Source: Lampropedia puyangensis (GTDB taxonomy: Bacteria > Pseudomonadota > Gammaproteobacteria > Burkholderiales > Burkholderiaceae_C). From it: a DNA stretch of 64,000 nt. Location of the stretch: assembly GCF_004833285.1 (NCBI RefSeq), contig NZ_STFG01000008.1, positions 62,001 to 126,000 of the forward strand, given 5' to 3'. Shown one piece after another: positions 1-64,000 of this stretch (position 1 is the first letter of the stretch; every line of letters starts with the position of its first letter). The notes under the pieces were generated by a model. That model was not told where the DNA came from. It worked only from the letters and a program-made list of their open reading frames with translations, and did not search any database. The translations under genes and the position numbers were made by a program.

Positions 1-192
1 CAAGCATTGGTGGCCAGAGCCATTGAAATGGGCGGAACTTGCACTGGTGAGCACGGCATTGGCATTCACAAAATGGATTACTTGGTGCAAGAAACTGGGG
101 CAGGTGCTGTGGCAGTGATGCGCAGCATCAAACAAGCCCTGGATCCGAAAAACATCCTCAATCCAGGAAAAATCTTCAACGCGCAAGCCTGA
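1..192 (+). CDS. FAD-linked oxidase (GlcD/D-lactate dehydrogenase type), C-terminal end only
   Basis: Only the last 63 codons lie in the window; the reading frame is open to the left edge. The sequence contains GGTCTGEHGIG followed by a short helix and then DPKNILNPGKIF. That is the C-terminal signature of the FAD-linked oxidase family that includes glycolate oxidase GlcD and D-lactate dehydrogenases. In these enzymes the GEHGIG segment lies near the flavin and substrate, and the NPGK motif ends the cap domain. The exact 2-hydroxyacid substrate cannot be told from this fragment. The next gene on this strand is about 1.9 kb away, so this is probably the end of a transcription unit. Confidence 0.85.
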   Translation, partial: QALVARAIEMGGTCTGEHGIGIHKMDYLVQETGAGAVAVMRSIKQALDPKNILNPGKIFNAQA

Positions 193-446
193 CACATCCG
201 CATGGCTGTCGGCCAAAGCCACGATAGCGTAGTTCTATCAGCGTTGGCCACAGCTATCCCCCCTTTACTAATACAACTCTAGCCTGCGCTCTACTTCCCA
301 TTCGCCCGCATCAAACTGGCACTGGTTCGTGCAATCAATCGCTAGCTAAAGGCAAATAGCTCAACCCACTTGCTCTGAACCCTTCAGAACCTGTCAAGAA
401 GCATTACGGCAGCCTTCACCATGCTTAAACAGCGGCTGACTGTAAG

Positions 447-2045
447 TTATTTCAAGGCTTTCAGTGCCGCATCGCGCTCGCGCTGCAATTGCATCACAGC
501 ACCCAAACGGCTTTGCAAAATGGACGCGTCGACATGGTCTGCCTTGCCGCCCATTTGGCGCACCATGTTCTGCCCAGCCTTGAAACGGTCTATTGCAGCC
601 TCGTAATCGAGCCTGGCCACCTGCGCTTCAGCTTCAGCACGAATCGCGCGCAATGGTTGATTTTTCGCCGTCCACAATCTGGCCAACTGCTGCCAGGCGC
701 CAGCATCGCGCGGGTGATCTGTCAGCCAGCTCTGCCATTGGCTAGTGAGGCCCTCAACCAAGGCAGTATCAGCGCTGCTTGGCATGTCGACAGCATACTG
801 GGTGCGTAAGAACAACTCTGGCCGCAAACGTGCATGGTCGCCCAGCTGGGCCATGGCTTGAGCACCCCATTGTGCATCTCGGGATGCCAGTGCCAACTCC
901 AGATTCAATAACAAGGCTAAGCGGTGTGCACTGGCATCACCTTGCGTCAAAGGCAGTAACGCATTGGCAAACTGCCGCGCCTGATCCGCCTCACGCAACT
1001 GCCCTGCCGCCATGGCTGCGGCATACAAGCGGCCGGCCTGCTCAGCCGGCGTAGCATTGGTACGATTGGCTAGCACTTCAGAACCCGCTTGCATTGCTGT
1101 ACGCAAAAAATCCACCTTGCCTAACGACAGCACACGCGAACGAGCGACGATTATGGAATGTTCCAAGGTCATACGCACCGGCACATTACGTCCTTCCTGA
1201 CCTAATCTGGCCTGCATATCAGACAAGCGCTGAGTGGATAGCGGGTGAGTGCGTAAATAGGGAAAAGCGCCTCGGTCGTTGAGGCTACTGGCTTGGTTGA
1301 GCTTGTTGAACATGCCCACAAAACCATTGGGATCAAAGCCAGCAGGCACCATCAAGCCAAAACCTATGCGATCGGCCTCTTGCTCCATCGCTCGAGAAAA
1401 ATCCAAACTGTTTTGAATGGCCAACGCCTGCCCACCGGCCACTACCGCCTGCGCCCCTTCCGGGCTTTGACTTGCCGCGATAGCGCCCAAAATCATGCTG
1501 GCAATCACCAATGGTGTTTGGCGTGCGTTCTGGGCAACCACCCGTGAAATATGCCGCTGGGTCACGTGTGACAACTCATGAGCCATGACAGACGCCAGCT
1601 CATCTTTAGAGTCCACGGCATTGATCAGCCCCAAATGCAAGCCGAAATACCCGCCGGGCAAGGCAAACGCGTTAATGGTGCGGTCTTTGCCCAAAAACAC
1701 TTGCCACGCAAACTGCTCCTCTAGCGAATCGCCTAGCGCCCCATTTTTCTGGGCCGCCGTCATCAGCGAATGCCAAATACCCTCTACATACTCTTGTAGG
1801 ACTGGGTCATCGATGTAATCTGGGTCACGGTAAAGCTGACGGGCAATTTGGTCACCGATGCGGCGCTCGTCACCAACGGTAAAGCCGTCGACCTCTCCCA
1901 GTGATGGCAATTGCTGCGCTACGGCAGGTTTGGCGACCAGACCAGCACCAAATGCCAAGGCAAGAGACAGCGCCGTCACCGAAAACGCCGAAGAGCCCAA
2001 GCGGGCAAACGAACACAAAGAAGAAAGCAATGGCAATGTTTTCAT
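447..2045 (-). CDS. bepA: BepA/YfgC-type periplasmic M48 metalloprotease with TPR repeats
   Basis: This 532-residue protein starts with a basic, then hydrophobic signal sequence ending near residue 44 (KPAVA-QQ). Family M48 zinc proteases follow, with the active-site helix HELSHVTQRH around residues 150-160 (HExxH) and a downstream glutamate in EQEADRIGFGLM. The C-terminal 200 residues are alpha-helical and alanine-rich with a TPR-like pattern. BepA of E. coli has this architecture and acts in the periplasm on outer-membrane protein assembly (LptD, BamA). The assignment is by architecture. The chosen start places the signal peptide at the N-terminus. The gene is divergent from the DUF2721 gene and appears monocistronic. 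Confidence 0.88.
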   Translation of the reverse strand: MKTLPLLSSLCSFARLGSSAFSVTALSLALAFGAGLVAKPAVAQQLPSLGEVDGFTVGDERRIGDQIARQLYRDPDYIDDPVLQEYVEGIWHSLMTAAQKNGALGDSLEEQFAWQVFLGKDRTINAFALPGGYFGLHLGLINAVDSKDELASVMAHELSHVTQRHISRVVAQNARQTPLVIASMILGAIAASQSPEGAQAVVAGGQALAIQNSLDFSRAMEQEADRIGFGLMVPAGFDPNGFVGMFNKLNQASSLNDRGAFPYLRTHPLSTQRLSDMQARLGQEGRNVPVRMTLEHSIIVARSRVLSLGKVDFLRTAMQAGSEVLANRTNATPAEQAGRLYAAAMAAGQLREADQARQFANALLPLTQGDASAHRLALLLNLELALASRDAQWGAQAMAQLGDHARLRPELFLRTQYAVDMPSSADTALVEGLTSQWQSWLTDHPRDAGAWQQLARLWTAKNQPLRAIRAEAEAQVARLDYEAAIDRFKAGQNMVRQMGGKADHVDASILQSRLGAVMQLQRERDAALKALK

Positions 2046-2117
2046 AAACGATTAGGAGTTCCTTGTCTGTATTTTGGTTCACTGGCCAAAAACGCCGAGT
2101 ACACGCTCGGCTTAAAC

Positions 2118-2564
2118 ATGAGTGCTTTTATACTGGCGCAGCGCCTCACCAACTTTCCCATGAATGCCATGGACATCACTACCCCTGCCCTGTTGTTTCC
2201 TGCCATCTCGTTGCTGCTCTTGGCCTATACCAACCGTTTTCTGGTTTTGGCACAAGTCATCAGGCAATTGCACGCATCCCCTCAGCACGATACGCCACTG
2301 GTGCACCGCCAGGTGCCTGGTCTGCGCAGGCGCATCAGCTTGATCCAGTATATGCAGGGCTTCGGTGTGCTGAGCTTTTTACTCTGCGCTGTATCCATGT
2401 TCGCGTTGTTTCTGGAGGCGCAATCGCTAGGCAAATGGCTCTTCGGGATCAGCATCCTTTCACTGATGCTGTCTTTGCTGCTGTCGTTGATTGAAGTCAT
2501 TATCTCCACCAACGCATTGACTGTTGTGGTGGAAGATATCGAAAACGGTCAACATTCGTCCTGA
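2118..2564 (+). CDS. DUF2721 family small membrane protein
   Basis: About 148 residues. The segment ITTPALLFPAISLLLLAY followed by TNRFLVLAQVIR matches the N-terminus of DUF2721 proteins, and two more hydrophobic segments follow, giving three predicted membrane spans. A basic stretch (RRRISLIQYMQGFG) separates the first span from the others. The start is uncertain: ATG codons at 2118, 2160 and 2169 are all in frame, and none has a clear ribosome binding site; the family core begins just after 2169. The function of the family is unknown. The gene is divergent from bepA and convergent with the SulP gene, from which it is separated by 21 bases. Confidence 0.75.
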   Translation: MSAFILAQRLTNFPMNAMDITTPALLFPAISLLLLAYTNRFLVLAQVIRQLHASPQHDTPLVHRQVPGLRRRISLIQYMQGFGVLSFLLCAVSMFALFLEAQSLGKWLFGISILSLMLSLLLSLIEVIISTNALTVVVEDIENGQHSS

Positions 2565-2585
2565 TCCAATCCAATTGAGCCGCAC

Positions 2586-4358
2586 CTATTGTTGCTGCGA
2601 CGTTTTATTTAGCACTGCATCGTGCTTGGCAGTGTAGGCAATAAGCCCCTGGGGAGCTGCGCTATCTGGATGCTGCAATAACCGCAACTGCTGCACGGTC
2701 TGCGCCTCTGTTTTAAAGACATGCACATACTGCTTATCGGCCAGCAAGCCCGCGGTTGTTAAACGTTTTTCCAGTGGCAGTTTCATACCGCTCAAATACA
2801 GTTTTCCTTTGCGCTTGGCCACCATCGTGCGTAATTGGTAGAGCGTCTCCAAGCCTGTTGCATCAATATTATTGATGGAGGAAGCCACCAGACAAATGCT
2901 GTGCATGTGCGGAAAGGCATCCCAACTGGCGACGACCCGCCGCTCCAATGCAGTGGCCGTAGCAAAGTCCAACCCAGCATCCAGGCGCAACGCCAGAACG
3001 TTTTCAGCTAAAGGCGGCAAGTGCCACAAAAAGCGGTCACGCAAGCGACCATCTTCAGGAAACTCGCCCACTTCAATGATGCGCGGGTGTAAACGCTGGT
3101 GCATGAAATAGGCCAAATTGGCCAAAAGACCCGCTAAAACACCCCAATAAATACGTGGCGCAGAAACCAAAGTCACCGCCATGGTGAGCAACGCAATCCC
3201 CGCTTCCACACGAGAGAAAGCCCAAAACTTCTGGAACGCGCGGGGCTTGATCAGGCCCATCACGGACACCACTACCAACGCCGCCAGCAACGACAGCGGC
3301 ACATGCTTGAGCAAAGGGGTGAGCCACAATGCAGCTGCCAATACCAACGCTGCGGCAAAAAGGTTGGCCCATCCTGTAGCGGCCCCTGCATAGTGCATAA
3401 CAGCAGAACGCGACAAAGAAGCACTGGTCGAAAAGCTGCCAGACAAGCCAGAAACGACTTTGCCAACCCCTTGCGCAATCAAGTCCTGCGCAGGTCTCCA
3501 CTGGGTGCCGGCTAAGGCATGCTCCGTCTTGGCCGATGTCGCCACCTCCACAAAGCTCATCAACGCAATCACAACAGCGGGCACCACCAACTGGCCCAAG
3601 ACCTGCAAGCCAGGCCACACAGGAATACTCAAGCCATGTAACTGCACCTGCAACTCCCCAATCACAGCGCTACCGCTGGCTGCATAGCCCGTCAATGCGC
3701 TGACAACAGCAGCAGCAGCCAAAATCAAAGCGGCCCATGGAATAGTGGCGCCAAAACGGCGTGTGTAAATAAAAGCTGCGATCCCTACAGTACCAAACAG
3801 CAGCGCACGATGGTCCATGGAGCTCAGCAAGTTCCAAATGTCCTGCACGGATGCTACGGTCAGCCATGCATCCCATGAAACGCCCGTTAACGCAGGTACT
3901 TGCGAAGCCATGATCAAGATCGCTGCAGCTTGGGTAAATCCGCTCAGCACCGGTACGGTGACCACATTGAGCAGCCAATCCAAGCGCGCTGCACCCAAGG
4001 CAATTTGAATCAGACCAGCCAACAACGCCAGCCATACCGCCAATGTCACCCATTGCGCACTGCCTGCCGCTGCCATCGGAGCGAGCGCGGCAGCGATCAT
4101 CAACGAACTCAAGGCTGTTGGCCCTACCCCAAGCCGAGGAGAGGAAGCCAAAAGGGTAACCAACAACAACGGCAAAATGGCGGCATACAGTCCAGTCTCC
4201 AAGGGCATTCCGGCCAAACTGGCATACGCAATGGCTTGGGGCACCAACATCAAGCCAACAGTCAAGCCCGCGAAAACATCTTGTCGCAACTGGGTCGGTG
4301 AAGGACGCAGCCATGCCCAAAAAGGCAATCGGTGCATCAGACTCAAAAAGGTAGACAT
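2586..4358 (-). CDS. SulP family inorganic anion transporter with STAS domain
   Basis: A 590-residue membrane protein. Residues 20-430 hold about a dozen hydrophobic segments. The first contains the SulP signature region (AGLTVGLMLVPQAIAYASLAG, which I give only in part), typical of sulfate permease/SLC26 transporters. The C-terminal 130 residues form a STAS domain (LRLDAGLDFATATALERRV, then CLVASSINNIDATGLETL), the anti-sigma-antagonist-like regulatory domain of this family. The substrate could be sulfate, bicarbonate or a dicarboxylate; no carbonic anhydrase gene is adjacent to favour bicarbonate. It appears to be transcribed alone. Confidence 0.88.
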   Translation of the reverse strand: MSTFLSLMHRLPFWAWLRPSPTQLRQDVFAGLTVGLMLVPQAIAYASLAGMPLETGLYAAILPLLLVTLLASSPRLGVGPTALSSLMIAAALAPMAAAGSAQWVTLAVWLALLAGLIQIALGAARLDWLLNVVTVPVLSGFTQAAAILIMASQVPALTGVSWDAWLTVASVQDIWNLLSSMDHRALLFGTVGIAAFIYTRRFGATIPWAALILAAAAVVSALTGYAASGSAVIGELQVQLHGLSIPVWPGLQVLGQLVVPAVVIALMSFVEVATSAKTEHALAGTQWRPAQDLIAQGVGKVVSGLSGSFSTSASLSRSAVMHYAGAATGWANLFAAALVLAAALWLTPLLKHVPLSLLAALVVVSVMGLIKPRAFQKFWAFSRVEAGIALLTMAVTLVSAPRIYWGVLAGLLANLAYFMHQRLHPRIIEVGEFPEDGRLRDRFLWHLPPLAENVLALRLDAGLDFATATALERRVVASWDAFPHMHSICLVASSINNIDATGLETLYQLRTMVAKRKGKLYLSGMKLPLEKRLTTAGLLADKQYVHVFKTEAQTVQQLRLLQHPDSAAPQGLIAYTAKHDAVLNKTSQQQ

Positions 4359-4823
4359 GCTTTGCTCACGATCAGCAGCGAAAAATCATCAAAATAACCA
4401 TGTACGTGGGGCAATAGTCGCCTCTGGGACGAAGCGTCAGAACCCTAATTGGACCACCTGGCGCGAAAGAACTCTTGCGACAGAGCCAACCAAACATCAG
4501 AAGTCATCCGCACGCTGAATTGTCAACGCAATCCCGCAGTTTCCTAAGACGCATGGCGAAATCATTGCGGACACCCCAAACGCCAAAGGCTTACTCAATG
4601 GCACAAAATAGCCCCATCGCCGCAACTTTACAAACAAATTACACAACTTGTTTTGATCAAGCACCCCACAAAAGTTTAATGAGAATTATTTTTGATATTA
4701 TTTCAAGGATTTCTTTGGGCGCTTACCCGCATCCACATCGCACCTGCTCTATCGGGTCGTACTAATGCGGTGAAAGTGGTCCATTTCTTCTCATTATTTC
4801 AACCTGTCGCTTGGGAATTACTC
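4359..4823. other. Intergenic region between divergent sulP and yncE-like genes
   Basis: These 465 bases separate two divergently transcribed genes. The open frames here show no family resemblance. The right half becomes AT-rich and holds the Fur-box candidate at 4678-4696. I see no RNA gene or repeat. Confidence 0.6.
4678..4696 (+). promoter_or_regulatory. Candidate Fur box upstream of the YncE-like lipoprotein gene
   Basis: The 19 bases AATGAGAATTATTTTTGAT contain TGAGAAT-T-ATTTTTG, which fits 11 of 14 positions of the 7-1-7 Fur inverted repeat (TGATAAT-N-ATTATCA). The site lies about 128 bases before the lipoprotein start, in an AT-rich stretch suited to a promoter. E. coli yncE is a known Fur-repressed gene, so the pairing of site and gene makes sense. 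No binding data are available here. Confidence 0.65.
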
Positions 4824-6248
4824 ATGAAGCAAAATCGGTTCATCACTCCATCACTCGGCCGTTTGGCCGTTAGCTTTGCAGCTGCAGCCATGTTGGCTGC
4901 TTGCGCATCCACCGGTAGTGGGCCTCAATTCTCTCAAGCTGACGACTCTTTCAACGGCCAAGTTCGCGTGGTGGACGCCCCTGTCGTTTACGCAGGCAAT
5001 ACGGTCAAATTGGCTGGCGCGAACTTCAAGCCCGGTCAACAAGTGCAGTTCTTCTATGAAGGCACTCCTATTCTGAAAGACGCCGTTGTGGCCGACGCAG
5101 AGGGCAAGTTCGCTACAGAAACAGCCATTCCTGCAGGCGCACAACCAGGCCGCCACTCTGTGGTGGTGAGCGCGACTAATCCTAACGCAGCATCAGTCTA
5201 CCCCTTGAAAATCTCCCCTCAAATACCTTTGAGCGGTGAAGACAAGTTCTCTATCGAGAGCAAAAAACTCGTGACTGGTCTGTACCAATCGGCTTACAGC
5301 GCCAAAAACAATGTGGTATTTGCCGCTGCAGCAGTAGGCCGCCCACCAGTGAAAGAGTCGCAGATCGTCAAGGTCAACCCGGACACACTGCAAGTTCTGC
5401 AAGCTGTGAGCCCGGCCGAAGCGCCCGCACGCAAAGGCCAAGATGGCAAGGAGCAACCGGGCGGAGTATTTGCGGTCTATGGGATTGGCTTGGACGAGCA
5501 AAACGGTACGATCTGGGTGACCAACACACGTCAAAACACCATTGCGGTGTACAAACAATCCGATCTGAGTCTGATCAAACAGTTCGCTCCTGGTGAAGTT
5601 GGCCATGGCCGTGATGTCGCCGTAGACTCGAAACAAGGCAAGGCCTACGTGTCCACGTCCTTCACGCCAAACATCGAAGTGTTTGACACCCGCACATTGG
5701 AAAAAGTAGGCACCATCGAGCCACAAAGCACCGTGCGCGGCCCCAATGCCCGCCCATTTGGCTCTATGAGCTTGGCACTCGATGCCGCTTCGAGCAAATT
5801 GTTCGTAGTCAGCGGCACTGGTGAGATTGCCATTGTCAACACCCAAAACAATGCTGTTGAAAACGTCTTCGCCGTCGCAGGCGTGAACTCGAGCTCCGGC
5901 ATTGCCTACGACGCCAGCACCAACCGCGTGTTCCTGTCTTCGCAAGGCTCTGACAACGTTGCGATTGTGGATGCAGCAACCGGCAAAACACTCAAAAATG
6001 TTCTGGTCGGCGCAGGCAGCTTGAACGTGGCTTTTGACCCTGTCAGCAAACTCGCCTATGTGGCCAACCGTGGCTCCAGCACCGTCACTGTATTGAACAG
6101 CAACGGCGACATCGTTGCGAACCTGAATGCAGGCCCAATGCCAAACCACATCAGCGTTGGCGCCAACGGCGTGGTCTACGTGGTCAACAAAGGCCAAGGC
6201 GAGCACGCAGAAAGCAATAGCGTCACACGCATTCAGTTGAAAAAATAA
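4824..6248 (+). CDS. YncE-like beta-propeller lipoprotein, probably iron-regulated
   Basis: The 474-residue product begins with a lipoprotein signal whose lipobox is LAAC (Cys27), so it should be lipid-anchored at the cell envelope. Residues 40-130 resemble an Ig-like or IPT fold (PVVYAGNTVKLAGANFKPGQ). The rest consists of repeated beta-propeller blades of the YncE/YVTN type (GTIWVTNTRQNTIAVY, KLFVVSGTGEIAIVNT, LAYVANRGSSTVTVLN). The start at 4824 was chosen because it gives an intact lipoprotein signal; the longer open frame upstream has no signal. E. coli YncE is periplasmic, iron-regulated and linked to a TonB receptor. Here a Fur-box candidate lies upstream and a strong terminator follows. 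The ligand is unknown. Confidence 0.8.
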   Translation: MKQNRFITPSLGRLAVSFAAAAMLAACASTGSGPQFSQADDSFNGQVRVVDAPVVYAGNTVKLAGANFKPGQQVQFFYEGTPILKDAVVADAEGKFATETAIPAGAQPGRHSVVVSATNPNAASVYPLKISPQIPLSGEDKFSIESKKLVTGLYQSAYSAKNNVVFAAAAVGRPPVKESQIVKVNPDTLQVLQAVSPAEAPARKGQDGKEQPGGVFAVYGIGLDEQNGTIWVTNTRQNTIAVYKQSDLSLIKQFAPGEVGHGRDVAVDSKQGKAYVSTSFTPNIEVFDTRTLEKVGTIEPQSTVRGPNARPFGSMSLALDAASSKLFVVSGTGEIAIVNTQNNAVENVFAVAGVNSSSGIAYDASTNRVFLSSQGSDNVAIVDAATGKTLKNVLVGAGSLNVAFDPVSKLAYVANRGSSTVTVLNSNGDIVANLNAGPMPNHISVGANGVVYVVNKGQGEHAESNSVTRIQLKK

Positions 6249-6297
6249 TTGCTCCAACATGCCCAGACCTGATTGAACAGGACTGTGCCATGCTGTG

Positions 6298-6340
6298 AAA
6301 GAAGGGCCAACCCCATTGGGATTGGCCCTTTTCTTCTTGT
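6298..6340 (+). terminator. Rho-independent terminator after the YncE-like gene
   Basis: AAGGGCCAA (6302-6310) pairs with TTGGCCCTT (6322-6330) across an 11-base spacer and is followed by TTCTTCTT. It lies 54 bases after the stop codon. Confidence 0.8.
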
Positions 6341-6435
6341 GCCGCAAGTCCTTTGTGCACATGCTGTGGGGTGTATATTTACCGTTTCCGTTTGCCCATG
6401 GCGTCGTACCAGCACGCCTTTCACCAACTACTGTT

Positions 6436-7476
6436 ATGCCGATTACCCCTCAAGAAGCCCTGCAGCGCACGATTGAACACCGAGAAATTTTTCATGACGA
6501 AATGCTGCATTTGATGCGATTGATCATGCAAGGGGAAATCTCCCCGCTCATGACAGCAGCCATCATCACCGGCTTGCGTGTGAAAAAGGAAACCATCGGC
6601 GAAATCACTGCGGCCGCTTCTGTCATGCGCGAACTATCGCGCAAAGTCACCCCGAAAAACACCGACCACATGGTTGATATTGTGGGCACTGGTGGTGATG
6701 GGGCGCATACGTTCAATATCTCAACCTGCTCCGTCTTTGTGGCAGCAGCAGCAGGTGCAAAAATCAGCAAACATGGCGGGCGCAGCGTCTCCAGCAAAAG
6801 CGGCAGCGCTGATGTGATGGAGGCGCTGGGCGTCAACATAAACCTGCAACCAGACGCCATTGCCACCTCCATTGAGCGCACCGGCATCGGCTTCATGTTC
6901 GCCCCCAACCACCATCCAGCCATGAAAAATGTCGCTGCCATCCGCAAGGAAATGGGCGTGCGGAGCATTTTCAACATCCTTGGCCCCTTGACCAACCCAG
7001 CTGGGGCGCCAAACATTCTGATGGGGGTCTTTCATGCCGACTTGGTCGGCATCCAGATTCGTGCATTGGAGCGCCTAGGCGCACAACATGCCTTGGTCGT
7101 GTTTGGAAAAGATGGACTCGATGAAATCAGCCTGGGGGCCGCCACGTTGGTGGGTGAGCTCAAAGACGGCAAAGTACGTGAATACGAAATCCACCCGGAA
7201 GACTTTGGCCTCGCCATGGCCAGCACCAGAGCCATCCGCGCAGAGTCACCAGAGCAGTCACAACAGATGCTGCGCGGCGTACTGGAAGGGGCTACAGGCC
7301 CGGCACGCGACATCGTGCTGCTCAATACGGCAGCCGCTTTGTATGCTGCAGACATTGCCAGCGACATCGGTCACGGCATTGAACTGGCACGCCAAGCCAT
7401 TGACACAGGTGCGGCCAAAGACAAGCTGCAAGAGTTTGCTGCCGTCACACACGAGTTGGCTGCTACCGCTGTATAA
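6436..7476 (+). CDS. trpD: Anthranilate phosphoribosyltransferase
   Basis: The 346-residue enzyme transfers phosphoribose from PRPP to anthranilate, the second committed step of tryptophan synthesis, in the cytoplasm. Visible motifs are the PRPP/Mg loop [39 protein letters not shown], the anthranilate-site segment [26 protein letters not shown], and a late DE pair in [11 protein letters not shown]. The start at 6436 ([10 protein letters not shown]) fits family length; the open frame continues upstream without homology. It stands alone: no trpE, trpG or trpC is adjacent, and a trpG-like gene lies about 20 kb away at 27592. Confidence 0.95.
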
Positions 7477-7612
7477 ACACGTTCCAAAGGCTTGACTGGT
7501 CTGCCTAAGCGGCCAGCCTCGGGCTGCTTGCCTTGTACTCTTTTATGCATTGGTTCAAAAAGAGGGGGCCACATCGGCCCACCTCAGCACCCCAAGCACA
7601 ATTCAAGTCCAG

Positions 7613-10600
7613 TTAGCGCTGCAACCAGCTTTTGACACGCGCTTGCACTTGTGGAGGAATGGCACGAGCCACTGGCCGCAGCAACGGTAACGAGCGCAAA
7701 CGCACCAACTGCTGTAAGACTTGACCACGCACGCCATCTGCTACCTGTTGCGAAACGCTACGGTGCTCAGCACTGGCCACACACTGAGCCACTGCCTGTG
7801 CGCCCTGTGCCACCCCATGTGCGTCACGCGCAGTGGCTTTAGGGAGGTACTCATTCGCATAACTCCAATGGCCCCATGTTTGCGCATGTGCAACCAAATG
7901 CGCAGGAAGAGGCGGTTCAACAGGCGAAGAACCCTGTTCAAAATGCGTTTGGCGCATCTGCATGAACTGGTCAACCCATTGCTGCGCAGTCAAATCCCAT
8001 GGCAACACCCAACTCCATAGTCGATTCGCCACTCGCTCGGCAAAGGCGCCTAAATCCGGTACAACGACCGGCAGGCCTGCCTGCAATGCTGAGCTCAGCG
8101 TGTAGCTGTAAGTCTCAGGCCACTGCGCAGGCAACCAAACCAAATCGGGCGCAATGCGCTGCAGCAAGGCAGGCAAATCCTTGTCGTCGTACTGCCCATG
8201 CACTTTGAGTGCACTGGCAGGGGCTGTCTGCAAATGCCTGTACGCAAATCCAATCAAATGGAATTCCAATGGCAAGCCTTGCTTTTTGGCCAACAACGCC
8301 GCTTCTTCCAAAACATCAGCTCCTTTGATCACGCTGATGGCGCCGATGACAGCAATGCGCAAAGGCTGATGGGGTTGCAGTTGACGCGGTTGCGGCTGTG
8401 GCAACGCCATCAAGTCGATATCGGTATGGGGTGCAAAGCGCAAGTTCGCTTGAGGTGCAAAGCGATGGATTCTGTCTGCAGCATCCAGTCCAGGGGATAA
8501 AACAAAGCGCGCGCCCTCAAGCAACAAACGGTTGCGAATACGCCACGCCTGGATTGATTCATCGACTGGAGGGATGGGGGTTGGGTGCACGCCGCCACAG
8601 CATTCCCCTTGGGCATCGACGTCATAGTGGCCTTTGCGGCCAGTCATCGTAATGTTCGTACAGAAACTGTAGAAATCATGCGTGGTGAAGTCATACCCCA
8701 CACCCAACAACTGGGGCAACTCCCACGCCAGCTTGCCGTGGCCAAGCAAATGATGGTAATGCACATGCGAAACCCCCATTGCTTTGAGCAGCGCCAGCAG
8801 TTTGTCTCTTTCATGGACGGTATCGAATACTACCGACCAAGTTTTAGACAACATACACGTGTCCGTCGAAGCGTCGTGCTCTACCACTTGCAACAACACA
8901 TGCTGGCCAGAAGTTGGCCGCAAGGACAGGAAAACTGCCTGACCGTTCAATGTTTGGGCTAATTCCAGCACATGCCGCTCAGTTCCGCCACCGCGTTGAT
9001 GGTGGATGGCCAGAATCACAGGCAACGCACCTCGCGCCGTCCAGCGTTGCCAGTCAGCAGCCAAGCGCGCTTGCTGAGCAGGATCGCGCTGCAAAAAGGC
9101 ATGCACCTGGCTTTCATAAGTTGGGTGCAGCCTGCGCAAAGTTTCCATCGCAGCTTGTTCGCGCGGACTTTTGCTTTCACCAAAACTGACTCCGCCTGTA
9201 TGCAGCACATACGTGTCCAACGCATGCAGGTTGCGCCAGCCCTTCACAATGGCACGCTGGCAAAAATCGTTTTCCTCGCCATACCCCTTGCCAAAGTTCG
9301 CTTCATCAAAGAAGCCCACATCCTGTAAACAATCACGGCGGATGTACATGCAAAAACCCACACCCGTGGGTACGTCCACACTTTGCCCCGGATTGGTTTG
9401 CGCAAACAATGCGTCCAGTTGCGCCGTACTGTAGCCTTCAGGCAAGGGGTTGTCCTTGCAGAACACGGGGTAGCTGCAAATGGTGGCATTGCTGGAAAAC
9501 GGGGTAACGGTGCCGGCGTTAGCGCTGCGGTAAGCGGCTTTGCGCAACCTGCCCAACCAGTCATTGGCAACCTCAGTATCGCTATTGAGCAGCAATACGT
9601 CATTGGCATCTGAATAGCGCATACCGCGGTTGACGGTGCCCACAAACCCCAGATTCACTTCATTTTCCAGCAAGGTGATGCGCGGTTCATGGGCAGCCTT
9701 GTCACGCAGCCATTGGGTGACCTCAGGCTCTGGGCTGCAATCGTTGATCACAATCAGGCGGTACGCAACGCCCACCTCACTGGCCAACACCGACTCCACA
9801 CACAACTGGGTATCGGCCAAGCCTTTATAGACTGGCACGATGATATCGACGATTTCGCTCACTGGATCTGGCACGACTGCGGTCATGCCAGACGATGTCT
9901 GCACCGCAGCTTGAACATCCGCATGGGTTGAGACAATGGGAGTAGCCTGCGCAGGAGTCACTGCCCCACCCAGTAAAGAACCCAGCTTGGCACGACCTTT
10001 GAGCACATCACGCAATTGCACCAAAGGGCGGGTGTAGCGAAAAACGCGCGAGTTGCGCATATTGCTTAAATGGTCGGCCATGCCACGCAATTGCTGGTGC
10101 AGGTCGGCAATTTCCACCTGAGAGCGATCGCGCTCAGTAAAGAGATAGCGGTTTTCCAACTGCAAAGCATCAACCTGAGCTCGACTTTCCTGATGCAACT
10201 CAGCATGCAAACGATGCAATTGCGCATGCTCGAGCGCCAATTTCTCATGGTCCTGGCTAACCTCAGCAATACGCTGCACTTGAGCCACACTTTGCGCACG
10301 CAAGAACTGTTGCTCTGCCTGCAGTGGTCCAACCAACTGAACCAAACTGATGTAGTCAGCCGACATGGGCCAACCCAGCTCAACTTCTACATGCAGCGGG
10401 CTTTGCTGCGCCGCTTGTTGCAGCACCTGCGCATCAATCGGGAGTTTGAGCCACGGGTCACTCCCCGTGAGCACAGCTGGGGCCATAGGCGCGCCACCCA
10501 ACAAGGGGCCGCCCCAAGCCATTTCATGCGTAGGTGCTTGCTGTAGCAATGCCCCTGCACCATCGTCTTCCACACGCCACTGCCACACCACGCCTGCAGT

Positions 10601-11569
10601 GCTTTGCACCGTCAAACGGTAGAGGTACAAGATACCAGGGCGATCAGCCGGGTCAAACTTGAGTGCCTGCAGCTGTTTGAGCTGCGCAGGCAGCGTGAAA
10701 TGCAAGGTTTGCCTGGCCACTCCAATAGCGCCTGGCTGCACTTGCTTGTGTTCTTCAGAAAAGCCTGTGCCATCGTCCCAGTACAACTGGCTGGAAAACA
10801 TGGCCTGCGCCTGGGCTGCGCAGCCATCGCGTTGCGTAACAAAACGGCTATTGTCTGCTGCAGACTCAGCCCCGACAGCCGGGGCCTTGGCACACACGAT
10901 GAACTGGTAGGTCAGAGCATCCTCGCCTGCCAGCAGGTGGCGCGCCACGGCAGGAGGTAACAGGTCAAAGGGTTGTTTGAACTCCGACTCCTGCAAATGG
11001 CGCTCAATCGTCTCAAAGCCCTCTACTTGCCAGCCACTGTCTTGCAATAACCGCAGCAGCGATTTTCGCGTGAAGTGGCGCACATGAGTGGCATCCAGCA
11101 AGCCCTCTTGCCGGTAGAGAAACTCGCCCCCCATCAATTCCGCCACCAAGCCTGCGTAGGTACTGTTGGGAATAGAGATCAGCAAGCGCCCCTGCTGCGT
11201 CAGCAAAGCAGGCATATCCTGCAGGAGTTTTTGAGGTTCGCGCAAATGCTCAAGCACATCGGCACACACCACAAAGTCGTAACGATGTTGCCCAAACAGC
11301 TGCGTCAGAGGGGTTTGCTCTAAATTCGCCACCTCAACCTGGCGATAATGCGCGCGTGCCAAGGCCGCTTCAGCCTCATTAAATGTCACGCCATCAACGG
11401 TGCATTGCTTTTGGGCACTAAGATACTGCCCCAATGCACCACTACCGCAGCCTACATCCAGCACATGCGCCCCATGTGAGATCATGCCAACCAACGTCGA
11501 CAGCGACGTGCGTTCGCCCTCATCAATGTTGCGCAAATAAACGTGTAGTTCGTCTTTTGAAAGTGTCAT
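7613..11569 (-). CDS. Multidomain methyltransferase / GT2 / GT4 glycosyltransferase
   Basis: A 1318-residue protein. Residues 1-200 are a class I SAM methyltransferase: motif I VLDVGCGSGAL at 36-46, then FVVCADVLEHLREP near 100-112. Residues 230-420 form an unassigned beta-rich region, and about 430-510 are a heptad-rich probable coiled coil. From about 570 comes a GT2 domain (VDIIVPVYKGLADTQLCVES, with LLNSDTEVANDW near 660 as the nucleotide-sugar motif). From about 850 to 1230 there is a GT4-like domain (HHQRGGGTERHVLELAQ; later LRIAVIGAISVIKGADVLEE). There is no signal peptide, so it probably acts at the cytoplasmic face. Such fusions build O-antigen or exopolysaccharide chains. The sugar and acceptor are unknown. 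It is divergent from the GT2 gene at 11665. Confidence 0.85.
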   Translation of the reverse strand: MTLSKDELHVYLRNIDEGERTSLSTLVGMISHGAHVLDVGCGSGALGQYLSAQKQCTVDGVTFNEAEAALARAHYRQVEVANLEQTPLTQLFGQHRYDFVVCADVLEHLREPQKLLQDMPALLTQQGRLLISIPNSTYAGLVAELMGGEFLYRQEGLLDATHVRHFTRKSLLRLLQDSGWQVEGFETIERHLQESEFKQPFDLLPPAVARHLLAGEDALTYQFIVCAKAPAVGAESAADNSRFVTQRDGCAAQAQAMFSSQLYWDDGTGFSEEHKQVQPGAIGVARQTLHFTLPAQLKQLQALKFDPADRPGILYLYRLTVQSTAGVVWQWRVEDDGAGALLQQAPTHEMAWGGPLLGGAPMAPAVLTGSDPWLKLPIDAQVLQQAAQQSPLHVEVELGWPMSADYISLVQLVGPLQAEQQFLRAQSVAQVQRIAEVSQDHEKLALEHAQLHRLHAELHQESRAQVDALQLENRYLFTERDRSQVEIADLHQQLRGMADHLSNMRNSRVFRYTRPLVQLRDVLKGRAKLGSLLGGAVTPAQATPIVSTHADVQAAVQTSSGMTAVVPDPVSEIVDIIVPVYKGLADTQLCVESVLASEVGVAYRLIVINDCSPEPEVTQWLRDKAAHEPRITLLENEVNLGFVGTVNRGMRYSDANDVLLLNSDTEVANDWLGRLRKAAYRSANAGTVTPFSSNATICSYPVFCKDNPLPEGYSTAQLDALFAQTNPGQSVDVPTGVGFCMYIRRDCLQDVGFFDEANFGKGYGEENDFCQRAIVKGWRNLHALDTYVLHTGGVSFGESKSPREQAAMETLRRLHPTYESQVHAFLQRDPAQQARLAADWQRWTARGALPVILAIHHQRGGGTERHVLELAQTLNGQAVFLSLRPTSGQHVLLQVVEHDASTDTCMLSKTWSVVFDTVHERDKLLALLKAMGVSHVHYHHLLGHGKLAWELPQLLGVGYDFTTHDFYSFCTNITMTGRKGHYDVDAQGECCGGVHPTPIPPVDESIQAWRIRNRLLLEGARFVLSPGLDAADRIHRFAPQANLRFAPHTDIDLMALPQPQPRQLQPHQPLRIAVIGAISVIKGADVLEEAALLAKKQGLPLEFHLIGFAYRHLQTAPASALKVHGQYDDKDLPALLQRIAPDLVWLPAQWPETYSYTLSSALQAGLPVVVPDLGAFAERVANRLWSWVLPWDLTAQQWVDQFMQMRQTHFEQGSSPVEPPLPAHLVAHAQTWGHWSYANEYLPKATARDAHGVAQGAQAVAQCVASAEHRSVSQQVADGVRGQVLQQLVRLRSLPLLRPVARAIPPQVQARVKSWLQR

Positions 11570-11664
11570 TGTCTTGATTCAATCAGTGGCCGATGCCATG
11601 GCCCAAACCTTGGTTTGTGTTTGGCGCCAGCCTCAGGTGATTTGTCCATCTACCCCACATCCGC

Positions 11665-12507
11665 ATGCTTAGTTCTACCCCTGCCGATGCAGCAGCCATG
11701 TCCGCTTGCGCCACCTCTGGCAAAGAGCCTCATGTCGTGGCATCCATTGTCAGCCATGGGCATGGCCGCTTGATTCTGGATTTGATTCAACAATTGCAAG
11801 CCCTTGCGGAGCCGTGCTTGCGACGCGTGATTGTGACATTGAATATTGAGGAGCCTGAACTCATGGCGCAGTTACAACATGTAGCCAGCGCTTCATTTGT
11901 GCTGCAGATCATCCAAAACACAACGCCCAAAGGGTTTGGCTGCAACCACAACGCAGCGCTGCAAACAGCCCTATCGCACCCAGTCACATCCCCGGCAAGC
12001 CATGTTTGTATCCTCAATCCAGACATCAGCCTACTTGATGCCCACCCCATGGCCGCATTAACGCAAGCGTTGAACACTCCTGCGACAGCACTTGCCTATC
12101 CGCTATTGGTCGATGCTGATGGTACCAGGCAAGACAATGAGCGCGAGCTGCCGAGCTTTCGCAAACTGTTACTGCGCCGCCTCTTCAAGCGCACAGAACA
12201 ACGGGTAGACTGGGTCAGCGGCGCATGCATGATGCTGCGTGCCAATGACTGGCTGCGCCTAAGGGGGTTTGATGAGCAGTTCCACATGTACTGCGAAGAT
12301 GTCGACTTGAGCCTGCGTGCTCGGCGCGATATAGGTGCTCTGGTGCGCGCCCAGACCCGCATGGCACACAGCGCACAACGCGCCAGCCACCGCCAATATA
12401 AGCACCTGGCCTGGCATCTGCAAAGTCTGTGGCGGCTGTGGCACCTGCCCAGCTTCCGCTGGGCGCTACGCAATCCCAGCCCAGTCATACGCTCGGCTAT
12501 TGAATAA
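11665..12507 (+). CDS. Family 2 glycosyltransferase (rhamnosyltransferase-like)
   Basis: This 280-residue protein has a GT-A fold N-terminus (VVASIVSHGHGRLILDLIQQ), the helix GFGCNHNAAL, and CILNPDISLLDAHP, whose NPD fills the place of the DxD-type nucleotide-sugar site. WVSGACMMLRANDWLRLRGF and FHMYCEDVDLSLRAR (the ED general-base region) follow. This order is that of dTDP-rhamnosyl and related transferases. Starts at 11665 and 11698 are both possible; the homologous part begins after either. The gene ends 18 bases before the WecA-like gene, so the two are probably co-transcribed in a cell-surface glycan unit. Confidence 0.85.
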   Translation: MLSSTPADAAAMSACATSGKEPHVVASIVSHGHGRLILDLIQQLQALAEPCLRRVIVTLNIEEPELMAQLQHVASASFVLQIIQNTTPKGFGCNHNAALQTALSHPVTSPASHVCILNPDISLLDAHPMAALTQALNTPATALAYPLLVDADGTRQDNERELPSFRKLLLRRLFKRTEQRVDWVSGACMMLRANDWLRLRGFDEQFHMYCEDVDLSLRARRDIGALVRAQTRMAHSAQRASHRQYKHLAWHLQSLWRLWHLPSFRWALRNPSPVIRSAIE

Positions 12508-12525
12508 AAACGAACTGGACGCTCC

Positions 12526-13674
12526 ATGCTGTGGCCTTGTGTAATTGCCTTTTTCGTTTCATTCCTGGTCTGTGGCCTACTCAGACGCATGGCGCGCCGC
12601 CATGCCAGGCGTTACCCTAAAGATATGCCGCAGCGCCAGCATAAAGGTGATATTCCTCGCATTGGCGGGGTCGCCATGGCCGCAGGCATGGGCGCCGCCA
12701 TCTGCGCTGGTTTATGGAGTGCCTACCACGACGATCTGGCCCGTCTACAACTGGGTTGGTGGGTCATCATTTGGGGCGTTTGCATGGTTCCTGCCGTTCT
12801 CGGCGGGCTCCTGGATGACTTAACCCAAAAACTCACTGTCCGGTGGCGTTTCCTGCTCACCTTTGCCAGTGCTGCGTTGGCGGTTTTCTGGCTTGGCATC
12901 CAAGTGCCACGAATCGGCATCCCCTGGATCGACCAATTACCATGGCTTTGGCCTTGGCTGGGCATAGCCATTGCGCTGTTTGCCATTGCTGGACTGCCTC
13001 ATGCCTTCAACATCATTGACGGATACAACGGGCTGGCCTGCATGGTGGCCATCATTGTGGCGCTGGCGCTGACGCATGTCAGCATTCAAGTCAATGACCG
13101 TTCGATGGCTGTGATTTTCTTGATCACTGCCGCGGCTAGCGGAGGATTTCTACTGTGGAATTACCCATTAGGAAGGATTTTTGCAGGAGACTGCGGCGCC
13201 TATTTATGGGGTAGCGTATTGGCCATTGGCTCAGTGCTTTTGGTGCAACGCCACCCCTCGGTGTCTCCCTGGTTTCCTATCCTGCTTTTGATCTATCCCG
13301 TCTGGGAAACCTTGTTTTCCATGTACCGTAAGTGGGCCCGCGGCGGCTCACCGGGCGTGGCCGATGCTCTGCATATCCACCAACTGATCTATCGCCGCAT
13401 CGTGCAGCGCGTGTTTGACGATGATGAGGCACGTGACATGCTCAAGCGCAACAACCGCACATCGCCCTATTTATGGGGCTACACACTGCTGACTGTGTTG
13501 CCTGCGGTTTTGTTTTGGCACACCACTTGGGTTTTGATACTGTTTTGCCTGGGTTTTTCCATGCTCTACACCTTCGCCTACCTGAGCATCATTCGCTTCA
13601 AAGTACCTGTCTTTTTACGCTGGAATCCATTGCAAGGCGATGAAGAGCATCCCTCAAACCGAAACGAGCAATAA
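12526..13674 (+). CDS. WecA/MraY-family polyprenyl-phosphate glycosyl-1-phosphate transferase
   Basis: A 382-residue protein with about ten membrane segments, of the family that links a sugar-1-phosphate from a UDP-sugar to undecaprenyl phosphate. The N-terminal substrate motif PQRQHKGDIPRIGGVAM, the catalytic NIIDGYNGLACMVA, FAGDCGAYLWG and the late DALHIHQLIYRR (HxH) are all in place, as in WecA, WbpL and TagO. It should start synthesis of a lipid-linked glycan at the inner membrane and hand it to the nearby glycosyltransferases. It is the second gene of a pair with the upstream GT2. No flippase or polymerase gene follows: argB is next. Confidence 0.88.
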   Translation: MLWPCVIAFFVSFLVCGLLRRMARRHARRYPKDMPQRQHKGDIPRIGGVAMAAGMGAAICAGLWSAYHDDLARLQLGWWVIIWGVCMVPAVLGGLLDDLTQKLTVRWRFLLTFASAALAVFWLGIQVPRIGIPWIDQLPWLWPWLGIAIALFAIAGLPHAFNIIDGYNGLACMVAIIVALALTHVSIQVNDRSMAVIFLITAAASGGFLLWNYPLGRIFAGDCGAYLWGSVLAIGSVLLVQRHPSVSPWFPILLLIYPVWETLFSMYRKWARGGSPGVADALHIHQLIYRRIVQRVFDDDEARDMLKRNNRTSPYLWGYTLLTVLPAVLFWHTTWVLILFCLGFSMLYTFAYLSIIRFKVPVFLRWNPLQGDEEHPSNRNEQ

Positions 13675-13717
13675 GGCTGCAATAACGCACCACCATGCAA
13701 AGCCAAGTGATTGTTAA

Positions 13718-14683
<966 letters not shown>

Positions 14684-14801
14684 ACTAATCGTTACACCGT
14701 CACTCTAGCCAGTATTAGGCTGTCTGGGTTACTTGGTGCCTGCTCAGTGAAATGGCATTTGGACAAGCACCTACACCGCAGCCGGACACGGAACTTCTGC
14801 C

Positions 14802-14828
14802 TTAGCACTCAATCCAATAGAGTGCTAA
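14802..14828 (+). promoter_or_regulatory. CIRCE element (HrcA operator) upstream of rpoH
   Basis: TTAGCACTC (14802-14810), nine bases of spacer, and GAGTGCTAA (14820-14828) form a perfect copy of the CIRCE consensus, the operator of the heat-shock repressor HrcA. A plausible sigma-70 promoter overlaps it: TTAGCA (14802-14807), an 18-base spacer and TAATAT (14826-14831). The site ends 63 bases before the rpoH start codon, so bound HrcA would block this promoter. Confidence 0.93.
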
Positions 14829-14891
14829 TATAGCGCTCCCCTGAGTGAAAACCCTGTATTTCAAAGGGGACGGTATGAAAGGAATACGACG

Positions 14892-15836
14892 ATGACTAAT
14901 GCAACCGCTACAACCGCACTGGCAGCCACTTCAACCAAGTGGGCAACCATTCCTGCGCTGGGCAATTTGGATGCGTACATCTCGGCCGTCAACCGGATGC
15001 CCATGCTCACCCCTGAAGAAGAGCAGCGCTACGCCAAACAATTGCGTGAACACAATGACGTGGATGCCGCTGGTCGATTGGTTATGTCACACCTGCGTGT
15101 TGTCGTGGCCGTATCACGCCAATACATGGGTTATGGCCTGCCACAGGGTGATTTGATTCAAGAAGGCAACGTAGGCCTGATGAAAGCCGTCAAGCGCTTT
15201 GATCCGGAGCAAGGCGTGCGTCTGGTCAGCTATGCACTGCACTGGATCAAAGCCGAGATCCATGAGTACATCCTGAAAAATTGGCGTATGGTCAAAGTGG
15301 CCACCACAAAAGCACAGCGCAAGCTGTTCTTTAATTTGCGCTCACTCAAGCAAGAAATCAAAAGCAACCACGCCATGACCGATGGCGAGATTTACCGCGC
15401 CACATTGAGTGAGCAGGAAATCGACCAGGTCGCACAACAACTCAATGTCAAACGCGAAGATGTCATTGAGATGGAAACACGGCTCTCTGGCGGGGATGTG
15501 ATGCTTGATCCCACTCCCAACGACGAGGATAGCAGCTACATCGCCCCCATCGCTTACTTGAGCGACAGCGCACACGAGCCTTCCCAAGTGCTGGAGACAC
15601 GTGAACGCAATTACCTTGCCACCGATGGCATTCAAATGGCCTTGGAGACGCTAGATGATCGCAGTCGCCGCATTGTGCAAGAACGCTGGCTGAACGTGAA
15701 TGACGACGGCACAGGTGGCATGACACTGCATGAGCTAGCCGACGAGTATGGTGTGAGTGCTGAGCGCATTCGCCAAATTGAAGTGGCAGCCATGAAGAAG
15801 ATGAAAAAAGCCATGTCAGCCGAAACCGCCGCGTAA
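14892..15836 (+). CDS. rpoH: RNA polymerase heat-shock sigma factor (sigma-32)
   Basis: The 314-residue protein has region 1.2 (LDAYISAVNRMPMLTPEEE), region 2 (VMSHLRVVVAVSRQYMGYGL, then DLIQEGNVGLMKAVKRFDPE), the RpoH box segment (TTKAQRKLFFNLRSLK), and region 4 with a helix-turn-helix (LHELADEYGVSAERIRQIEV). The RpoH box, QRKLFFNLR, separates it from RpoD and RpoS. It directs transcription of chaperones and proteases after heat shock. The CIRCE element upstream predicts repression by HrcA, which would place RpoH below HrcA in a cascade. A terminator follows at 15906. Confidence 0.97.
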   Translation: MTNATATTALAATSTKWATIPALGNLDAYISAVNRMPMLTPEEEQRYAKQLREHNDVDAAGRLVMSHLRVVVAVSRQYMGYGLPQGDLIQEGNVGLMKAVKRFDPEQGVRLVSYALHWIKAEIHEYILKNWRMVKVATTKAQRKLFFNLRSLKQEIKSNHAMTDGEIYRATLSEQEIDQVAQQLNVKREDVIEMETRLSGGDVMLDPTPNDEDSSYIAPIAYLSDSAHEPSQVLETRERNYLATDGIQMALETLDDRSRRIVQERWLNVNDDGTGGMTLHELADEYGVSAERIRQIEVAAMKKMKKAMSAETAA

Positions 15837-15905
15837 TCACACCGAACCACGGGCTGGTCTATACAGCGCTGTAGTAGTCACCACAGCAACTTGCCCTCTT
15901 CTTTC

Positions 15906-15935
15906 AAAAGGCTGCACAATGCGTGTAGCCTTTTT
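15906..15935 (+). terminator. Rho-independent terminator after rpoH
   Basis: AAAAGGCTGCAC (15906-15917) pairs with GTGTAGCCTTTT (15923-15934), with one G-T pair, across a five-base loop and ends in a T run. It lies 70 bases beyond the rpoH stop codon. Confidence 0.8.
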
Positions 15936-15976
15936 ACCTTCACGGGCATTGCTGTTTAGCCTCTCTTTTAATTTGT

Positions 15977-16999
15977 ATGTCCATTTCACACGCCACCACT
16001 AACCGCAGACATTTCTTGCAAGCAAGTTCACTCGGCCTGGCCGCATGGGCCGTCGGTACTCCACAGTTTGCGATCGCACAAGAAGGGGCCGCCGCGTGGC
16101 CACAACGCCCCGTGCATGTTTTGGTGGGTTTTCCGGGTGGATCGTCACCAGACTTGACCGCTCGCGTCTTGGCGGAACGGCTCAGTCAAACCCTGAACAA
16201 CCAAGCATTTGTAGTTGACAACCGCGCAGGCGCCAGTGGCAATATTGCAGCTTCTGCCTTGGCCCGTGCAACAGACAACCACACCATTAGCGTGATGATC
16301 AACGGCAACCTCACCATTGCCAAATTGCTCAACCCCAAGCTCAACTTTGATCCATTGAAGGACTTTGCCCCGATTGCGCTGATCGGCTCTGCGCCCTATG
16401 TATTGGCTGCCAATGCAGAACTGGCCCAAGGTTTATCACCTGCAGAATTTCTGGCAAAAGCCCAAAACGCAGGCTCCGCCTGGAACTATGGCTCGCCAGG
16501 CTTGGGCACTGTTGCCCATTTAGGGATGGAGTTGATCAAGAGTCGCGCACAGCTGCAAGCGATCCACGTGCCCTATCAAGGCAACCCACAAGCCATGCAG
16601 GCACTCATTGGCGGTGAGATTCAAATGTCGCTACTCCCCTTGGCAATGGCCTTGCCACAGCAAAAGGCTGGCAAGCTGGCCCTGATTGGCATTACCTCGG
16701 CCAAACGCAATACATTAACTGGCGACCTAAAACCACTGCAAGAATTGGGTATGCAGGGCCTTGACCTCGAAGTATGGAACGCTGTAGCCGCCCCCGCGAA
16801 CATGCCGCAGTCCATCCAAGAACAATTGCGCCACGCCATCACCAAAGTGCTGGCTGAACCAGACACGCAGAAAAAATTGCTGGACCAAGGTTGGGTAGTA
16901 GCTGGTACCAGCGCTGAGGCCTTACGCCAGCGTATTGCAGCCGATGCACAAGCACTAGGAGCGATCATTCAGGAGCAAAACATTCGTCTGGACAGCTAA
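15977..16999 (+). CDS. Bug/TctC-family periplasmic substrate-binding protein
   Basis: The 340-residue protein has a signal sequence with NRRHFLQASSLGLAAWA, which suggests Tat export (RR followed by a hydrophobic stretch), cut near AIAQ. The mature part shows the Bug family pattern: WPQRPVHVLVGFPGGSSPDL, VVDNRAGASGNIAA, then HVPYQGNPQAMQALIGGEIQM. Bug proteins bind small carboxylates and related solutes in the periplasm, usually for a tripartite tricarboxylate transporter. No TctA or TctB membrane gene is adjacent, which is common for the very many Bug genes of Burkholderiales. The ligand is unknown. Confidence 0.87.
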   Translation: MSISHATTNRRHFLQASSLGLAAWAVGTPQFAIAQEGAAAWPQRPVHVLVGFPGGSSPDLTARVLAERLSQTLNNQAFVVDNRAGASGNIAASALARATDNHTISVMINGNLTIAKLLNPKLNFDPLKDFAPIALIGSAPYVLAANAELAQGLSPAEFLAKAQNAGSAWNYGSPGLGTVAHLGMELIKSRAQLQAIHVPYQGNPQAMQALIGGEIQMSLLPLAMALPQQKAGKLALIGITSAKRNTLTGDLKPLQELGMQGLDLEVWNAVAAPANMPQSIQEQLRHAITKVLAEPDTQKKLLDQGWVVAGTSAEALRQRIAADAQALGAIIQEQNIRLDS

Positions 17000-17062
17000 T
17001 GGGTCTGTAGGCATTCGCAAATACCGCCCAGCAAATTAAACGCCTATGCGGCCTGCAACGCA

Positions 17063-17671
17063 TCACTGACCTGCCAGCAGCTGCTGAACATCGGCCAGCA
17101 CATCGCTGACTGGCGTTCCATAGCGCATATACAAACGCAAGCGACCCTGAGGGTCATACAAAAAGCCTGCTGCCGTGTGGTTCATCGTATAACCGCCACG
17201 GTCAGACGGTACTTTCTGGTAAATCACCTTGAAGTCTTTGGCCATTTGTGCCAATTGCTCAGCACTGCCAATCAAGGCGACCGCTTGCTCATCGAAACTG
17301 GAGAGGTATGCGCGCATAACATCTGGTGTATCGCGCTCAGGGTCGACGGTCACAAATACCACCTGAAAACGCCCTGCATCGCTATCGAGCTGGCGTTTGA
17401 CTTCAGCCATCTCCAGCATAGTGGTCGGGCATACATCAGGGCATTGGGCAAAGCCAAAAAACACATACACCGCGTTACCAGCAAAGTCAGCCAAAGAACG
17501 AATCTGTCCATTCGCATCAGGCATAGACCAATCCTTGGCATAACTGGCACCAGTGACATCAATGCCATGAAAAGCGGCTGGTCGCGGGGCATCGTCTTGT
17601 TGGCATCCCCATAAACCTGCCGCCAGCAAAACAACAAAGCAAAACCTCAACAAAGGAAGCTGAAGACGCAC
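17063..17671 (-). CDS. SCO1/SenC family copper chaperone for cytochrome c oxidase
   Basis: About 202 residues from the GTG start at 17671, which overlaps the ctaB stop by one base (TAGTG) and suits translational coupling. The frame is open further upstream, but that part lies inside ctaB and shows no homology. A short lipoprotein-like signal (VVLLAAGLWGC) precedes a thioredoxin fold with the copper site CPDVCP and a later histidine in YTMNHTAAGF, the three ligands of Sco proteins. Sco delivers copper to the CuA centre of cytochrome c oxidase. It is the last gene of ctaA-ctaB-sco. Confidence 0.9.
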   Translation of the reverse strand: MRLQLPLLRFCFVVLLAAGLWGCQQDDAPRPAAFHGIDVTGASYAKDWSMPDANGQIRSLADFAGNAVYVFFGFAQCPDVCPTTMLEMAEVKRQLDSDAGRFQVVFVTVDPERDTPDVMRAYLSSFDEQAVALIGSAEQLAQMAKDFKVIYQKVPSDRGGYTMNHTAAGFLYDPQGRLRLYMRYGTPVSDVLADVQQLLAGQ

Positions 17672-18585
17672 TACAGCACCCCACCAATCACCAGAAAATG
17701 GTCCACCAGCAAAGCCCCGAACACTCCAGCCAAGTGCCATAACGACCAGCGAAACGTGCGCCGGGCCAATGCGTCAGAGTAGTTACGCCATAAAGCCCAT
17801 CCATACAGGCAAAAAACACCACTTAGCGCCACTGCCACCACCAAGTAAAACCAGCTGCTCATGCCATAAACCACTGGTAGCAAACACGTGGCAAACAATA
17901 CCAAGGTATACAAAAACACCTGTAGCGCGGTAAACGGCTGACCGTGTGTAACTGGCAACATCGGTAAACCAGATTTACGGTAATCCTCTACGCGATAGAG
18001 TGCGAGGGCCCAGAAATGGGGAGGAGTCCACAAGAAAATAATCAAAAACAGCAACCATGCATCTGGTGCCAAATCACCACGCATCGCCGCCCACCCCAGA
18101 ACAGGCGGCATTGCCCCTGAGGCCCCACCGATGACGATATTCTGCGGCGTCAAGGGTTTGAGAATGACGGTGTAAATTACGGCATACCCGACAAACGTGG
18201 CAAACGTCAGCCACATGGTCAGCGGATTCACAAACCACCACAACAACCAACAGCCTGCCGAGCACAAAGCCCCTGAAAACAACAAGGCCTGCCAATCCGA
18301 CAATTCGCCCCTTGCCGTGGGGCGCCACGATGTGCGGTGCATGCGTGCATCAATGGCTTTTTCAACAAGGCAATTAAAAGCAGCCGCAGCCGAAGCCACC
18401 AACCAAATCCCTGCACAGGCTACCACCATCAATTGCAATTGCGCCAGACTGGGCACCGCAGGCACAGCCAGCACCATGCCAATCAAGGCGCAAAATACAA
18501 TCATTTGCACCACACGGGGCTTGGACAGCACCCAAAATTGAGACCATTTTGACCGCTTGGCCACAGGCATGACGGCTTGTGTCAT
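17671..18585 (-). CDS. ctaB: Protoheme IX farnesyltransferase (heme O synthase)
   Basis: A 304-residue inner-membrane prenyltransferase of the UbiA superfamily with about nine hydrophobic segments. The aspartate-rich prenyl-diphosphate site is seen as [19 protein letters not shown] (residues about 75-95), a form typical of CyoE/CtaB. A second loop follows [30 protein letters not shown], which I give only partly as a family signature. It converts heme b to heme O. Its start codon overlaps the ctaA stop by four bases (ATGA) and its stop overlaps the sco start, so the three genes form one tightly coupled operon. Also called cyoE. Confidence 0.94.
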
Positions 18586-19838
18586 GACACGATATCTCCT
18601 CGCTTGTGCTCACGAATTCGGTAAGTGTCGATTTGTTGAGACAAATTCGACTCAGTAAACAAAGGGGTGACCACAACCGGCTCACGCACACGTGTCGTAG
18701 TCCAGATCAATGTCATCACAATAACCAATGCGGCAGCCCCACCAGTGTGCATAACAGCCGCAACCAATGGCCAATCGAGCACGATATTCGAAAGTCCCGT
18801 CAACAACTGGAGCACCAACAACATGCCCAACCATTTGGCCAATTGACGCAGGCGAACCCCATCCTGCCAAAGGCGAACAACGAGTCCCCCCCCCAGCAGC
18901 AGCACCGCCATCGCAAACAATCGATGAACGTAATGGATACCGACAAGAGCAGGGAACTCCAATAAGCTGCCATCGGCCTGTAATCCTAATTCACGCCAAA
19001 TCGTGAATCCTTGGCGCAATTGCATTTCTGGCCACCAAACGCCGTTGCAATCAGGAAATGTCGAACAAGCTAAAACCGCGTAATTGGTACTGACCCAGCC
19101 GCCTAAAGCGATTTGGCACAAGAGCACCACGAACACTAAGCCAACCAGCACCTTAAGCCCGCGCGAAACCGCACGTGCAGGCGTATGGCTGGTAATCTGA
19201 CGCCATCGCTCTTTTTGCATGCACAACAAGATGAGCAAGACCATGCCACCAAGCAAATGCATGGTCACAATGGCAGGAAAAAGCCTCATCGTGACCGTCC
19301 ACGCCCCAAATGCGCCCTGCAAACAAACCCATACCAATGTCACTATGGACCAAATCGGGTGCAACGCCAGTTCAGGCCCTGCGCGTGCGCCTGCTTGCGC
19401 ATGGCTTGTCGCTCTTGTGCGCCTCCAGCGCAACCAACTCAGCACCATGATTACCACAATCAGGGCGCCAACCGACGTTGCCAAATAGCGATGAACCATT
19501 TCAATCCAGGCTTTTTGGTGCGTCACTGGACCAGAAGGCATCGCAGCTTGGGCCGCACTGATTTCTTGATGCGCTCCCAAAGGACTGGCTTTGCCGTAGC
19601 AACCTGGCCAATCAGGGCAGCCTAAGCCCGAATCAGTCAAGCGCGTGAAGGCACCAAACATCACCAAATCAAAGGTCAAAACCAAGGTCATTAAAACCAA
19701 AGCGTGGATGAGCCCGCCTGGCCCTCGCTCACGGTTGCGCTGCCACACCCACACAAAAGGCACTACAGCAATCAGGCCGCCCACAAGCAGCATATGCAGC
19801 ACCGGACTCCAGTCATACAGCGCCACTTCAGTTTCCAT
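18582..19838 (-). CDS. ctaA: Heme A synthase (COX15/CtaA family)
   Basis: A 418-residue membrane protein with eight likely spans in two similar halves. The conserved segment [20 protein letters not shown] is characteristic of COX15/CtaA, and paired histidines follow in [13 protein letters not shown] and, in the second half, [13 protein letters not shown] and [11 protein letters not shown]. It oxidises the C8 methyl of heme O to a formyl group, making heme A for cytochrome aa3 oxidase. It is the first gene of the ctaA-ctaB-sco operon. The oxidase subunit genes and SURF1, which often adjoin these genes, are not in this window. Confidence 0.93.
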
Positions 19839-20150
19839 CTCGCATCCTGTGCCTCTTGGCCAACTTCTGTCTCATGATCCGTTGGCGATCACCACCACGA
19901 GGATTTCCCGGGGCTAGAAATAGAGAGGTAAAACACACTATCAGCCGCCCCCAACACCCCGCAGACACCCCTACGCCATGGACAAAAAATCAAAACAACC
20001 GCGCATTTTGCCTGATTTCACCCTTGAGGCCGGATTTGGTCAACGATTACCGAAGTGCCAGCACACCTCACAGAAAGCGCAAAACCTATGTCAAAGGCCA
20101 TGCAAAAGCATCGTTGATGCATTGCAGAGTGATGCCCCCTTGCAAAAACT
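19839..20150. other. Intergenic region upstream of ctaA
   Basis: These 312 bases between ctaA and the AI-2E permease gene, both read leftward, must hold the ctaA promoter. I find no convincing promoter, terminator hairpin or repeat. Short open frames on the other strand lack any recognisable family. Confidence 0.4.
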
Positions 20151-21215
20151 TTATCGGTCCAAGCTGCCCTCGTCCTTCTTGGTCACAAAAATGGCCCACA
20201 CAGCCATGAACAGTGCTGCAATCACAGGGCCTGCAATGAATCCTGTCAGACCAAACAGAGAAATCCCCCCTAGCGTCGACAGCAACACCAGATAATCGGG
20301 CATTTTGGTTTCCTTACCCACCAAAATCGGGCGCAAGATATTGTCTACCAAGCCTATCACGCCCACCCCAATCACAATCATCGCCACGCCCTTGACCATA
20401 TCGCCGGTGCTGAGCAAATAGATTGCAACAGGCCCCCAAACCAAACTGGCTCCCACAGCAGGCAGCAACGAGAGAATGGCCATGACCACACCCCACAACA
20501 CCGGCCCCTGGATGCCCATTGCCCAAAACATCAGCCCGCCCAGTGCGCCCTGCACTGCAGCAACCGCAATATTGCCTTTGACAGTGGCCTTCACCACCGC
20601 GCTGAACTTGCTCGCCAATTGCCCGGAGTAACGCTTATCCAAGGGGATGGCATGGCGCAACATCGCAATCAGTGAAGCCCCATCACGAAAGAAGAAAAAC
20701 AGCAAATACAGCATCAAAACAAAGGCCAGACCAAACTGCAATGTGTTCTGCCCAAATGACACTGCCTGCGTAGACAAAAATTTGAGTGCTTGATTCGCAG
20801 CTTCCAGCAATTTCGGTTGCATTTCAGCAAAAGAGCCAAAGCCAACACGATCAAGCAAACTCCACACGCGCTCAGGAATCACCCCAATGATTTGCTGGTA
20901 GTAGTCACGCAAAGAATTGTCTTCATGGCTCATCCGCGCATAAAACTGCAGCAACTCCTGAATCAGTGAGGTAGCAATGAGTGACAACGGAATAATCACC
21001 ACAAGCACACAAATCACCACGGTCAAAACGGATGCCAAACTGCGTCGTGCAGGCATTCGAGCCAACAGGCGCTGGTGCACAGGCCAAAACAAAACAGCCA
21101 AGATGGCGGCCCAGAAAATCGCCCCATAAAACGGCCGCAGGACCACAAAAAACGCGATCGTTACCCCCACGAGAATGGCCAAAAACGTGCGACTTTGTAA
21201 AGAATTCTTATCCAT
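20151..21215 (-). CDS. AI-2E family (PerM/YdiK-like) permease
   Basis: A 354-residue protein with about eight hydrophobic segments: a pair near the N-terminus (AILVGVTIAFFVVLRPFYGA, then WAAILAVLFWPVHQRLLARM), a large soluble loop at 90-170, and a C-terminal block containing GALGGLMFWAMGIQGPVLWG and NILRPILVGKETKMPDYLVL. That last motif marks the AI-2E transporter family (Pfam AI-2E_transport). Only some members move autoinducer-2; others are sodium/proton antiporters or of unknown substrate. No lsr or lux gene is nearby, so quorum sensing cannot be inferred. Confidence 0.87.
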   Translation of the reverse strand: MDKNSLQSRTFLAILVGVTIAFFVVLRPFYGAIFWAAILAVLFWPVHQRLLARMPARRSLASVLTVVICVLVVIIPLSLIATSLIQELLQFYARMSHEDNSLRDYYQQIIGVIPERVWSLLDRVGFGSFAEMQPKLLEAANQALKFLSTQAVSFGQNTLQFGLAFVLMLYLLFFFFRDGASLIAMLRHAIPLDKRYSGQLASKFSAVVKATVKGNIAVAAVQGALGGLMFWAMGIQGPVLWGVVMAILSLLPAVGASLVWGPVAIYLLSTGDMVKGVAMIVIGVGVIGLVDNILRPILVGKETKMPDYLVLLSTLGGISLFGLTGFIAGPVIAALFMAVWAIFVTKKDEGSLDR

Positions 21216-21604
21216 ACACCCTCATTGAATCATTGAACCCGACGGTCACCCAACGACATATGCCCCACGGAGAATAAGGCTGCACCTCAAGCCGCACTCG
21301 CGCTCCCTGCATTGACACCGAAGCCAACACGAACTGTATATGAGGCACTACCGCTGACTTGTTTTTCATTGCAACAGCCCCGCCCGGCTGTTGTGATTTG
21401 CGTGAAACGCACGCAAATACCCTTGCCCTTAGCTACAAATTCAAAAAAACGCCACACAAAACAAATCCGCTGGTGGCACAATGACTGGCTTTCAGGCGCC
21501 TTCCAACGCCACTGTCGCATCCGCCAATCGGTCCAGCCGTGTCGCGGGAGGTTACTATTAAACCAACTAATGCACTTTGAAGAAGTGCGGAGGTTTTGCG
21601 GATC
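21216..21604. other. Intergenic region between divergent AI-2E permease gene and sucA
   Basis: 389 bases with promoters for both flanking genes expected. I see a 9-base GC-rich inverted repeat around CAGCCCCGCCCGGCTG (about 21375) but no recognisable operator. The ribosome binding site of sucA (CGGAGG, 21588-21593) is at the right end. Confidence 0.4.
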
Positions 21605-24487
21605 ATGAGTGATTCATCATCCCTGTATAAACAATACCAGGGTAACACCTATCTTTTTGGCAGCAATGCTCCTTACGTTGAAGAAATGTATGAGAGCTAC
21701 TTGGCCGACCCCAACAGCATTTCTGACAGCTGGCGCGAATATTTCGATGCACTGCAGAACACGCCTGGTGCAGACGGATCCCTGGGGCGCGACATCGCAC
21801 ACCAGCCTGTCATCAATGCATTTGCCGAGCGTGCTCGCCAAGGCCACACACAAGTAGTGGTTGCCAGCGGCGCTGATACCGAACTGGGTCGCAAGCGCAC
21901 TGCCGTCCAGCAGTTGATTGCCGCTTACCGCAATATCGGTCAGCGCTGGGCAGATCTGGATCCGCTCAAACGCATTCCTCGCCCCAACATTCCTGAGCTT
22001 GACCCTGCGTTCTATGGTCTGACCAACGCAGACATGGAAACCGTATTCAACACCAGCAATACGTTTTTCGGCAAAGAGTCGATGCCTCTGCGCGAACTGC
22101 TCAACGCACTGCGCGAGACGTACACCACCACCATTGGTGCAGAGTACATGTACATCACCGACCAGACTGAAAAACGCTGGTGGCAAGAAAAACTCGAAAG
22201 CGCCAGAACCAACCCACGTCTGAACGCAGAAGAAAAAATCCACGTCTTGGGTCGCTTGACTGCTGCTGAAGGCCTGGAGCGTTTTCTGCACACCAAATAC
22301 GTGGGTCAAAAACGCTTCTCACTCGAAGGCGGCGAGAGTTTCATCGTTGCGATGGACGCCTTGATCAATGCAGCCGGTGAAAACGGCGTGCAAGAAGTCG
22401 TGATCGGTATGGCCCACCGTGGTCGTTTGAACGTATTGGTGAACACTTTGGGCAAAATGCCTAAGGACCTGTTCGCTGAGTTTGAACACACTGCGCCTGA
22501 AGATTTGCCCGCTGGTGACGTGAAATACCACCAAGGCTTCAGCTCCGACGTACCAACACCTGGTGGTCCAATGCACTTGACATTGGCCTTCAACCCCTCG
22601 CACTTGGAAATTGTGAACCCCGTGGTGGAAGGCTCTGTGCGCTCACGCATGGACCGCCGCAACGACCCGCATGGACAGCAAGTGCTGCCTGTAGTGGTGC
22701 ATGGTGACGCTGCCATTGCCGGCCAAGGTGTGGTGCAAGAAACACTGGCCATGTCCCAGACCCGCGGTTACACCACTGGTGGCACGGTACATTTCGTGAT
22801 TAACAACCAGATCGGTTTCACAACCTCTGACCCACGCGATACACGCTCGACTTACTACTGTACTGACGTCGTCAAGATGATTGAAGCGCCAGTGCTGCAC
22901 GTCAACGCCGATGATCCAGAAGCCGTAGTGCTGGCCACCCAGTTGGCCCTTGAATACCGCATGGCCTTCAGGCGCGATGTGGTGGTCGACATCATTTGCT
23001 TCCGCAAATTGGGCCACAACGAGCAAGACACACCAGCGCTGACACAGCCGCTGATGTACAAAAAAATCAGCCAGCATCCAGGCACACGCAAACTGTACGC
23101 TGATAAGTTAGTGCAGCAAGGCGTATTGCAGGCCGAAGGTCCAGATGAGATGGCCAAGGCCTATCGCTCCGCGATGGAAGAAGGCAAACACACGGTTGAC
23201 CCCGTGCTGACCAACTTCAAGCGCCAATACGCTGTGGACTGGTCTCCTTACCTGAACCGCAAGTGGACTGACGAAGCCGACACAGCCATCCCGCTGACCG
23301 AGTGGAAGCGCTTGGCTGATCGCCTGACCACATTGCCAGAAGATGTGACACCACACCAGTTGGTCAAAAAGGTTTACTCAGACCGCGCCGCAATGGGCCG
23401 TGGCGAGATTCCGGTGGACTGGGGCATGGGTGAATCCATGGCTTTCGCCTCCTTGGTGGCCAGTGGCTACCCCATTCGCCTTTCCGGTGAAGACAGTGGC
23501 CGCGGCACATTCAGCCACCGCCACTCAGTCATTCACGATCAAAAGCGCGAGGTCTACAACGAAGGCGTGTACATTCCGCTGCAAAACATTGCGGAGAACC
23601 AAGCGCCCTACTACGTGATCGACTCAATCCTGTCTGAAGAAGCAGTGCTGGGTTTTGAATACGGCTACGCCTCCAACGACCCGCACAGCCTGGTGATCTG
23701 GGAAGCCCAATTCGGTGACTTCTTGAACGGCGCGCAAGTCGTGGTTGACCAATTCATTGCGTCTGGTGAAGTGAAATGGGGTCGCCTGAACGGCTTAACC
23801 ATGATGCTCCCACACGGCTATGAAGGCCAAGGTCCAGAGCACAGCTCTGCCCGTATTGAGCGTTTCATGCAGTTGTCAGCTGACACCAACATGCAGGTGG
23901 TTCAGCCCACTACGGCCAGCCAGATCTTCCACCTGTTGCGTCGCCAAGTGGTGCGCCCATTGCGCATCCCGCTGGTGATCTTCACACCGAAGTCCCTGCT
24001 GCGCAACAAAGACGCCACTTCGCCTATTTCTGAGTTCACCGAAGGCACATTCCGCACGGTCATTGGCGAACAAAACAGCGCCATCGTGGCCAATGCAGCC
24101 AAAGTCAAACGCATCATCGCCTGCTCCGGCAAGGTGTACTACGACTTGGTGAAAAAGCGCGAAGAACTGGGCGGTGACGATGTGGCCATCATCCGCGTCG
24201 AACAGCTCTACCCCTTCCCGCACAAAGCATTCGCTGCTGAAATCAAGCGCTACCCGAACGCCAAAGATATCGTTTGGTGCCAGGACGAACCACAAAACCA
24301 AGGCGCATGGTTCTTCGTGCAACATTACATCCACGAAAACATGCTCGATGGTCAAAAGCTCGGCTACGCAGGTCGCGCAGCCTCTGCATCGCCTGCAGTC
24401 GGTTATGCCCACCTGCACCAAGAGCAGCAAAAAGCGCTGGTTGCCGCCGCCTTTGCCAAACTCAAAGGTTTTGTGCTGACCAAATAA
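21605..24487 (+). CDS. sucA: 2-oxoglutarate dehydrogenase E1 component
   Basis: The 960-residue E1 enzyme uses thiamine diphosphate to decarboxylate 2-oxoglutarate and transfers the succinyl group to the lipoyl arm of SucB in the TCA cycle. It begins with the small N-terminal E2-binding motif (YVEEMYESYLADPNSISDSW). The active-site stretch VVIGMAHRGRLNVLVNTLGK, the ThDP/Mg region VHGDAAIAGQGVVQE and HFVINNQIGFTT, and the C-terminal LPHGYEGQGPEHSSARIERF are all recognisable. ATG at 21605 was preferred over TTG at 21596 because the CGGAGG ribosome site ends 11 bases before it. sucB follows 109 bases downstream. Confidence 0.97.
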   Translation: MSDSSSLYKQYQGNTYLFGSNAPYVEEMYESYLADPNSISDSWREYFDALQNTPGADGSLGRDIAHQPVINAFAERARQGHTQVVVASGADTELGRKRTAVQQLIAAYRNIGQRWADLDPLKRIPRPNIPELDPAFYGLTNADMETVFNTSNTFFGKESMPLRELLNALRETYTTTIGAEYMYITDQTEKRWWQEKLESARTNPRLNAEEKIHVLGRLTAAEGLERFLHTKYVGQKRFSLEGGESFIVAMDALINAAGENGVQEVVIGMAHRGRLNVLVNTLGKMPKDLFAEFEHTAPEDLPAGDVKYHQGFSSDVPTPGGPMHLTLAFNPSHLEIVNPVVEGSVRSRMDRRNDPHGQQVLPVVVHGDAAIAGQGVVQETLAMSQTRGYTTGGTVHFVINNQIGFTTSDPRDTRSTYYCTDVVKMIEAPVLHVNADDPEAVVLATQLALEYRMAFRRDVVVDIICFRKLGHNEQDTPALTQPLMYKKISQHPGTRKLYADKLVQQGVLQAEGPDEMAKAYRSAMEEGKHTVDPVLTNFKRQYAVDWSPYLNRKWTDEADTAIPLTEWKRLADRLTTLPEDVTPHQLVKKVYSDRAAMGRGEIPVDWGMGESMAFASLVASGYPIRLSGEDSGRGTFSHRHSVIHDQKREVYNEGVYIPLQNIAENQAPYYVIDSILSEEAVLGFEYGYASNDPHSLVIWEAQFGDFLNGAQVVVDQFIASGEVKWGRLNGLTMMLPHGYEGQGPEHSSARIERFMQLSADTNMQVVQPTTASQIFHLLRRQVVRPLRIPLVIFTPKSLLRNKDATSPISEFTEGTFRTVIGEQNSAIVANAAKVKRIIACSGKVYYDLVKKREELGGDDVAIIRVEQLYPFPHKAFAAEIKRYPNAKDIVWCQDEPQNQGAWFFVQHYIHENMLDGQKLGYAGRAASASPAVGYAHLHQEQQKALVAAAFAKLKGFVLTK

Positions 24488-24596
24488 CCGTCTGATACTA
24501 GCAGGCCAGCGGCTAACCCCGATGGCCTTGCCTGTCAAAATCGGTTATTGAGTATCCTATTTCCCAATTTTCCCTTTACAGATCGAGAGACACCCC

Positions 24597-25799
24597 ATGG
24601 CCATCTTTGAAGTCAAAGTTCCAGAACTGTCTGAATCCGTTGCCGAAGCAACCTTGCTGCAATGGAAGAAAAAAGCCGGTGAAGCCGTTGCCGCCGACGA
24701 AATCCTGATTGAAATTGAAACCGACAAAGTCGTGCTCGAAGTGCCTGCACCATCCGCTGGCGTGCTGGCTGAAATCGTGCAAGCTGACGGTGCTACGGTG
24801 GTCTCGGGCCAAGTCATCGCCAAAATCGACAGTGCAGCACAAGCTGCTGCTGCGCCAGCCCCGGCAGCCGTCGCGCCAGCGCCTGCTGCAGCTCCAGTTG
24901 CAGCCGCAGCTCCTACATCGAACAGCAAAGCTGGCATCGCCATGCCAGCAGCAGCCAAAATCCTAGCTGAAAAGAACATCAACGCTGCAGACGTAGCGGG
25001 CTCAGGCAAAGACGGCCGAGTAACCAAAGGCGATGCACTGGCAGCAACACCTACTGCAGCTAAGCCCGCCGCACCTGTAGTGCAAGCCATTGCCGGCGAG
25101 CGCCCAGAGCAACGCGTTCCTATGACACGCCTGCGTGCCCGCGTTGCCGAGCGCCTGCTGCAATCGCAAGCCACCAACGCCATTCTGACCACGTTCAACG
25201 AAGTGAACATGGCCCCCGTGATGGCTTTGCGCAAAAAATACCAAGAAAAATTTGAGAAACAACACGGCGTCAAGTTGGGTTTCATGAGCTTCTTCGTCAA
25301 GGCTGCCGTGCATGCGCTGAAGCAATACCCTGTGGTCAACGCCTCGGTAGATGGCAACGACATCATCTACCACGGCTACTTCGATATCGGCATCGCTGTG
25401 GGCTCACCACGCGGTCTGGTCGTGCCGATCCTGCGTGATGCCGACCAACTGAGCTTTGCCGACATTGAGAAGAAAATTGCTGAATTCGGTGCCAAAGCCA
25501 AAGAAGGCAAACTGAGCATTGAAGAAATGTCTGGCGGCACCTTCTCCATCTCCAACGGTGGCGTGTTCGGCTCGATGATGTCCACCCCAATCATCAACCC
25601 ACCACAATCGGCTATTCTTGGCGTGCACGCCACTAAAGACCGCGCTGTGGTGGAAAACGGTCAAGTCGTGGTTCGCCCAATGAACTATCTGGCCATGTCC
25701 TACGACCACCGCATCATCGACGGCCGCGAAGCCGTGCTGGCACTGGTGGCCATGAAGGATGCGCTGGAAGACCCAGCACGTCTGTTGTTTGACCTGTAA
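24597..25799 (+). CDS. sucB: Dihydrolipoyllysine-residue succinyltransferase (2-oxoglutarate dehydrogenase E2)
   Basis: The 400-residue E2 core has one N-terminal lipoyl domain with the lipoylated lysine in [10 protein letters not shown] (about residue 44). An Ala/Pro linker (95-120) and the peripheral E1/E3-binding domain ([20 protein letters not shown]) follow. The catalytic acyltransferase domain ends in [13 protein letters not shown], which holds the active-site His and Asp. Hence it joins the E1 product to CoA to make succinyl-CoA. The single lipoyl domain and the motif [20 protein letters not shown] are those of the succinyltransferase rather than acetyltransferase type. It lies between sucA and lpdA. 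Confidence 0.96.
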
Positions 25800-25939
25800 T
25801 CAAACAGTCACTGCATTGGCTTTTTTCCATGCACTTGACTGATTGAGTCCAAGCGCGCCTCACAGCCATCAGGTTGCGGGCGCGCTTTGTTCATGGCTCT
25901 TTAGCACAACACGCATGGCCCTTCTTCTGGAGATTTTTT

Positions 25940-27367
25940 ATGAGCAAGAATTTTGACCTCGTCGTTATTGGTGCGGGCCCTGGCGGCTACATCGCCGCCA
26001 TCCGCGCTGCCCAATTGGGCCTGAGCGTGGCCTGCATTGACGCCTGGAAAACCAAAGACGGTAAACCCGCCCCTGGAGGCACTTGCACCAACGTCGGCTG
26101 CATCCCATCCAAAGCCCTGCTGCAATCGTCTGAGCATTTCGAACACGCTAGCCATCACTTTGCCGAACACGGCATTTCCACTGGCAAATTGAGCATTGAC
26201 ATTGCAAAAATGCTCGAGCGCAAAGACCAGGTAGTCAAGCAAAACAACGAAGGCATTTTGTACTTGTTCAAAAAGAATAAAGTCACCTTCTTCAACGGCC
26301 TGGCTTCTTTCAGCAAAGCCGTTGAAGGCGGCTTTGAAGTGGACGTTGCTGGCGATAAGCCTGAAACCTTGGTGGGCAAGCAAGTCATCATCGCCACTGG
26401 CTCCAATGCCCGTCCATTGCCTAACCTGCCGTTTGACGAGCAAGTAGTGCTCTCCAACGATGGAGCTTTGGATATCGCCAACGCACCGAAAAAATTGGCC
26501 ATCATTGGCTCTGGCGTAATCGGCTTGGAGCTCGGCTCTGTCTGGCGCCGTCTGGGTGCTGACGTCACCATTCTCGAAGGCATGGACAAATTCCTGCCAG
26601 CAGCTGACGAAGCGGTTGCCAAAGAAGCGAAGAAAGCCTTCGACAAGCAAGGCTTAAAAATTGAATTGGGTGCCAAAGTAGGCGAAGTGAAAACCGCCAA
26701 AACCAGCGTAACCATCAACTACACCAACGCCAAAGGTGAGGAACAGGTACTCAAGGCAGACAAGCTGATCGTCTCGATTGGCCGTACCGCAAACACCAAT
26801 GGCCTCAAGCCAGAAGCCGTGGGCGTTCAATTGGATGAACGTGGTGGCGTAGTGGTCGATGCCGATTGCCGCACCAACGTGCCAGGCATCTGGGCAGTGG
26901 GCGATGTGGTGCGCGGCCCAATGCTGGCACACAAAGCCGAAGAAGAAGGCGTTGCAGTAGCAGAGCGCATCGTTGGCCAACATGGCCATGTGGACTTGGC
27001 ACTCGTGCCTTACGTGATCTACACCAGCCCAGAAATTTCTTGGGTGGGTCGCACTGAGCAGCAACTCAAAGCCGAAGGCGTGCAATACAAGGCTGGTAGC
27101 TTCCCATTCTTGGCCAACGGCCGCGCGCGCGCGCTGGGCGATACCACTGGTTTGGTCAAAGTGATCGCGGATGCCACCACAGACGAAATTTTGGGTGTAC
27201 ATATCGTTGGCCCACAAGCGAGCGAATTGATTGCAGAAGCGGCTGTTGCCATGGCATTCAAAGCCAGTAGCGAAGATATCGCACGCATCTGCCATGCACA
27301 CCCCACTTTGTCTGAAGTGACCAAAGAAGCGGCATTGGCTGTCGACAAGCGCGCCTTGAACTTCTAA
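25940..27367 (+). CDS. lpdA: Dihydrolipoyl dehydrogenase (E3)
   Basis: The 475-residue flavoprotein reoxidises the lipoyl arm of E2 with NAD+. It shows the FAD dinucleotide fold VVIGAGPGGYIAAIRAAQLG, the redox disulfide in GGTCTNVGCIPSKALL, the NAD fold AIIGSGVIGLELGSVWRRLG, the second FAD motif GIWAVGDVVRGPMLAHKAEE, and the C-terminal catalytic His-Glu segment CHAHPTLSEVTKEAAL. The start at 25940 directly precedes the FAD motif; the preceding in-frame codons show no homology. It closes the sucA-sucB-lpdA series, 140 bases after sucB, and is followed by a strong terminator. Confidence 0.96.
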   Translation: MSKNFDLVVIGAGPGGYIAAIRAAQLGLSVACIDAWKTKDGKPAPGGTCTNVGCIPSKALLQSSEHFEHASHHFAEHGISTGKLSIDIAKMLERKDQVVKQNNEGILYLFKKNKVTFFNGLASFSKAVEGGFEVDVAGDKPETLVGKQVIIATGSNARPLPNLPFDEQVVLSNDGALDIANAPKKLAIIGSGVIGLELGSVWRRLGADVTILEGMDKFLPAADEAVAKEAKKAFDKQGLKIELGAKVGEVKTAKTSVTINYTNAKGEEQVLKADKLIVSIGRTANTNGLKPEAVGVQLDERGGVVVDADCRTNVPGIWAVGDVVRGPMLAHKAEEEGVAVAERIVGQHGHVDLALVPYVIYTSPEISWVGRTEQQLKAEGVQYKAGSFPFLANGRARALGDTTGLVKVIADATTDEILGVHIVGPQASELIAEAAVAMAFKASSEDIARICHAHPTLSEVTKEAALAVDKRALNF

Positions 27368-27423
27368 TCAGCGTCTTTGCAAACTGCAGCGCCAACTGGT
27401 GCAGGCAAACATGCCCACACGTG

Positions 27424-27454
27424 AGCCATAAGGTAGTCGCCTTATGGCTTTTTT
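27424..27454 (+). terminator. Rho-independent terminator after lpdA
   Basis: GCCATAAGG (27425-27433) pairs perfectly with CCTTATGGC (27440-27448) across a six-base loop, followed by six T. It ends the sucA-sucB-lpdA unit. Confidence 0.9.
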
Positions 27455-27591
27455 CATGATTTGCGGCCACGCATGCACCATGCGTGCCAACCGGCTATGC
27501 ACAGACAGGCCTACAATTCATTATCAATGAGCCCATTTCCTATGTTGGAGCTCTTGCATGCTGTGTTTGACCACACCAAGAAATTGAAGCC

Positions 27592-28164
27592 ATGAACATT
27601 TTGATGATCGACAACTACGACAGTTTCACCTACAACATCGTCCAATATTTTGGCGAACTGGGTGCAACAGTAGCCGTACATCGCAACGATGAAATCAGCA
27701 TTGAAGAAGTCGAAGCCTTGGCCCCTGACCGGCTGGTCATCTCACCCGGCCCATCATCCCCTGCACAAGCAGGAATTTCTGTGGCGGCTATTCGCCATTT
27801 TGCTGGCAAAGTGCCCATCTTGGGTGTGTGCCTTGGGCACCAAAGCATTGGCGCAGCGTTTGGTGGCAACATCATTCGTGCGCAAGAGTTGATGCATGGC
27901 AAAACCAGTGTCATCACTACCACGCAACAAGGTGTATTTGCCAACCTTCCAAAGCAGTTCACCGTCAATCGCTACCACTCACTCTCTATTGAACGCAGCA
28001 GTCTGCCCGAAGAGTTGGAAGTCACAGCCTGGACAGAAGATGGCGAGATCATGGGGGTGCGCCACAAAACACTGGCCATAGAGGGTGTGCAATTCCATCC
28101 AGAATCCATCCTGACTGAACATGGCCACGCCATGCTGCGCAACTTTATGGAGCAAGCGCACTAA
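27592..28164 (+). CDS. trpG: Glutamine amidotransferase of anthranilate/aminodeoxychorismate synthase
   Basis: This 190-residue class I glutamine amidotransferase starts with [19 protein letters not shown]-like sequence ([15 protein letters not shown]), has the oxyanion segment [12 protein letters not shown], the nucleophile in [10 protein letters not shown] (about residue 81), and the His-Glu pair in [10 protein letters not shown]. It supplies ammonia from glutamine to a chorismate-using partner. TrpG and PabA are close relatives and can be shared by both pathways. The gene is solitary: neither trpE nor pabB is adjacent, and trpD is about 20 kb upstream, so a dual role is possible. It precedes the rpmB promoter on the same strand. 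Confidence 0.9.
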
Positions 28165-28219
28165 CGCGGAGAGCGTGCTGACGTAACCTACCGCTTGCCA
28201 TAAGCGTGCTGCACAAATA

Positions 28220-28247
28220 TTGCGCAAATTCTGTTTTACGCTATAAT
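28220..28247 (+). promoter_or_regulatory. Sigma-70 type promoter of rpmB-rpmG
   Basis: TTGCGC (28220-28225), a 16-base spacer and a perfect TATAAT (28242-28247). Transcription would start near 28254, leaving a leader of about 140 bases before rpmB. Confidence 0.75.
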
Positions 28248-28392
28248 CTTGCGCTTTTCCGCATGTAGCTGTCGCTATGCCAAATGAGATCGTTGGTATG
28301 TGTTGCTACAAGGGATACCGCCACCCTGAATCTGGCGAGGTGAGGCAAACGCATGAATCGATTGGCTTTGCCGCATATAAAAGGAAACTACC

Positions 28393-28626
28393 ATGGCTCG
28401 CGTATGTGATGTCACGGGCAAGCGCCCGCAAGTGGGGAACAACGTCTCCCACGCTAACAACAAAACAAAACGCCGCTTTCTGCCTAACCTGCAGTACAAG
28501 CGCTTTTGGGTTGAAAGCGAAAACCGTTGGGTGCGTCTGCGCGTCTCTAGCGCTGCTCTGCGCTTGATCGACAAAAACGGCATCGAATCCGTGCTGGCTG
28601 ACCTGCGCGCTCGTGGCCAGGCCTAA
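28393..28626 (+). CDS. rpmB: 50S ribosomal protein L28
   Basis: The 77-residue basic protein begins [20 protein letters not shown] and includes [15 protein letters not shown] and [17 protein letters not shown], the full L28 pattern. L28 is a late-assembly protein of the large ribosomal subunit. The N-terminal VCDVTGK has one Cys and lacks the four-Cys zinc form, so this is the zinc-independent type or a partial relic. It lies 20 bases before rpmG and shares its promoter, the usual rpmBG arrangement. Confidence 0.97.
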
Positions 28627-28646
28627 TTGACTGAAGGAGAAATACC

Positions 28647-28817
28647 ATGGCATCCAAAGGCGGTCGCGACAAAATCAAGCTGGAATCTACAGCTGGTACC
28701 GGTCACTTCTACACCACATCCAAAAACAAAAAGACAACTCCAGACAAGCTGTCTTTCATGAAATTTGACCCTAAAGCACGTAAACACGTGGAATACAAAG
28801 AAGTCAAACTCAAGTAA
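28647..28817 (+). CDS. rpmG: 50S ribosomal protein L33
   Basis: A 56-residue product, [17 protein letters not shown] followed by [12 protein letters not shown] and [19 protein letters not shown]. It is the L33 of the large subunit, in the zinc-free C-minus form because the CxxC pairs are missing (GHFY in place of CxxRNY). A good ribosome site (GAAGGAGA) lies seven bases before the ATG. A terminator follows the stop codon by about 45 bases, closing the rpmB-rpmG operon. Confidence 0.96.
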
Positions 28818-28862
28818 TCCATGTTGCAGAGGCAATGAGACTTTCATTGCACTGAAACGAAC

Positions 28863-28893
28863 AAAAAAAGCCAGCACAACGCTGGCTTTTTTG
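28863..28893 (+). terminator. Rho-independent terminator after rpmG
   Basis: Seven A, GCCAGC (28870-28875), a five-base loop, GCTGGC (28881-28886) and six T. The A and T tracts extend the stem, so it could act in both directions. Confidence 0.9.
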
Positions 28894-29025
28894 TTGCCGA
28901 CTCCCCGCCATTTAGGCCCCAAAACCCCACTGCAAACATGCTGCGCAACAGTGCGAGAAAACCCTAGCCTTCGTGCCGATATGTTGCGCCCGTTCTGCAA
29001 ATTACTCTTACAATCGCACCTCTTC

Positions 29026-29198
29026 TTTGGGGAGTAGCCAGCACCTTCTGACATACAGCGCGCCAAACCGCCCGCAATCAGATGGAGCGTCATCGTCAAC
29101 ATACTCGGTCTCATAGACTGTGGCGATGGCAGCCTTGATCGGCCAGGCGAGACCAGTGAGCCCACCGCAGGCGCGATCGGCTGCAGTGGGCTCGCTGT
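29026..29198 (+). promoter_or_regulatory. yybP-ykoY manganese riboswitch in the mntP leader
   Basis: The conserved pieces of the yybP-ykoY aptamer appear in order: GGGGAGTAGCC (29029-29039), CAACATACTCGG (29097-29108) and GGCGAGACC (29146-29154). A stem of GAGCCCAC (29158-29165) and GCAG pairing with CTGC and GTGGGCTC (29186-29193) follows across a 10-base loop. The leader ends in GCTGTTTTGACCG, as in the E. coli mntP leader. This RNA class binds Mn2+ and raises expression of manganese export genes, and mntP starts 35 bases beyond. Confidence 0.93.
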
Positions 29199-29227
29199 TT
29201 TGACCGATCATGACTACAAATCGCCCC

Positions 29228-29803
29228 ATGAATCCCCTCTCTCTTTTAATGCTCGGTTTGGCTATGTCGACCGATGCCTTTGCTGCGGCCATTGCAAAAG
29301 GCGCCGGCCTCAACCGCCCAGGGCTTACTCAGGCCTTGAAGATTGGCGCCATCTTCGGCATCGTAGAAGCCATTACACCCGTTATCGGATGGCTTCTGGG
29401 GTCGCTGGCCGCAGAACAAATCGACAGCTACGACCATTGGATCGCCTTTGCCTTACTCGTAGGTTTGGGCATCCATGCCATTCATGGCGCCCTTACACAC
29501 AACGACACAGCCACCGAAGATGTGGCGAAGGAACGCTCTTTATGGTCAACCGCGTTGACCGGTCTGGCCACCAGCATTGATGCCATGGCAGTGGGCGTAG
29601 GCTTGGCGTTTGTGGACGTCAATATTCTCGTTGCAGCACTAGTCATTGGTGCATGCACCTTTGTCATGGTCACGATTGGCATCATGGCTGGCAAAGCGCT
29701 TGGCAATGTGTTTGGCAGGCGCGCCGAGATCGCCGGAGGCATTGTGCTCATCGCAGTGGGCGCCATCATTTTGTACGAGCACACGCTGGGCGCTGCCGTT
29801 TAA
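29228..29803 (+). CDS. mntP: Manganese efflux pump MntP
   Basis: The 191-residue inner-membrane protein has six hydrophobic segments in two repeats, each with an acidic metal-site signature: [19 protein letters not shown] in the first and [17 protein letters not shown] in the second. The Asp in each (STDAF and SIDAM) is required in MntP. It exports excess Mn2+. Start 29228 (MNPLSLLML) was chosen over 29210 because it begins the first membrane segment. The manganese riboswitch directly upstream independently supports the assignment. It converges on the MarR gene, 14 bases away. Confidence 0.95.
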
Positions 29804-29817
29804 ATATCTTTGTCAAC

Positions 29818-30345
29818 TCAAGCACCTCCAGCGTAGCTCTCTAGGCCAATGCGCACAACCACGGCCACCTCTTGACCAACCGCCTCGCGGAATTCCCACT
29901 CTGCCTGCGCAACAGAGCGCTTAAACGCCTGAAGCCACAACAGGCCATCCTGGGTAAATACCACCCGGATGGCACGCCGATCCAAGGGATCTGGCTCTCG
30001 TTGCACCAGTCCCCACGCTTCACATTGCCCCACCAAATCAGCCATGGCCTGCTTGCTCATGCCCGCCCGATGTGCCAAGGTCACAAGGCGATCGCCACGC
30101 AATGACAAGTGCCTGGTGATGTGAATATGCGCCGCCGTGACTTTGTTGCGTGCAGCCAAATTCGACAACGCCAATGGGACATCAACGTCATGCGCCATCA
30201 AGTGCAGCACACGCTCATCAAAACAACGCATGGCATGGCCAAGCAGTCGCCCGAGATGAGTTTGACGCCAAATATCGTCAGCAGGGGTTGCGCCACTTAC
30301 TGCAGCAGGTTCCTCCCAAGGAACCGGAATCAGATGTTCTTGCAT
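29818..30345 (-). CDS. MarR family transcriptional regulator
   Basis: A 175-residue protein with a MarR winged helix-turn-helix: ITRHLSLRGDRLVTLAHRAGMSKQAMADLVGQ (in parts) for the recognition region and REPDPLDRRAIRVVFTQDG for the wing with its DxRxxR signature. The start at 30345 was preferred to 30390, which would run through the palindrome of the promoter. MarR proteins usually repress their own gene and a neighbour and release DNA when they bind a small aromatic or oxidant. The perfect palindrome at 30382-30404 is a likely target. The nearest genes, mntP and recA, are unlikely targets, so the regulon is open. Confidence 0.85.
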   Translation of the reverse strand: MQEHLIPVPWEEPAAVSGATPADDIWRQTHLGRLLGHAMRCFDERVLHLMAHDVDVPLALSNLAARNKVTAAHIHITRHLSLRGDRLVTLAHRAGMSKQAMADLVGQCEAWGLVQREPDPLDRRAIRVVFTQDGLLWLQAFKRSVAQAEWEFREAVGQEVAVVVRIGLESYAGGA

Positions 30346-30381
30346 GGTCGCTATCTTAAAAAAGAAAATAGAAACCCGCCA

Positions 30382-30404
30382 TATAGTCAACCAAACTGAC
30401 TATA
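30382..30404. promoter_or_regulatory. Perfect palindrome, candidate MarR operator
   Basis: TATAGTCA (30382-30389) and TGACTATA (30397-30404) are perfect inverted arms around ACCAAAC. On the minus strand the site lies 37 bases before the marR start and includes TATAGT, a possible -10 hexamer. The 8-7-8 layout suits a dimeric winged-helix repressor. The AT-rich tract on its right lies in front of recA. Confidence 0.7.
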
Positions 30405-30542
30405 AAAATATATTTTTAAAAAATATAAGGCATTACACTTCTCTCCATCGCAGTGCAAATAGCCCAGCACCCATTGCTGGCCAATACCTCAAAAACCATT
30501 GACCCGATGGCCACCTCATCGCCCATCACAAGGAGTAAGACC

Positions 30543-31610
30543 ATGAATGCAACCGTCGCCAACAGCGAAAAAGCCAAAGCCTTGCAAGCAGCATTGGCAC
30601 AAATTGAAAAACAATTTGGCAAAGGCACCATCATGCGCTTGGGTGAAGACGAAGTCGCTCAGGACATTCAAGTGGTCTCGACAGGTTCTCTGGGGCTGGA
30701 TGTGGCCTTGGGTGTCGGCGGCCTGCCCCGTGGACGCGTGGTTGAAATCTATGGCCCAGAATCTTCAGGCAAAACAACACTGACATTGCAAGTGATTGCT
30801 GAAATGCAAAAATTGGGTGGCACATGCGCATTCGTTGATGCGGAGCATGCCCTCGATGTGCAATATGCCGGCAAACTCGGCGTAGATGTCAAAGAGCTGC
30901 TGATCTCCCAACCCGACACGGGCGAACAAGCACTCGAAGTGGTGGACAGCCTGGTTCGTTCAGGCGCAGTTGATTTGGTGGTCATTGACTCAGTGGCGGC
31001 ATTAACCCCCAAGGCTGAAATTGAAGGCGACATGGGTGACTCTTTGCCAGGCCTTCAAGCACGTTTGATGAGCCAGGCTTTGCGCAAATTGACTGCCACG
31101 ATCAAGAAAACCAACTGCATGGTCATCTTCATCAACCAAATCCGTATGAAGATTGGTGTGATGTTTGGCAGCCCTGAAACCACCACAGGCGGCAATGCGC
31201 TGAAGTTCTATGCATCGGTGCGACTGGACATCCGTCGCACAGGCTCTATCAAAAAAGGCGACGAAGTCATCGGCAACGAAACCAAAGTCAAGGTTGTCAA
31301 AAACAAAGTCTCGCCTCCTTTCAAGACAGCGCAGTTCGACATCATGTTCGGCAGCGGTATCTCGCGCGAGGGAGAAATCATCGACATGGGTGTCGCAGGG
31401 CGCATCGTGGAAAAGGCTGGTGCCTGGTACTCCTACGGTGGTGAAAAAATTGGACAAGGCCGTGATAACGCCAAGGAATTTCTCAAGGAGAATCCAGAGT
31501 TGGCGCGCGAAATTGAGAACAAGGTTCGTGAAAATCTAGGCGTCGTCGCCACAGCGATCACCGAACTGCCTGACGGCGTCGACGAAGACGGCGTTTTGTT
31601 GGATGAGTAA
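30543..31610 (+). CDS. recA: Recombinase RecA
   Basis: The 355-residue ATPase of homologous recombination and SOS induction. It has the Walker A motif [14 protein letters not shown], the Walker B region [15 protein letters not shown], the L1 and L2 DNA-binding loops ([15 protein letters not shown] and [20 protein letters not shown]) and an acidic C-terminal tail ([12 protein letters not shown]). The start at 30543 has AAGGAG a few bases upstream. Its stop overlaps the recX start (TAATG), the usual coupling. I find no CTGT-N8-ACAG LexA box in the 197 bases upstream. Confidence 0.98.
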
Positions 31611-32224
31611 TGGTGCGCACGCCTAAAACATGGGCCCCAGGTGGGCCCATTCCCCTGTCAGATTTCCTCAATGACCATCAACCTGAGGAAAGTCCGACTC
31701 TGCAAGCATCAATCTCAGAAAATACCGCGCTACCACCCAAAGCAAACACCCCTAATCCCCGCAAAGAGCCCTCACTGGCAGCACGTGCGCTGCGCACGCT
31801 CTCACGCAGGGAATACACAAGAGTGGAGCTTCAGCGCAAGCTTCGCGTGTGGGCCGAGTCCCCTGAAGCACTGGAGCAAGTGCTAGATGCCATGCAATCC
31901 AAAGGTTTTCTCAGTGATGCGCGTGCTGCGGAATCCATGGCCAGGCAAAAATCAGCCCGACTCGGCACCGCTCGTATTCAACAAGCGCTTATAGCAAAAG
32001 GCGTCAGCAAAGAACTGGTTGACGCAACAATTGCCCCCTTACAAGAGAGTGAATGGCAGCGCGCTCAGGACCTGTGGGAATCAAAGTTCGGGCACCTCAC
32101 CGATGAACCGCTGGAGTGGCAAGAAAAGCAAAAAAGACAGGCCAAACAAATCCGCTTCATGACCAGTCGAGGCTTCTCCTTAGAAATCATTCGGAAGCTT
32201 ATGAAAAATAAGGCGCAAGAATAG
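31610..32224 (+). CDS. recX: Regulatory protein RecX
   Basis: The 204-residue all-helical protein inhibits RecA filament growth. After a low-complexity N-terminal 50 residues come the RecX three-helix repeats: LAARALRTLSRREYTRVELQ and RKLRVWAESPEALEQVLDAM, then GFLSDARAAESMARQKSARLG, and IQQALIAKGVSKELVDATI near the C-terminus. FMTSRGFSLEIIRKLMK ends the last repeat. Its ATG shares a base with the recA stop codon, so translation is coupled. The N-terminal extension is longer than in E. coli RecX (166 residues). Confidence 0.93.
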   Translation: MVRTPKTWAPGGPIPLSDFLNDHQPEESPTLQASISENTALPPKANTPNPRKEPSLAARALRTLSRREYTRVELQRKLRVWAESPEALEQVLDAMQSKGFLSDARAAESMARQKSARLGTARIQQALIAKGVSKELVDATIAPLQESEWQRAQDLWESKFGHLTDEPLEWQEKQKRQAKQIRFMTSRGFSLEIIRKLMKNKAQE

Positions 32225-32510
32225 TCCACCTGGCGCTACAGAGGCCTATACAGTTCTTTGTAAACATGTGAGAATTCGAGCCGTTCTCGTTCATGTTCTT
32301 TCACAATCATCGTTTATCGAATCAAGCCTGCGCATTCAAGCCAAACCGCCGGGTAGATAGACAGATTATTCTGCCCCCCAAGCCAATCAAAGTGCGTGGT
32401 CTACGACTTTGCATGCGATCTTCACTGCTCACCCAAGCTGACTGCCACATTCGCCCGCGCTAGCACCTGCACGCGGCTTCCATGACAATCTACTGATTCC
32501 GTTCAATCCT

Positions 32511-32996
32511 ATGCCGTGGAAAGCGACCATTACCAGTGCCCTGCGATCATTGCTGCAACGCTCCAGCAACACAGCCAAACCTGTGGCCTTCATTGACCAT
32601 GATGGCAGCGTCGTTCCCCCACAGGGCCAAGACAGCACGCTGACCAATGACCGCTGGCAAACCTGTAAAGCCCAAGTTCGCAGTTTATTGGCTGAAGCCA
32701 TGGTGCGCGCCGGAGCCATGACCAACCAATACAAGGTATGGATCAACCCGGTGAACAACCAAGTTGATACCGTCTCGGTCATGATTCGCTTAGACCCTTC
32801 ACTGTCCTTGAATGAAGAGCCCCAGATTCAAGTCGAAGAATTCTTGATCGAGCACGCCAAAGAAAAGCACCAAATCGATATTTGCGACATCCATTGGCTC
32901 AGTGATACACGCACGATGCGCCAAAGCAAAAAGAAACGCTCTGTAGACTATCGCCTGGATATTCCTCTGCCATCCAGACCGCATACCGAAAAATAG
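32511..32996 (+). CDS. Hypothetical protein, 161 residues
   Basis: I do not recognise a family. The product is soluble, with a basic N-terminus (MPWKATITSALRSLLQRSS), a mixed helical part around 45-70 (DRWQTCKAQVRSLLAEAMVR), an apparent beta strand pair (YKVWINPVNNQVDTVSVMIR) and a basic C-terminus (RQSKKKRSVDYRLDIPLP). No signal peptide or membrane segment is visible. Codon use matches its neighbours. It follows recX by 286 bases, in which I find nothing distinctive, and converges on rep. Confidence 0.6.
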   Translation: MPWKATITSALRSLLQRSSNTAKPVAFIDHDGSVVPPQGQDSTLTNDRWQTCKAQVRSLLAEAMVRAGAMTNQYKVWINPVNNQVDTVSVMIRLDPSLSLNEEPQIQVEEFLIEHAKEKHQIDICDIHWLSDTRTMRQSKKKRSVDYRLDIPLPSRPHTEK

Positions 32997-33034
32997 AGGG
33001 GCAAGGCGCAGGAATTGCGCCAAGAGATACGATT

Positions 33035-33057
33035 ACGGCACCGCAGCAAGGTGCCGT
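33035..33057. terminator. Perfect hairpin between convergent hypothetical gene and rep
   Basis: ACGGCACC (33035-33042) pairs with GGTGCCGT (33050-33057) across seven bases. It lies between two convergent stop codons and could end transcription from either side, but there is no T tract. Confidence 0.5.
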
Positions 33058-33069
33058 GCCAAACGCGCA

Positions 33070-35121
33070 TCAAGGCACGTTTTGTTGTTCGCTTTGAGCC
33101 GCTTTTTTCGCAAACTCTTCTCGCAAAGCACGTAACTTTGCCCGAGGATCTTCTCGCGCCGTTTCTGCAGCCAGATTCATTTCACCAATAAAACGGCTGG
33201 GCTTGCCTGCAACCCAATCACGGCCTTTTTTACGCCTGCGGGCCCAACTCACTGCGAGCGTGCGCTGCGCCCGTGTAATGCCCACATACATCAAACGGCG
33301 CTCTTCCTCAACACGGCTGGAATCCACTGGCGTCTCTTCACCCTGCTGGAATGGCAATATGCCCTCGTTCACGCCAGCCAGCACCACATGCGGCCACTCC
33401 AACCCTTTGGAGGCATGTAAGGTCGACAGCGTCACTACGTTCTGGTCTTTCTCCCGCTCGGTCAAGGTGGACAGCAATGCAATGGTTTGTGCCACTTCAA
33501 GCAGGCTTTTGGCCTCAGTGGCGATTCCCCCCGCCCCTTCCGAAGGGTCTACATCGCCACCCGCACGCTGGGCCATCCAGTCGCAAAACTCCAGCACGTT
33601 GCCCCAACGCGAGGACGCAATCGTGGGCGAATCAGAGTTATCGAGAAGGTAATTCTCGAAGTTAATTTCTTCCAACCAATCCGTCAGAAACTGACGCGCT
33701 GCTTCGCGACCAATCGCGTGGCTGGCCCGGTACTGCAAATCGTTAAGCAAACGGCCAAACTCATTAAGGCCGCCCAAAGCCCTGGCATTCAGACGCGTGG
33801 GCAACATGGGGCTGAACAGCGCTGCAAACAGGCTGGTTTTCATCTGCCCAGAAAAATCGCCCAGCTGTGCCAGGGTTTGGTGACCAATTCCTCTGCGCGG
33901 TGCAGCCACAGCACGCAAGAATGCCGGGTCATCGTCTTCATTGCTCCACAAACGAAACCAGGCACACAAATCCTTGATTTCAGAGCGATCAAAAAAACTG
34001 GTTCCACCCGAGACTTTGTACGGAATTTGCGCCTTGCGCAGCGCTTTTTCCAACGGTTTGGCTTGGTGGTTAGCACGGTAGAGAATGGCAAAGTCACGCC
34101 ACTCTGGCATCGGATTGCCTGCACGCAAAGACATCAACCGTGCCACAACCCGCTCAGCTTCGTGGTCCTCAGAATCGCAATCCAAGATACGCACTGGCTC
34201 GCCCTCCCCCAACTCGGAATACAGCGTTTTGGGAAACAGTTTGGGATTGGGGCCAATCACATTGTTGGCTGCACGCAAAATCGCGCTGGTGGAACGGTAA
34301 TTCTGTTCAAGCTTGATAATGCGCAACTGCGGAAAATCGACCGGCAGCTTCTTCAGATTGTCCAAAGTGGCGCCGCGCCATCCATAGATGGACTGGTCAT
34401 CGTCCCCCACTGCAGTGAAATGGCCACGCTCGCCCACCAGCAGTTTGAGCAATTCATACTGCGTGGCATTGGTGTCTTGGTACTCGTCCACCAGCACATG
34501 TCCCAAGCGGGTTTGCCACTTCTCACGGACCTCATCATGGTGGCGCAACAACTGCAACGGCAGACCTACCAAATCGTCAAAATCCACACTTTGGTAAGCC
34601 GTCAACCGCTCTTCGTAGCGCGCCATCACCAAAGCTGCAACCTTCTCCACATCCCCTTGGGCGACTTTCAATGCATCGTCTGCGCTCAAGCCTTCATTCT
34701 TCCAACGGCTGATCGTCCACTGCCATTGCCGTGCCAATGCACTATCGGTGGTGCCGCCACATTCTTTGATGATGGATAGCACATCGTCGCTGTCCAAGAT
34801 ACTGAATTTTTCTTTCAGCCCAAGCACCTGGCCATCTTCACGCACCATGCGCACTCCCAACGAGTGGAAAGTACAAATAATGACTTCCTTGACGGCCTTG
34901 CCCCCAATCAGGCTTTTGGCACGCTCACGCATTTCAGCAGCAGCCTTGTTGGTAAACGTAATGGCTGCGATACGCCCTGGCTGCAGGCCTTTTTCAATCA
35001 AATGGGCGATCTTCTGGGTGATCACCCGCGTCTTGCCCGACCCTGCACCTGCCAACACCAACGAAGGGCCGCTGATATGGTGAACGGCTTGTGTTTGCGC
35101 AAGATTGAGACCAACTGACAT
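33070..35121 (-). CDS. rep: ATP-dependent DNA helicase Rep
   Basis: A 683-residue superfamily 1A 3'-to-5' helicase. It shows Walker A AGAGSGKTRVITQKI, motif Ia ITFTNKAAAEM, motif II DEYQDTNATQYELL, motif III VGDDDQSIYGWRGA, motif IV RIIKLEQNYRST, motif V LSTLHASKGLEWPHV and motif VI EERRLMYVGITRAQ. Length and motif spacing suit Rep better than UvrD (over 700 residues), and the first residues (MSVGLNLAQTQAVHHISGPSLV) are Rep-like. It helps replication forks pass protein blocks and acts with restart proteins. It is alone on this strand. Confidence 0.93.
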   Translation of the reverse strand: MSVGLNLAQTQAVHHISGPSLVLAGAGSGKTRVITQKIAHLIEKGLQPGRIAAITFTNKAAAEMRERAKSLIGGKAVKEVIICTFHSLGVRMVREDGQVLGLKEKFSILDSDDVLSIIKECGGTTDSALARQWQWTISRWKNEGLSADDALKVAQGDVEKVAALVMARYEERLTAYQSVDFDDLVGLPLQLLRHHDEVREKWQTRLGHVLVDEYQDTNATQYELLKLLVGERGHFTAVGDDDQSIYGWRGATLDNLKKLPVDFPQLRIIKLEQNYRSTSAILRAANNVIGPNPKLFPKTLYSELGEGEPVRILDCDSEDHEAERVVARLMSLRAGNPMPEWRDFAILYRANHQAKPLEKALRKAQIPYKVSGGTSFFDRSEIKDLCAWFRLWSNEDDDPAFLRAVAAPRRGIGHQTLAQLGDFSGQMKTSLFAALFSPMLPTRLNARALGGLNEFGRLLNDLQYRASHAIGREAARQFLTDWLEEINFENYLLDNSDSPTIASSRWGNVLEFCDWMAQRAGGDVDPSEGAGGIATEAKSLLEVAQTIALLSTLTEREKDQNVVTLSTLHASKGLEWPHVVLAGVNEGILPFQQGEETPVDSSRVEEERRLMYVGITRAQRTLAVSWARRRKKGRDWVAGKPSRFIGEMNLAAETAREDPRAKLRALREEFAKKAAQSEQQNVP

Positions 35122-35279
35122 ACGGGCAACGCCTTGAAAGAGAGACTAGGGAGCAAGGGCCGCCATGATAGCGACATCCTCCTGCCTATGAAGGATGGCA
35201 CGGTAGTTTCTGGGCACAGGAGCGGCACCAGCCAAACGATTCACCCAAGAACCAACAGACAAGCGCGCCAGCAGCGCGT

Positions 35280-36263
35280 TTACTTCAACCACCCCTTGCT
35301 GCGGAAATACATCATCGGGATCAAGGCGCTGGCTACCATCATGGCAATTGCAAAAGGGTAGCCGTATTTCCAGCTCAACTCAGGCATGAACTGGAAGTTC
35401 ATCCCATAGACGCTGGCAATCAAAGTGGGAGGCAGCAACGCCACACTGGCCACCGAGAACAACTTGATGATCTTGCTCTGGTTGATGTTGATGAAACCGA
35501 CCGTGGCATCCATCAAGAAGTTGATCTTGTCGAACAAGAATGCGGTGTGGCTGTCAAGGGACTCAATGTCACGCAAAATTTGCCGGGCATCTTCAAACTG
35601 TTCAGCACTCAAGATTTTGCTGCGCATCAAGAAGCTGACAGCGCGACGCGTATCCATCATGTTGCGGCGGATTTTGCCGTTCAAATCCTCATAGCGGGCA
35701 ATGCTACCCAAAACTTCGCTGGCCTGCTCATCACTGAGAACGCCAGACAAAATCCCTTGGCTCGCTGAATCAAGCTCGTCATAAATCCATTCCAGCGAGT
35801 CAGCCGAATACTCTGCATCTGTATCAAACAGATTGAGCAGCACTTCTTTGCAATCTTCAATCAAGCCAGGAATGCGCCGCGCACGCAAACGGAACAGACG
35901 AAACACAGGCACATCGTCTTCACGAATCGAGAACAACACGTTGTGGCTGCGCAAATTGGGGTTCTGCAAATTCATGATGAAAGCCACGCGCACATAGCGC
36001 GGTTTTTCATCATCAATCAAAAAGTCGCTGCGAATGTGCAGCTCGCCATTGTCTTCCTCGTAAAAACGCGCAGACTCCTCAATGTCATCATCCACCGCAT
36101 CGTCTGGAATCAATAAGGAAAAATGCTGCTTGACCCAGAATTTTTCTTCTTCTGTGGGCGACTCCATATCAACCCAGACAGGCTGAACCTGGGCCAGATC
36201 GTGCAACGTTTCGATGTCTTTTTGTACAAGGCGGCCGTTGACCAGAATGAACACGTTCAGCAT
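35280..36263 (-). CDS. corA: CorA family magnesium/cobalt channel
   Basis: The 327-residue protein has a large soluble N-terminal part and two C-terminal membrane helices. The first ends in the signature YGMNFQFMPEL (GMN) that forms the selectivity loop; the last helix leads to a basic tail (FRSKGWLK). CorA carries Mg2+, and also Co2+ and Ni2+, inward. Start 36263 (MLNVFILVNGRL) was chosen because it matches the family N-terminus; the frame opens six codons earlier. The upstream region holds a hairpin that could form a structured leader (36342-36370). Confidence 0.93.
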   Translation of the reverse strand: MLNVFILVNGRLVQKDIETLHDLAQVQPVWVDMESPTEEEKFWVKQHFSLLIPDDAVDDDIEESARFYEEDNGELHIRSDFLIDDEKPRYVRVAFIMNLQNPNLRSHNVLFSIREDDVPVFRLFRLRARRIPGLIEDCKEVLLNLFDTDAEYSADSLEWIYDELDSASQGILSGVLSDEQASEVLGSIARYEDLNGKIRRNMMDTRRAVSFLMRSKILSAEQFEDARQILRDIESLDSHTAFLFDKINFLMDATVGFININQSKIIKLFSVASVALLPPTLIASVYGMNFQFMPELSWKYGYPFAIAMMVASALIPMMYFRSKGWLK

Positions 36264-36644
36264 GCGACATGCTCCCTTCAATTGTGCGCAAGGTGATAAA
36301 AGCGGGGAATGGGGGTGCTTTCAGCCCTCAGCCACACCGCTCTTTCAGGGAGCTCGCCAAGGCCTGAAAGCTACCAACTCGGAATGGCTTCCACTGGGTA
36401 GGACTTTCAATAAAAATTAGAACACAGCACCAAGCTGCTGCTCACTATCGCTGCAACAACCACAACGCCACAGCAATAGGGGCGGATTATCGCACTGGAT
36501 TGCTCAAGCTGCGGGCAACATCCCTATGCATCAGTGGCAAGGAAACAAAAGCTGTCTTTTATTCCTCAATCACAGCGCTATCACCTGCCATTAAGAACAC
36601 AACCACCCAATACATGCCGACTGATTAAAACCGTTGCGAAATAC
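36264..36644. other. 381-base region upstream of corA
   Basis: No gene of recognisable family lies here. On the minus strand it is the corA leader. CTTTCAGG (36342-36349) pairs with CCTGAAAG (36363-36370) around a GC-rich 13-base loop, and a third TTTCAG copy is at 36319. I cannot assign it to a known Mg2+ sensor class. The rest shows no distinct structure. Confidence 0.45.
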
Positions 36645-37457
36645 TTACACAGGAGAGGCCAACAACACCATCACACGCTGCAAATCTGCCCAAGCCTGTC
36701 GCTTGGCATGCGTAGCACGCAGCAAATAAGCAGGGCTATAGGTCACTACGGTAGGCACACCATGCACAGAATGGACCTCTTGTCGCAAGGCACCCAGAGG
36801 CTGCGTTTGATTCAAGCAATGTTGGGCTGCGTCCCGCCCCATGGCCAGCACCACCCGAAAAGCGCCAGAAATCAACATCGCTTGCGGTGTCAAAGGCGGT
36901 GTTGCATTAGACGCTACGTCTTCCGTTGCGGCCTGTTTTTGTGCCCAGCTCACCCATACGGAGCTGCTCTGCGAGAGCCCCATGGCCCGTACCATGTTTT
37001 CCAACAACTGCCGCGCAGCAGGCTCGGTATCGCCCAGCACCAGCAAATCATCAACCAGCAGCAATACACCTGGTGTATCAGTCTTTTCTGCTTGCGCATT
37101 CCAACGCGCAGGCGCAGTCCACACCATGGAGGTTGCCGCTGACCGTGCCTGGCCCAACACCACCTCAGGCACGGCATTGCGAAGTTTGGCCTCGCGTGCT
37201 GGCTGGGTGTGCTCTTGCGCTGGCTGTGCCACTGGTGGCTGCGCCTTTGACGCAGCGCTTTCTGCAAGCGGTTGTGTAGGCGCCACCGCCGGGTGTATCG
37301 CTTGCACGCGCAGATTCTGTTCTGCCAACATCTGTTGTGGTGCAACAAAGCCCTTTTCTGCGATGACTGGAGGCGCTTTAGCCCACCACAACTCCACCCC
37401 CATGGCTTTAAGCATGGCAAGGCGTCTGGAATCCATTGACTGCGACAACGTCTGCAT
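36645..37457 (-). CDS. Uracil-DNA-glycosylase-superfamily protein, probably catalytically degenerate
   Basis: The 270-residue product starts with the helix MDSRRLAMLKAMGVELWW, common to betaproteobacterial family-4-like uracil-DNA glycosylases. It ends with the family's C-terminal pattern (VVLAMGRDAAQHCLNQ, PLGALRQEVH, VVTYSPAYLLR, KRQAWADLQ). Key residues differ: the usual TYHPAYLL has Ser in place of His, the GE-PG active-site motif is missing at LVDDLLVLGDTEPAARQLL, and there is only one Cys in the protein, so the four ligands of the 4Fe-4S cluster are gone. A Pro/Ala-rich linker covers 55-110. It lies 179 bases downstream of rimI on the same strand, the usual neighbour in this group. Confidence 0.7.
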   Translation of the reverse strand: MQTLSQSMDSRRLAMLKAMGVELWWAKAPPVIAEKGFVAPQQMLAEQNLRVQAIHPAVAPTQPLAESAASKAQPPVAQPAQEHTQPAREAKLRNAVPEVVLGQARSAATSMVWTAPARWNAQAEKTDTPGVLLLVDDLLVLGDTEPAARQLLENMVRAMGLSQSSSVWVSWAQKQAATEDVASNATPPLTPQAMLISGAFRVVLAMGRDAAQHCLNQTQPLGALRQEVHSVHGVPTVVTYSPAYLLRATHAKRQAWADLQRVMVLLASPV

Positions 37458-37636
37458 TGGGCAAAGATGATAAGAGGAGGACAGTGAAGAACGTGTTTAC
37501 GTTCTGAGAACAAGCAGTGCCAGAACGCACTGCCAGCATCATTGTAAAAGCATGGCCATTCAATCCGGGGCGGGCATTGGAACGTGTTGACACCACCCGC
37601 GCACCGATGCGCGAAAACACCGTGGCCAACTGCGCA

Positions 37637-38146
37637 TCACAGTGCTTGCGCCTGCAACACCTTTCGCATCACCACCGCATGTTCTTTCTGTTGTGCATTC
37701 AAGGGGTAATAGTCTTTACGAATGGCCACTTGTTCATAGCCCATCTTGCGATAAAGCCCTTGGGCATTGGTATTGCTTTGACGAACTTCCAGCCAAATCT
37801 GCTGTGCCCCGTGCTGCACAGCCCATACATCGAGCACCTGCATCAGACATTGCCCAAAGCCCTTGCCTCGCAGGAGTGGATCCACCGTGATATTGAGCAA
37901 ATGCGCCTCTTCGAAACCAGCCATCGCGACCAAATAACCCAATAACCGCTGATCTTTAAGCAGCATGGGTAAATAAAAACCAGGCGTTTGCAAACTGTCG
38001 CGAAAATTGCCTTGGCTCCAGGGGTGGCTGTGGCTGGCTTGCTCCAGCACCATTACCTTCTCCAAATCGGCCGCCGACATGGCCTGCCAGCGCATGTGTT
38101 GGTGCGCATGCACGGCGTCACCACAAGGGTATTCGTTCACAGGCAT
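37637..38146 (-). CDS. rimI: Ribosomal-protein-S18-alanine N-acetyltransferase
   Basis: A 169-residue GNAT acetyltransferase with acetyl-CoA motif A (LLNITVDPLLRGKGFGQCLMQ, RGKGFG loop), motif B (ARQSNTNAQGLYRKMGYEQV in slightly altered form) and the RimI end RKDYYPLNAQQKEHAVVM. It acetylates the N-terminal Ala of ribosomal protein S18. The N-terminus may start at the internal Met (position 38095), giving 152 residues and usual family length. tsaB, often found before it, is missing: a DUF305 gene lies 17 bases upstream instead. Confidence 0.9.
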   Translation of the reverse strand: MPVNEYPCGDAVHAHQHMRWQAMSAADLEKVMVLEQASHSHPWSQGNFRDSLQTPGFYLPMLLKDQRLLGYLVAMAGFEEAHLLNITVDPLLRGKGFGQCLMQVLDVWAVQHGAQQIWLEVRQSNTNAQGLYRKMGYEQVAIRKDYYPLNAQQKEHAVVMRKVLQAQAL

Positions 38147-38163
38147 GGCGCGCTACTCATGCA

Positions 38164-38595
38164 TCAGTGGCCTGCATGTGCATCAGCCGCTTTATGCAGC
38201 GCACTGCCATCTGCAGACAACCCTTTTTCATGAAGCCAGGAAGTGAGCAGCGCGATCTCCGCCTCTTGCGCACGAATAACCTCTTCAGCTAGCTTGCGCA
38301 AAATGGCATCTTTTCCGTATTGCAGCTCAATGCGAGCCATCTCTACTGCGCCCACATGGTGGGCCAACATGCCTGCGGCAAACGCCACATCCGCATCGTC
38401 ATGGGCAATGCCACGCATCATGTCGTCGTGCATGCGCACCATTGATTGGTCGTAAGCACTACGCGCGGTATTGGCTGCTGGCACAGGCACATGTGCGGCA
38501 TGGTCCTGTGCCTTCGCCTCGTCTGCATGGGCGGCAAACACCGGCAACACGAGCATGCTTGCGATAGCCAGTGCAGCGCAAAAATTTCTCTTCAT
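38164..38595 (-). CDS. DUF305 family exported protein
   Basis: A 143-residue protein with a classic signal peptide (cleavage after AAHADE-like AAHA, near residue 24), a His-rich start of the mature part (DHAAHVPV), and the DUF305 core: YDQSMVRMHDDMMRG, AFAAGMLAHHVGAVEMARI and REL-type AEEVIRAQEAEIALLTSWL. The HH, His and Met residues of the core are potential metal ligands, and the family is often linked with copper. The tail is also His-rich (HKAADAHAGH). It is upstream of rimI and could be co-transcribed. Confidence 0.87.
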   Translation of the reverse strand: MKRNFCAALAIASMLVLPVFAAHADEAKAQDHAAHVPVPAANTARSAYDQSMVRMHDDMMRGIAHDDADVAFAAGMLAHHVGAVEMARIELQYGKDAILRKLAEEVIRAQEAEIALLTSWLHEKGLSADGSALHKAADAHAGH

Positions 38596-38756
38596 TGTTC
38601 ATTCTCCATCGGTCGTGAAGGGCCCGTATCGTACAAAACATCGTCTGTATCAGGTCAGACAATAGCCACACAATGGCGCAAACCACGGGCACAATCCACG
38701 CACATGGCCTTTTCTTATTGCCGTCTCTTTGCTTGAAATTCCCGCCACGCTCGCTC

Positions 38757-41700
38757 ATGCTACAAACGTCTTCTATTGCCCCGGGGCTGCTGGCCCTGCA
38801 CAGCAACCGTACAGAAAAGCTAGCGCAAGCCCTAGCGCACTGGACCCAACAACATCCACTGCAAGTGCTGGAGCAAGAGGTGTTTCTCGTACAAAGCAAC
38901 GGCATGGCCGAATGGCTAAAAATGGTGCTGGCACAAGAACTCGGCATCAGTGCGTCCATTCAAGTTGAATTGCCGGGGCGTTTTGCCTGGCGCATGTACC
39001 GCCAGATTCTAGGTGCCGACCAAGTGCCCTTCCAGACCCCGCTGGACAAGCAGGAAATGCTATGGCAACTGATGCGCTTGCTGCCAGAGATTTTCGCCAG
39101 CGACAGCCACACACTTCCTGTATGGCAACCCCTGCTACACATCGTGGGGTCCAGCAACGTGGTCGCGCAACAAAACGGCCAGAGGTCTGAAAGCACCTAC
39201 CAACTGGCTTTGCGTATCGCCGATCTGTTAGACCAATACCAAGTCTACCGTCCCGATTGGCTGCAAGACTGGGCGCAAGGCCACGATGTATTGGCCAGAT
39301 TCAGCCCACACCAACTCAGTCAGCCGAACCAAGGTGAGCACCAGCCCCTGCCTGCAGAGGCCCTCTGGCAACCTACCCTTTGGCGCCTGCTGTTAGCAAG
39401 CCAGAGCCCTGCACAAGCCAGCGCGATTCGCCCCCAATTGCATCTACGCGCCTTACAAGCACTCCAGCAAGGCCAACCTGTCGCGGCACTGCCCAGACGG
39501 GTGTGTTTGTTCGGCATGTCGCATGTCGCGCTGCCCATTCTGGAACTGCTCTCGCACATGGCGCACCACAGCCAAGTGTTACTGGCCATTCCCAACCCTT
39601 GCCAGGAATATTGGAGCGACGCGCTGGATGGCCGAGAGCTGTTTGCCCGCATGCGCAAACAACAACATCGCCAGGCACAACAAGGGCGCAAAAACCACGC
39701 AGAAACCATCGCCAATACCCCTCTGCATTCCATGCACGCCCATGCCAACCCACTGCTGTCCATGTGGGGCAGGCAAGTGCGCGACTTCATTCGCCTGCTG
39801 GAGCACTATGAAGAGCATGTGGCCACACACGCAGAATTGCGCCGCGTAGACTTCTTCGATGTGCAAACGCCACAACCGAACCTGTTGCAACAGGTTCAAC
39901 AACACATTCGCGAACTCACCCCGCTCAGTGAGCCAATCAGCACGCACATTCCCAGCGAAGACCGCAGCATTTGCTTTCAATGTACCCACAGCCCGGTGCG
40001 TGAAGTCGAAGCCCTGCACGACCATCTGCTGGATTTGATGCGCCCTAGCCAAACGACCGAGGCACCTCACGCCAGCCCCCCCGTTACTCCGCGTGAAGTC
40101 GTGGTGATGGTTCCTGACATTCACCAATATGCCCCGCTGATTGAAGCCATTTTTGGCCAATACGGCCCGCAAGACAGTCGCCACATCCCTTTCGACATCG
40201 CCGACTTGGATGCGCAAAGCAGCAGCACCTTGGTACAAGCCATGGATTGGCTGGCCCACTTACCTGAGCAGCGCGCAAGCCTGGCGCAGTTGGCTGATTT
40301 GCTGCGCGTCCCCTCGGTAGCTGCCCGCATAGGGCTCGACGAAGACGGTGTAGCCCAATTGCATGCCTGGATGCAAGGCAGCGGCATCCGCTGGGGCGTT
40401 GATGCCGCGCACCGCGAACAATTGGGCATCCACGCCATGGGCGCACAAAACACTGCCTGGTTCGGTTTGCAGCGCATGCTCTTGGCGTTTGCCAGCGATG
40501 CGCCCTGGAACGAAACCGAACCTTACGAAGAGGTAGGCGGTTTGGCTGCCGCCTATGTCGGCGCACTGGCTTACCTCGTTGGTCAGTTGCAGCATTGGCA
40601 GGACACACTGAGCCAACCCGCCACCCCCATCGAATGGGCAGCACGCTGGCGCGCCATGTTGGCAGCATTCTTCAAACCCGTGGATGACGCAGACCAAGCT
40701 GCCTTGAAATTGCTCGACGCTGCACTGCAACACTGGCTGGATGCGACCGAACAAGCCAACTATGCTGCCACTGTGCCCTTGTCCGTTGCTCGCCATGCAT
40801 GGCTCAGCAACCTGCAGGCCCCACAAAGTCAGCAACGCTTTCATGCGGGTGGAGTGACGTTCTGCACTTTATTGCCGATGCGTGCCATTCCATTTCGAAT
40901 CGTGTGCTTGCTGGGAATGAATGAGGGCGTTTACCCACGCCGCGCCACCCCGAACGAAATGGATTTGATGCGCCTGCCCGGCCTTTTGCGCGCTGGTGAT
41001 CGTAGCCGCGCCCAAGATGATCGACAACTCATGCTGGAAGCCCTGCTCTCGGCCCGCGAGCAACTGCTCATCAGTTGGGTTGGCCGCAGCGTACGCGATA
41101 ACACCGAACGACCACCCTCTCTTTTGGTGGCTCAGTTGCGCGACTATCTCAGCCAACGCTGGAACCCTGCGTTGGTGGAGGAGCGCACCACAGAACACCC
41201 GTTGCAGCCCTTCAATATTCGCTACTTCACAGAACCAACAGCAACCTCACCATTGCATACTTGGGCAGAAGAATGGCGCCCCAAACCTGCAGGCAGCACG
41301 CTCGCAGCTACACAAGACAATCCACCCACCACTGCAAGGCAAACCGACGACACCCCACGCATCTGGACCGTAAGCGAATTAGCAGAAGTGTGGCGCAATC
41401 CGGTTCAAAAATGGTTTACAACGCGGCTGCAAACCCGCTTTAACCCATTGCCAGAAATGCTCGACGACCGAGAGCCATTGGTGATAGATGGCTTACAGCG
41501 TTGGCAAATCTTTGAAGGCTTGACTGACACACTGGCCCCCCACATGCAGCCAGAGGCATCTGCGGAGCATCTGCACAACATCACCAGCAGCTACTTCAAA
41601 CGCCTGCAACGCAGTGGCAACTTGCCACTAGGCGGGCTGGCGCAACAATGGCAAACCCAATGGCAAGAGGAATGCGCCTTCCTTCTGAAAGAATGGCAAA

Positions 41701-42440
41701 GTACCCTCCAAGCGTGGCCTCAGTTGTTAGCGCAGCGCACGCCCCTGCAATGGCCGCATACCAGCGCCCCATTGGTAGAAGACTGGGCATCACCTATGCG
41801 CTACATGCCCTCAGCAGATAGGGTCACCCAAGTGATCGCTTCAGGCATTTACTTCAACGTACACCCGCACAACATTCTGCAAAAGGCACGTGGTCCCCTG
41901 AAAGTGCGCAGCTTACTGGTGCCGTGGTTACAAGCCGTCTTGCTGTCCGCACATGATGTAGGCAACGCCAGCAGCCACCACAGCGCCCCAGCGCATGCGC
42001 ATCTGCAACCAACACGCATCGTGGCCTTAGATGCGGTTGTAGACATCGTGCCACTGCCGCCCGCACTGGCGCAGCAATGGCTGACAGACATTGTTGCGCT
42101 AGCCAATCAGGCCATCACACAACCATTGCCATTTGATTTCACTACTGCGCTAAGTTGGTGGAATACGATGGCTTCATCCACAGAAGCAAACGGGCAGACC
42201 GTGCTGGCTGATGATGAGGAGACCTCCTTCAAAGCCTTGCAAGCCGCCCGCCAAACATACGACGGCGGGCACTTTGCAGGCCAGGCCCAGCGTAATCCTT
42301 ATATGTCTCGCTTATGGCCCGCATTTGACGAAGTTCTTGCCAGCGGCCAATTTGAAGCCTTGGCCACACACATGCTCACGCCCTTGCATGAATGGATCGC
42401 CAACTACCTCGAAGTGCGTTACCCAGATGCCCAAGAGTAA
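38757..42440 (+). CDS. recC: Exodeoxyribonuclease V gamma subunit (RecC)
   Basis: The 1227-residue product has the N-terminal RecC helicase-like fold (LHSNRTEKLAQAL, LVQSNGMAEWLKMVLAQELG), the central CLFGMSHVALPILELL and EVVVMVPDIHQYAPLIEAIF segments, and the nuclease-like C-terminal half with AIPFRIVCLLGMNEGVYPR and WTVSELAEVWRNPVQKWF. These mark RecC, the subunit that recognises Chi and splits the strands in RecBCD. The start at 38757 suits the conserved N-terminus. recB and recD, which normally adjoin recC, are not in the next 1 kb or anywhere in the window. Confidence 0.92.
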   Translation: MLQTSSIAPGLLALHSNRTEKLAQALAHWTQQHPLQVLEQEVFLVQSNGMAEWLKMVLAQELGISASIQVELPGRFAWRMYRQILGADQVPFQTPLDKQEMLWQLMRLLPEIFASDSHTLPVWQPLLHIVGSSNVVAQQNGQRSESTYQLALRIADLLDQYQVYRPDWLQDWAQGHDVLARFSPHQLSQPNQGEHQPLPAEALWQPTLWRLLLASQSPAQASAIRPQLHLRALQALQQGQPVAALPRRVCLFGMSHVALPILELLSHMAHHSQVLLAIPNPCQEYWSDALDGRELFARMRKQQHRQAQQGRKNHAETIANTPLHSMHAHANPLLSMWGRQVRDFIRLLEHYEEHVATHAELRRVDFFDVQTPQPNLLQQVQQHIRELTPLSEPISTHIPSEDRSICFQCTHSPVREVEALHDHLLDLMRPSQTTEAPHASPPVTPREVVVMVPDIHQYAPLIEAIFGQYGPQDSRHIPFDIADLDAQSSSTLVQAMDWLAHLPEQRASLAQLADLLRVPSVAARIGLDEDGVAQLHAWMQGSGIRWGVDAAHREQLGIHAMGAQNTAWFGLQRMLLAFASDAPWNETEPYEEVGGLAAAYVGALAYLVGQLQHWQDTLSQPATPIEWAARWRAMLAAFFKPVDDADQAALKLLDAALQHWLDATEQANYAATVPLSVARHAWLSNLQAPQSQQRFHAGGVTFCTLLPMRAIPFRIVCLLGMNEGVYPRRATPNEMDLMRLPGLLRAGDRSRAQDDRQLMLEALLSAREQLLISWVGRSVRDNTERPPSLLVAQLRDYLSQRWNPALVEERTTEHPLQPFNIRYFTEPTATSPLHTWAEEWRPKPAGSTLAATQDNPPTTARQTDDTPRIWTVSELAEVWRNPVQKWFTTRLQTRFNPLPEMLDDREPLVIDGLQRWQIFEGLTDTLAPHMQPEASAEHLHNITSSYFKRLQRSGNLPLGGLAQQWQTQWQEECAFLLKEWQSTLQAWPQLLAQRTPLQWPHTSAPLVEDWASPMRYMPSADRVTQVIASGIYFNVHPHNILQKARGPLKVRSLLVPWLQAVLLSAHDVGNASSHHSAPAHAHLQPTRIVALDAVVDIVPLPPALAQQWLTDIVALANQAITQPLPFDFTTALSWWNTMASSTEANGQTVLADDEETSFKALQAARQTYDGGHFAGQAQRNPYMSRLWPAFDEVLASGQFEALATHMLTPLHEWIANYLEVRYPDAQE

Positions 42441-42596
42441 CGCAGCCGGCTCACCACAACAACCAATGGTCAACCCCATGCGCAGCTTTACGTTATAGAC
42501 GCAAGGGACGCAGGCAGCTTCATATGCGCTGCGCATGGAGCCGCTACAATTTCCTGTCACTGGGACTACTTCCATTCCCCGAAAGGACACCACACC

Positions 42597-42875
42597 ATGA
42601 CCACCTCCACCATGCAGAAAATCCGCATCGCTGCGTTGGCCTCGGCGGTAGCCATCGCGGGCAGCGCCTTTGCCGAAACCATGAAAGGCCGTGTCGATGC
42701 CGTCAACAGCGCCGCCAACACTGTGCAGCTCAATGGCATCACGTTCCAAGCTACCGGTAGCACCACCTTCAATGGCATTGCTGGCTTGGATACACTCAAG
42801 CAAGGCGACCGCATCACCATTGAATTCAACCGCGATGGCACACGTTACCTCGTCACCGCCATCAGCGCCAATTGA
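42597..42875 (+). CDS. Small exported beta-rich protein, tandem copy 1
   Basis: 92 residues: a signal peptide ending in SAFA-E (about residue 25) and a mature domain with MKGRVDAVNSAANTVQLNGI, then TLKQGDRITIEFNRDG. The pattern of short strands with a GD turn recalls DUF5666 or DUF1344 OB-like exported proteins, but I cannot place it firmly. It shares the order SAFAETMKGRVD and ITFQATGSTTFN with the next gene, its paralog. It lies 156 bases after recC. Confidence 0.75.
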   Translation: MTTSTMQKIRIAALASAVAIAGSAFAETMKGRVDAVNSAANTVQLNGITFQATGSTTFNGIAGLDTLKQGDRITIEFNRDGTRYLVTAISAN

Positions 42876-42922
42876 ACCGATTTGTACTGCTTGTGCACGA
42901 CGCACCAGAGAAAGACAGCACC

Positions 42923-43216
42923 ATGACCAAACTCCTCTCCAAAATGCAACTGGCCGCTTTGGCCAGCGTCGCCTTGACAGCATGCGCCACTCCCAGCGTC
43001 TTTGCCGAAACCCTTAAGGGCAAAGTGGACGTAGCCAACCAAAGCAACAAAACTTTGGTGGTGGCAGGCATCACCTTCCAAACTACGGCTGAGACCACTT
43101 ACAACGAAGCACTTGCTTCATTTGCAAACTTAAAACAAGGCCAAAAGGTCAGCGTGGAATTTGACCGCTCAGGCACCAACGTGTACACAGCCAAAGCGAT
43201 CACGCTGGAAAAATAA
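42923..43216 (+). CDS. Small exported beta-rich protein, tandem copy 2
   Basis: 97 residues, clearly paralogous to the preceding gene: signal peptide ending PSVFA-E, then LKGKVDVANQSNKTLVVAGI, ITFQTTAETTYN, LKQGQKVSVEFDRSG and a KAITLEK end. About half of the mature positions agree. An AC in the signal (LTACATPS) is not a standard lipobox. The pair is 47 bases apart and would be co-transcribed. A strong bidirectional terminator follows, shared with alaS. Confidence 0.75.
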   Translation: MTKLLSKMQLAALASVALTACATPSVFAETLKGKVDVANQSNKTLVVAGITFQTTAETTYNEALASFANLKQGQKVSVEFDRSGTNVYTAKAITLEK

Positions 43217-43274
43217 AACACGTTTGTAAAATGTTTGCTGCCTGCACAGTGTGCAGATGAACGAAGGTACACAC

Positions 43275-43308
43275 AAAAAAAACGGCCACATCACGAGGCC
43301 GTTTTTTT
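43275..43308. terminator. Bidirectional terminator between the small exported protein gene and alaS
   Basis: Eight A, ACGGCC, a nine-base loop, GGCCGT and a T run. It lies between convergent genes and has T tracts on both strands. Confidence 0.9.
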
Positions 43309-43331
43309 AGTTCATAGGTATGGCAAAACGA

Positions 43332-45956
43332 TCAAGCGCGCTCTGCTACCCAGGCCTGCACCGATTCCAGCGCCTGCGGCAAAGCGGCCGCATCGGTGCC
43401 GCCAGCCATCGCCATATCAGGCTTGCCGCCGCCTTTGCCGCCCACTTGCTGCGCCACAAAATTGACCAACTCACCGGCTTTGACTTTACCAATCAGGTCT
43501 TTGGTCACGCCTGCGGCCAATTGCACTTTGTCGCCGTCCACCGCAGCCAACACAATAGCGGCATGGCCTAGCTTGTCTTTGAGCTTGTCCATCGCATCAC
43601 GCAGGGTTTTCGCATCAGCCCCTTCTAACTTTGCAGCCAGCACTTTGATGCCCTTCACGTCTGCAGCTTGACTGAGCAGTTCATCGCCTTGGCTAGAGGC
43701 CAGTTTGCCTTTCAGTGCGGCGATTTCTTTTTCCAGCGCTTTGGCATGTTCCAGCTGCGCTTCCAAGCGAGCTTGCAGCTCAGCCACAGGGGCTTTCAAC
43801 GTGCGTGCGGCTTGGTTCACGGTAGCTTCGAGCTGCTGCACATAGTCCAGCGCTTTCTGGCCCGTAATCGCCTCCACCCGGCGCACGCCTGCAGCGACAC
43901 CACTTTCCGCGACCAATTTAAAGAAACCAATCTCGCCTGCGCGTTTAACGTGTGTACCGCCGCAAAGCTCACGGCTGTTGCCAATATCGACCACACGCAC
44001 CGTTTCACCGTACTTCTCGCCAAACAACATCATGGCGCCGGTTTCTTTGGCAGCTTCAATGTCCATCACGCGGATTTCGGTGGCGCCATCGGCAAGAATT
44101 TCTGCGTTCACCAGTTGCTCAATCTGGCGCACTTGCTCGTCGGTCACTGGTGCGTTTTGCACAAAGTCAAAACGGGTCTTGTCTTCATCAACCAGCGAAC
44201 CTTTTTGCTGCACGTGCTCACCCAAAGTTTCCTTCAAGGCCTTGTGCATCAAGTGGGTCACGCTGTGGTTGCGTGTGGTGGCTGCGCGCAAGGCTTCATC
44301 CACTTCAGCCACGACGTTATCGCCCACCTTCAGGCTGCCAGCTTCGAGCACGCCATGTTGGCCAAACACATCGGCTTTGATTTTTTGTGTATCTTCCACA
44401 CGGAACAAAGCGCCATTGGCACGCACATAACCACGGTCGCCAACCTGGCCGCCAGACTCTGCATAGAACGGGGTGATATCAATCACCACCACGCCGCTCT
44501 GGCCTTCTTTGAGCTCATTCACAGCAACGCCATTGGCATACAGGGCCAACACTTTGGCGCTTTCTTGCAGGCTGTCGTAGCCGGTAAAGGTTGTGCTGGT
44601 ACCTGTGTATTCCAGCGCCTTTTCCATCTTGAATTTACCGGCTGCGCGGGCTTGTTCTTTCTGATGGTTCATGGCGGCATCGAAACCGGCCACATCCACC
44701 GTCACATCACGCTCACGTGCCACGTCTTGCGTCAAATCCAGTGGGAAGCCGTAGGTATCGTGCAATTTGAAGGCCACATCGCCTGCCAAAGTGGTTTTGC
44801 CACCCGCAAGCGCGTTATCCAAAATGTCCATGCCATTGGCCAAGGTTTCGAAGAAACGCTCTTCCTCTTGGCGCAGCGTATTGGCAATATGTTCTTGCTG
44901 CTCTTTCAGCTTGGGGTAAGCATCGCCCATTTGCGCAACCAAATCCGGCACCAGCTTGTAGAAAAACGGTGTTTTCTGGCCGAGCTTGTAGCCGTGGCGA
45001 ATCGCGCGGCGCACGATGCGGCGCTCCACATACCCGCGGCCTTCGTTCGATGGAATCACGCCATCGGTAATCAGGAACGAGGTCGCGCGAATATGGTCGG
45101 CAATCACCTTGAGCGATGGGTTGCTCAAATCAGCGGTGTTGGTTTCGCGACCTGCGGCTTTGATCAACGCCTCGAACAGGTCGATCTCGTAGTTGCTGTG
45201 CACGTGTTGCAAGATGGCGGCCAAGCGCTCCAAGCCCATGCCCGTATCCACACAAGGGGCCGGCAGTGGCACCACAGAACCGTCTTCCTTCATGTCGAAC
45301 TGCATGAACACGTGGTTCCAGATTTCAATGAAGCGATCACCATCTTCGTCAGGGCTGCCAGGAGGGCCACCAGGAATGTGCGCTCCATGGTCGTAGAAGA
45401 TTTCTGAGCACGGACCACATGGACCTGTATCGGCCATCATCCAGAAGTTGTCGCTCTTGTACTTGCCGCCTTTGTTGTCACCAATACGGATGATGCGCTC
45501 AGGCGGCAGACCGATGACCTTATTCCAGATGTCGTAGGCTTCATCGTCCTCATGGTAGACGGTGGCCAGCAGCTTTTCGGCAGGCAGGCCATACACCTTG
45601 GTAAGCAGTTCCCACCCCCACTGAATGGATTCTTTCTTGAAGTAATCGCCAAACGACCAGTTGCCCAGCATTTCAAAAAACGTGTGGTGGCGTGCGGTGT
45701 AGCCTACGTTTTCCAAATCATTGTGTTTGCCACCTGCGCGCAAGCACGCTTGTACAGAAGTGGCGCGGTTGTATGGGCGCTTGTCGGTGCCAAGGAATAC
45801 ATCCTTAAATTGCACCATGCCGGAGTTGGTGAACATCAGCGTCGGGTCATTGCCCGGCACCAGTGAACTGGAAGGCACAATGGCGTGGCCGCGCTCGGCG
45901 AAAAAGTCCAGAAAGGACTGGCGAATTTCTGCAACGGTAAAGCGTGGTGTGGTCAT
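43332..45956 (-). CDS. alaS: Alanyl-tRNA synthetase
   Basis: The 874-residue class II synthetase begins with the catalytic core ([21 protein letters not shown], then LDAGDY-type [20 protein letters not shown]). The editing domain has [17 protein letters not shown] and [18 protein letters not shown], which hold the zinc-site His and Cys residues. The C-terminal oligomerisation/DHHA1 part ends [15 protein letters not shown]. It charges tRNA-Ala and clears mischarged Ser and Gly. The complementary strand has long open frames because of codon bias; those are shadows. It is divergent from the tRNA-Gly gene. Confidence 0.97.
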
Positions 45957-46127
45957 AACAAAATCAGTTCTGCTCTCATCTCAACCGCGAGATGGTGCGC
46001 GCCAAAGCACTCAGCAGCCCATAAAGACCGCCCATTTGCCCAAGGCGAAACCGCTGATTATAGATTTTTGCTACCAACGGATCTATCGATCGCCTGCAAT
46101 ATGCCCACCGAAATGCCACAACACGCA

Positions 46128-46133
46128 TATAAT
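46128..46133 (+). promoter_or_regulatory. Possible -10 hexamer of the tRNA-Gly gene
   Basis: A perfect TATAAT lies 54 bases before the tRNA-Gly 5' end. No good -35 hexamer is visible upstream at the usual distance, so this is tentative. Confidence 0.4.
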
Positions 46134-46187
46134 TGCGCCCACCTGTTGCGTAGCGCCCTGCTACAACTGAGTAACAGCGCACCTTAT

Positions 46188-46261
46188 GCGGGTGTAGTTC
46201 AATGGTAGAACGCTAGCTTCCCAAGCTCGATACGCGAGTTCGATTCTCGTCACCCGCTCCA
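46188..46261 (+). tRNA. glyU: tRNA-Gly (anticodon CCC)
   Basis: The 74-base sequence has acceptor arms GCGGGTG and CACCCGC, D arm GTTC-AATGGTA-GAAC, anticodon loop TTCCCAA (anticodon CCC at the loop centre), T arm with TTCGATT and an encoded CCA end. It closely follows E. coli tRNA-Gly(CCC). The anticodon stem CTAGC/GCTCG has one T-C mismatch. The species reads GGG codons. Its 3' end adjoins a stretch of 340 bases without a clear gene. Confidence 0.95.
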
Positions 46262-46599
46262 ACAATACAAAAACGCATCAACGTCCATGCCTGCGCTTTA
46301 TCTGCAAGGCGGTGGTCCTGTTACTGTCCCGCTTCGCTAGGGCCTGCCTATTGCTAAGCAGCCGTACGCTAGCTCGATCTTGCTGCTGGGCTTGAGGGAT
46401 TAATGCGTTGAAGATATCCCATCAATCGCTCAAGACTCAAAAAAGGCAACGCCGCAATACGTTTTTTTGGGACCGTTTCCTTCGGGTTGGAGCCCAAAAA
46501 GTAAAGCAGAATCATCCGCACGGCCCAACCAACATCGCACAGCATGCTAGTTTTATATTGAACCAAAGCGCTGCCGTACGCAGCAATAGCATTTCAAAC
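46262..46599. other. Gene-poor stretch downstream of tRNA-Gly
   Basis: 338 bases with no supported gene. On the minus strand 46369-46566 codes for 65 residues (SNPKETVPKKRIAALPFLSL near the middle) that I do not recognise. It could be a decayed reading frame. I find no second copy of the tRNA 3' end, no integrase and no transposase. A 46-base ACTGTCCCGCTTCGCTAGGG-like GC region has no clear fold. Confidence 0.4.
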
Positions 46600-46635
46600 G
46601 CAACAAGGGCCTCCATATGGGGAGGCCCTTGTTGC
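46600..46635 (-). terminator. Long perfect hairpin downstream of tkt
   Basis: GCAACAAGGGCCTCC (46600-46614) pairs perfectly with GGAGGCCCTTGTTGC (46621-46635) across six bases. It is 19 bases beyond the tkt stop codon. There is no T tract on the tkt side (GTTTG follows), so the stem alone, or with Rho, would end the transcript. Confidence 0.7.
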
Positions 46636-46654
46636 ATTTGACGCCGCAGACTGA

Positions 46655-48691
46655 TTAACGGCGTTTCTGCAAGGCTACTTGCACAGTGTTGGCGATGTTC
46701 TCTGCCGTAAAGCCAAAGTATTTGAACAAATCACCAGCGGGAGCAGACTCGCCATAACGGTCAATACCAACCACGGCAGAGCAACCATATTTCCACCAGA
46801 AATCGGTCACGCCTGCTTCCACTGCCACACGAGGCAGATTCTCTGGCAGGACCTTGCTCTTGTACTTGGTGTCTTGCCGATCAAATGCATTGGTGCTTGG
46901 CACGGAAACCACACGTACGGCGATCTTGCGTTCAGCCAGCAGCTTTTGCGCCTCAATGGCCAGTGCCACTTCTGTACCGGTGGCCAAAATGACTGCTTGG
47001 GCAGCTTGTTTGAAACCGATATCAGCGGGCTCAGACAAGACATAGGCACCACGTTTGATGTCTTCAATGTCTTTCTTGGCTGCGTAAGGAACCGCTTGAC
47101 GCGAGAGCAGCAAGGCCGTTGGACGGTCTTTTTGCAGCAGCGCTTCTGCCCATGCAATCGCGGTTTCAGCAGTATCAGCAGGACGCCACACATCCAGGTT
47201 AGGAATCAGACGCAAGCTGGCTGCGTGTTCGATAGATTGGTGCGTTGGGCCGTCTTCGCCCAAACCAATGGAGTCGTGCGTGAATACATGCACCACGCGG
47301 CGCTTCATCAATGCCGCCATGCGAATGGCGTTGCGGCTGTAATCACTGAATGTGAGGAACGTGCCGCCATAAGGAATGTAGCCACCGTGCAGGGCAATGC
47401 CGTTCATCACTGCGGCCATGCCAAATTCACGCACGCCATAGTTGATATGGCGCCCCACCTGGCCAGCTTCCGTTTTGACCACTTGGCCTTTATCGTCCAC
47501 ACGCAAAGCGGGCGTGCTTGAGGTGTTGGTCAGGTTAGAGCCTGTCAAGTCGGCAGAGCCACCCAGCAATTCAGGCAAGGCTTTGGTAAACGCTTCCAAG
47601 GCAATCTGACTGGCTTTACGTGTGGCTACTTTTTCTGCTTTGGTGTGCGCATCCACCACTGCATCTACCACCACCTGATGGAAATTGGCAGGCAACTGGC
47701 CAGCCATGCGACGCGTGAACTCTGCAGCCAACTCAGGGTAAGCTTTGGCATAGGCATCGAATGTTTTTTGCCATGTACTTTCAACTTTTGCACCAGCGGC
47801 TTTGGCATCCCAATCTTGGTAGATAGCTTGGGGAATTTCAAACGGTGCATGGGCCCAATCGATGGTTTGGCGCACCAATGCAATTTCGTCAGCGCCCAAT
47901 GGCTCGCCATGGGCCTTGGAGGTGTCCTGACGGTTCGGGCTGCCTTTACCAATGTGGGTTTTGCAAATGATCAGTGTTGGCTTGTCTGCGCTGGTCTTGG
48001 CTTGGGCAATCGCTGCATCAACGGCCTCCACATCGTGGCCATCAACTGGGCCAATCACGTTCCACTGGTAAGCTTTGAAGCGCTCGGCAGTGTTGTCCAC
48101 AAACCAAGGGGTGATTTGGCCATCAATCGAAATGCCGTTGTCGTCATACAGCGCTATCAGTTTATTCAACTTCCAAGCGCCAGCCAATGCAGCCGCTTCG
48201 TGGCTGATACCTTCCATCAAACACCCATCACCCAAGAACACATAGGTGTGGTGGTCCACGATACTGTGGTTTTTACGGTTGAACTCAGCGGCCAACAGTT
48301 TTTCAGCCAAAGCAAAGCCCACGGCATTGGTCACGCCTTGCCCCAAAGGGCCAGTGGTGGTTTCCACGCCCGGGGTCAAATCCACTTCAGGGTGCCCCGC
48401 CGTTTTGCTGTGCAGCTTGCGAAAGTTCTTTAACTCGTCAATCGACAGGTCATACCCAGTCAAATGCAGCAATGCATAGTTGAGCATGGACGCATGGCCG
48501 TTGGAGAGAATGAAGCGGTCACGATCTGGCCACAACGCATTGGCTGGGTTGTGGCGCAAATGGCGTCCCCACAAGGCCACGGCCATTTCAGCCATGCCCA
48601 TAGGGGCACCAGGATGGCCTGAATTGGCTTGTTGAACGGCATCCATGGCCAGTGCACGAATTGCGTTGGCCATTGCGGTGGTATTCGCCAT
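46655..48691 (-). CDS. tkt: Transketolase
   Basis: The 678-residue enzyme needs thiamine diphosphate and moves two-carbon units in the pentose phosphate pathway. Visible motifs are MGMAEMAVALWGRHLRHNPA, the ThDP/Mg motif GDGCLMEGISHEAA, the Glu-containing YGVREFGMAAVMNGIALHGG and the late VFTHDSIGLGEDGPTHQSIEH. Substrate phosphate residues are in HIGKGSPN and the RPAD pair. Start MANTTAMANAIRALAMDAV fits the family. gapA and other Calvin or glycolytic genes that often follow tkt are absent. The gene is followed by a strong hairpin. Confidence 0.96.
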   Translation of the reverse strand: MANTTAMANAIRALAMDAVQQANSGHPGAPMGMAEMAVALWGRHLRHNPANALWPDRDRFILSNGHASMLNYALLHLTGYDLSIDELKNFRKLHSKTAGHPEVDLTPGVETTTGPLGQGVTNAVGFALAEKLLAAEFNRKNHSIVDHHTYVFLGDGCLMEGISHEAAALAGAWKLNKLIALYDDNGISIDGQITPWFVDNTAERFKAYQWNVIGPVDGHDVEAVDAAIAQAKTSADKPTLIICKTHIGKGSPNRQDTSKAHGEPLGADEIALVRQTIDWAHAPFEIPQAIYQDWDAKAAGAKVESTWQKTFDAYAKAYPELAAEFTRRMAGQLPANFHQVVVDAVVDAHTKAEKVATRKASQIALEAFTKALPELLGGSADLTGSNLTNTSSTPALRVDDKGQVVKTEAGQVGRHINYGVREFGMAAVMNGIALHGGYIPYGGTFLTFSDYSRNAIRMAALMKRRVVHVFTHDSIGLGEDGPTHQSIEHAASLRLIPNLDVWRPADTAETAIAWAEALLQKDRPTALLLSRQAVPYAAKKDIEDIKRGAYVLSEPADIGFKQAAQAVILATGTEVALAIEAQKLLAERKIAVRVVSVPSTNAFDRQDTKYKSKVLPENLPRVAVEAGVTDFWWKYGCSAVVGIDRYGESAPAGDLFKYFGFTAENIANTVQVALQKRR

Positions 48692-48961
48692 GAGGGATCA
48701 CTCCAGCAGAGAAAAAGAAAGTTGAAATAGAAAAAATACCAGCTTGCCGACCACGCAAGAAACAACCTGCACACGGGGCCACGCAAGAAAACGCGGTATT
48801 TTACGCGCTCGCCCGCACAAGGCTTATCTGAAGCCACAATGCATTGACATGCAGCCCCGCGCAAATACGCTACGCTACGCCTGTGCACTGGGTCAAAAAC
48901 GCATTCCTTACCGGTCTGCGCAACCCAAGCACCTGCACTCTATAACTACCTCACGACCTCC

Positions 48962-49396
48962 ATGCTCTACCTCTGGATCAAAGCATTTCATATTGTTTTT
49001 ATAGCTGCCTGGTTTGCAGGCTTGTTTTACCTGCCCCGTATTTTGGTGAATCTGGCCCAAGTGCCTGAAGGCTCGGTGGCCGAACGCCAGCGCCTGATTG
49101 GCATGGGGCAACGCCTGTTGCGTTTCTCAACCTTGCTGGCCATCCCTGCCATCGGCCTCGGACTGTGGTTATGGTTAGGCGAAGGTATTGGCAAAGGCCC
49201 AGGCAATGGGTGGCTGCACGCCAAACTGGGCTTGGTGCTGTTGGTCGTGGGTTACCACCACGGCTGTGGGGTATTACTGCGCAAATTCATCCAAGGCAAT
49301 AGCCGCCGCAGCCACCGTTGGTTTCGTTGGTTCAATGAAGTCTCTGTGCTGCTGTTTACCGCCATTGTGGTATTGGTGGTTGTCAAACCATTTTGA
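48962..49396 (+). CDS. hemJ: HemJ-type protoporphyrinogen IX oxidase (UPF0093)
   Basis: The 144-residue membrane protein has four spans and the HemJ pattern: WIKAFHIVFIAAWFAGLFYLPR (only its core is diagnostic: H10 and WFAGLFYLPR), the LLRFSTLLAIP segment, HAKLGLVLLVVGYHH with Lys88, and a C-terminal RWFNEVSVLLFTAIVVLVVV. His10 and Lys88 occupy positions conserved in HemJ. It oxidises protoporphyrinogen IX in heme synthesis in organisms lacking HemG or HemY. A good terminator follows. It is divergent from tkt. Confidence 0.88.
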   Translation: MLYLWIKAFHIVFIAAWFAGLFYLPRILVNLAQVPEGSVAERQRLIGMGQRLLRFSTLLAIPAIGLGLWLWLGEGIGKGPGNGWLHAKLGLVLLVVGYHHGCGVLLRKFIQGNSRRSHRWFRWFNEVSVLLFTAIVVLVVVKPF

Positions 49397-49429
49397 TGCC
49401 ATGGCCATCAGCCACTGACGATCTTTCTT

Positions 49430-49455
49430 GGGAGCCCTGTGGCTCCCTTTCTTTT
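49430..49455 (+). terminator. Rho-independent terminator after hemJ
   Basis: GGGAGCC (49430-49436), a four-base loop, GGCTCCC (49441-49447) and TTTCTTTT. It lies 33 bases past the stop codon. Confidence 0.87.
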
Positions 49456-49536
49456 GGCTGCTTTGCACCATCAATGACGCAAATAGTCTTCTGTACATGC
49501 TGCACACGGGAAAACGCTAATCCAATAGGCCAAGCA

Positions 49537-49556
49537 AATGTCAAGTGCTTGACATT
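49537..49556. promoter_or_regulatory. 20-base palindrome upstream of the dehydratase operon
   Basis: AATGTCAAG (49537-49545) and CTTGACATT (49548-49556) are perfect inverted arms around TG. It contains TGTCA-N6-TGACA, the 5-6-5 layout of Crp/Fnr-family sites, and TTGACA, a possible -35 hexamer, at 49549-49554. It lies 117 bases before the ilvD-like gene. The Crp/Fnr gene at 55490, five genes on, is a candidate binder. Confidence 0.65.
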
Positions 49557-49673
49557 CTTGCGCCAGCACCTCGTCCTAGACTTGATTCACGCCACATCTT
49601 GAGACAAAAGAGCAGAGTTTGCATCCGGACTCTGCGGGCAAAAAAAACGTTGAATCACCCCACGAGTTGCACC

Positions 49674-51416
49674 ATGAAAAACCACGAAGACCATTCAGCA
49701 TCAGAGCACTACGACCCCGCCTGGCGATCCAAAGAAGTCACTCAAGGTCTGGCACGAGCACCACACCGCTGGCAATTACGCGCTACGGGCCTGGACGACC
49801 ACAGCATCGCGCAACCCTTTATTGGAGTAGCCCACACATTGGGCGATGTCAGCCCTTGCTCACAATCGTTGCAATCCCAAGTTCAAGCCGCAAAACTGGG
49901 CATTGAAGTGGGCGGAGGAACTGCCCGAGAGTTCTCCACCGTCTCTGTCTCAGACGTGCTATCCCAGCAACACGATGGCATGCGCTACAGCCTGATGTCG
50001 CGCGAAGTGATTGCCGACTCAGTAGAGCTGGTGATGCGCGCCCAACGCTACGATGCATTGGTGGGAGTTGGCGCCTGTGACAAAACCATCCCCGGTTTGT
50101 TGATGGCCATGGTTCGCCTGAATCTACCCAGCCTGTTCCTGCATGGCGGGCAAATGCTGGTGGGTTGGCACCAAGGTGAGCAAGTCAACCCACTGCGCAT
50201 GTTTGAAGGGGTTGGCAAAGTACAGTCCGGGGAATGGTCAGAAGAATACTTGGAGCAATTGGGTCGCGATATTGTCACCACCTCTGGCGCTTGCCCTGGC
50301 CAGTTTTCTTCCGGCACAGCGGGCAGTATTGCCGAGGTGTTGGGCTTCAGTCCTTTAGGCTCCAGCGGTATTCCGGCTGCATTCTCGGTGCGCCAGGCCG
50401 TCGCCCGACAAGCGGCCCAGCAGTTGATGCGCAATGTACTAAGCAACGGTCGCCCACTGCCGCGCGATCTCGTGACCCGAAAAGGTCTGGAAAATGCCGT
50501 CGCCATCGTTGCAGCAACGGGCGGCTCCACCAACGCCACCTTACACCTGCCAGCCATCGCGCACGAAGCAGGTATCGCCTTCTCGCTGATTGATATGCAA
50601 GACATCTTGCGACGCACGCCCACCATTGCCAGCCTGATGCCCGGTGGCCCGTATGTGCCGTTTGATTTGCACCGCATCGGCGGGGTTCCGGTAGTCATGA
50701 AAGCCTTGCTGGCAGGAGGCTACTTGCACGGCGACGTGCCCACCTTCGATGGCCGCTTACTGCAAGATGCCTTATCGGAAGCGCCAGAACCGGACGGTGA
50801 GATCGTGCGTGCGCACAACACCCCATTCCGAGAAACTGGTGCATTGGTTGTACTCAAAGGCAATTTAGCCCCAGATGGCGCTGTGATCAAAATCGCAGGT
50901 TTGAGCACCTTGGCGTTGGAAGGTCCGGCACGCGTTTTTGAAAGCGAAGCCGAAGCTGTGGCAGCCATCCAGGCACGCGCTTATGACGAAGGCGATGTTC
51001 TGGTCATCCGCAATGAAGGCCCGCATGGTGGCCCGGGTATGCGGGAAATGCTCTCGGTAACTTCTGCAATTGTGGGTCAGGGCCGCGGGCAGTCGGTGGT
51101 GCTGATTACTGATGGCCGTTTCTCTGGCGGCACACGCGGGCTGTGCGTTGGCCACGTCTCGCCAGAAGCGTCACAAGGCGGGCCTATCGCACTGGTGCGC
51201 AACGGCGACCGCATTCGCGTCGATGCGGTCAAAGGCATCATGGAATGGCTGGTGCCTGAGCAAGAAATCCAACAGCGCAAAGCGCAATGGACGCCACGAG
51301 CACGCGCCCATGCCATCAATGGCATAGACGAAAAATATGCGCGTCTGGTGGGTTCAGCCCACAGCGGCGCCGTCACCCACTCAGGTGCCGTTGCAAACTC
51401 AAACCCAACAACTTGA
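49674..51416 (+). CDS. IlvD/Edd-family dehydratase
   Basis: The 580-residue protein belongs to the iron-sulfur dehydratase family of IlvD, Edd and sugar-acid dehydratases. Three cluster cysteines are seen in [24 protein letters not shown] and [22 protein letters not shown]. The end has [24 protein letters not shown], which holds a catalytic Ser. The third motif differs from that of true IlvD (GACGGMYTANTMA), and the gene lies in a catabolic cluster, so the substrate is more likely a hydroxy acid or sugar acid than dihydroxyisovalerate. Starts further upstream exist; 49674 fits homology. It is first in a probable operon with the MFS gene 108 bases later. Confidence 0.85.
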
Positions 51417-51524
51417 GAGGAACGCAATGGATGCGACTGGCACGGTCAGTCGCATCCATTGCGCGCCCGACCTTCCCCCTTATGCGTTAGAGAAGACAAA
51501 AAAACACCCCCAAGGAGACTAGCC

Positions 51525-52856
51525 ATGCCGACCACTTCTCACTCCCCCGCGATAGCACCCCATGCATTAGACGCCCCCATGAAAAAGGTGATCTGGCGCA
51601 TCGTGCCAATCCTGTTCATTTGCTATATCTTCAACTTTCTTGACCGCATCAACGTCGGGTTTGCACAGTTGCAAATGAAGCAACACCTGGCCTTCTCTGA
51701 TGCGGTATATGGCTTGGGCGCAGGCCTTTTCTTCATTGGCTACTTCTTCTTTGAAGTACCCAGCAACATCCTACTGGAACGCATTGGTGCCAGAAAAACC
51801 ATTCTGCGCATCATGGTGCTGTGGGGGCTGACATCGGCCGCCACCATGTTCGTTCAAACACCCACACAGTTCTACGTCATCCGCTTTTTACTGGGTTTGT
51901 TTGAGGCAGGTTTCTTCCCCGGCATCATTTTGTACCTGACCTTCTGGGTACCCAACACCTACCGCGCCCGAGTCATTGCGTTATTCATGTCATCGCTGGT
52001 GGTCACCGGCATGATTGCAGGCCCTGTTTCTGGTTTGATTTTGCAAAACATGGATGGCTTCTGGGGCCTGCGTGGCTGGCAATGGATGTTTGTGATTGAA
52101 GGCTTGCCCAGCTGCCTATTGGGTGTCTTCGTGTTTTTCTATTTGGACGACAAACCCGAGCATGCCAGCTGGTTGTCCCCTTCCGAAAAACAAATGCTCA
52201 CACGCGTATTGGATGAGGAGCGGCACGCATCTCAAGGTCAGCAAGGTGCGCACCCAAGCCTGCGCAAAGCCTTCGCGCAACCGCTGGTGTACCTGTTCTC
52301 GTTTGTGTATTTCGCCATCCTTGCTGGCGGCTACATCATTGCATTCTGGTTGCCCATGACTATTCGTGAACTGGGTGTGAGCAACTTCCTGCATATTGGC
52401 CTGTATTCAGCCATTCCCTACGCGATTGCAGGAATTGCCATGATTGGTTTAGGCAAGAGCTCTGACCACTTCAACGAACGCCGGTTGCACGTCGCCATTC
52501 CTGCCTTCATTGGGGCCATGGCGCTGCTGGTACTGCCACAAGCCAACCACAGTCTGGCTTTATCCCTTGCCATTCTGGCTGTTGCTACTGCCGGGCTTTA
52601 TGCCTCACTGTCGCCCTTCTGGACCGTGGCCACCATTTCGCTCAGCCGTGCGGAATCTGCTGCAGGTATAGCGCTGATTGCGAGTCTGGGGAATCTGGCC
52701 GGTTTTGTCAGTCCATTCATTATTGGAAAAATCCGAACAGAAACAGGCAGTTCCACCTATGGCATTTACCTGATGGCAACGATTGTGGTGCTGGGTGTGA
52801 TCGCGCTGCTCATTGGTTCCAGACGATCCGCATCACAGTCTCCCCGTAAAGGCTGA
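51525..52856 (+). CDS. MFS transporter of the anion:cation symporter type
   Basis: A 443-residue protein with twelve hydrophobic segments. The first has FICYIFNFLDRINVGFAQLQMK and the GARKTILRIMVLWG loop, typical of the ACS family (DgoT, GudP, phthalate and tartrate carriers), which take up organic anions with protons or sodium. A ribosome site AAGGAGAC precedes the ATG at 51525. It is next to the dehydratase and hydrolase genes and is only 5 bases before the next gene, so it probably imports the substrate of this cluster. Confidence 0.88.
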   Translation: MPTTSHSPAIAPHALDAPMKKVIWRIVPILFICYIFNFLDRINVGFAQLQMKQHLAFSDAVYGLGAGLFFIGYFFFEVPSNILLERIGARKTILRIMVLWGLTSAATMFVQTPTQFYVIRFLLGLFEAGFFPGIILYLTFWVPNTYRARVIALFMSSLVVTGMIAGPVSGLILQNMDGFWGLRGWQWMFVIEGLPSCLLGVFVFFYLDDKPEHASWLSPSEKQMLTRVLDEERHASQGQQGAHPSLRKAFAQPLVYLFSFVYFAILAGGYIIAFWLPMTIRELGVSNFLHIGLYSAIPYAIAGIAMIGLGKSSDHFNERRLHVAIPAFIGAMALLVLPQANHSLALSLAILAVATAGLYASLSPFWTVATISLSRAESAAGIALIASLGNLAGFVSPFIIGKIRTETGSSTYGIYLMATIVVLGVIALLIGSRRSASQSPRKG

Positions 52857-52861
52857 ACACG

Positions 52862-53743
52862 ATGGCCGCCCTCTCACACAAAACGGTGCATGCCAATGGT
52901 CTGGAGTTTGCCTATCTCGAGGCAGGCGAAGGGCCCACGGCACTGCTGCTGCACGGCTTTCCCGACAATGCATGGAGCTGGGACAAGCAAATCACGCATC
53001 TGGCCGCATCAGGCTACCGTGTGATCGCGCCGTGGCTGCGCGGCTACAGCCCCACCGCAGTGCCCAAGCAGCCCTTTTACGACCGCGCCACGCTGGCCCA
53101 TGACGTCAAAGCCTTGGTCGAGCAGCTCAATGGCGGTCAACCTGTCCATCTGGTGGCACAAGACTGGGGTGCAGCCATCGGGTATGGCGCGTTGGCTTTG
53201 TTCCCACACCTCTTTCACAGCGCGGTGGTCATGGCCATTCCCCATGTGAAAGCCGCACTGCAAGATGCCTTGAGCCCGCAACAAATCAAGCGTGCATTCC
53301 ATTGGTGGTTTTTCCAAATCGACGACGTGCCCGAAAAAGCCGTCGCTGACCACAACTTCGCCTTCATTGACTTCTTATGGCAAGAATGGTCACCCAACCA
53401 CCAAGACCAAATCCATATTGCGCAAATCAAGCACATGCTGGCCCAGCCAGGGGTGATCACTGCCACGATTGGCTACTACCGCGCCCTGCTGCGCAGCGAC
53501 TACCGCGACCCCGCACTGGCCTCGCAGTACGCATTGCTTGACGAGCCTATTTCGGTGCCCACGCTGGCCTTGTGCGGCCAAGATGATGTCCGCGCTGAAG
53601 TCATGCGTGAACAAGCGCGCTTCTTTTGCGGCGAATACCAATACCGGGAAATCCCGCGCACTGGCCATTTCCTTCACCGCGAAGACCCCACAGCCGTGAA
53701 TGAAGCCATCCTCACTTGGCTGCATGCCCATCCAGAGACCTGA
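52862..53743 (+). CDS. Alpha/beta hydrolase of the epoxide hydrolase/haloalkane dehalogenase type
   Basis: A 293-residue protein with the oxyanion HGFPDNAWSW (31-40), the nucleophile elbow VAQDWGAAIG with Asp101 in place of the more common Ser, and the catalytic His in RTGHFLHRED (about 269). An aspartate nucleophile is typical of haloalkane dehalogenases and epoxide hydrolases. Between them lies a helical lid (HWWFFQIDDVPEK and later helices). The lid Tyr pair of epoxide hydrolases cannot be placed with confidence, so the choice between the two activities is open. It overlaps no gene, starts 5 bases after the MFS gene and is followed by the fluoroacetate dehalogenase-like gene 14 bases later. 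Confidence 0.85.
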   Translation: MAALSHKTVHANGLEFAYLEAGEGPTALLLHGFPDNAWSWDKQITHLAASGYRVIAPWLRGYSPTAVPKQPFYDRATLAHDVKALVEQLNGGQPVHLVAQDWGAAIGYGALALFPHLFHSAVVMAIPHVKAALQDALSPQQIKRAFHWWFFQIDDVPEKAVADHNFAFIDFLWQEWSPNHQDQIHIAQIKHMLAQPGVITATIGYYRALLRSDYRDPALASQYALLDEPISVPTLALCGQDDVRAEVMREQARFFCGEYQYREIPRTGHFLHREDPTAVNEAILTWLHAHPET

Positions 53744-53757
53744 TCTCCCTTCTCACT

Positions 53758-54681
53758 ATGCCCACCTCCTATTCAGACAATCTGCACACAGGCCACATTG
53801 AAGGTTTTACACAGCACCGCATTGAAGGCGCTGACGGCGTGCCTATTGATGTACTCACCGCAGGGCAAGGCCCTGCCTTGCTTTTGCTGCACGGTTGCCC
53901 TCAAACCCGCATGTGCTGGCGCCAGGTTGCCTGCGTTTTACAGCAGAATTTCACCGTGGTGCTGCCAGATCTGCGCGGCTATGGCCGCTCAGGCAAGCCC
54001 GAGCCTCTTGCAGACCACAGCAACTATTCAAAAAGAACCATGGCTCTGGACCAAATTCAGGTCATGCAAGCGTTACGGCACAACCAATTTTTTGTGGCTG
54101 GGCACGACCGTGGCGGCCGTGTCGCTTACCGGCTCGCGCTGGACCATCCACACGCTGTACAAGCCATTGCCGTACTCGATATCGTGCCCACACTGGATGT
54201 TTGGAATGCCGTCAACGCCCCTGTTGCTATGCGCATGTGGCACTGGCCGCTGTTCGCACAAGAAGACGGTTTACCAGAAGCCCTGCTAGCCCACAGTTCT
54301 GACTACTTTGTGGATTGGGGACATAAGCACCAATCAGCCAACCAATTCGCATTTCCACCAAACAACATGGCCGATTACCGTGCATCCCTGCGCGACCCTG
54401 CCAACATTCGTGGCATGTGCGAAGACTACCGCGCCAGCTGGCATATAGACCGCCTACTGGACCAAGAAGACCAAGGCAAGCGCTTCATCCAAGCGCCACT
54501 GCTGGCGCTATGGGGTGAACATGGCAACGTGGCACAGGCCAATCCCATAGACATCTGGAAAAAATGGGCCACCTTCGTACAAGGCAAGGGCTTACCCGGC
54601 GGGCATTTCTTACCGGAAGAAGCGTACGAGCAAGTCGCTACAGAGCTCATGGCATTTTTCTCCAGCATTGCACGCACTTGA
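53758..54681 (+). CDS. dehH1: Haloacetate (fluoroacetate) dehalogenase
   Basis: The 307-residue alpha/beta hydrolase has the nucleophile segment GHDRGGRVAYRLALDHP. Compared with the Rhodopseudomonas palustris fluoroacetate dehalogenase, key residues have counterparts at consistent spacing: nucleophile Asp117, carboxylate-binding Arg118 and Arg121, acid Asp141 (LDIVPT), fluoride-binding His162 and Trp163 (MWHWPLF), a Tyr in CEDYRASWHID (about 224) and catalytic His283. Such enzymes turn haloacetates, including fluoroacetate, into glycolate and halide. This suggests activity on a 2-haloacid, but the exact halide is unproven. It is in the middle of the cluster beginning at 49674. Confidence 0.82.
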   Translation: MPTSYSDNLHTGHIEGFTQHRIEGADGVPIDVLTAGQGPALLLLHGCPQTRMCWRQVACVLQQNFTVVLPDLRGYGRSGKPEPLADHSNYSKRTMALDQIQVMQALRHNQFFVAGHDRGGRVAYRLALDHPHAVQAIAVLDIVPTLDVWNAVNAPVAMRMWHWPLFAQEDGLPEALLAHSSDYFVDWGHKHQSANQFAFPPNNMADYRASLRDPANIRGMCEDYRASWHIDRLLDQEDQGKRFIQAPLLALWGEHGNVAQANPIDIWKKWATFVQGKGLPGGHFLPEEAYEQVATELMAFFSSIART

Positions 54682-54704
54682 GCACACACACTGAGGAGAC
54701 AGTC

Positions 54705-55418
54705 ATGCATTTTCCCAAGGCGTTGGCCTTTGATGTCTTTGGCACAGTGGTGGACTGGCACACCAGCATTGCACGCGAAGTACAGCCCTTCGTGCAAAGC
54801 CATTTGCCAGCCATCAGCCCAAGTAGCTTTGCGCTGGATTGGCGTAAGTTGTACCAACCAGCAATGCGGCAATGCCATGCGCAAGGCCGCCCTTTTGTTG
54901 CCTTGGATATTTTGCATTTTGAGACGCTGCGCGCACTGCTGCAGCAATACGATCTGGACCCTGACACCATCCCCGAGGCTACGCTGTGGCATATGGCGCA
55001 CGCTTGGCGCCGCCTGGACCCTTGGCCTGATGTGCCCCAAGGCTTGGCCATGCTGCGCCAGGCATTTCCAGTCGTGACCCTTTCCAATGCCAACATCGCC
55101 CTGATGGTGGCCATGAACCGCCACAACGGCTTGCAATGGGATGCCATACTGGGTGCAGAACTGGCCAAAGCCTACAAACCAGAACCTGCCGCCTACCTCA
55201 GTACCGCAGCCGCATTAGGGGTTCAACCCCATGAACTGTGTCTGGTGGCATGCCATCATAGTGATCTCGCTGCGGCCAGAGCCTGCGGATTGAAAACAGC
55301 CTACATTGACCGCCCCATGGAATACGGCGGCGCCCCTGCGCCAGACGCGGCGGCGATACAACATTGGGACTGGCACGCCCCATCCGTACCAGACTTGGCG
55401 CAGCAGTTATGCCTTTGA
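54705..55418 (+). CDS. Haloacid dehalogenase type II (HAD superfamily)
   Basis: A 237-residue HAD protein. Motif I is AFDVFGTVVDWHT (Asp10 nucleophile, Thr14), motif II VVTLSNAN (Ser127, Asn128), motif III AKAYKPEPAAY (Lys158) and motif IV VACHHSDLAAAR (Asp187). This is the pattern of L-2-haloacid dehalogenase, apart from HHS in place of SN before the last Asp, which is also seen in many type II HAD enzymes of uncertain substrate. It is the fifth gene of the cluster. The prior gene ends 23 bases before it. A 2-haloacid or a phosphorylated acid are both possible substrates. Confidence 0.8.
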   Translation: MHFPKALAFDVFGTVVDWHTSIAREVQPFVQSHLPAISPSSFALDWRKLYQPAMRQCHAQGRPFVALDILHFETLRALLQQYDLDPDTIPEATLWHMAHAWRRLDPWPDVPQGLAMLRQAFPVVTLSNANIALMVAMNRHNGLQWDAILGAELAKAYKPEPAAYLSTAAALGVQPHELCLVACHHSDLAAARACGLKTAYIDRPMEYGGAPAPDAAAIQHWDWHAPSVPDLAQQLCL

Positions 55419-55462
55419 CCTGCTAGCACCTGCAGTCAGTGGCAAAGGATTAAAACAGCTTT

Positions 55463-55474
55463 AACGTTAACGTT
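55463..55474. promoter_or_regulatory. 12-base palindrome upstream of the Crp/Fnr gene
   Basis: AACGTTAACGTT is its own reverse complement and lies 15 bases before the start codon. It differs from the palindrome at 49537, so if both are functional they bind different proteins. The overlap with the ribosome-site region is suggestive of repression. Confidence 0.45.
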
Positions 55475-55489
55475 GCATCATGGCCCACT

Positions 55490-56182
55490 ATGCCCGCCAC
55501 CAAGTTTGATTTACTGCAATGGATGTCGCCTGCACTGCAAACCGCGTTTTTAGCGCGCTTGCATCGGCGTACCTACCAAAAAGGGCAATTCATTTATGTA
55601 CAGGGTGCAGTAGGCAACGAACTGTTTCGCTTGCTCTCTGGCAGCGTCAAAATATCAGTTTTGCGCCCTGATGGGCGGCATATCTCGTACCGTATTTTTG
55701 AAGCGGGCGACTGCTTTGGGCAAACCAGCTTGGTCGATGGCATGCCCAGACCCCAATCCACTGAAGCCTACAGCGCAGTAGAAATTGGCGTTTTGAATCG
55801 CACGGACTATCGCTGGTTGAGTGCCAACTTTGCAGACTTCGACCACGCCATCATGCAACTGCTGTGCGCACAGCTGCGCTTGGTGGCATTGAACTACGAA
55901 GGTGCGAGTCTGGACAACCTCAACACACGGGTGGCCAAGCAGCTGCTCAACTGCCACCGCCAGGCCCATTTGGAACAAACTTCGCCAATAGAAAACACGG
56001 CACCCTTAGTGCATTTATCGCAGTCTGAACTGGCTTCTTTGGTGGGGGCGTCGCGTCAATCGGTCAACCGCACACTGCACTTGTTCCAAACCCAGAATAT
56101 GGTGGCGCTAGGCTACAACCAAATCACGCTGCTCGACCCGCAGGCATTGCAGTCCATGACCACAGCCACGCAAGCAAACTAA
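55490..56182 (+). CDS. Crp/Fnr family transcriptional regulator
   Basis: A 230-residue protein with an N-terminal cyclic-nucleotide-binding-like beta roll (QGAVGNELFRLLSGSVKISV, then GDCFGQTSLVDGMPRPQS), a dimer helix, and a C-terminal winged helix with LSQSELASLVGASRQSVNRTLH. There are no clustered N-terminal cysteines of the Fnr iron-sulfur type, and the cAMP Arg-Ser-Ser of Crp is not seen (RPQSTEAYS), so the effector may differ. It is in the same direction as the dehalogenase cluster and 71 bases after it. It is a plausible regulator of the operon at 49674. Confidence 0.85.
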   Translation: MPATKFDLLQWMSPALQTAFLARLHRRTYQKGQFIYVQGAVGNELFRLLSGSVKISVLRPDGRHISYRIFEAGDCFGQTSLVDGMPRPQSTEAYSAVEIGVLNRTDYRWLSANFADFDHAIMQLLCAQLRLVALNYEGASLDNLNTRVAKQLLNCHRQAHLEQTSPIENTAPLVHLSQSELASLVGASRQSVNRTLHLFQTQNMVALGYNQITLLDPQALQSMTTATQAN

Positions 56183-56223
56183 GCACATCCATGCACGCAC
56201 AACGCATGGTTGGCAGATCAACA

Positions 56224-57258
56224 TCATGTGAACGGATTGGATGCCACCGGCAGCTTGGTGCCAGCAATAGCCCGCTCATGCGTTACACCGGGGCGAAAAC
56301 GAAACACCTTAGCAGGCCTGCCCGCTGAACTGGCAAACATATCCCCGGTTTCTTCAATCAAGTCCTGCTGCTCAACCAAGCGGCGGAAGTTTTGCTTATG
56401 CATCCAACGCCCTGTAATGGCTTCGGCTGTTTGCTGTAATTGCAGCAACGTAAAGTGCTCTGGCATCAGCTCAAACACCACAGGCCGGTATTTGAGTTTG
56501 GCCCGCAAACGGGCCATACCGGTGGCCAGAATTCGGCGGTGGTCAAACCACATAGACAAGCCGGGCAAAGCCTCCGGCGATGCTGGCGGCACGGCATCCG
56601 CATCACACACGTCACTGCGCTGCCCTTCGGCAATCAAGCCTGCCTCAAACAGCAACTCATAGCGTTGCAGCACCGCATCTTCACTCCACTCCTGCCCATC
56701 CAAACCAAAATGGCTGGTCACGCGGTCTCTGCGTAACTGGCGTGCAGCATCGCTTTGCGCAGCCCCAATCCACTGGCGCAAATACGGTTCAATGCGCGTT
56801 TGCAGCAAGGCATTGGCCCATTCACTGCGTCTATCTTCCCAAGGAAAAAAATCGTACCAATTGCGCCATCCAGCTTGGTCTGCAGCGGCATTCAATGAGT
56901 CTTGGCTGCTGCGCTGCTCACGCGTCAACCCTAAATAACTGATCGAAATGTGCCGTGCGCTGGGAGGTTGCCCTTGATCGCCAGCCATTTGCAGTCGTCC
57001 AGGGTCAGCAAACGTGTACAGCTGCTCTATATAGCCAATGGGATGGCGCGTTTCAGACTCCACCCATGCGCGCATACCCATTTGCAAAGAGCGGTGTGTA
57101 GTCGTGAAAGGCCCTGCGGGCAGCGACTGACCATGGCGCGTAGTCATGATGCGCGGTTGCGCATCAGTAACGGCGGCCAATACCGCCACCAACTCAGCCT
57201 GAACGGCATGCGAAGCGGCGGGCGCAGGGCTGAAAAACGGCGTTTGGTATGTGCTCAT
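56224..57258 (-). CDS. Nudix-related (NrtR-like) protein without a Nudix box
   Basis: A 344-residue protein with a Nudix-like N-terminal part (LVAVLAAVTDAQPRIMTTR, then GYIEQLYTFADPGR and HISISYLGLTRE) and a C-terminal winged-helix-like part (YRPVVFELMPEHFTLLQL, IRRLVEQQ-type FRRLVEQQDLIEETG, GRPAKVFRFRP). This is the layout of NrtR and COG4111 proteins, repressors of NAD genes. The catalytic GX5EX7REUXEEXGU box is absent, so it should sense but not hydrolyse an ADP-ribose-type ligand. A start at 57258 suits the sequence. No NAD gene is adjacent. Confidence 0.75.
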   Translation of the reverse strand: MSTYQTPFFSPAPAASHAVQAELVAVLAAVTDAQPRIMTTRHGQSLPAGPFTTTHRSLQMGMRAWVESETRHPIGYIEQLYTFADPGRLQMAGDQGQPPSARHISISYLGLTREQRSSQDSLNAAADQAGWRNWYDFFPWEDRRSEWANALLQTRIEPYLRQWIGAAQSDAARQLRRDRVTSHFGLDGQEWSEDAVLQRYELLFEAGLIAEGQRSDVCDADAVPPASPEALPGLSMWFDHRRILATGMARLRAKLKYRPVVFELMPEHFTLLQLQQTAEAITGRWMHKQNFRRLVEQQDLIEETGDMFASSAGRPAKVFRFRPGVTHERAIAGTKLPVASNPFT

Positions 57259-57330
57259 GGAATGAGGCCGCATTGTAGTGGCGGCGCGCCCAGTCTGTCT
57301 TCGGCACCCGTTTTTGCTGCAACCCTGCCG

Positions 57331-57648
57331 CTATGAAGAAGAAAGCTTCATCAGCACAATGCCAGCAACAATCAGCACCGCCGCCAATATGCGCATGGGA
57401 GAGACCAATTCACCCATCGCCACGATTCCCACCACAAATGCACCAATGGCGCCTATGCCAGTCCAAATCGTGTATGCCGTTCCTAAAGGCAAGCTACGCA
57501 TGGCCAACGCCAGCAGCGCGAAGCTGGCAAGCATCGCACCAAGCGTGATCAATGAAGGCGTCAAACGCGTGAAACCGTGCGAATACTTCATTGCCGTGGC
57601 CCACACGATCTCAAGTAAACCCGCAAATAACAATGCAACCCATGCCAT
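57331..57648 (-). CDS. gdx: Guanidinium exporter (SMR family, Gdx/SugE)
   Basis: A 105-residue small multidrug-resistance type protein with four membrane helices. It has [20 protein letters not shown] with Glu13 and the [11 protein letters not shown] segment, [17 protein letters not shown] and a LKL-type end (VLMKLSSS). These features belong to the Gdx (formerly SugE) subgroup, which exports guanidinium in exchange for protons. Start 57648 was preferred to further upstream codons because the region upstream forms a riboswitch. The guanidine-II riboswitch and the ribosome site AAGGAG support the assignment. Confidence 0.93.
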
Positions 57649-57654
57649 AGTGAC

Positions 57655-57745
57655 TCTCCTTGGCTGTGCACAGGTCGTCCCATGCCATGGATTGAACTGA
57701 CTGAGCCACCCTATGTCGCCCAAAGCCGAAGGTCGTCCCTCCATA
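57655..57745 (-). promoter_or_regulatory. Guanidine-II (mini-ykkC) riboswitch upstream of gdx
   Basis: Read on the minus strand there are two hairpins with the tetraloop ACGA. The first, GGG-ACGA-CC, is at 57728-57742; the second, CATGGG-ACGA-CCTGTG with six pairs (two G-T), is at 57669-57684. Paired ACGR loops about 50 bases apart are the diagnosis of guanidine-II. The second hairpin is directly followed by AAGGAG (57655-57661 region) and the gdx start, so guanidine binding would free the ribosome site. Confidence 0.92.
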
Positions 57746-57927
57746 CAGCGCCATTGCAGCAGGCGGTGTATGCAATTGAAGCCGCAATTTTAGATTCCCC
57801 CCAAAAAAACCAAACCCAAATATTGGAAATGTCTGGTGCAGCATGGGTGGTTAACGCACCACACAATCACGCATGGCGCTTTGGCTGCTAGCAAGCGTTA
57901 TGAACGCGTTATGGCTTGGAGCCTCGC

Positions 57928-58887
57928 TCATTCAACACGGACATCAGACTCCTTGATGATGTTGGCCCAGTTGACAGCTTCTGCATCCAGCCATGCACCA
58001 TATTCTTGCGCCGTGTTGGGTTTGAATTCTGCATTCAAAAGACGCAACCGCTCAGTCACTTCTGGGCTGCTCAATGCCACATTGACGGCCGTGTTGATTT
58101 TCTCTACCAGCTCTGCAGGTGTGCCTGCTGGCGCAAACAAGCCCTGGGAGATGTAAGACTCGAAATCCTTCATTCCAGCCTCTTCTGCTGTCGGCACTTC
58201 TGGTGCGAAGCTGGAGCGCTTTTTGTCTGTCAAAACGATTGCCTTCAAACGTTTACTTTTGAGGTACTCCGTCACAGCAGGAAGGCCGCTGAACATCATG
58301 TCTACTTGCTCTCCCATCAGGTCTGCAAATGCTGGGCCGCTGCCGCGATAGGGAATGTGAATCAGCTCAAAATGGCCTGCTCGCTGCAAGTGCATGGCGG
58401 TCAAATGGGTACTGCTGCCATTGCCCGAAGAAGCAATCGAGAGGCGACCTGGATTGGCCTTTGCTGCAGTGATGATGTCTTGCAATGTGTTGTAGGGCGA
58501 ATTGGCAGGCACCACCAGCAGATTCGCAAAACGCGCCACATCCACCACGGGAATGAAGCTGTCTTTCTGGTAGGGCAGATTCTTGTAGAGGGACGGGTTG
58601 ATGGAATAGGCTGACGCATCTGACAACAACAACGTATTGCCGTCTGGTTTGGATTTGGCAACGTAATCTGCACCGATCACCCCGCCAGCGCCAGCACGGT
58701 TTTCAACAATTACCGTAGTCCCCAAAGCCTTGCTCAACTCAGGCGCCAACAAGCTGGCAAACAAATCTGAGCCTCCGCCTGGATTGAAAGGAACCACAAT
58801 CTTGGTCAGCACAGGCTGGGCGCTGACAGTCACGGTCCATGCGCTCAAAGCGATGGCAGCGCAGGTCTTAAGAAATGTACGCTTCAT
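57928..58887 (-). CDS. Bug/TctC-family periplasmic substrate-binding protein
   Basis: A 319-residue protein with a signal peptide (FLKTCAAIALSAWTVTVSAQ, cut near SAQ). The mature part has KIVVPFNPGGGSDLFASLLA, VIVENRAGAGGVIGADYVAK and HIPYRGSGPAFADLMGEQVD, typical of Bug proteins. Start at 58887 follows from the signal. It is downstream of the DapA-like gene on the same strand, about 150 bases away, in the acid-sugar catabolic locus, so its ligand is probably the acid sugar or a relative. No TctA/TctB genes are present. A CAATCA repeat pair precedes it. Confidence 0.87.
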   Translation of the reverse strand: MKRTFLKTCAAIALSAWTVTVSAQPVLTKIVVPFNPGGGSDLFASLLAPELSKALGTTVIVENRAGAGGVIGADYVAKSKPDGNTLLLSDASAYSINPSLYKNLPYQKDSFIPVVDVARFANLLVVPANSPYNTLQDIITAAKANPGRLSIASSGNGSSTHLTAMHLQRAGHFELIHIPYRGSGPAFADLMGEQVDMMFSGLPAVTEYLKSKRLKAIVLTDKKRSSFAPEVPTAEEAGMKDFESYISQGLFAPAGTPAELVEKINTAVNVALSSPEVTERLRLLNAEFKPNTAQEYGAWLDAEAVNWANIIKESDVRVE

Positions 58888-58971
58888 GTTTGTCTCCTTA
58901 CTTTTATGGTTGCTGTGGTACTCGATGTGCTCTGAAGCCTCAAGTGCATTCGGGTTCCTGATCACAAAAAT

Positions 58972-58994
58972 TGATTGCATCTCTTTATCAATCA
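58972..58994. promoter_or_regulatory. Inverted TGATTG/CAATCA repeat upstream of the Bug gene
   Basis: TGATTG (58972-58977) and CAATCA (58989-58994) form an inverted pair with an 11-base spacer, 85 bases before the Bug gene start. The same hexamer is repeated upstream of the acid-sugar kinase (63639-63831), suggesting that one regulator acts at both places. Confidence 0.55.
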
Positions 58995-59037
58995 TTTGCA
59001 CAAAAACTTGTGGCCATCCTTCATGGCACAAGCGGTG

Positions 59038-59934
59038 TCAGTAGCGCAAGTTCAACTCAGCCAAAATGGCACTGATTTGAGCATCCTGTTGTGGGCCAAT
59101 CTGGGTTGGGTATTTGCTATCGCCTACCGGGTAACCCAACAGCCGCACCGCACGCTTGACAGCAGCAGGCGCAAAAGCAACTTTGTAGAGTTGCTCACGC
59201 AAACGCGAAACGGTTTTCTGGGCTTGCTCTGACGCCACCACATCACCTGCATGGAAATGACTCCAAACTGCCTGTACCTCGCGCGGAGCCACATTGGCCA
59301 GCCCTGACACGCAGCCAGCACATCCATCCAAAAAACCTTGGTGAATCAAATGGTCTGGGCCATTGAAAACGGAAAAATCATGGCAGTCTTTGGCAATAGC
59401 CAAAAAACCTTGCAAGCTCTCATAACTGCCTGCACTGTCTTTGATGCCAACGATGTTCGGGTGACTCGCCAGTTGCGCGGCTGTTGCAGGCTCGATCGTG
59501 TTGCCTGTTCGCGCCGGGATGTTGTAGAGGTACACAGGTACTTCCAAAGCATCCGCAATAGCACTGAAGTGGGCAACCAACTCCTGTTGAGACAGCGGCA
59601 CAAAATAAGGCGTAATCACAGCCACTGCATCGACCCCAGCAGCGGCCACGTAACGCCCAGCGCGAATGCTTTGCGTTGTAGCAATTTCCCCCACATGCCC
59701 CACGACCGGAACACGCTTGGCTGCCTGGTCCACAGCGACATCCACTACGGCACATTTTTCCGCTTCAGTCAGCGCAAAAAATTCTCCGTTTGTGCCACCA
59801 CAGAAAATGCCATTGCCGGCAATGATCTGGCGCTCAATTTGTTCGCGAAAGCCTAATTCATTGAAACCGTAGTTCTGATCCATGGGTGTTACCACTGCGG
59901 TCAACACCCCTTCAATACTGCTCTTGCTGCCCAT
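59038..59934 (-). CDS. DapA-family aldolase/lyase
   Basis: A 298-residue TIM-barrel protein of the dihydrodipicolinate synthase/N-acetylneuraminate lyase family. It has FCGGTNGEFFALTEAEK (GTNGE), VPVYLYNIPARTGN with the catalytic Tyr, and NIVGIKDSAGSYE with the Schiff-base Lys. Start at 59934 (MGSKSSIEGVL) fits homology; a start 16 codons upstream is possible. Real DapA is a housekeeping gene; here the locus suggests a 2-keto acid or keto-deoxy-sugar-acid aldolase. It is followed by the Bug gene and preceded by Fe-ADH. Confidence 0.85.
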   Translation of the reverse strand: MGSKSSIEGVLTAVVTPMDQNYGFNELGFREQIERQIIAGNGIFCGGTNGEFFALTEAEKCAVVDVAVDQAAKRVPVVGHVGEIATTQSIRAGRYVAAAGVDAVAVITPYFVPLSQQELVAHFSAIADALEVPVYLYNIPARTGNTIEPATAAQLASHPNIVGIKDSAGSYESLQGFLAIAKDCHDFSVFNGPDHLIHQGFLDGCAGCVSGLANVAPREVQAVWSHFHAGDVVASEQAQKTVSRLREQLYKVAFAPAAVKRAVRLLGYPVGDSKYPTQIGPQQDAQISAILAELNLRY

Positions 59935-59996
59935 GAATACTCCAATTCTTCTCGGAAAACAGTGGTGCTGCGCATTACTCAACGCGCCACGCCGTC

Positions 59997-61130
59997 TTAA
60001 AACAACTGGCGGTAAACCTGCTCAATATCCGCAGCGGTCACTGCGCCTGGCACGTTCTTGATCAGTCGCTGAACATCCAGAGCCCCTTGCACCAAGGTAG
60101 GCAAGTTGTCTGGCGCAATGCCCAACTCAGGCAAGCTGGTGGGTAAATTCAATCGCCGCACCAAAGTTTTGAAATAGTCGACTAGGGCTTGAGACTTGGC
60201 CTCATCGCTAAGGCCTGTTTGTGCGCCTGGTACCAACTCATACGCCAGGGCCAGCTTCTGCACAGCCAAAGGGCGCACAAATGCAAAGCATGGCGCCAAC
60301 AAAATGGCATTGGCCACCCCATGCGCTATGTGGTAGCGCCCACCCAAGGGATAAGACATGGCGTGCACCAAATGCGTACCGGCATGCGCAATGCACGCGC
60401 CGCCATAGTAGGAAGCCCACAGCATTTGCAATTTGGCCTGCACGTTGTGCGGTTGCTCAACTGACGCCTCAATACTGCCAAAGAGCTTTTGCATACCGAT
60501 CATGGCGTAGTTGTCACACACCGGATTGGCAATCGTGGAAGTAAAACACTCGATCAAATGGCACAAGGCATCCACCCCCGTCGAGGCAGCAATGCGTTGC
60601 GGCATAGATGTCGTCAATTCCGGCGCAAGCACGACGTAGTCGGGCAGCATCACGGGCGAGATAATACCCACCTTGGTTTGCCGCTCAGGGATGGCCAAAA
60701 TGGCATTGGGTGTCGCCTCAGAGCCTGTCCCAGCCGTTGTAGGCACCATCAACGCGGTGACGCGCTCGGTGATTTTCTCGCCAGCCAATAATGCGTCCAG
60801 CGAAGGGGACTGTGGCGCAGCCAAAGCAGACAGCAGCTTGGCCACATCCAACACGCTGCCGCCCCCAACGCCAATCACCAAGTCAACCCCATCCAGGGGG
60901 TGACTTTGCAAAATGCTGCGAACATCGGCATCGCTAGGTTCAGGCGGCACACTATCAACCACTTGCACATGTGCAATCACACGCCGCACCTGTTGCAACA
61001 ACGCCTGTACCTGCGCAATGGCCATGATGTTGCGATCGCTCACAAAAACTGCGCGCCGATGGCCTTCTAACAAATAGGCCACGTCATCGAGAACATGCGC
61101 GCCACTAAGAACCGTGCTGTGAATATGCAT
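59997..61130 (-). CDS. Iron-containing alcohol dehydrogenase
   Basis: A 377-residue group III dehydrogenase. Its NAD site contains IGVGGGSVLDVAKLLSAL and VPTTAGTGSEATPNAIL. The iron ligands lie in TGVDALCHLIECFTS, AGTHLVHAMSYPLGGRYHIAHG and nearby (one Asp and three His). Start 61130 fits; the upstream frame has no homology. In this locus it would oxidise or reduce a hydroxyl intermediate of an acid sugar, or a C2/C3 product such as glycolaldehyde or propanediol; the substrate is not determined. It is 56 bases downstream of pdxA2. Confidence 0.86.
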   Translation of the reverse strand: MHIHSTVLSGAHVLDDVAYLLEGHRRAVFVSDRNIMAIAQVQALLQQVRRVIAHVQVVDSVPPEPSDADVRSILQSHPLDGVDLVIGVGGGSVLDVAKLLSALAAPQSPSLDALLAGEKITERVTALMVPTTAGTGSEATPNAILAIPERQTKVGIISPVMLPDYVVLAPELTTSMPQRIAASTGVDALCHLIECFTSTIANPVCDNYAMIGMQKLFGSIEASVEQPHNVQAKLQMLWASYYGGACIAHAGTHLVHAMSYPLGGRYHIAHGVANAILLAPCFAFVRPLAVQKLALAYELVPGAQTGLSDEAKSQALVDYFKTLVRRLNLPTSLPELGIAPDNLPTLVQGALDVQRLIKNVPGAVTAADIEQVYRQLF

Positions 61131-61186
61131 GGAGATGCCTTTACAAATAAACGATAGTTGCTGCGATTGCGAAGTGCACGTCACCA

Positions 61187-62188
61187 TCAATGGCGACTGG
61201 CCAACTCTGCACCTTGGCGTAGGGCTTCAATCAAGCTGCGTTCATCAGCAATGCCTTTGCCTGCAATGTCAAACGCTGTGCCATGGTCTACAGAGGTGCG
61301 GATCACATCCAAACCCACAGTGATGTTGACCCCTGCCTCCAACCCCATAACCTTCACGGGCCCATGCCCTTGGTCGTGGTACATCGCCACCACCAAATCA
61401 AAGTCACCACGTCCTGCACGGAAAAACAAGGTGTCGGCAGGTAAAGGGCCTTCAATATTGAGCCCCTGCGCCCTCAAGGCTTCAATGGCAGGAACAATTT
61501 TTTCTTCTTCCTCGCCGTAGCCAAACAACCCGTTCTCCCCCGCATGCGGATTGATGCCGCACACGGCAATACGGGGGTTTTGAATCTGGGCTTTGCGCAG
61601 CGTGTTGTAGCCGCGCTCAATCGTGCGTTGCACCAAGCCTGGCTCGATTTTTCGGATGGCATCAATGATGCCGATGTGCGTGGTGACATGAATCACGCGC
61701 AAATTAGGGGCCACCAGCATCATGGAGACCTCCTCCACCCCTGTGAGATGGGCCAGCATTTCGGTATGCCCAGGGAACTTGTGCCCACCCGCATGCAAAG
61801 CCTCTTTATTCAGCGGAGCGGTGCAAATGGCACCAATGCGCCCTTGCTTGGCCAACTCCACAGCGCGCGCAATGAATTGATAGGCGCCATCACCTGCGAT
61901 GGCCGAGAGCTTGCCAAACGGTAAATCATCAGGAATCAAACGCAGGTCAATGCAATCCATCACACCGGGCACAAATTGCGCCTCATCAATTGTTTCAATG
62001 GCACGGATCTGCACGCTTTGCACCCCTAGCAAATCGCGCGCTTTGGCCAAGCGTCCCGCATCCCCAATCACCACCGCACGCGCATATCGGTACAAATCGG
62101 GATTAGCGTAACTCTTTACTATGATTTCAGGGCCGATGCCAGCTGCATCTCCCATCGTGATGCCAATAACAGGGCGTTGATCGCTCAT
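61187..62188 (-). CDS. pdxA2: PdxA2-type 4-phospho-threonate/erythronate dehydrogenase
   Basis: A 333-residue NAD-dependent dehydrogenase of the PdxA family. It starts VIGITMGDAAGIGPEIIVKS and has the metal-binding His residues in KFPGHTEMLAHL, INPHAGENGLFGYG and YHDQGHGPVKVMG, plus NITVGLDVIRTSVDHGTAFD at the end. PdxA2 enzymes act beside DUF1537 kinases in catabolism: they oxidise and decarboxylate 4-phospho-D-threonate or D-erythronate to dihydroxyacetone phosphate. The adjacent kinase gene, 15 bases upstream, strongly supports this over vitamin B6 synthesis. Confidence 0.92.
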   Translation of the reverse strand: MSDQRPVIGITMGDAAGIGPEIIVKSYANPDLYRYARAVVIGDAGRLAKARDLLGVQSVQIRAIETIDEAQFVPGVMDCIDLRLIPDDLPFGKLSAIAGDGAYQFIARAVELAKQGRIGAICTAPLNKEALHAGGHKFPGHTEMLAHLTGVEEVSMMLVAPNLRVIHVTTHIGIIDAIRKIEPGLVQRTIERGYNTLRKAQIQNPRIAVCGINPHAGENGLFGYGEEEEKIVPAIEALRAQGLNIEGPLPADTLFFRAGRGDFDLVVAMYHDQGHGPVKVMGLEAGVNITVGLDVIRTSVDHGTAFDIAGKGIADERSLIEALRQGAELASRH

Positions 62189-62203
62189 GGTCTGGTTCGT
62201 TTC

Positions 62204-63619
62204 TTACACGTCAATGGATGCAGCATCTGCAGGCGTAGCCACCGACATGGCCCCCTGTAAATGCTGGCGAAGTGCCACATAGGCACGGCTTAAAGATTGC
62301 GCATCACCAAAAGCGCCTGCTTTGGTGATGATGAGTGGCGCGTGCGCACCTGCGCCACGCGACAACACTACGCCAGGCTCTACTTGCGCAAGCACGTTCA
62401 AACGCGCAATGCCCAACGGTTGCAATACCGCGCGGGCCGTCTCGCCGCCAGTCAACACCAAGGCAGCAACCTCTGGCATCAACCCAGCCAGCGCCTGCGC
62501 AAGCCGCCGAGCCAGCTGCGGCCCCTGAACAGGATCGCTTTGATCATCGCTGGCAATGGTGACCACAGGATCTACACCAAGCCGCACATCTTGGGCAATG
62601 GCGCACAACCAATCTGGATGCTCATGCATTGATGCAGGCTCCGGCACAACGCTCTCATGTGCACCAGACACATTGAACGCATACAGTTGCGCAGCTGTAA
62701 TGCGATGCACGGCGCAACCGCAACTGCGTTGCATGCTGTCTACCTGCGCCTTGGCCACTGCAGACATACTGCCAACAACCGTCAAAATTGCTTGCCGCAC
62801 AGTCTTCAAAGGCGCCAACCCCATCATCTCTGCAGTGGTAGACAGCGGTGGCTGTGGCTGCCCGACCTCATTATTGGGTTGGAGCGCATAACGCTGCGCC
62901 GCCAAGGCCTGCGCCAAGCCCCCTGAACCCACCCAGAAAAAATCTCTCAGCCCTTGCACAGCTTGCACTAGCACGGCCAAATGCGCATCGCTTTCGCAAT
63001 CGAACACCAGTGCATGGCATCCACGCTTCTGTGCTGCGCGCACATGGGTGCGCAGCGCCTGCACTGCTCGCGCTTGCTTGTCTGTGTATTGGCCCTCTTG
63101 CGCATCAAACCAATCCAATGCCACCCGCTCTGCCTGCAAGCCTGCTGCTTGCAGCATGGCCTGGGGCCGCGCATCACAATCTGCATGTTCAAGTTGCCAG
63201 GTGTCCGTCTCTGCCAGCGCAACACCATGTACCCAAACATGCCCTCCACGCACTAAGCGCCCCATGGCTGGAAAGGCAGGCGCGATCAGGGCAAGCCCCA
63301 ACTGCGGCTGCAGCGCGGCCACTTCCGTGGCCCAATGGCCACGCAAAGTGGAATCCATTTTTTTGAAAACAGCCCTGCCTTGGCCGTACTGGCTCAACGT
63401 GGCAAGCATAGTCTTGGCAGCCACAGCTGGGTGCAAGCGCCTGCTATCTGTATCCACCACTACCACGTCAACACCATCCGTGGCCGTTCGGGTTGGATGG
63501 GCTTGCGCCTCTGGCTGTGACAACCACAACACGCAATCCGCAGCATGCACCACAAAACTGGCTGCACAGTCTGCAGCACCAGTCAAGTCGTCAGCAATGA
63601 TGAGTGTGGGAATTGCCAT
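62204..63619 (-). CDS. Four-carbon acid sugar kinase (DUF1537 family)
   Basis: A 471-residue kinase of the OtnK/DtnK/HybK family. The N-terminal domain has LIIADDLTGAADCAASFV, VVVVDTDSRRLHP and FKKMDSTLRGHW; the C-terminal domain has ALVLTGGETARAVLQPLGI and PGVVLSRG-type ending. It phosphorylates D-threonate, D-erythronate or a relative with ATP before PdxA2 acts. It is the first gene of the leftward block kinase-pdxA2-adh-dapA-like-bug. Its upstream region has phased CAATCA repeats (63639-63831). Which C4 acid is used is not decided by sequence. Confidence 0.9.
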   Translation of the reverse strand: MAIPTLIIADDLTGAADCAASFVVHAADCVLWLSQPEAQAHPTRTATDGVDVVVVDTDSRRLHPAVAAKTMLATLSQYGQGRAVFKKMDSTLRGHWATEVAALQPQLGLALIAPAFPAMGRLVRGGHVWVHGVALAETDTWQLEHADCDARPQAMLQAAGLQAERVALDWFDAQEGQYTDKQARAVQALRTHVRAAQKRGCHALVFDCESDAHLAVLVQAVQGLRDFFWVGSGGLAQALAAQRYALQPNNEVGQPQPPLSTTAEMMGLAPLKTVRQAILTVVGSMSAVAKAQVDSMQRSCGCAVHRITAAQLYAFNVSGAHESVVPEPASMHEHPDWLCAIAQDVRLGVDPVVTIASDDQSDPVQGPQLARRLAQALAGLMPEVAALVLTGGETARAVLQPLGIARLNVLAQVEPGVVLSRGAGAHAPLIITKAGAFGDAQSLSRAYVALRQHLQGAMSVATPADAASIDV

Positions 63620-63638
63620 GTTGCCTGAATGATCAAAT

Positions 63639-63707
63639 CAATCATTTCGTTTATTTCAAGGCGATTCTATGCGTATTCCAATCAAAAATTGACTGGATCA
63701 ATCAAAA
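63639..63707. promoter_or_regulatory. Phased CAATCA repeats upstream of the acid-sugar kinase gene
   Basis: CAATCA occurs at 63639-63644, 63679-63684 and 63699-63704; the last two extend to CAATCAAAA. The intervals are 40 and 20 bases, four and two turns of the helix. They lie 20 to 85 bases before the kinase start codon, where repressors of the DeoR type bind direct repeats. Confidence 0.65.
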
Positions 63708-63810
63708 TGCGGGTTTTCCTGAGTTGGCACCTTCTGCCTGAACTTATTAGAGATAGAAGAACTAACCGACCAACACCAGATGGATGAAGAGGTGTGCAAC
63801 CATAGAATAA

Positions 63811-63831
63811 ATTTGATTGAAACAATCAAAT
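63811..63831. promoter_or_regulatory. Perfect palindrome between the regulator and kinase genes
   Basis: ATTTGATTG (63811-63819) and CAATCAAAT (63823-63831) are perfect 9-base inverted arms around AAA. The arms contain the same CAATCA repeated nearer the kinase gene. It is 35 bases past the stop codon of the DeoR-like gene. Confidence 0.7.
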
Positions 63832-63866
63832 CATGCAGAAGCAAGAGCGCATGTACTGCCGCTGCT

Positions 63867-64000
63867 TTAATGGCGCTCAGGCATGAGTACCGTGGTTTGT
63901 TTTTGCGCAAGAAATGGTTGCAGTTGCTCAGCCGTCGCCTCACTATCCGTAATCAACGTCCAGGCTCCGCGCAAAGGGCTCCAATGCGACTGGCTGCGCC
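63867..64000 (-). CDS. DeoR-like transcriptional regulator, C-terminal end only
   Basis: The right edge cuts the gene; 44 codons up to the stop at 63867-63869 are visible. The translated end includes GAWTLITDSEATAEQLQPFL and ends VLMPERH. The segment resembles the last beta strand and helix of the DeoR/GlpR ligand-binding domain (TLITD followed by a helix). DeoR family regulators commonly control sugar and sugar-acid loci and answer to phosphorylated intermediates, as expected here. The DNA-binding domain is beyond the window. The assignment rests on a short fragment. Confidence 0.65.
   Translation of the reverse strand, partial: RSQSHWSPLRGAWTLITDSEATAEQLQPFLAQKQTTVLMPERH

Follow-up and report, generated by a model that had tools for sequence, protein, structure and literature searches.

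Predicted 15-bp operators of a DeoR-family regulator beside a DUF1537-type kinase operon and the helical register of such sites in relatives

The closest described systems are known to us from excerpts of three reports. In Escherichia coli, the DeoR-family regulator YgbI binds at a single site in the ygbI-ygbJ interval, and deletion of ygbI raises expression of the ygbJK-LMN operon (excerpt of PMC8464067). Brucella VdtR, also of the DeoR family, represses a DUF1537-kinase pathway, the erythronate/threonate operon (excerpt of PMC10580937). E. coli DeoR has the operators deoO1, O2 and OE, and DNA looping has been shown for it; O1 and O2 lie about 600 bp apart, and OE about 300 bp further upstream (excerpt of PMC8053113). 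Among the matches listed in the open-licence PubMed Central literature, seen as excerpts, there was no description of the operator and regulator group reported here.

We analysed a 64,000-nucleotide stretch of DNA (the window), at the edge of which a deoR gene is partly contained. A 247-bp gap (63620-63866) separates its stop codon from the start of a DUF1537-type kinase gene. The minus strand carries deoR and the kinase, PdxA2-like, iron-containing alcohol dehydrogenase (Fe-ADH), DHDPS-like and Bug genes of the block, the kinase gene being the first after the predicted operators (Table 1). The regulator consists of an N-terminal DeoR helix-turn-helix domain (PF08220, 50 bits; cut-off 21) and a C-terminal DeoRC sensor domain (PF00455, 131 bits; cut-off 31.8), and thus belongs to the DeoR family. 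It is not a YgbI equivalog (NF040890, 74.3 bits against a cut-off of 400), and it also scored below the equivalog cut-offs for GlpR, AgaR, SrlR, UlaR and E. coli DeoR (NF041397, 154.6 of 300; NF040755, 143.6 of 260; NF007753, 136.3 of 350; NF010034, 85.1 of 244; NF007961, 60.8 of 244; the score against the E. coli DeoR cut-off is the 60.8). The sole solved relative found by profile was 7l6l, 'Deoxyribose operon repressor' (E 2e-6). The kinase likewise fell below the NCBIfam equivalog cut-offs for D-threonate kinase and 3-oxo-tetronate kinase (148.7 of 450 and 96.2 of 350). The operon is of a sugar-acid breakdown type, to which the kinase scores do not assign a precise substrate.

Table 1. Coordinates of the features in the window, with the basis of each call.
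Feature	Position	Strand	Basis or remark
deoR, 3' end	63867..64000	-	HTH_DeoR and DeoRC Pfam domains
deoR, full gene	to about window-equivalent 64637 (L002:9868-10638)	-	sequence and reading frame
DUF1537-type (SBD_N/NBD_C) acid sugar kinase-like gene	62204..63619	-	PF07005, PF17042
PdxA2-like dehydrogenase gene	61187..62188	-	PF04166; TIGR00557 above cut-off
Iron-containing alcohol dehydrogenase gene	59997..61130 (start by eye)	-	PF00465, PF25137
DHDPS-family aldolase/lyase gene	59038..59934 (start by eye)	-	PF00701
Bug/TctC substrate-binding protein gene	57928..58887	-	PF03401
Predicted operator 1, TGATTGAAACAATCA	63814..63828	.	matrix 27.8, best in window; 1 mismatch to consensus
Predicted operator 2, TGACTGGATCAATCA	63690..63704	.	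matrix 24.8, third in window
Predicted operator 3, TGATCAAATCAATCA	63630..63644	.	matrix 25.4, second in window
Lone half-site CAATCA	63679..63684	+	matrix 2.7 only
TGATTG-11 bp-CAATCA pair, not an operator by matrix	58972..58994	.	matrix 0.5

Some further features of the neighbourhood were recorded. On the same strand, upstream of deoR, a hydroxypyruvate/2-oxo-tetronate isomerase-like gene (284.5 bits; cut-off 325) lies at positions 10941-11756 of L002, an 18-kb stretch of the window's genome; it is perhaps part of the same pathway as the operon. Positions 56224-57273 of the window encode a 349-aa protein with a C-terminal NrtR-type winged-helix domain (residues 266-326), in whose first 260 residues the Pfam search found no domain. 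A scan of 63500-64000 gave no consensus sigma-70 promoter; on the gene strand, TAGAAT (63664-63669) was picked out by eye only, as a promoter guess.

A preliminary description of this DNA had read the gap as a phased array of the hexamer CAATCA, recurring upstream of the Bug gene, with the DeoR-like protein as the candidate regulator. The hexamers are where it had placed them: at 63639, 63679 and 63699, successively 40 and 20 bp apart, and at 63823 inside a perfect inverted repeat, ATTTGATTG-AAA-CAATCAAAT (63811-63831; 3-base spacer), with the inverse TGATTG at 63814. No other part of the window has the hexamer as densely packed as the gap, with its five copies (for any given segment, Poisson P is about 1e-5); the cluster is real and looks functional. 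The hexamer itself is not the unit. What is conserved beside orthologues of the edge deoR gene is a 15-bp palindrome, TGAT(T/C)GAnTC(A/G)ATCA, of which the gap contains three predicted copies, centred at 63821, 63697 and 63637; by its matrix score, the CAATCA at 63679 represents only a lone half-site. Its distance from operator 2 is 20 bp, a register that a degenerate operator would occupy, and it may act as one. The reading as an operator array is supported for the three 15-bp sites but not for the hexamer unit or the copy before the Bug gene.

The consensus was first spotted by eye in the window and in two related genomes (G022 and G150), and these three are not independent of it. A matrix was built from 47 training sites, all of them in genomes other than the window's; two sites, at 15905 in L068 and 5799 in L063, were left out of training as chance. 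It ranked the three operators highest in the window, the fourth place (41833; 16.1) lying within a long open reading frame. The maxima of 60 simulated windows averaged 9.5, with a highest value of 17.1. The genome of the window contains 29 places with at most two mismatches to the consensus; the three operators scored 24.8-27.8 and the other 26 at most 16.6 (outside the window, matrix scores are given for these places and for the 18-kb L002 stretch). By the preliminary description, an equal frequency of the hexamer elsewhere would count against the array: this applies to the bare hexamer, which is widespread, but not to the 15-bp operator, since among the 29 places the high-scoring ones lie only in the gap. 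A place with one mismatch, C67:121031, was rejected as an operator and taken as chance; it scored 8.7 and lies within a reading frame, at least 605 aa long, that by eye is TRAP-transporter-like. Autoregulation of deoR in the window's genome was rejected as well: the sites of score at least 14 in L002 are the three operators only, none of them upstream of deoR.

Conservation was examined in widening samples. Besides the window's own, 5 of the 299 same-family genomes searched carry a close DeoR orthologue (65-70% identity), and six more have a match at 34-37% identity. Palindromes resembling TGATTGAnTCAATCA were visible by eye beside two of the five close orthologues, and a scan of the fetched regions found palindromes in all five. 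With at most one mismatch, the 15-bp word occurred at eight places in the five related genomes, all at the regulator locus, at two in the window's genome (one in the gap, one within a reading frame) and at three in all in 20 genomes without a close orthologue. None of these three places was in the six genomes with 34-37% relatives. The 20 comparison genomes were hand-picked from the 299, making 26 genomes searched for the word in all.

We then turned to 36 named orthologue loci from Comamonas-like bacteria, Pandoraea, Paraburkholderia, Caballeronia, Robbsia, a few others and one Vreelandella; four of them (L033, L034, L035 and L052) seem to repeat genomes of the same-family sample. A palindrome with at most two mismatches was present in 34 of the 36 (47 matches), the single match in L068 looking like chance, and in the same loci a total of 7 matches came from 12 shuffled versions of the palindrome, one of which had been drawn twice. 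Matrix sites of score at least 14 were found in all 36, including sites in L056 and L057 that the consensus had missed and one before the kinase gene in L068.

An orthologue at E <= 1e-60 was present in 134 of 398 genomes of a sister family, in 3 of 399 of an order sample and in 8 of 399 of a second same-family sample, the latter two including the window's genome. At the thresholds used, five other sampled genomes of the same genus had no regulator match; the locus may therefore have a patchy distribution or have been transferred. From these samples 80 further regions were fetched, 78 from the sister family (77 distinct genomes hand-picked from the 134, few of genus g246, one taken twice) and 2 from the second same-family sample. 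The resulting 119 orthologue loci include the window's own, 37 loci that gave or were searched for training sites, and repeats of one genome under two names; L209, which repeats part of the L192 region, was excluded. In 118 the DeoR match is strong, forming 67 clusters at 95% DeoR identity, whereas that of L208 reaches only 39%.

Sites of score at least 14 were found in 117 of the 119 loci and sites of at least 18 in 114, with 275 sites in total and none in the reversed sequences. The held-out loci, whose DeoR sequence is absent from the first set, behaved likewise: 64 of 66 had sites (145 sites; 0 in the control). Where the seven query proteins matched by tblastn, none of the 275 sites was found; the sites stand near the kinase/PdxA2 operon or deoR, outside the operon genes. 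Two loci lacked a site of this score, L148, in which regulator and operon are present, and L202, in which the regulator is present and no operon genes lie nearby. At least two sites anywhere in the stretch were found in 99 loci and a single site in 18, indicating that several sites are not obligatory. Four or more occur in some relatives (L057, L059, L052 and L177), with spacings in L057 of, for example, 21, 27 and 21 bp. The kinase (116 loci) and PdxA2 (115) are the steady partners of the regulator; DHDPS (38), Bug (16), Fe-ADH (7) and Hyi (3) were matched in fewer.

The bare hexamer is frequent in the window (75 copies; 55 expected from shuffles), as it would be if an AT-rich hexamer had clustered by chance in a promoter region. 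We regard this explanation as negligible: the sites are conserved across genera and vanish in reversed sequence, and the shuffled-palindrome, matrix, 119-locus and held-out results rule it out. The palindromes could instead belong to another transcription factor travelling with the locus, since sequence comparison does not identify the binding protein and some loci have another regulator gene nearby, for example L018 and L019, where a LysR-like reading frame was noticed by eye. This seems very improbable. The loci were drawn by their DeoR gene and nearly all carry sites, in several gene orders; among the other six query proteins, the only ones recurring in nearly all 119 are the kinase and PdxA2, neither a regulator; and the motif SEATVRRDL of the DNA-binding domain is kept in at least 94 of the 118 orthologue sequences. 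The proposal that the DeoR-like edge gene encodes the regulator is thus strongly supported by the sites at its orthologue loci, and we consider it highly probable that the three palindromes are operators of this adjacent protein, acting as a repressor with cooperative or looping binding.

The cooperative part of this reading depends on the spacing of the sites. For the first set, the 28 clade-distinct spacings between neighbouring sites averaged a cosine of 0.58 at a period of 10.5 bp, a value reached by none of 20,000 jitters, and P was 5e-5 with the period free between 10 and 11. All pairs (40 spacings) gave 0.44, with P 0 and, with the period free, 4e-4. This test omitted one-site loci, sites more than 260 bp apart (among them those in L043 and L053), single far-off sites in L056 and L098, L061 (whose spacings are those of L060) and the overlapping site L052:12407. 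For the 41 spacings of the held-out loci, the mean of cos(2 pi d/10.5) was 0.63, again unmatched in 20,000 jitters, and 10.5 was the best period among 8-14. Nine combinations of threshold and cluster level gave 0.63-0.75 in the held-out loci, with best periods of 10.4-10.5, and 0.44-0.65 in all loci (weakest P 3e-4). Distances were also taken from the best site in the 104 loci where it scored at least 20 and had 260 bp on each side; 86 of these have a second site within 260 bp. The 57 distances had a mean cosine of 0.56, as high as which none of 400 permuted matrices of the same base make-up came. A continuous autocorrelation of the matrix scores also had 10.5 as its best period, but it was equalled by 83 of 300 permuted matrices in cosine and by 135 of 300 in amplitude, so it was set aside in favour of the discrete-site control. 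By the discrete-site tests, the predicted operators of the relatives are in helical register.

The window itself is a weak example of this phasing. Its spacings of 60, 124 and 184 bp correspond to 5.7, 11.8 and 17.5 turns, with cosines of -0.22, 0.37 and -0.99. The hexamer distances of 40 and 20 bp in the preliminary description amount to 3.8 and 1.9 turns if the half-site at 63679 is counted as a degenerate operator, and in relatives operators 20-23 bp apart recur. The word 'phased' suits the relatives, where spacings cluster at multiples of 10.5 bp, and fits the window only loosely. The claim of a looping or cooperative repressor gains in the same indirect way: the spacings of the relatives follow the helix, which points to cooperative or looping repression.

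Alternatively, the DeoR protein might bind each operator independently, the phasing reflecting a shared helix face relative to RNA polymerase. Promoter elements likewise impose helix faces, and the loci with a single site and the loose phasing of the window are in keeping with this. We consider it unlikely, though it deserves more weight than the other alternatives, because phasing, seen across many arrangements, persists between distances of 2 turns and well beyond 100 bp, for which contact or looping is the simpler account; E. coli DeoR, moreover, loops (excerpt of PMC8053113).

DeoR-family proteins bind as dimers or larger oligomers. In the cooperative or looping mechanism that we propose, dimers would bind each palindrome, and neighbouring dimers would join into tetramers or larger forms through a small loop or side-by-side contact. 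The bound regulator would block transcription of kinase-pdxA2-adh-DHDPS-Bug. By analogy with known systems we infer that a sugar acid or its phosphorylated product, as substrate or product of the kinase pathway, would lift the repression. Activation of the operon from the same sites appears quite improbable. It would suit operators 1 and 2, which lie about 195 (195-209) and 70 bp upstream of the kinase start codon, operator 1 within the inverted repeat, and an L-fucose operon activator stands among the DeoR-family relatives in the NCBIfam list. Operator 3, however, lies only 10 bases from the start codon, which fits repression better, and VdtR and YgbI, which are functional parallels, act as repressors of their operons (excerpts of PMC10580937 and PMC8464067).

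The recurrence before the Bug gene was not upheld. TGATTG (58972-58977) and CAATCA (58989-58994) do exist there, but with an 11-base instead of a 3-base spacer and a matrix score at background, and the pair was rejected as another operator. The window has two inverted TGATTG/CAATCA pairs with a spacer of up to 20, against 0.195 expected; the 3-base-spacer pair is part of the conserved operator and, by matrix score, the other is not. L035 and L036 have Bug genes of 66-70% identity; upstream of each there is a single TGATTG, lying at the preceding gene's end, and by eye no CAATCA accompanies it. In some relatives (L033, L034, L052 and L018), operators adjoin a Bug-family gene; membership of the transporter protein in the regulon therefore does not require the 58972-58994 pair.

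With these results, a DeoR-family group without prior characterization gains a predicted operator sequence and a target operon, and the spacing statistics offer naturally occurring data with which to test whether DeoR-family proteins repress cooperatively or by looping. Chances seem about even that this regulator clade keeps its operators in helical register while their number, distance (2 to about 20 turns) and gene order drift; if so, natural variation traces the loop lengths that a DeoR-type oligomer can close.

Compared with the described systems, the locus resembles that of YgbI, as excerpted, in that a DeoR-family regulator stands beside a DUF1537 kinase operon. It differs in gene content, and the E. 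coli ygbI-ygbJ region lacks the 15-bp palindrome (best matrix score -2.7). By description, VdtR is a further parallel, a DeoR-family regulator of a DUF1537-kinase pathway (excerpt of PMC10580937). With E. coli DeoR, in the excerpted account, the regulator shares its family and the presence of several operators, here three predicted ones in the window; the regulon is different, and the spacings examined here are 15-260 bp.
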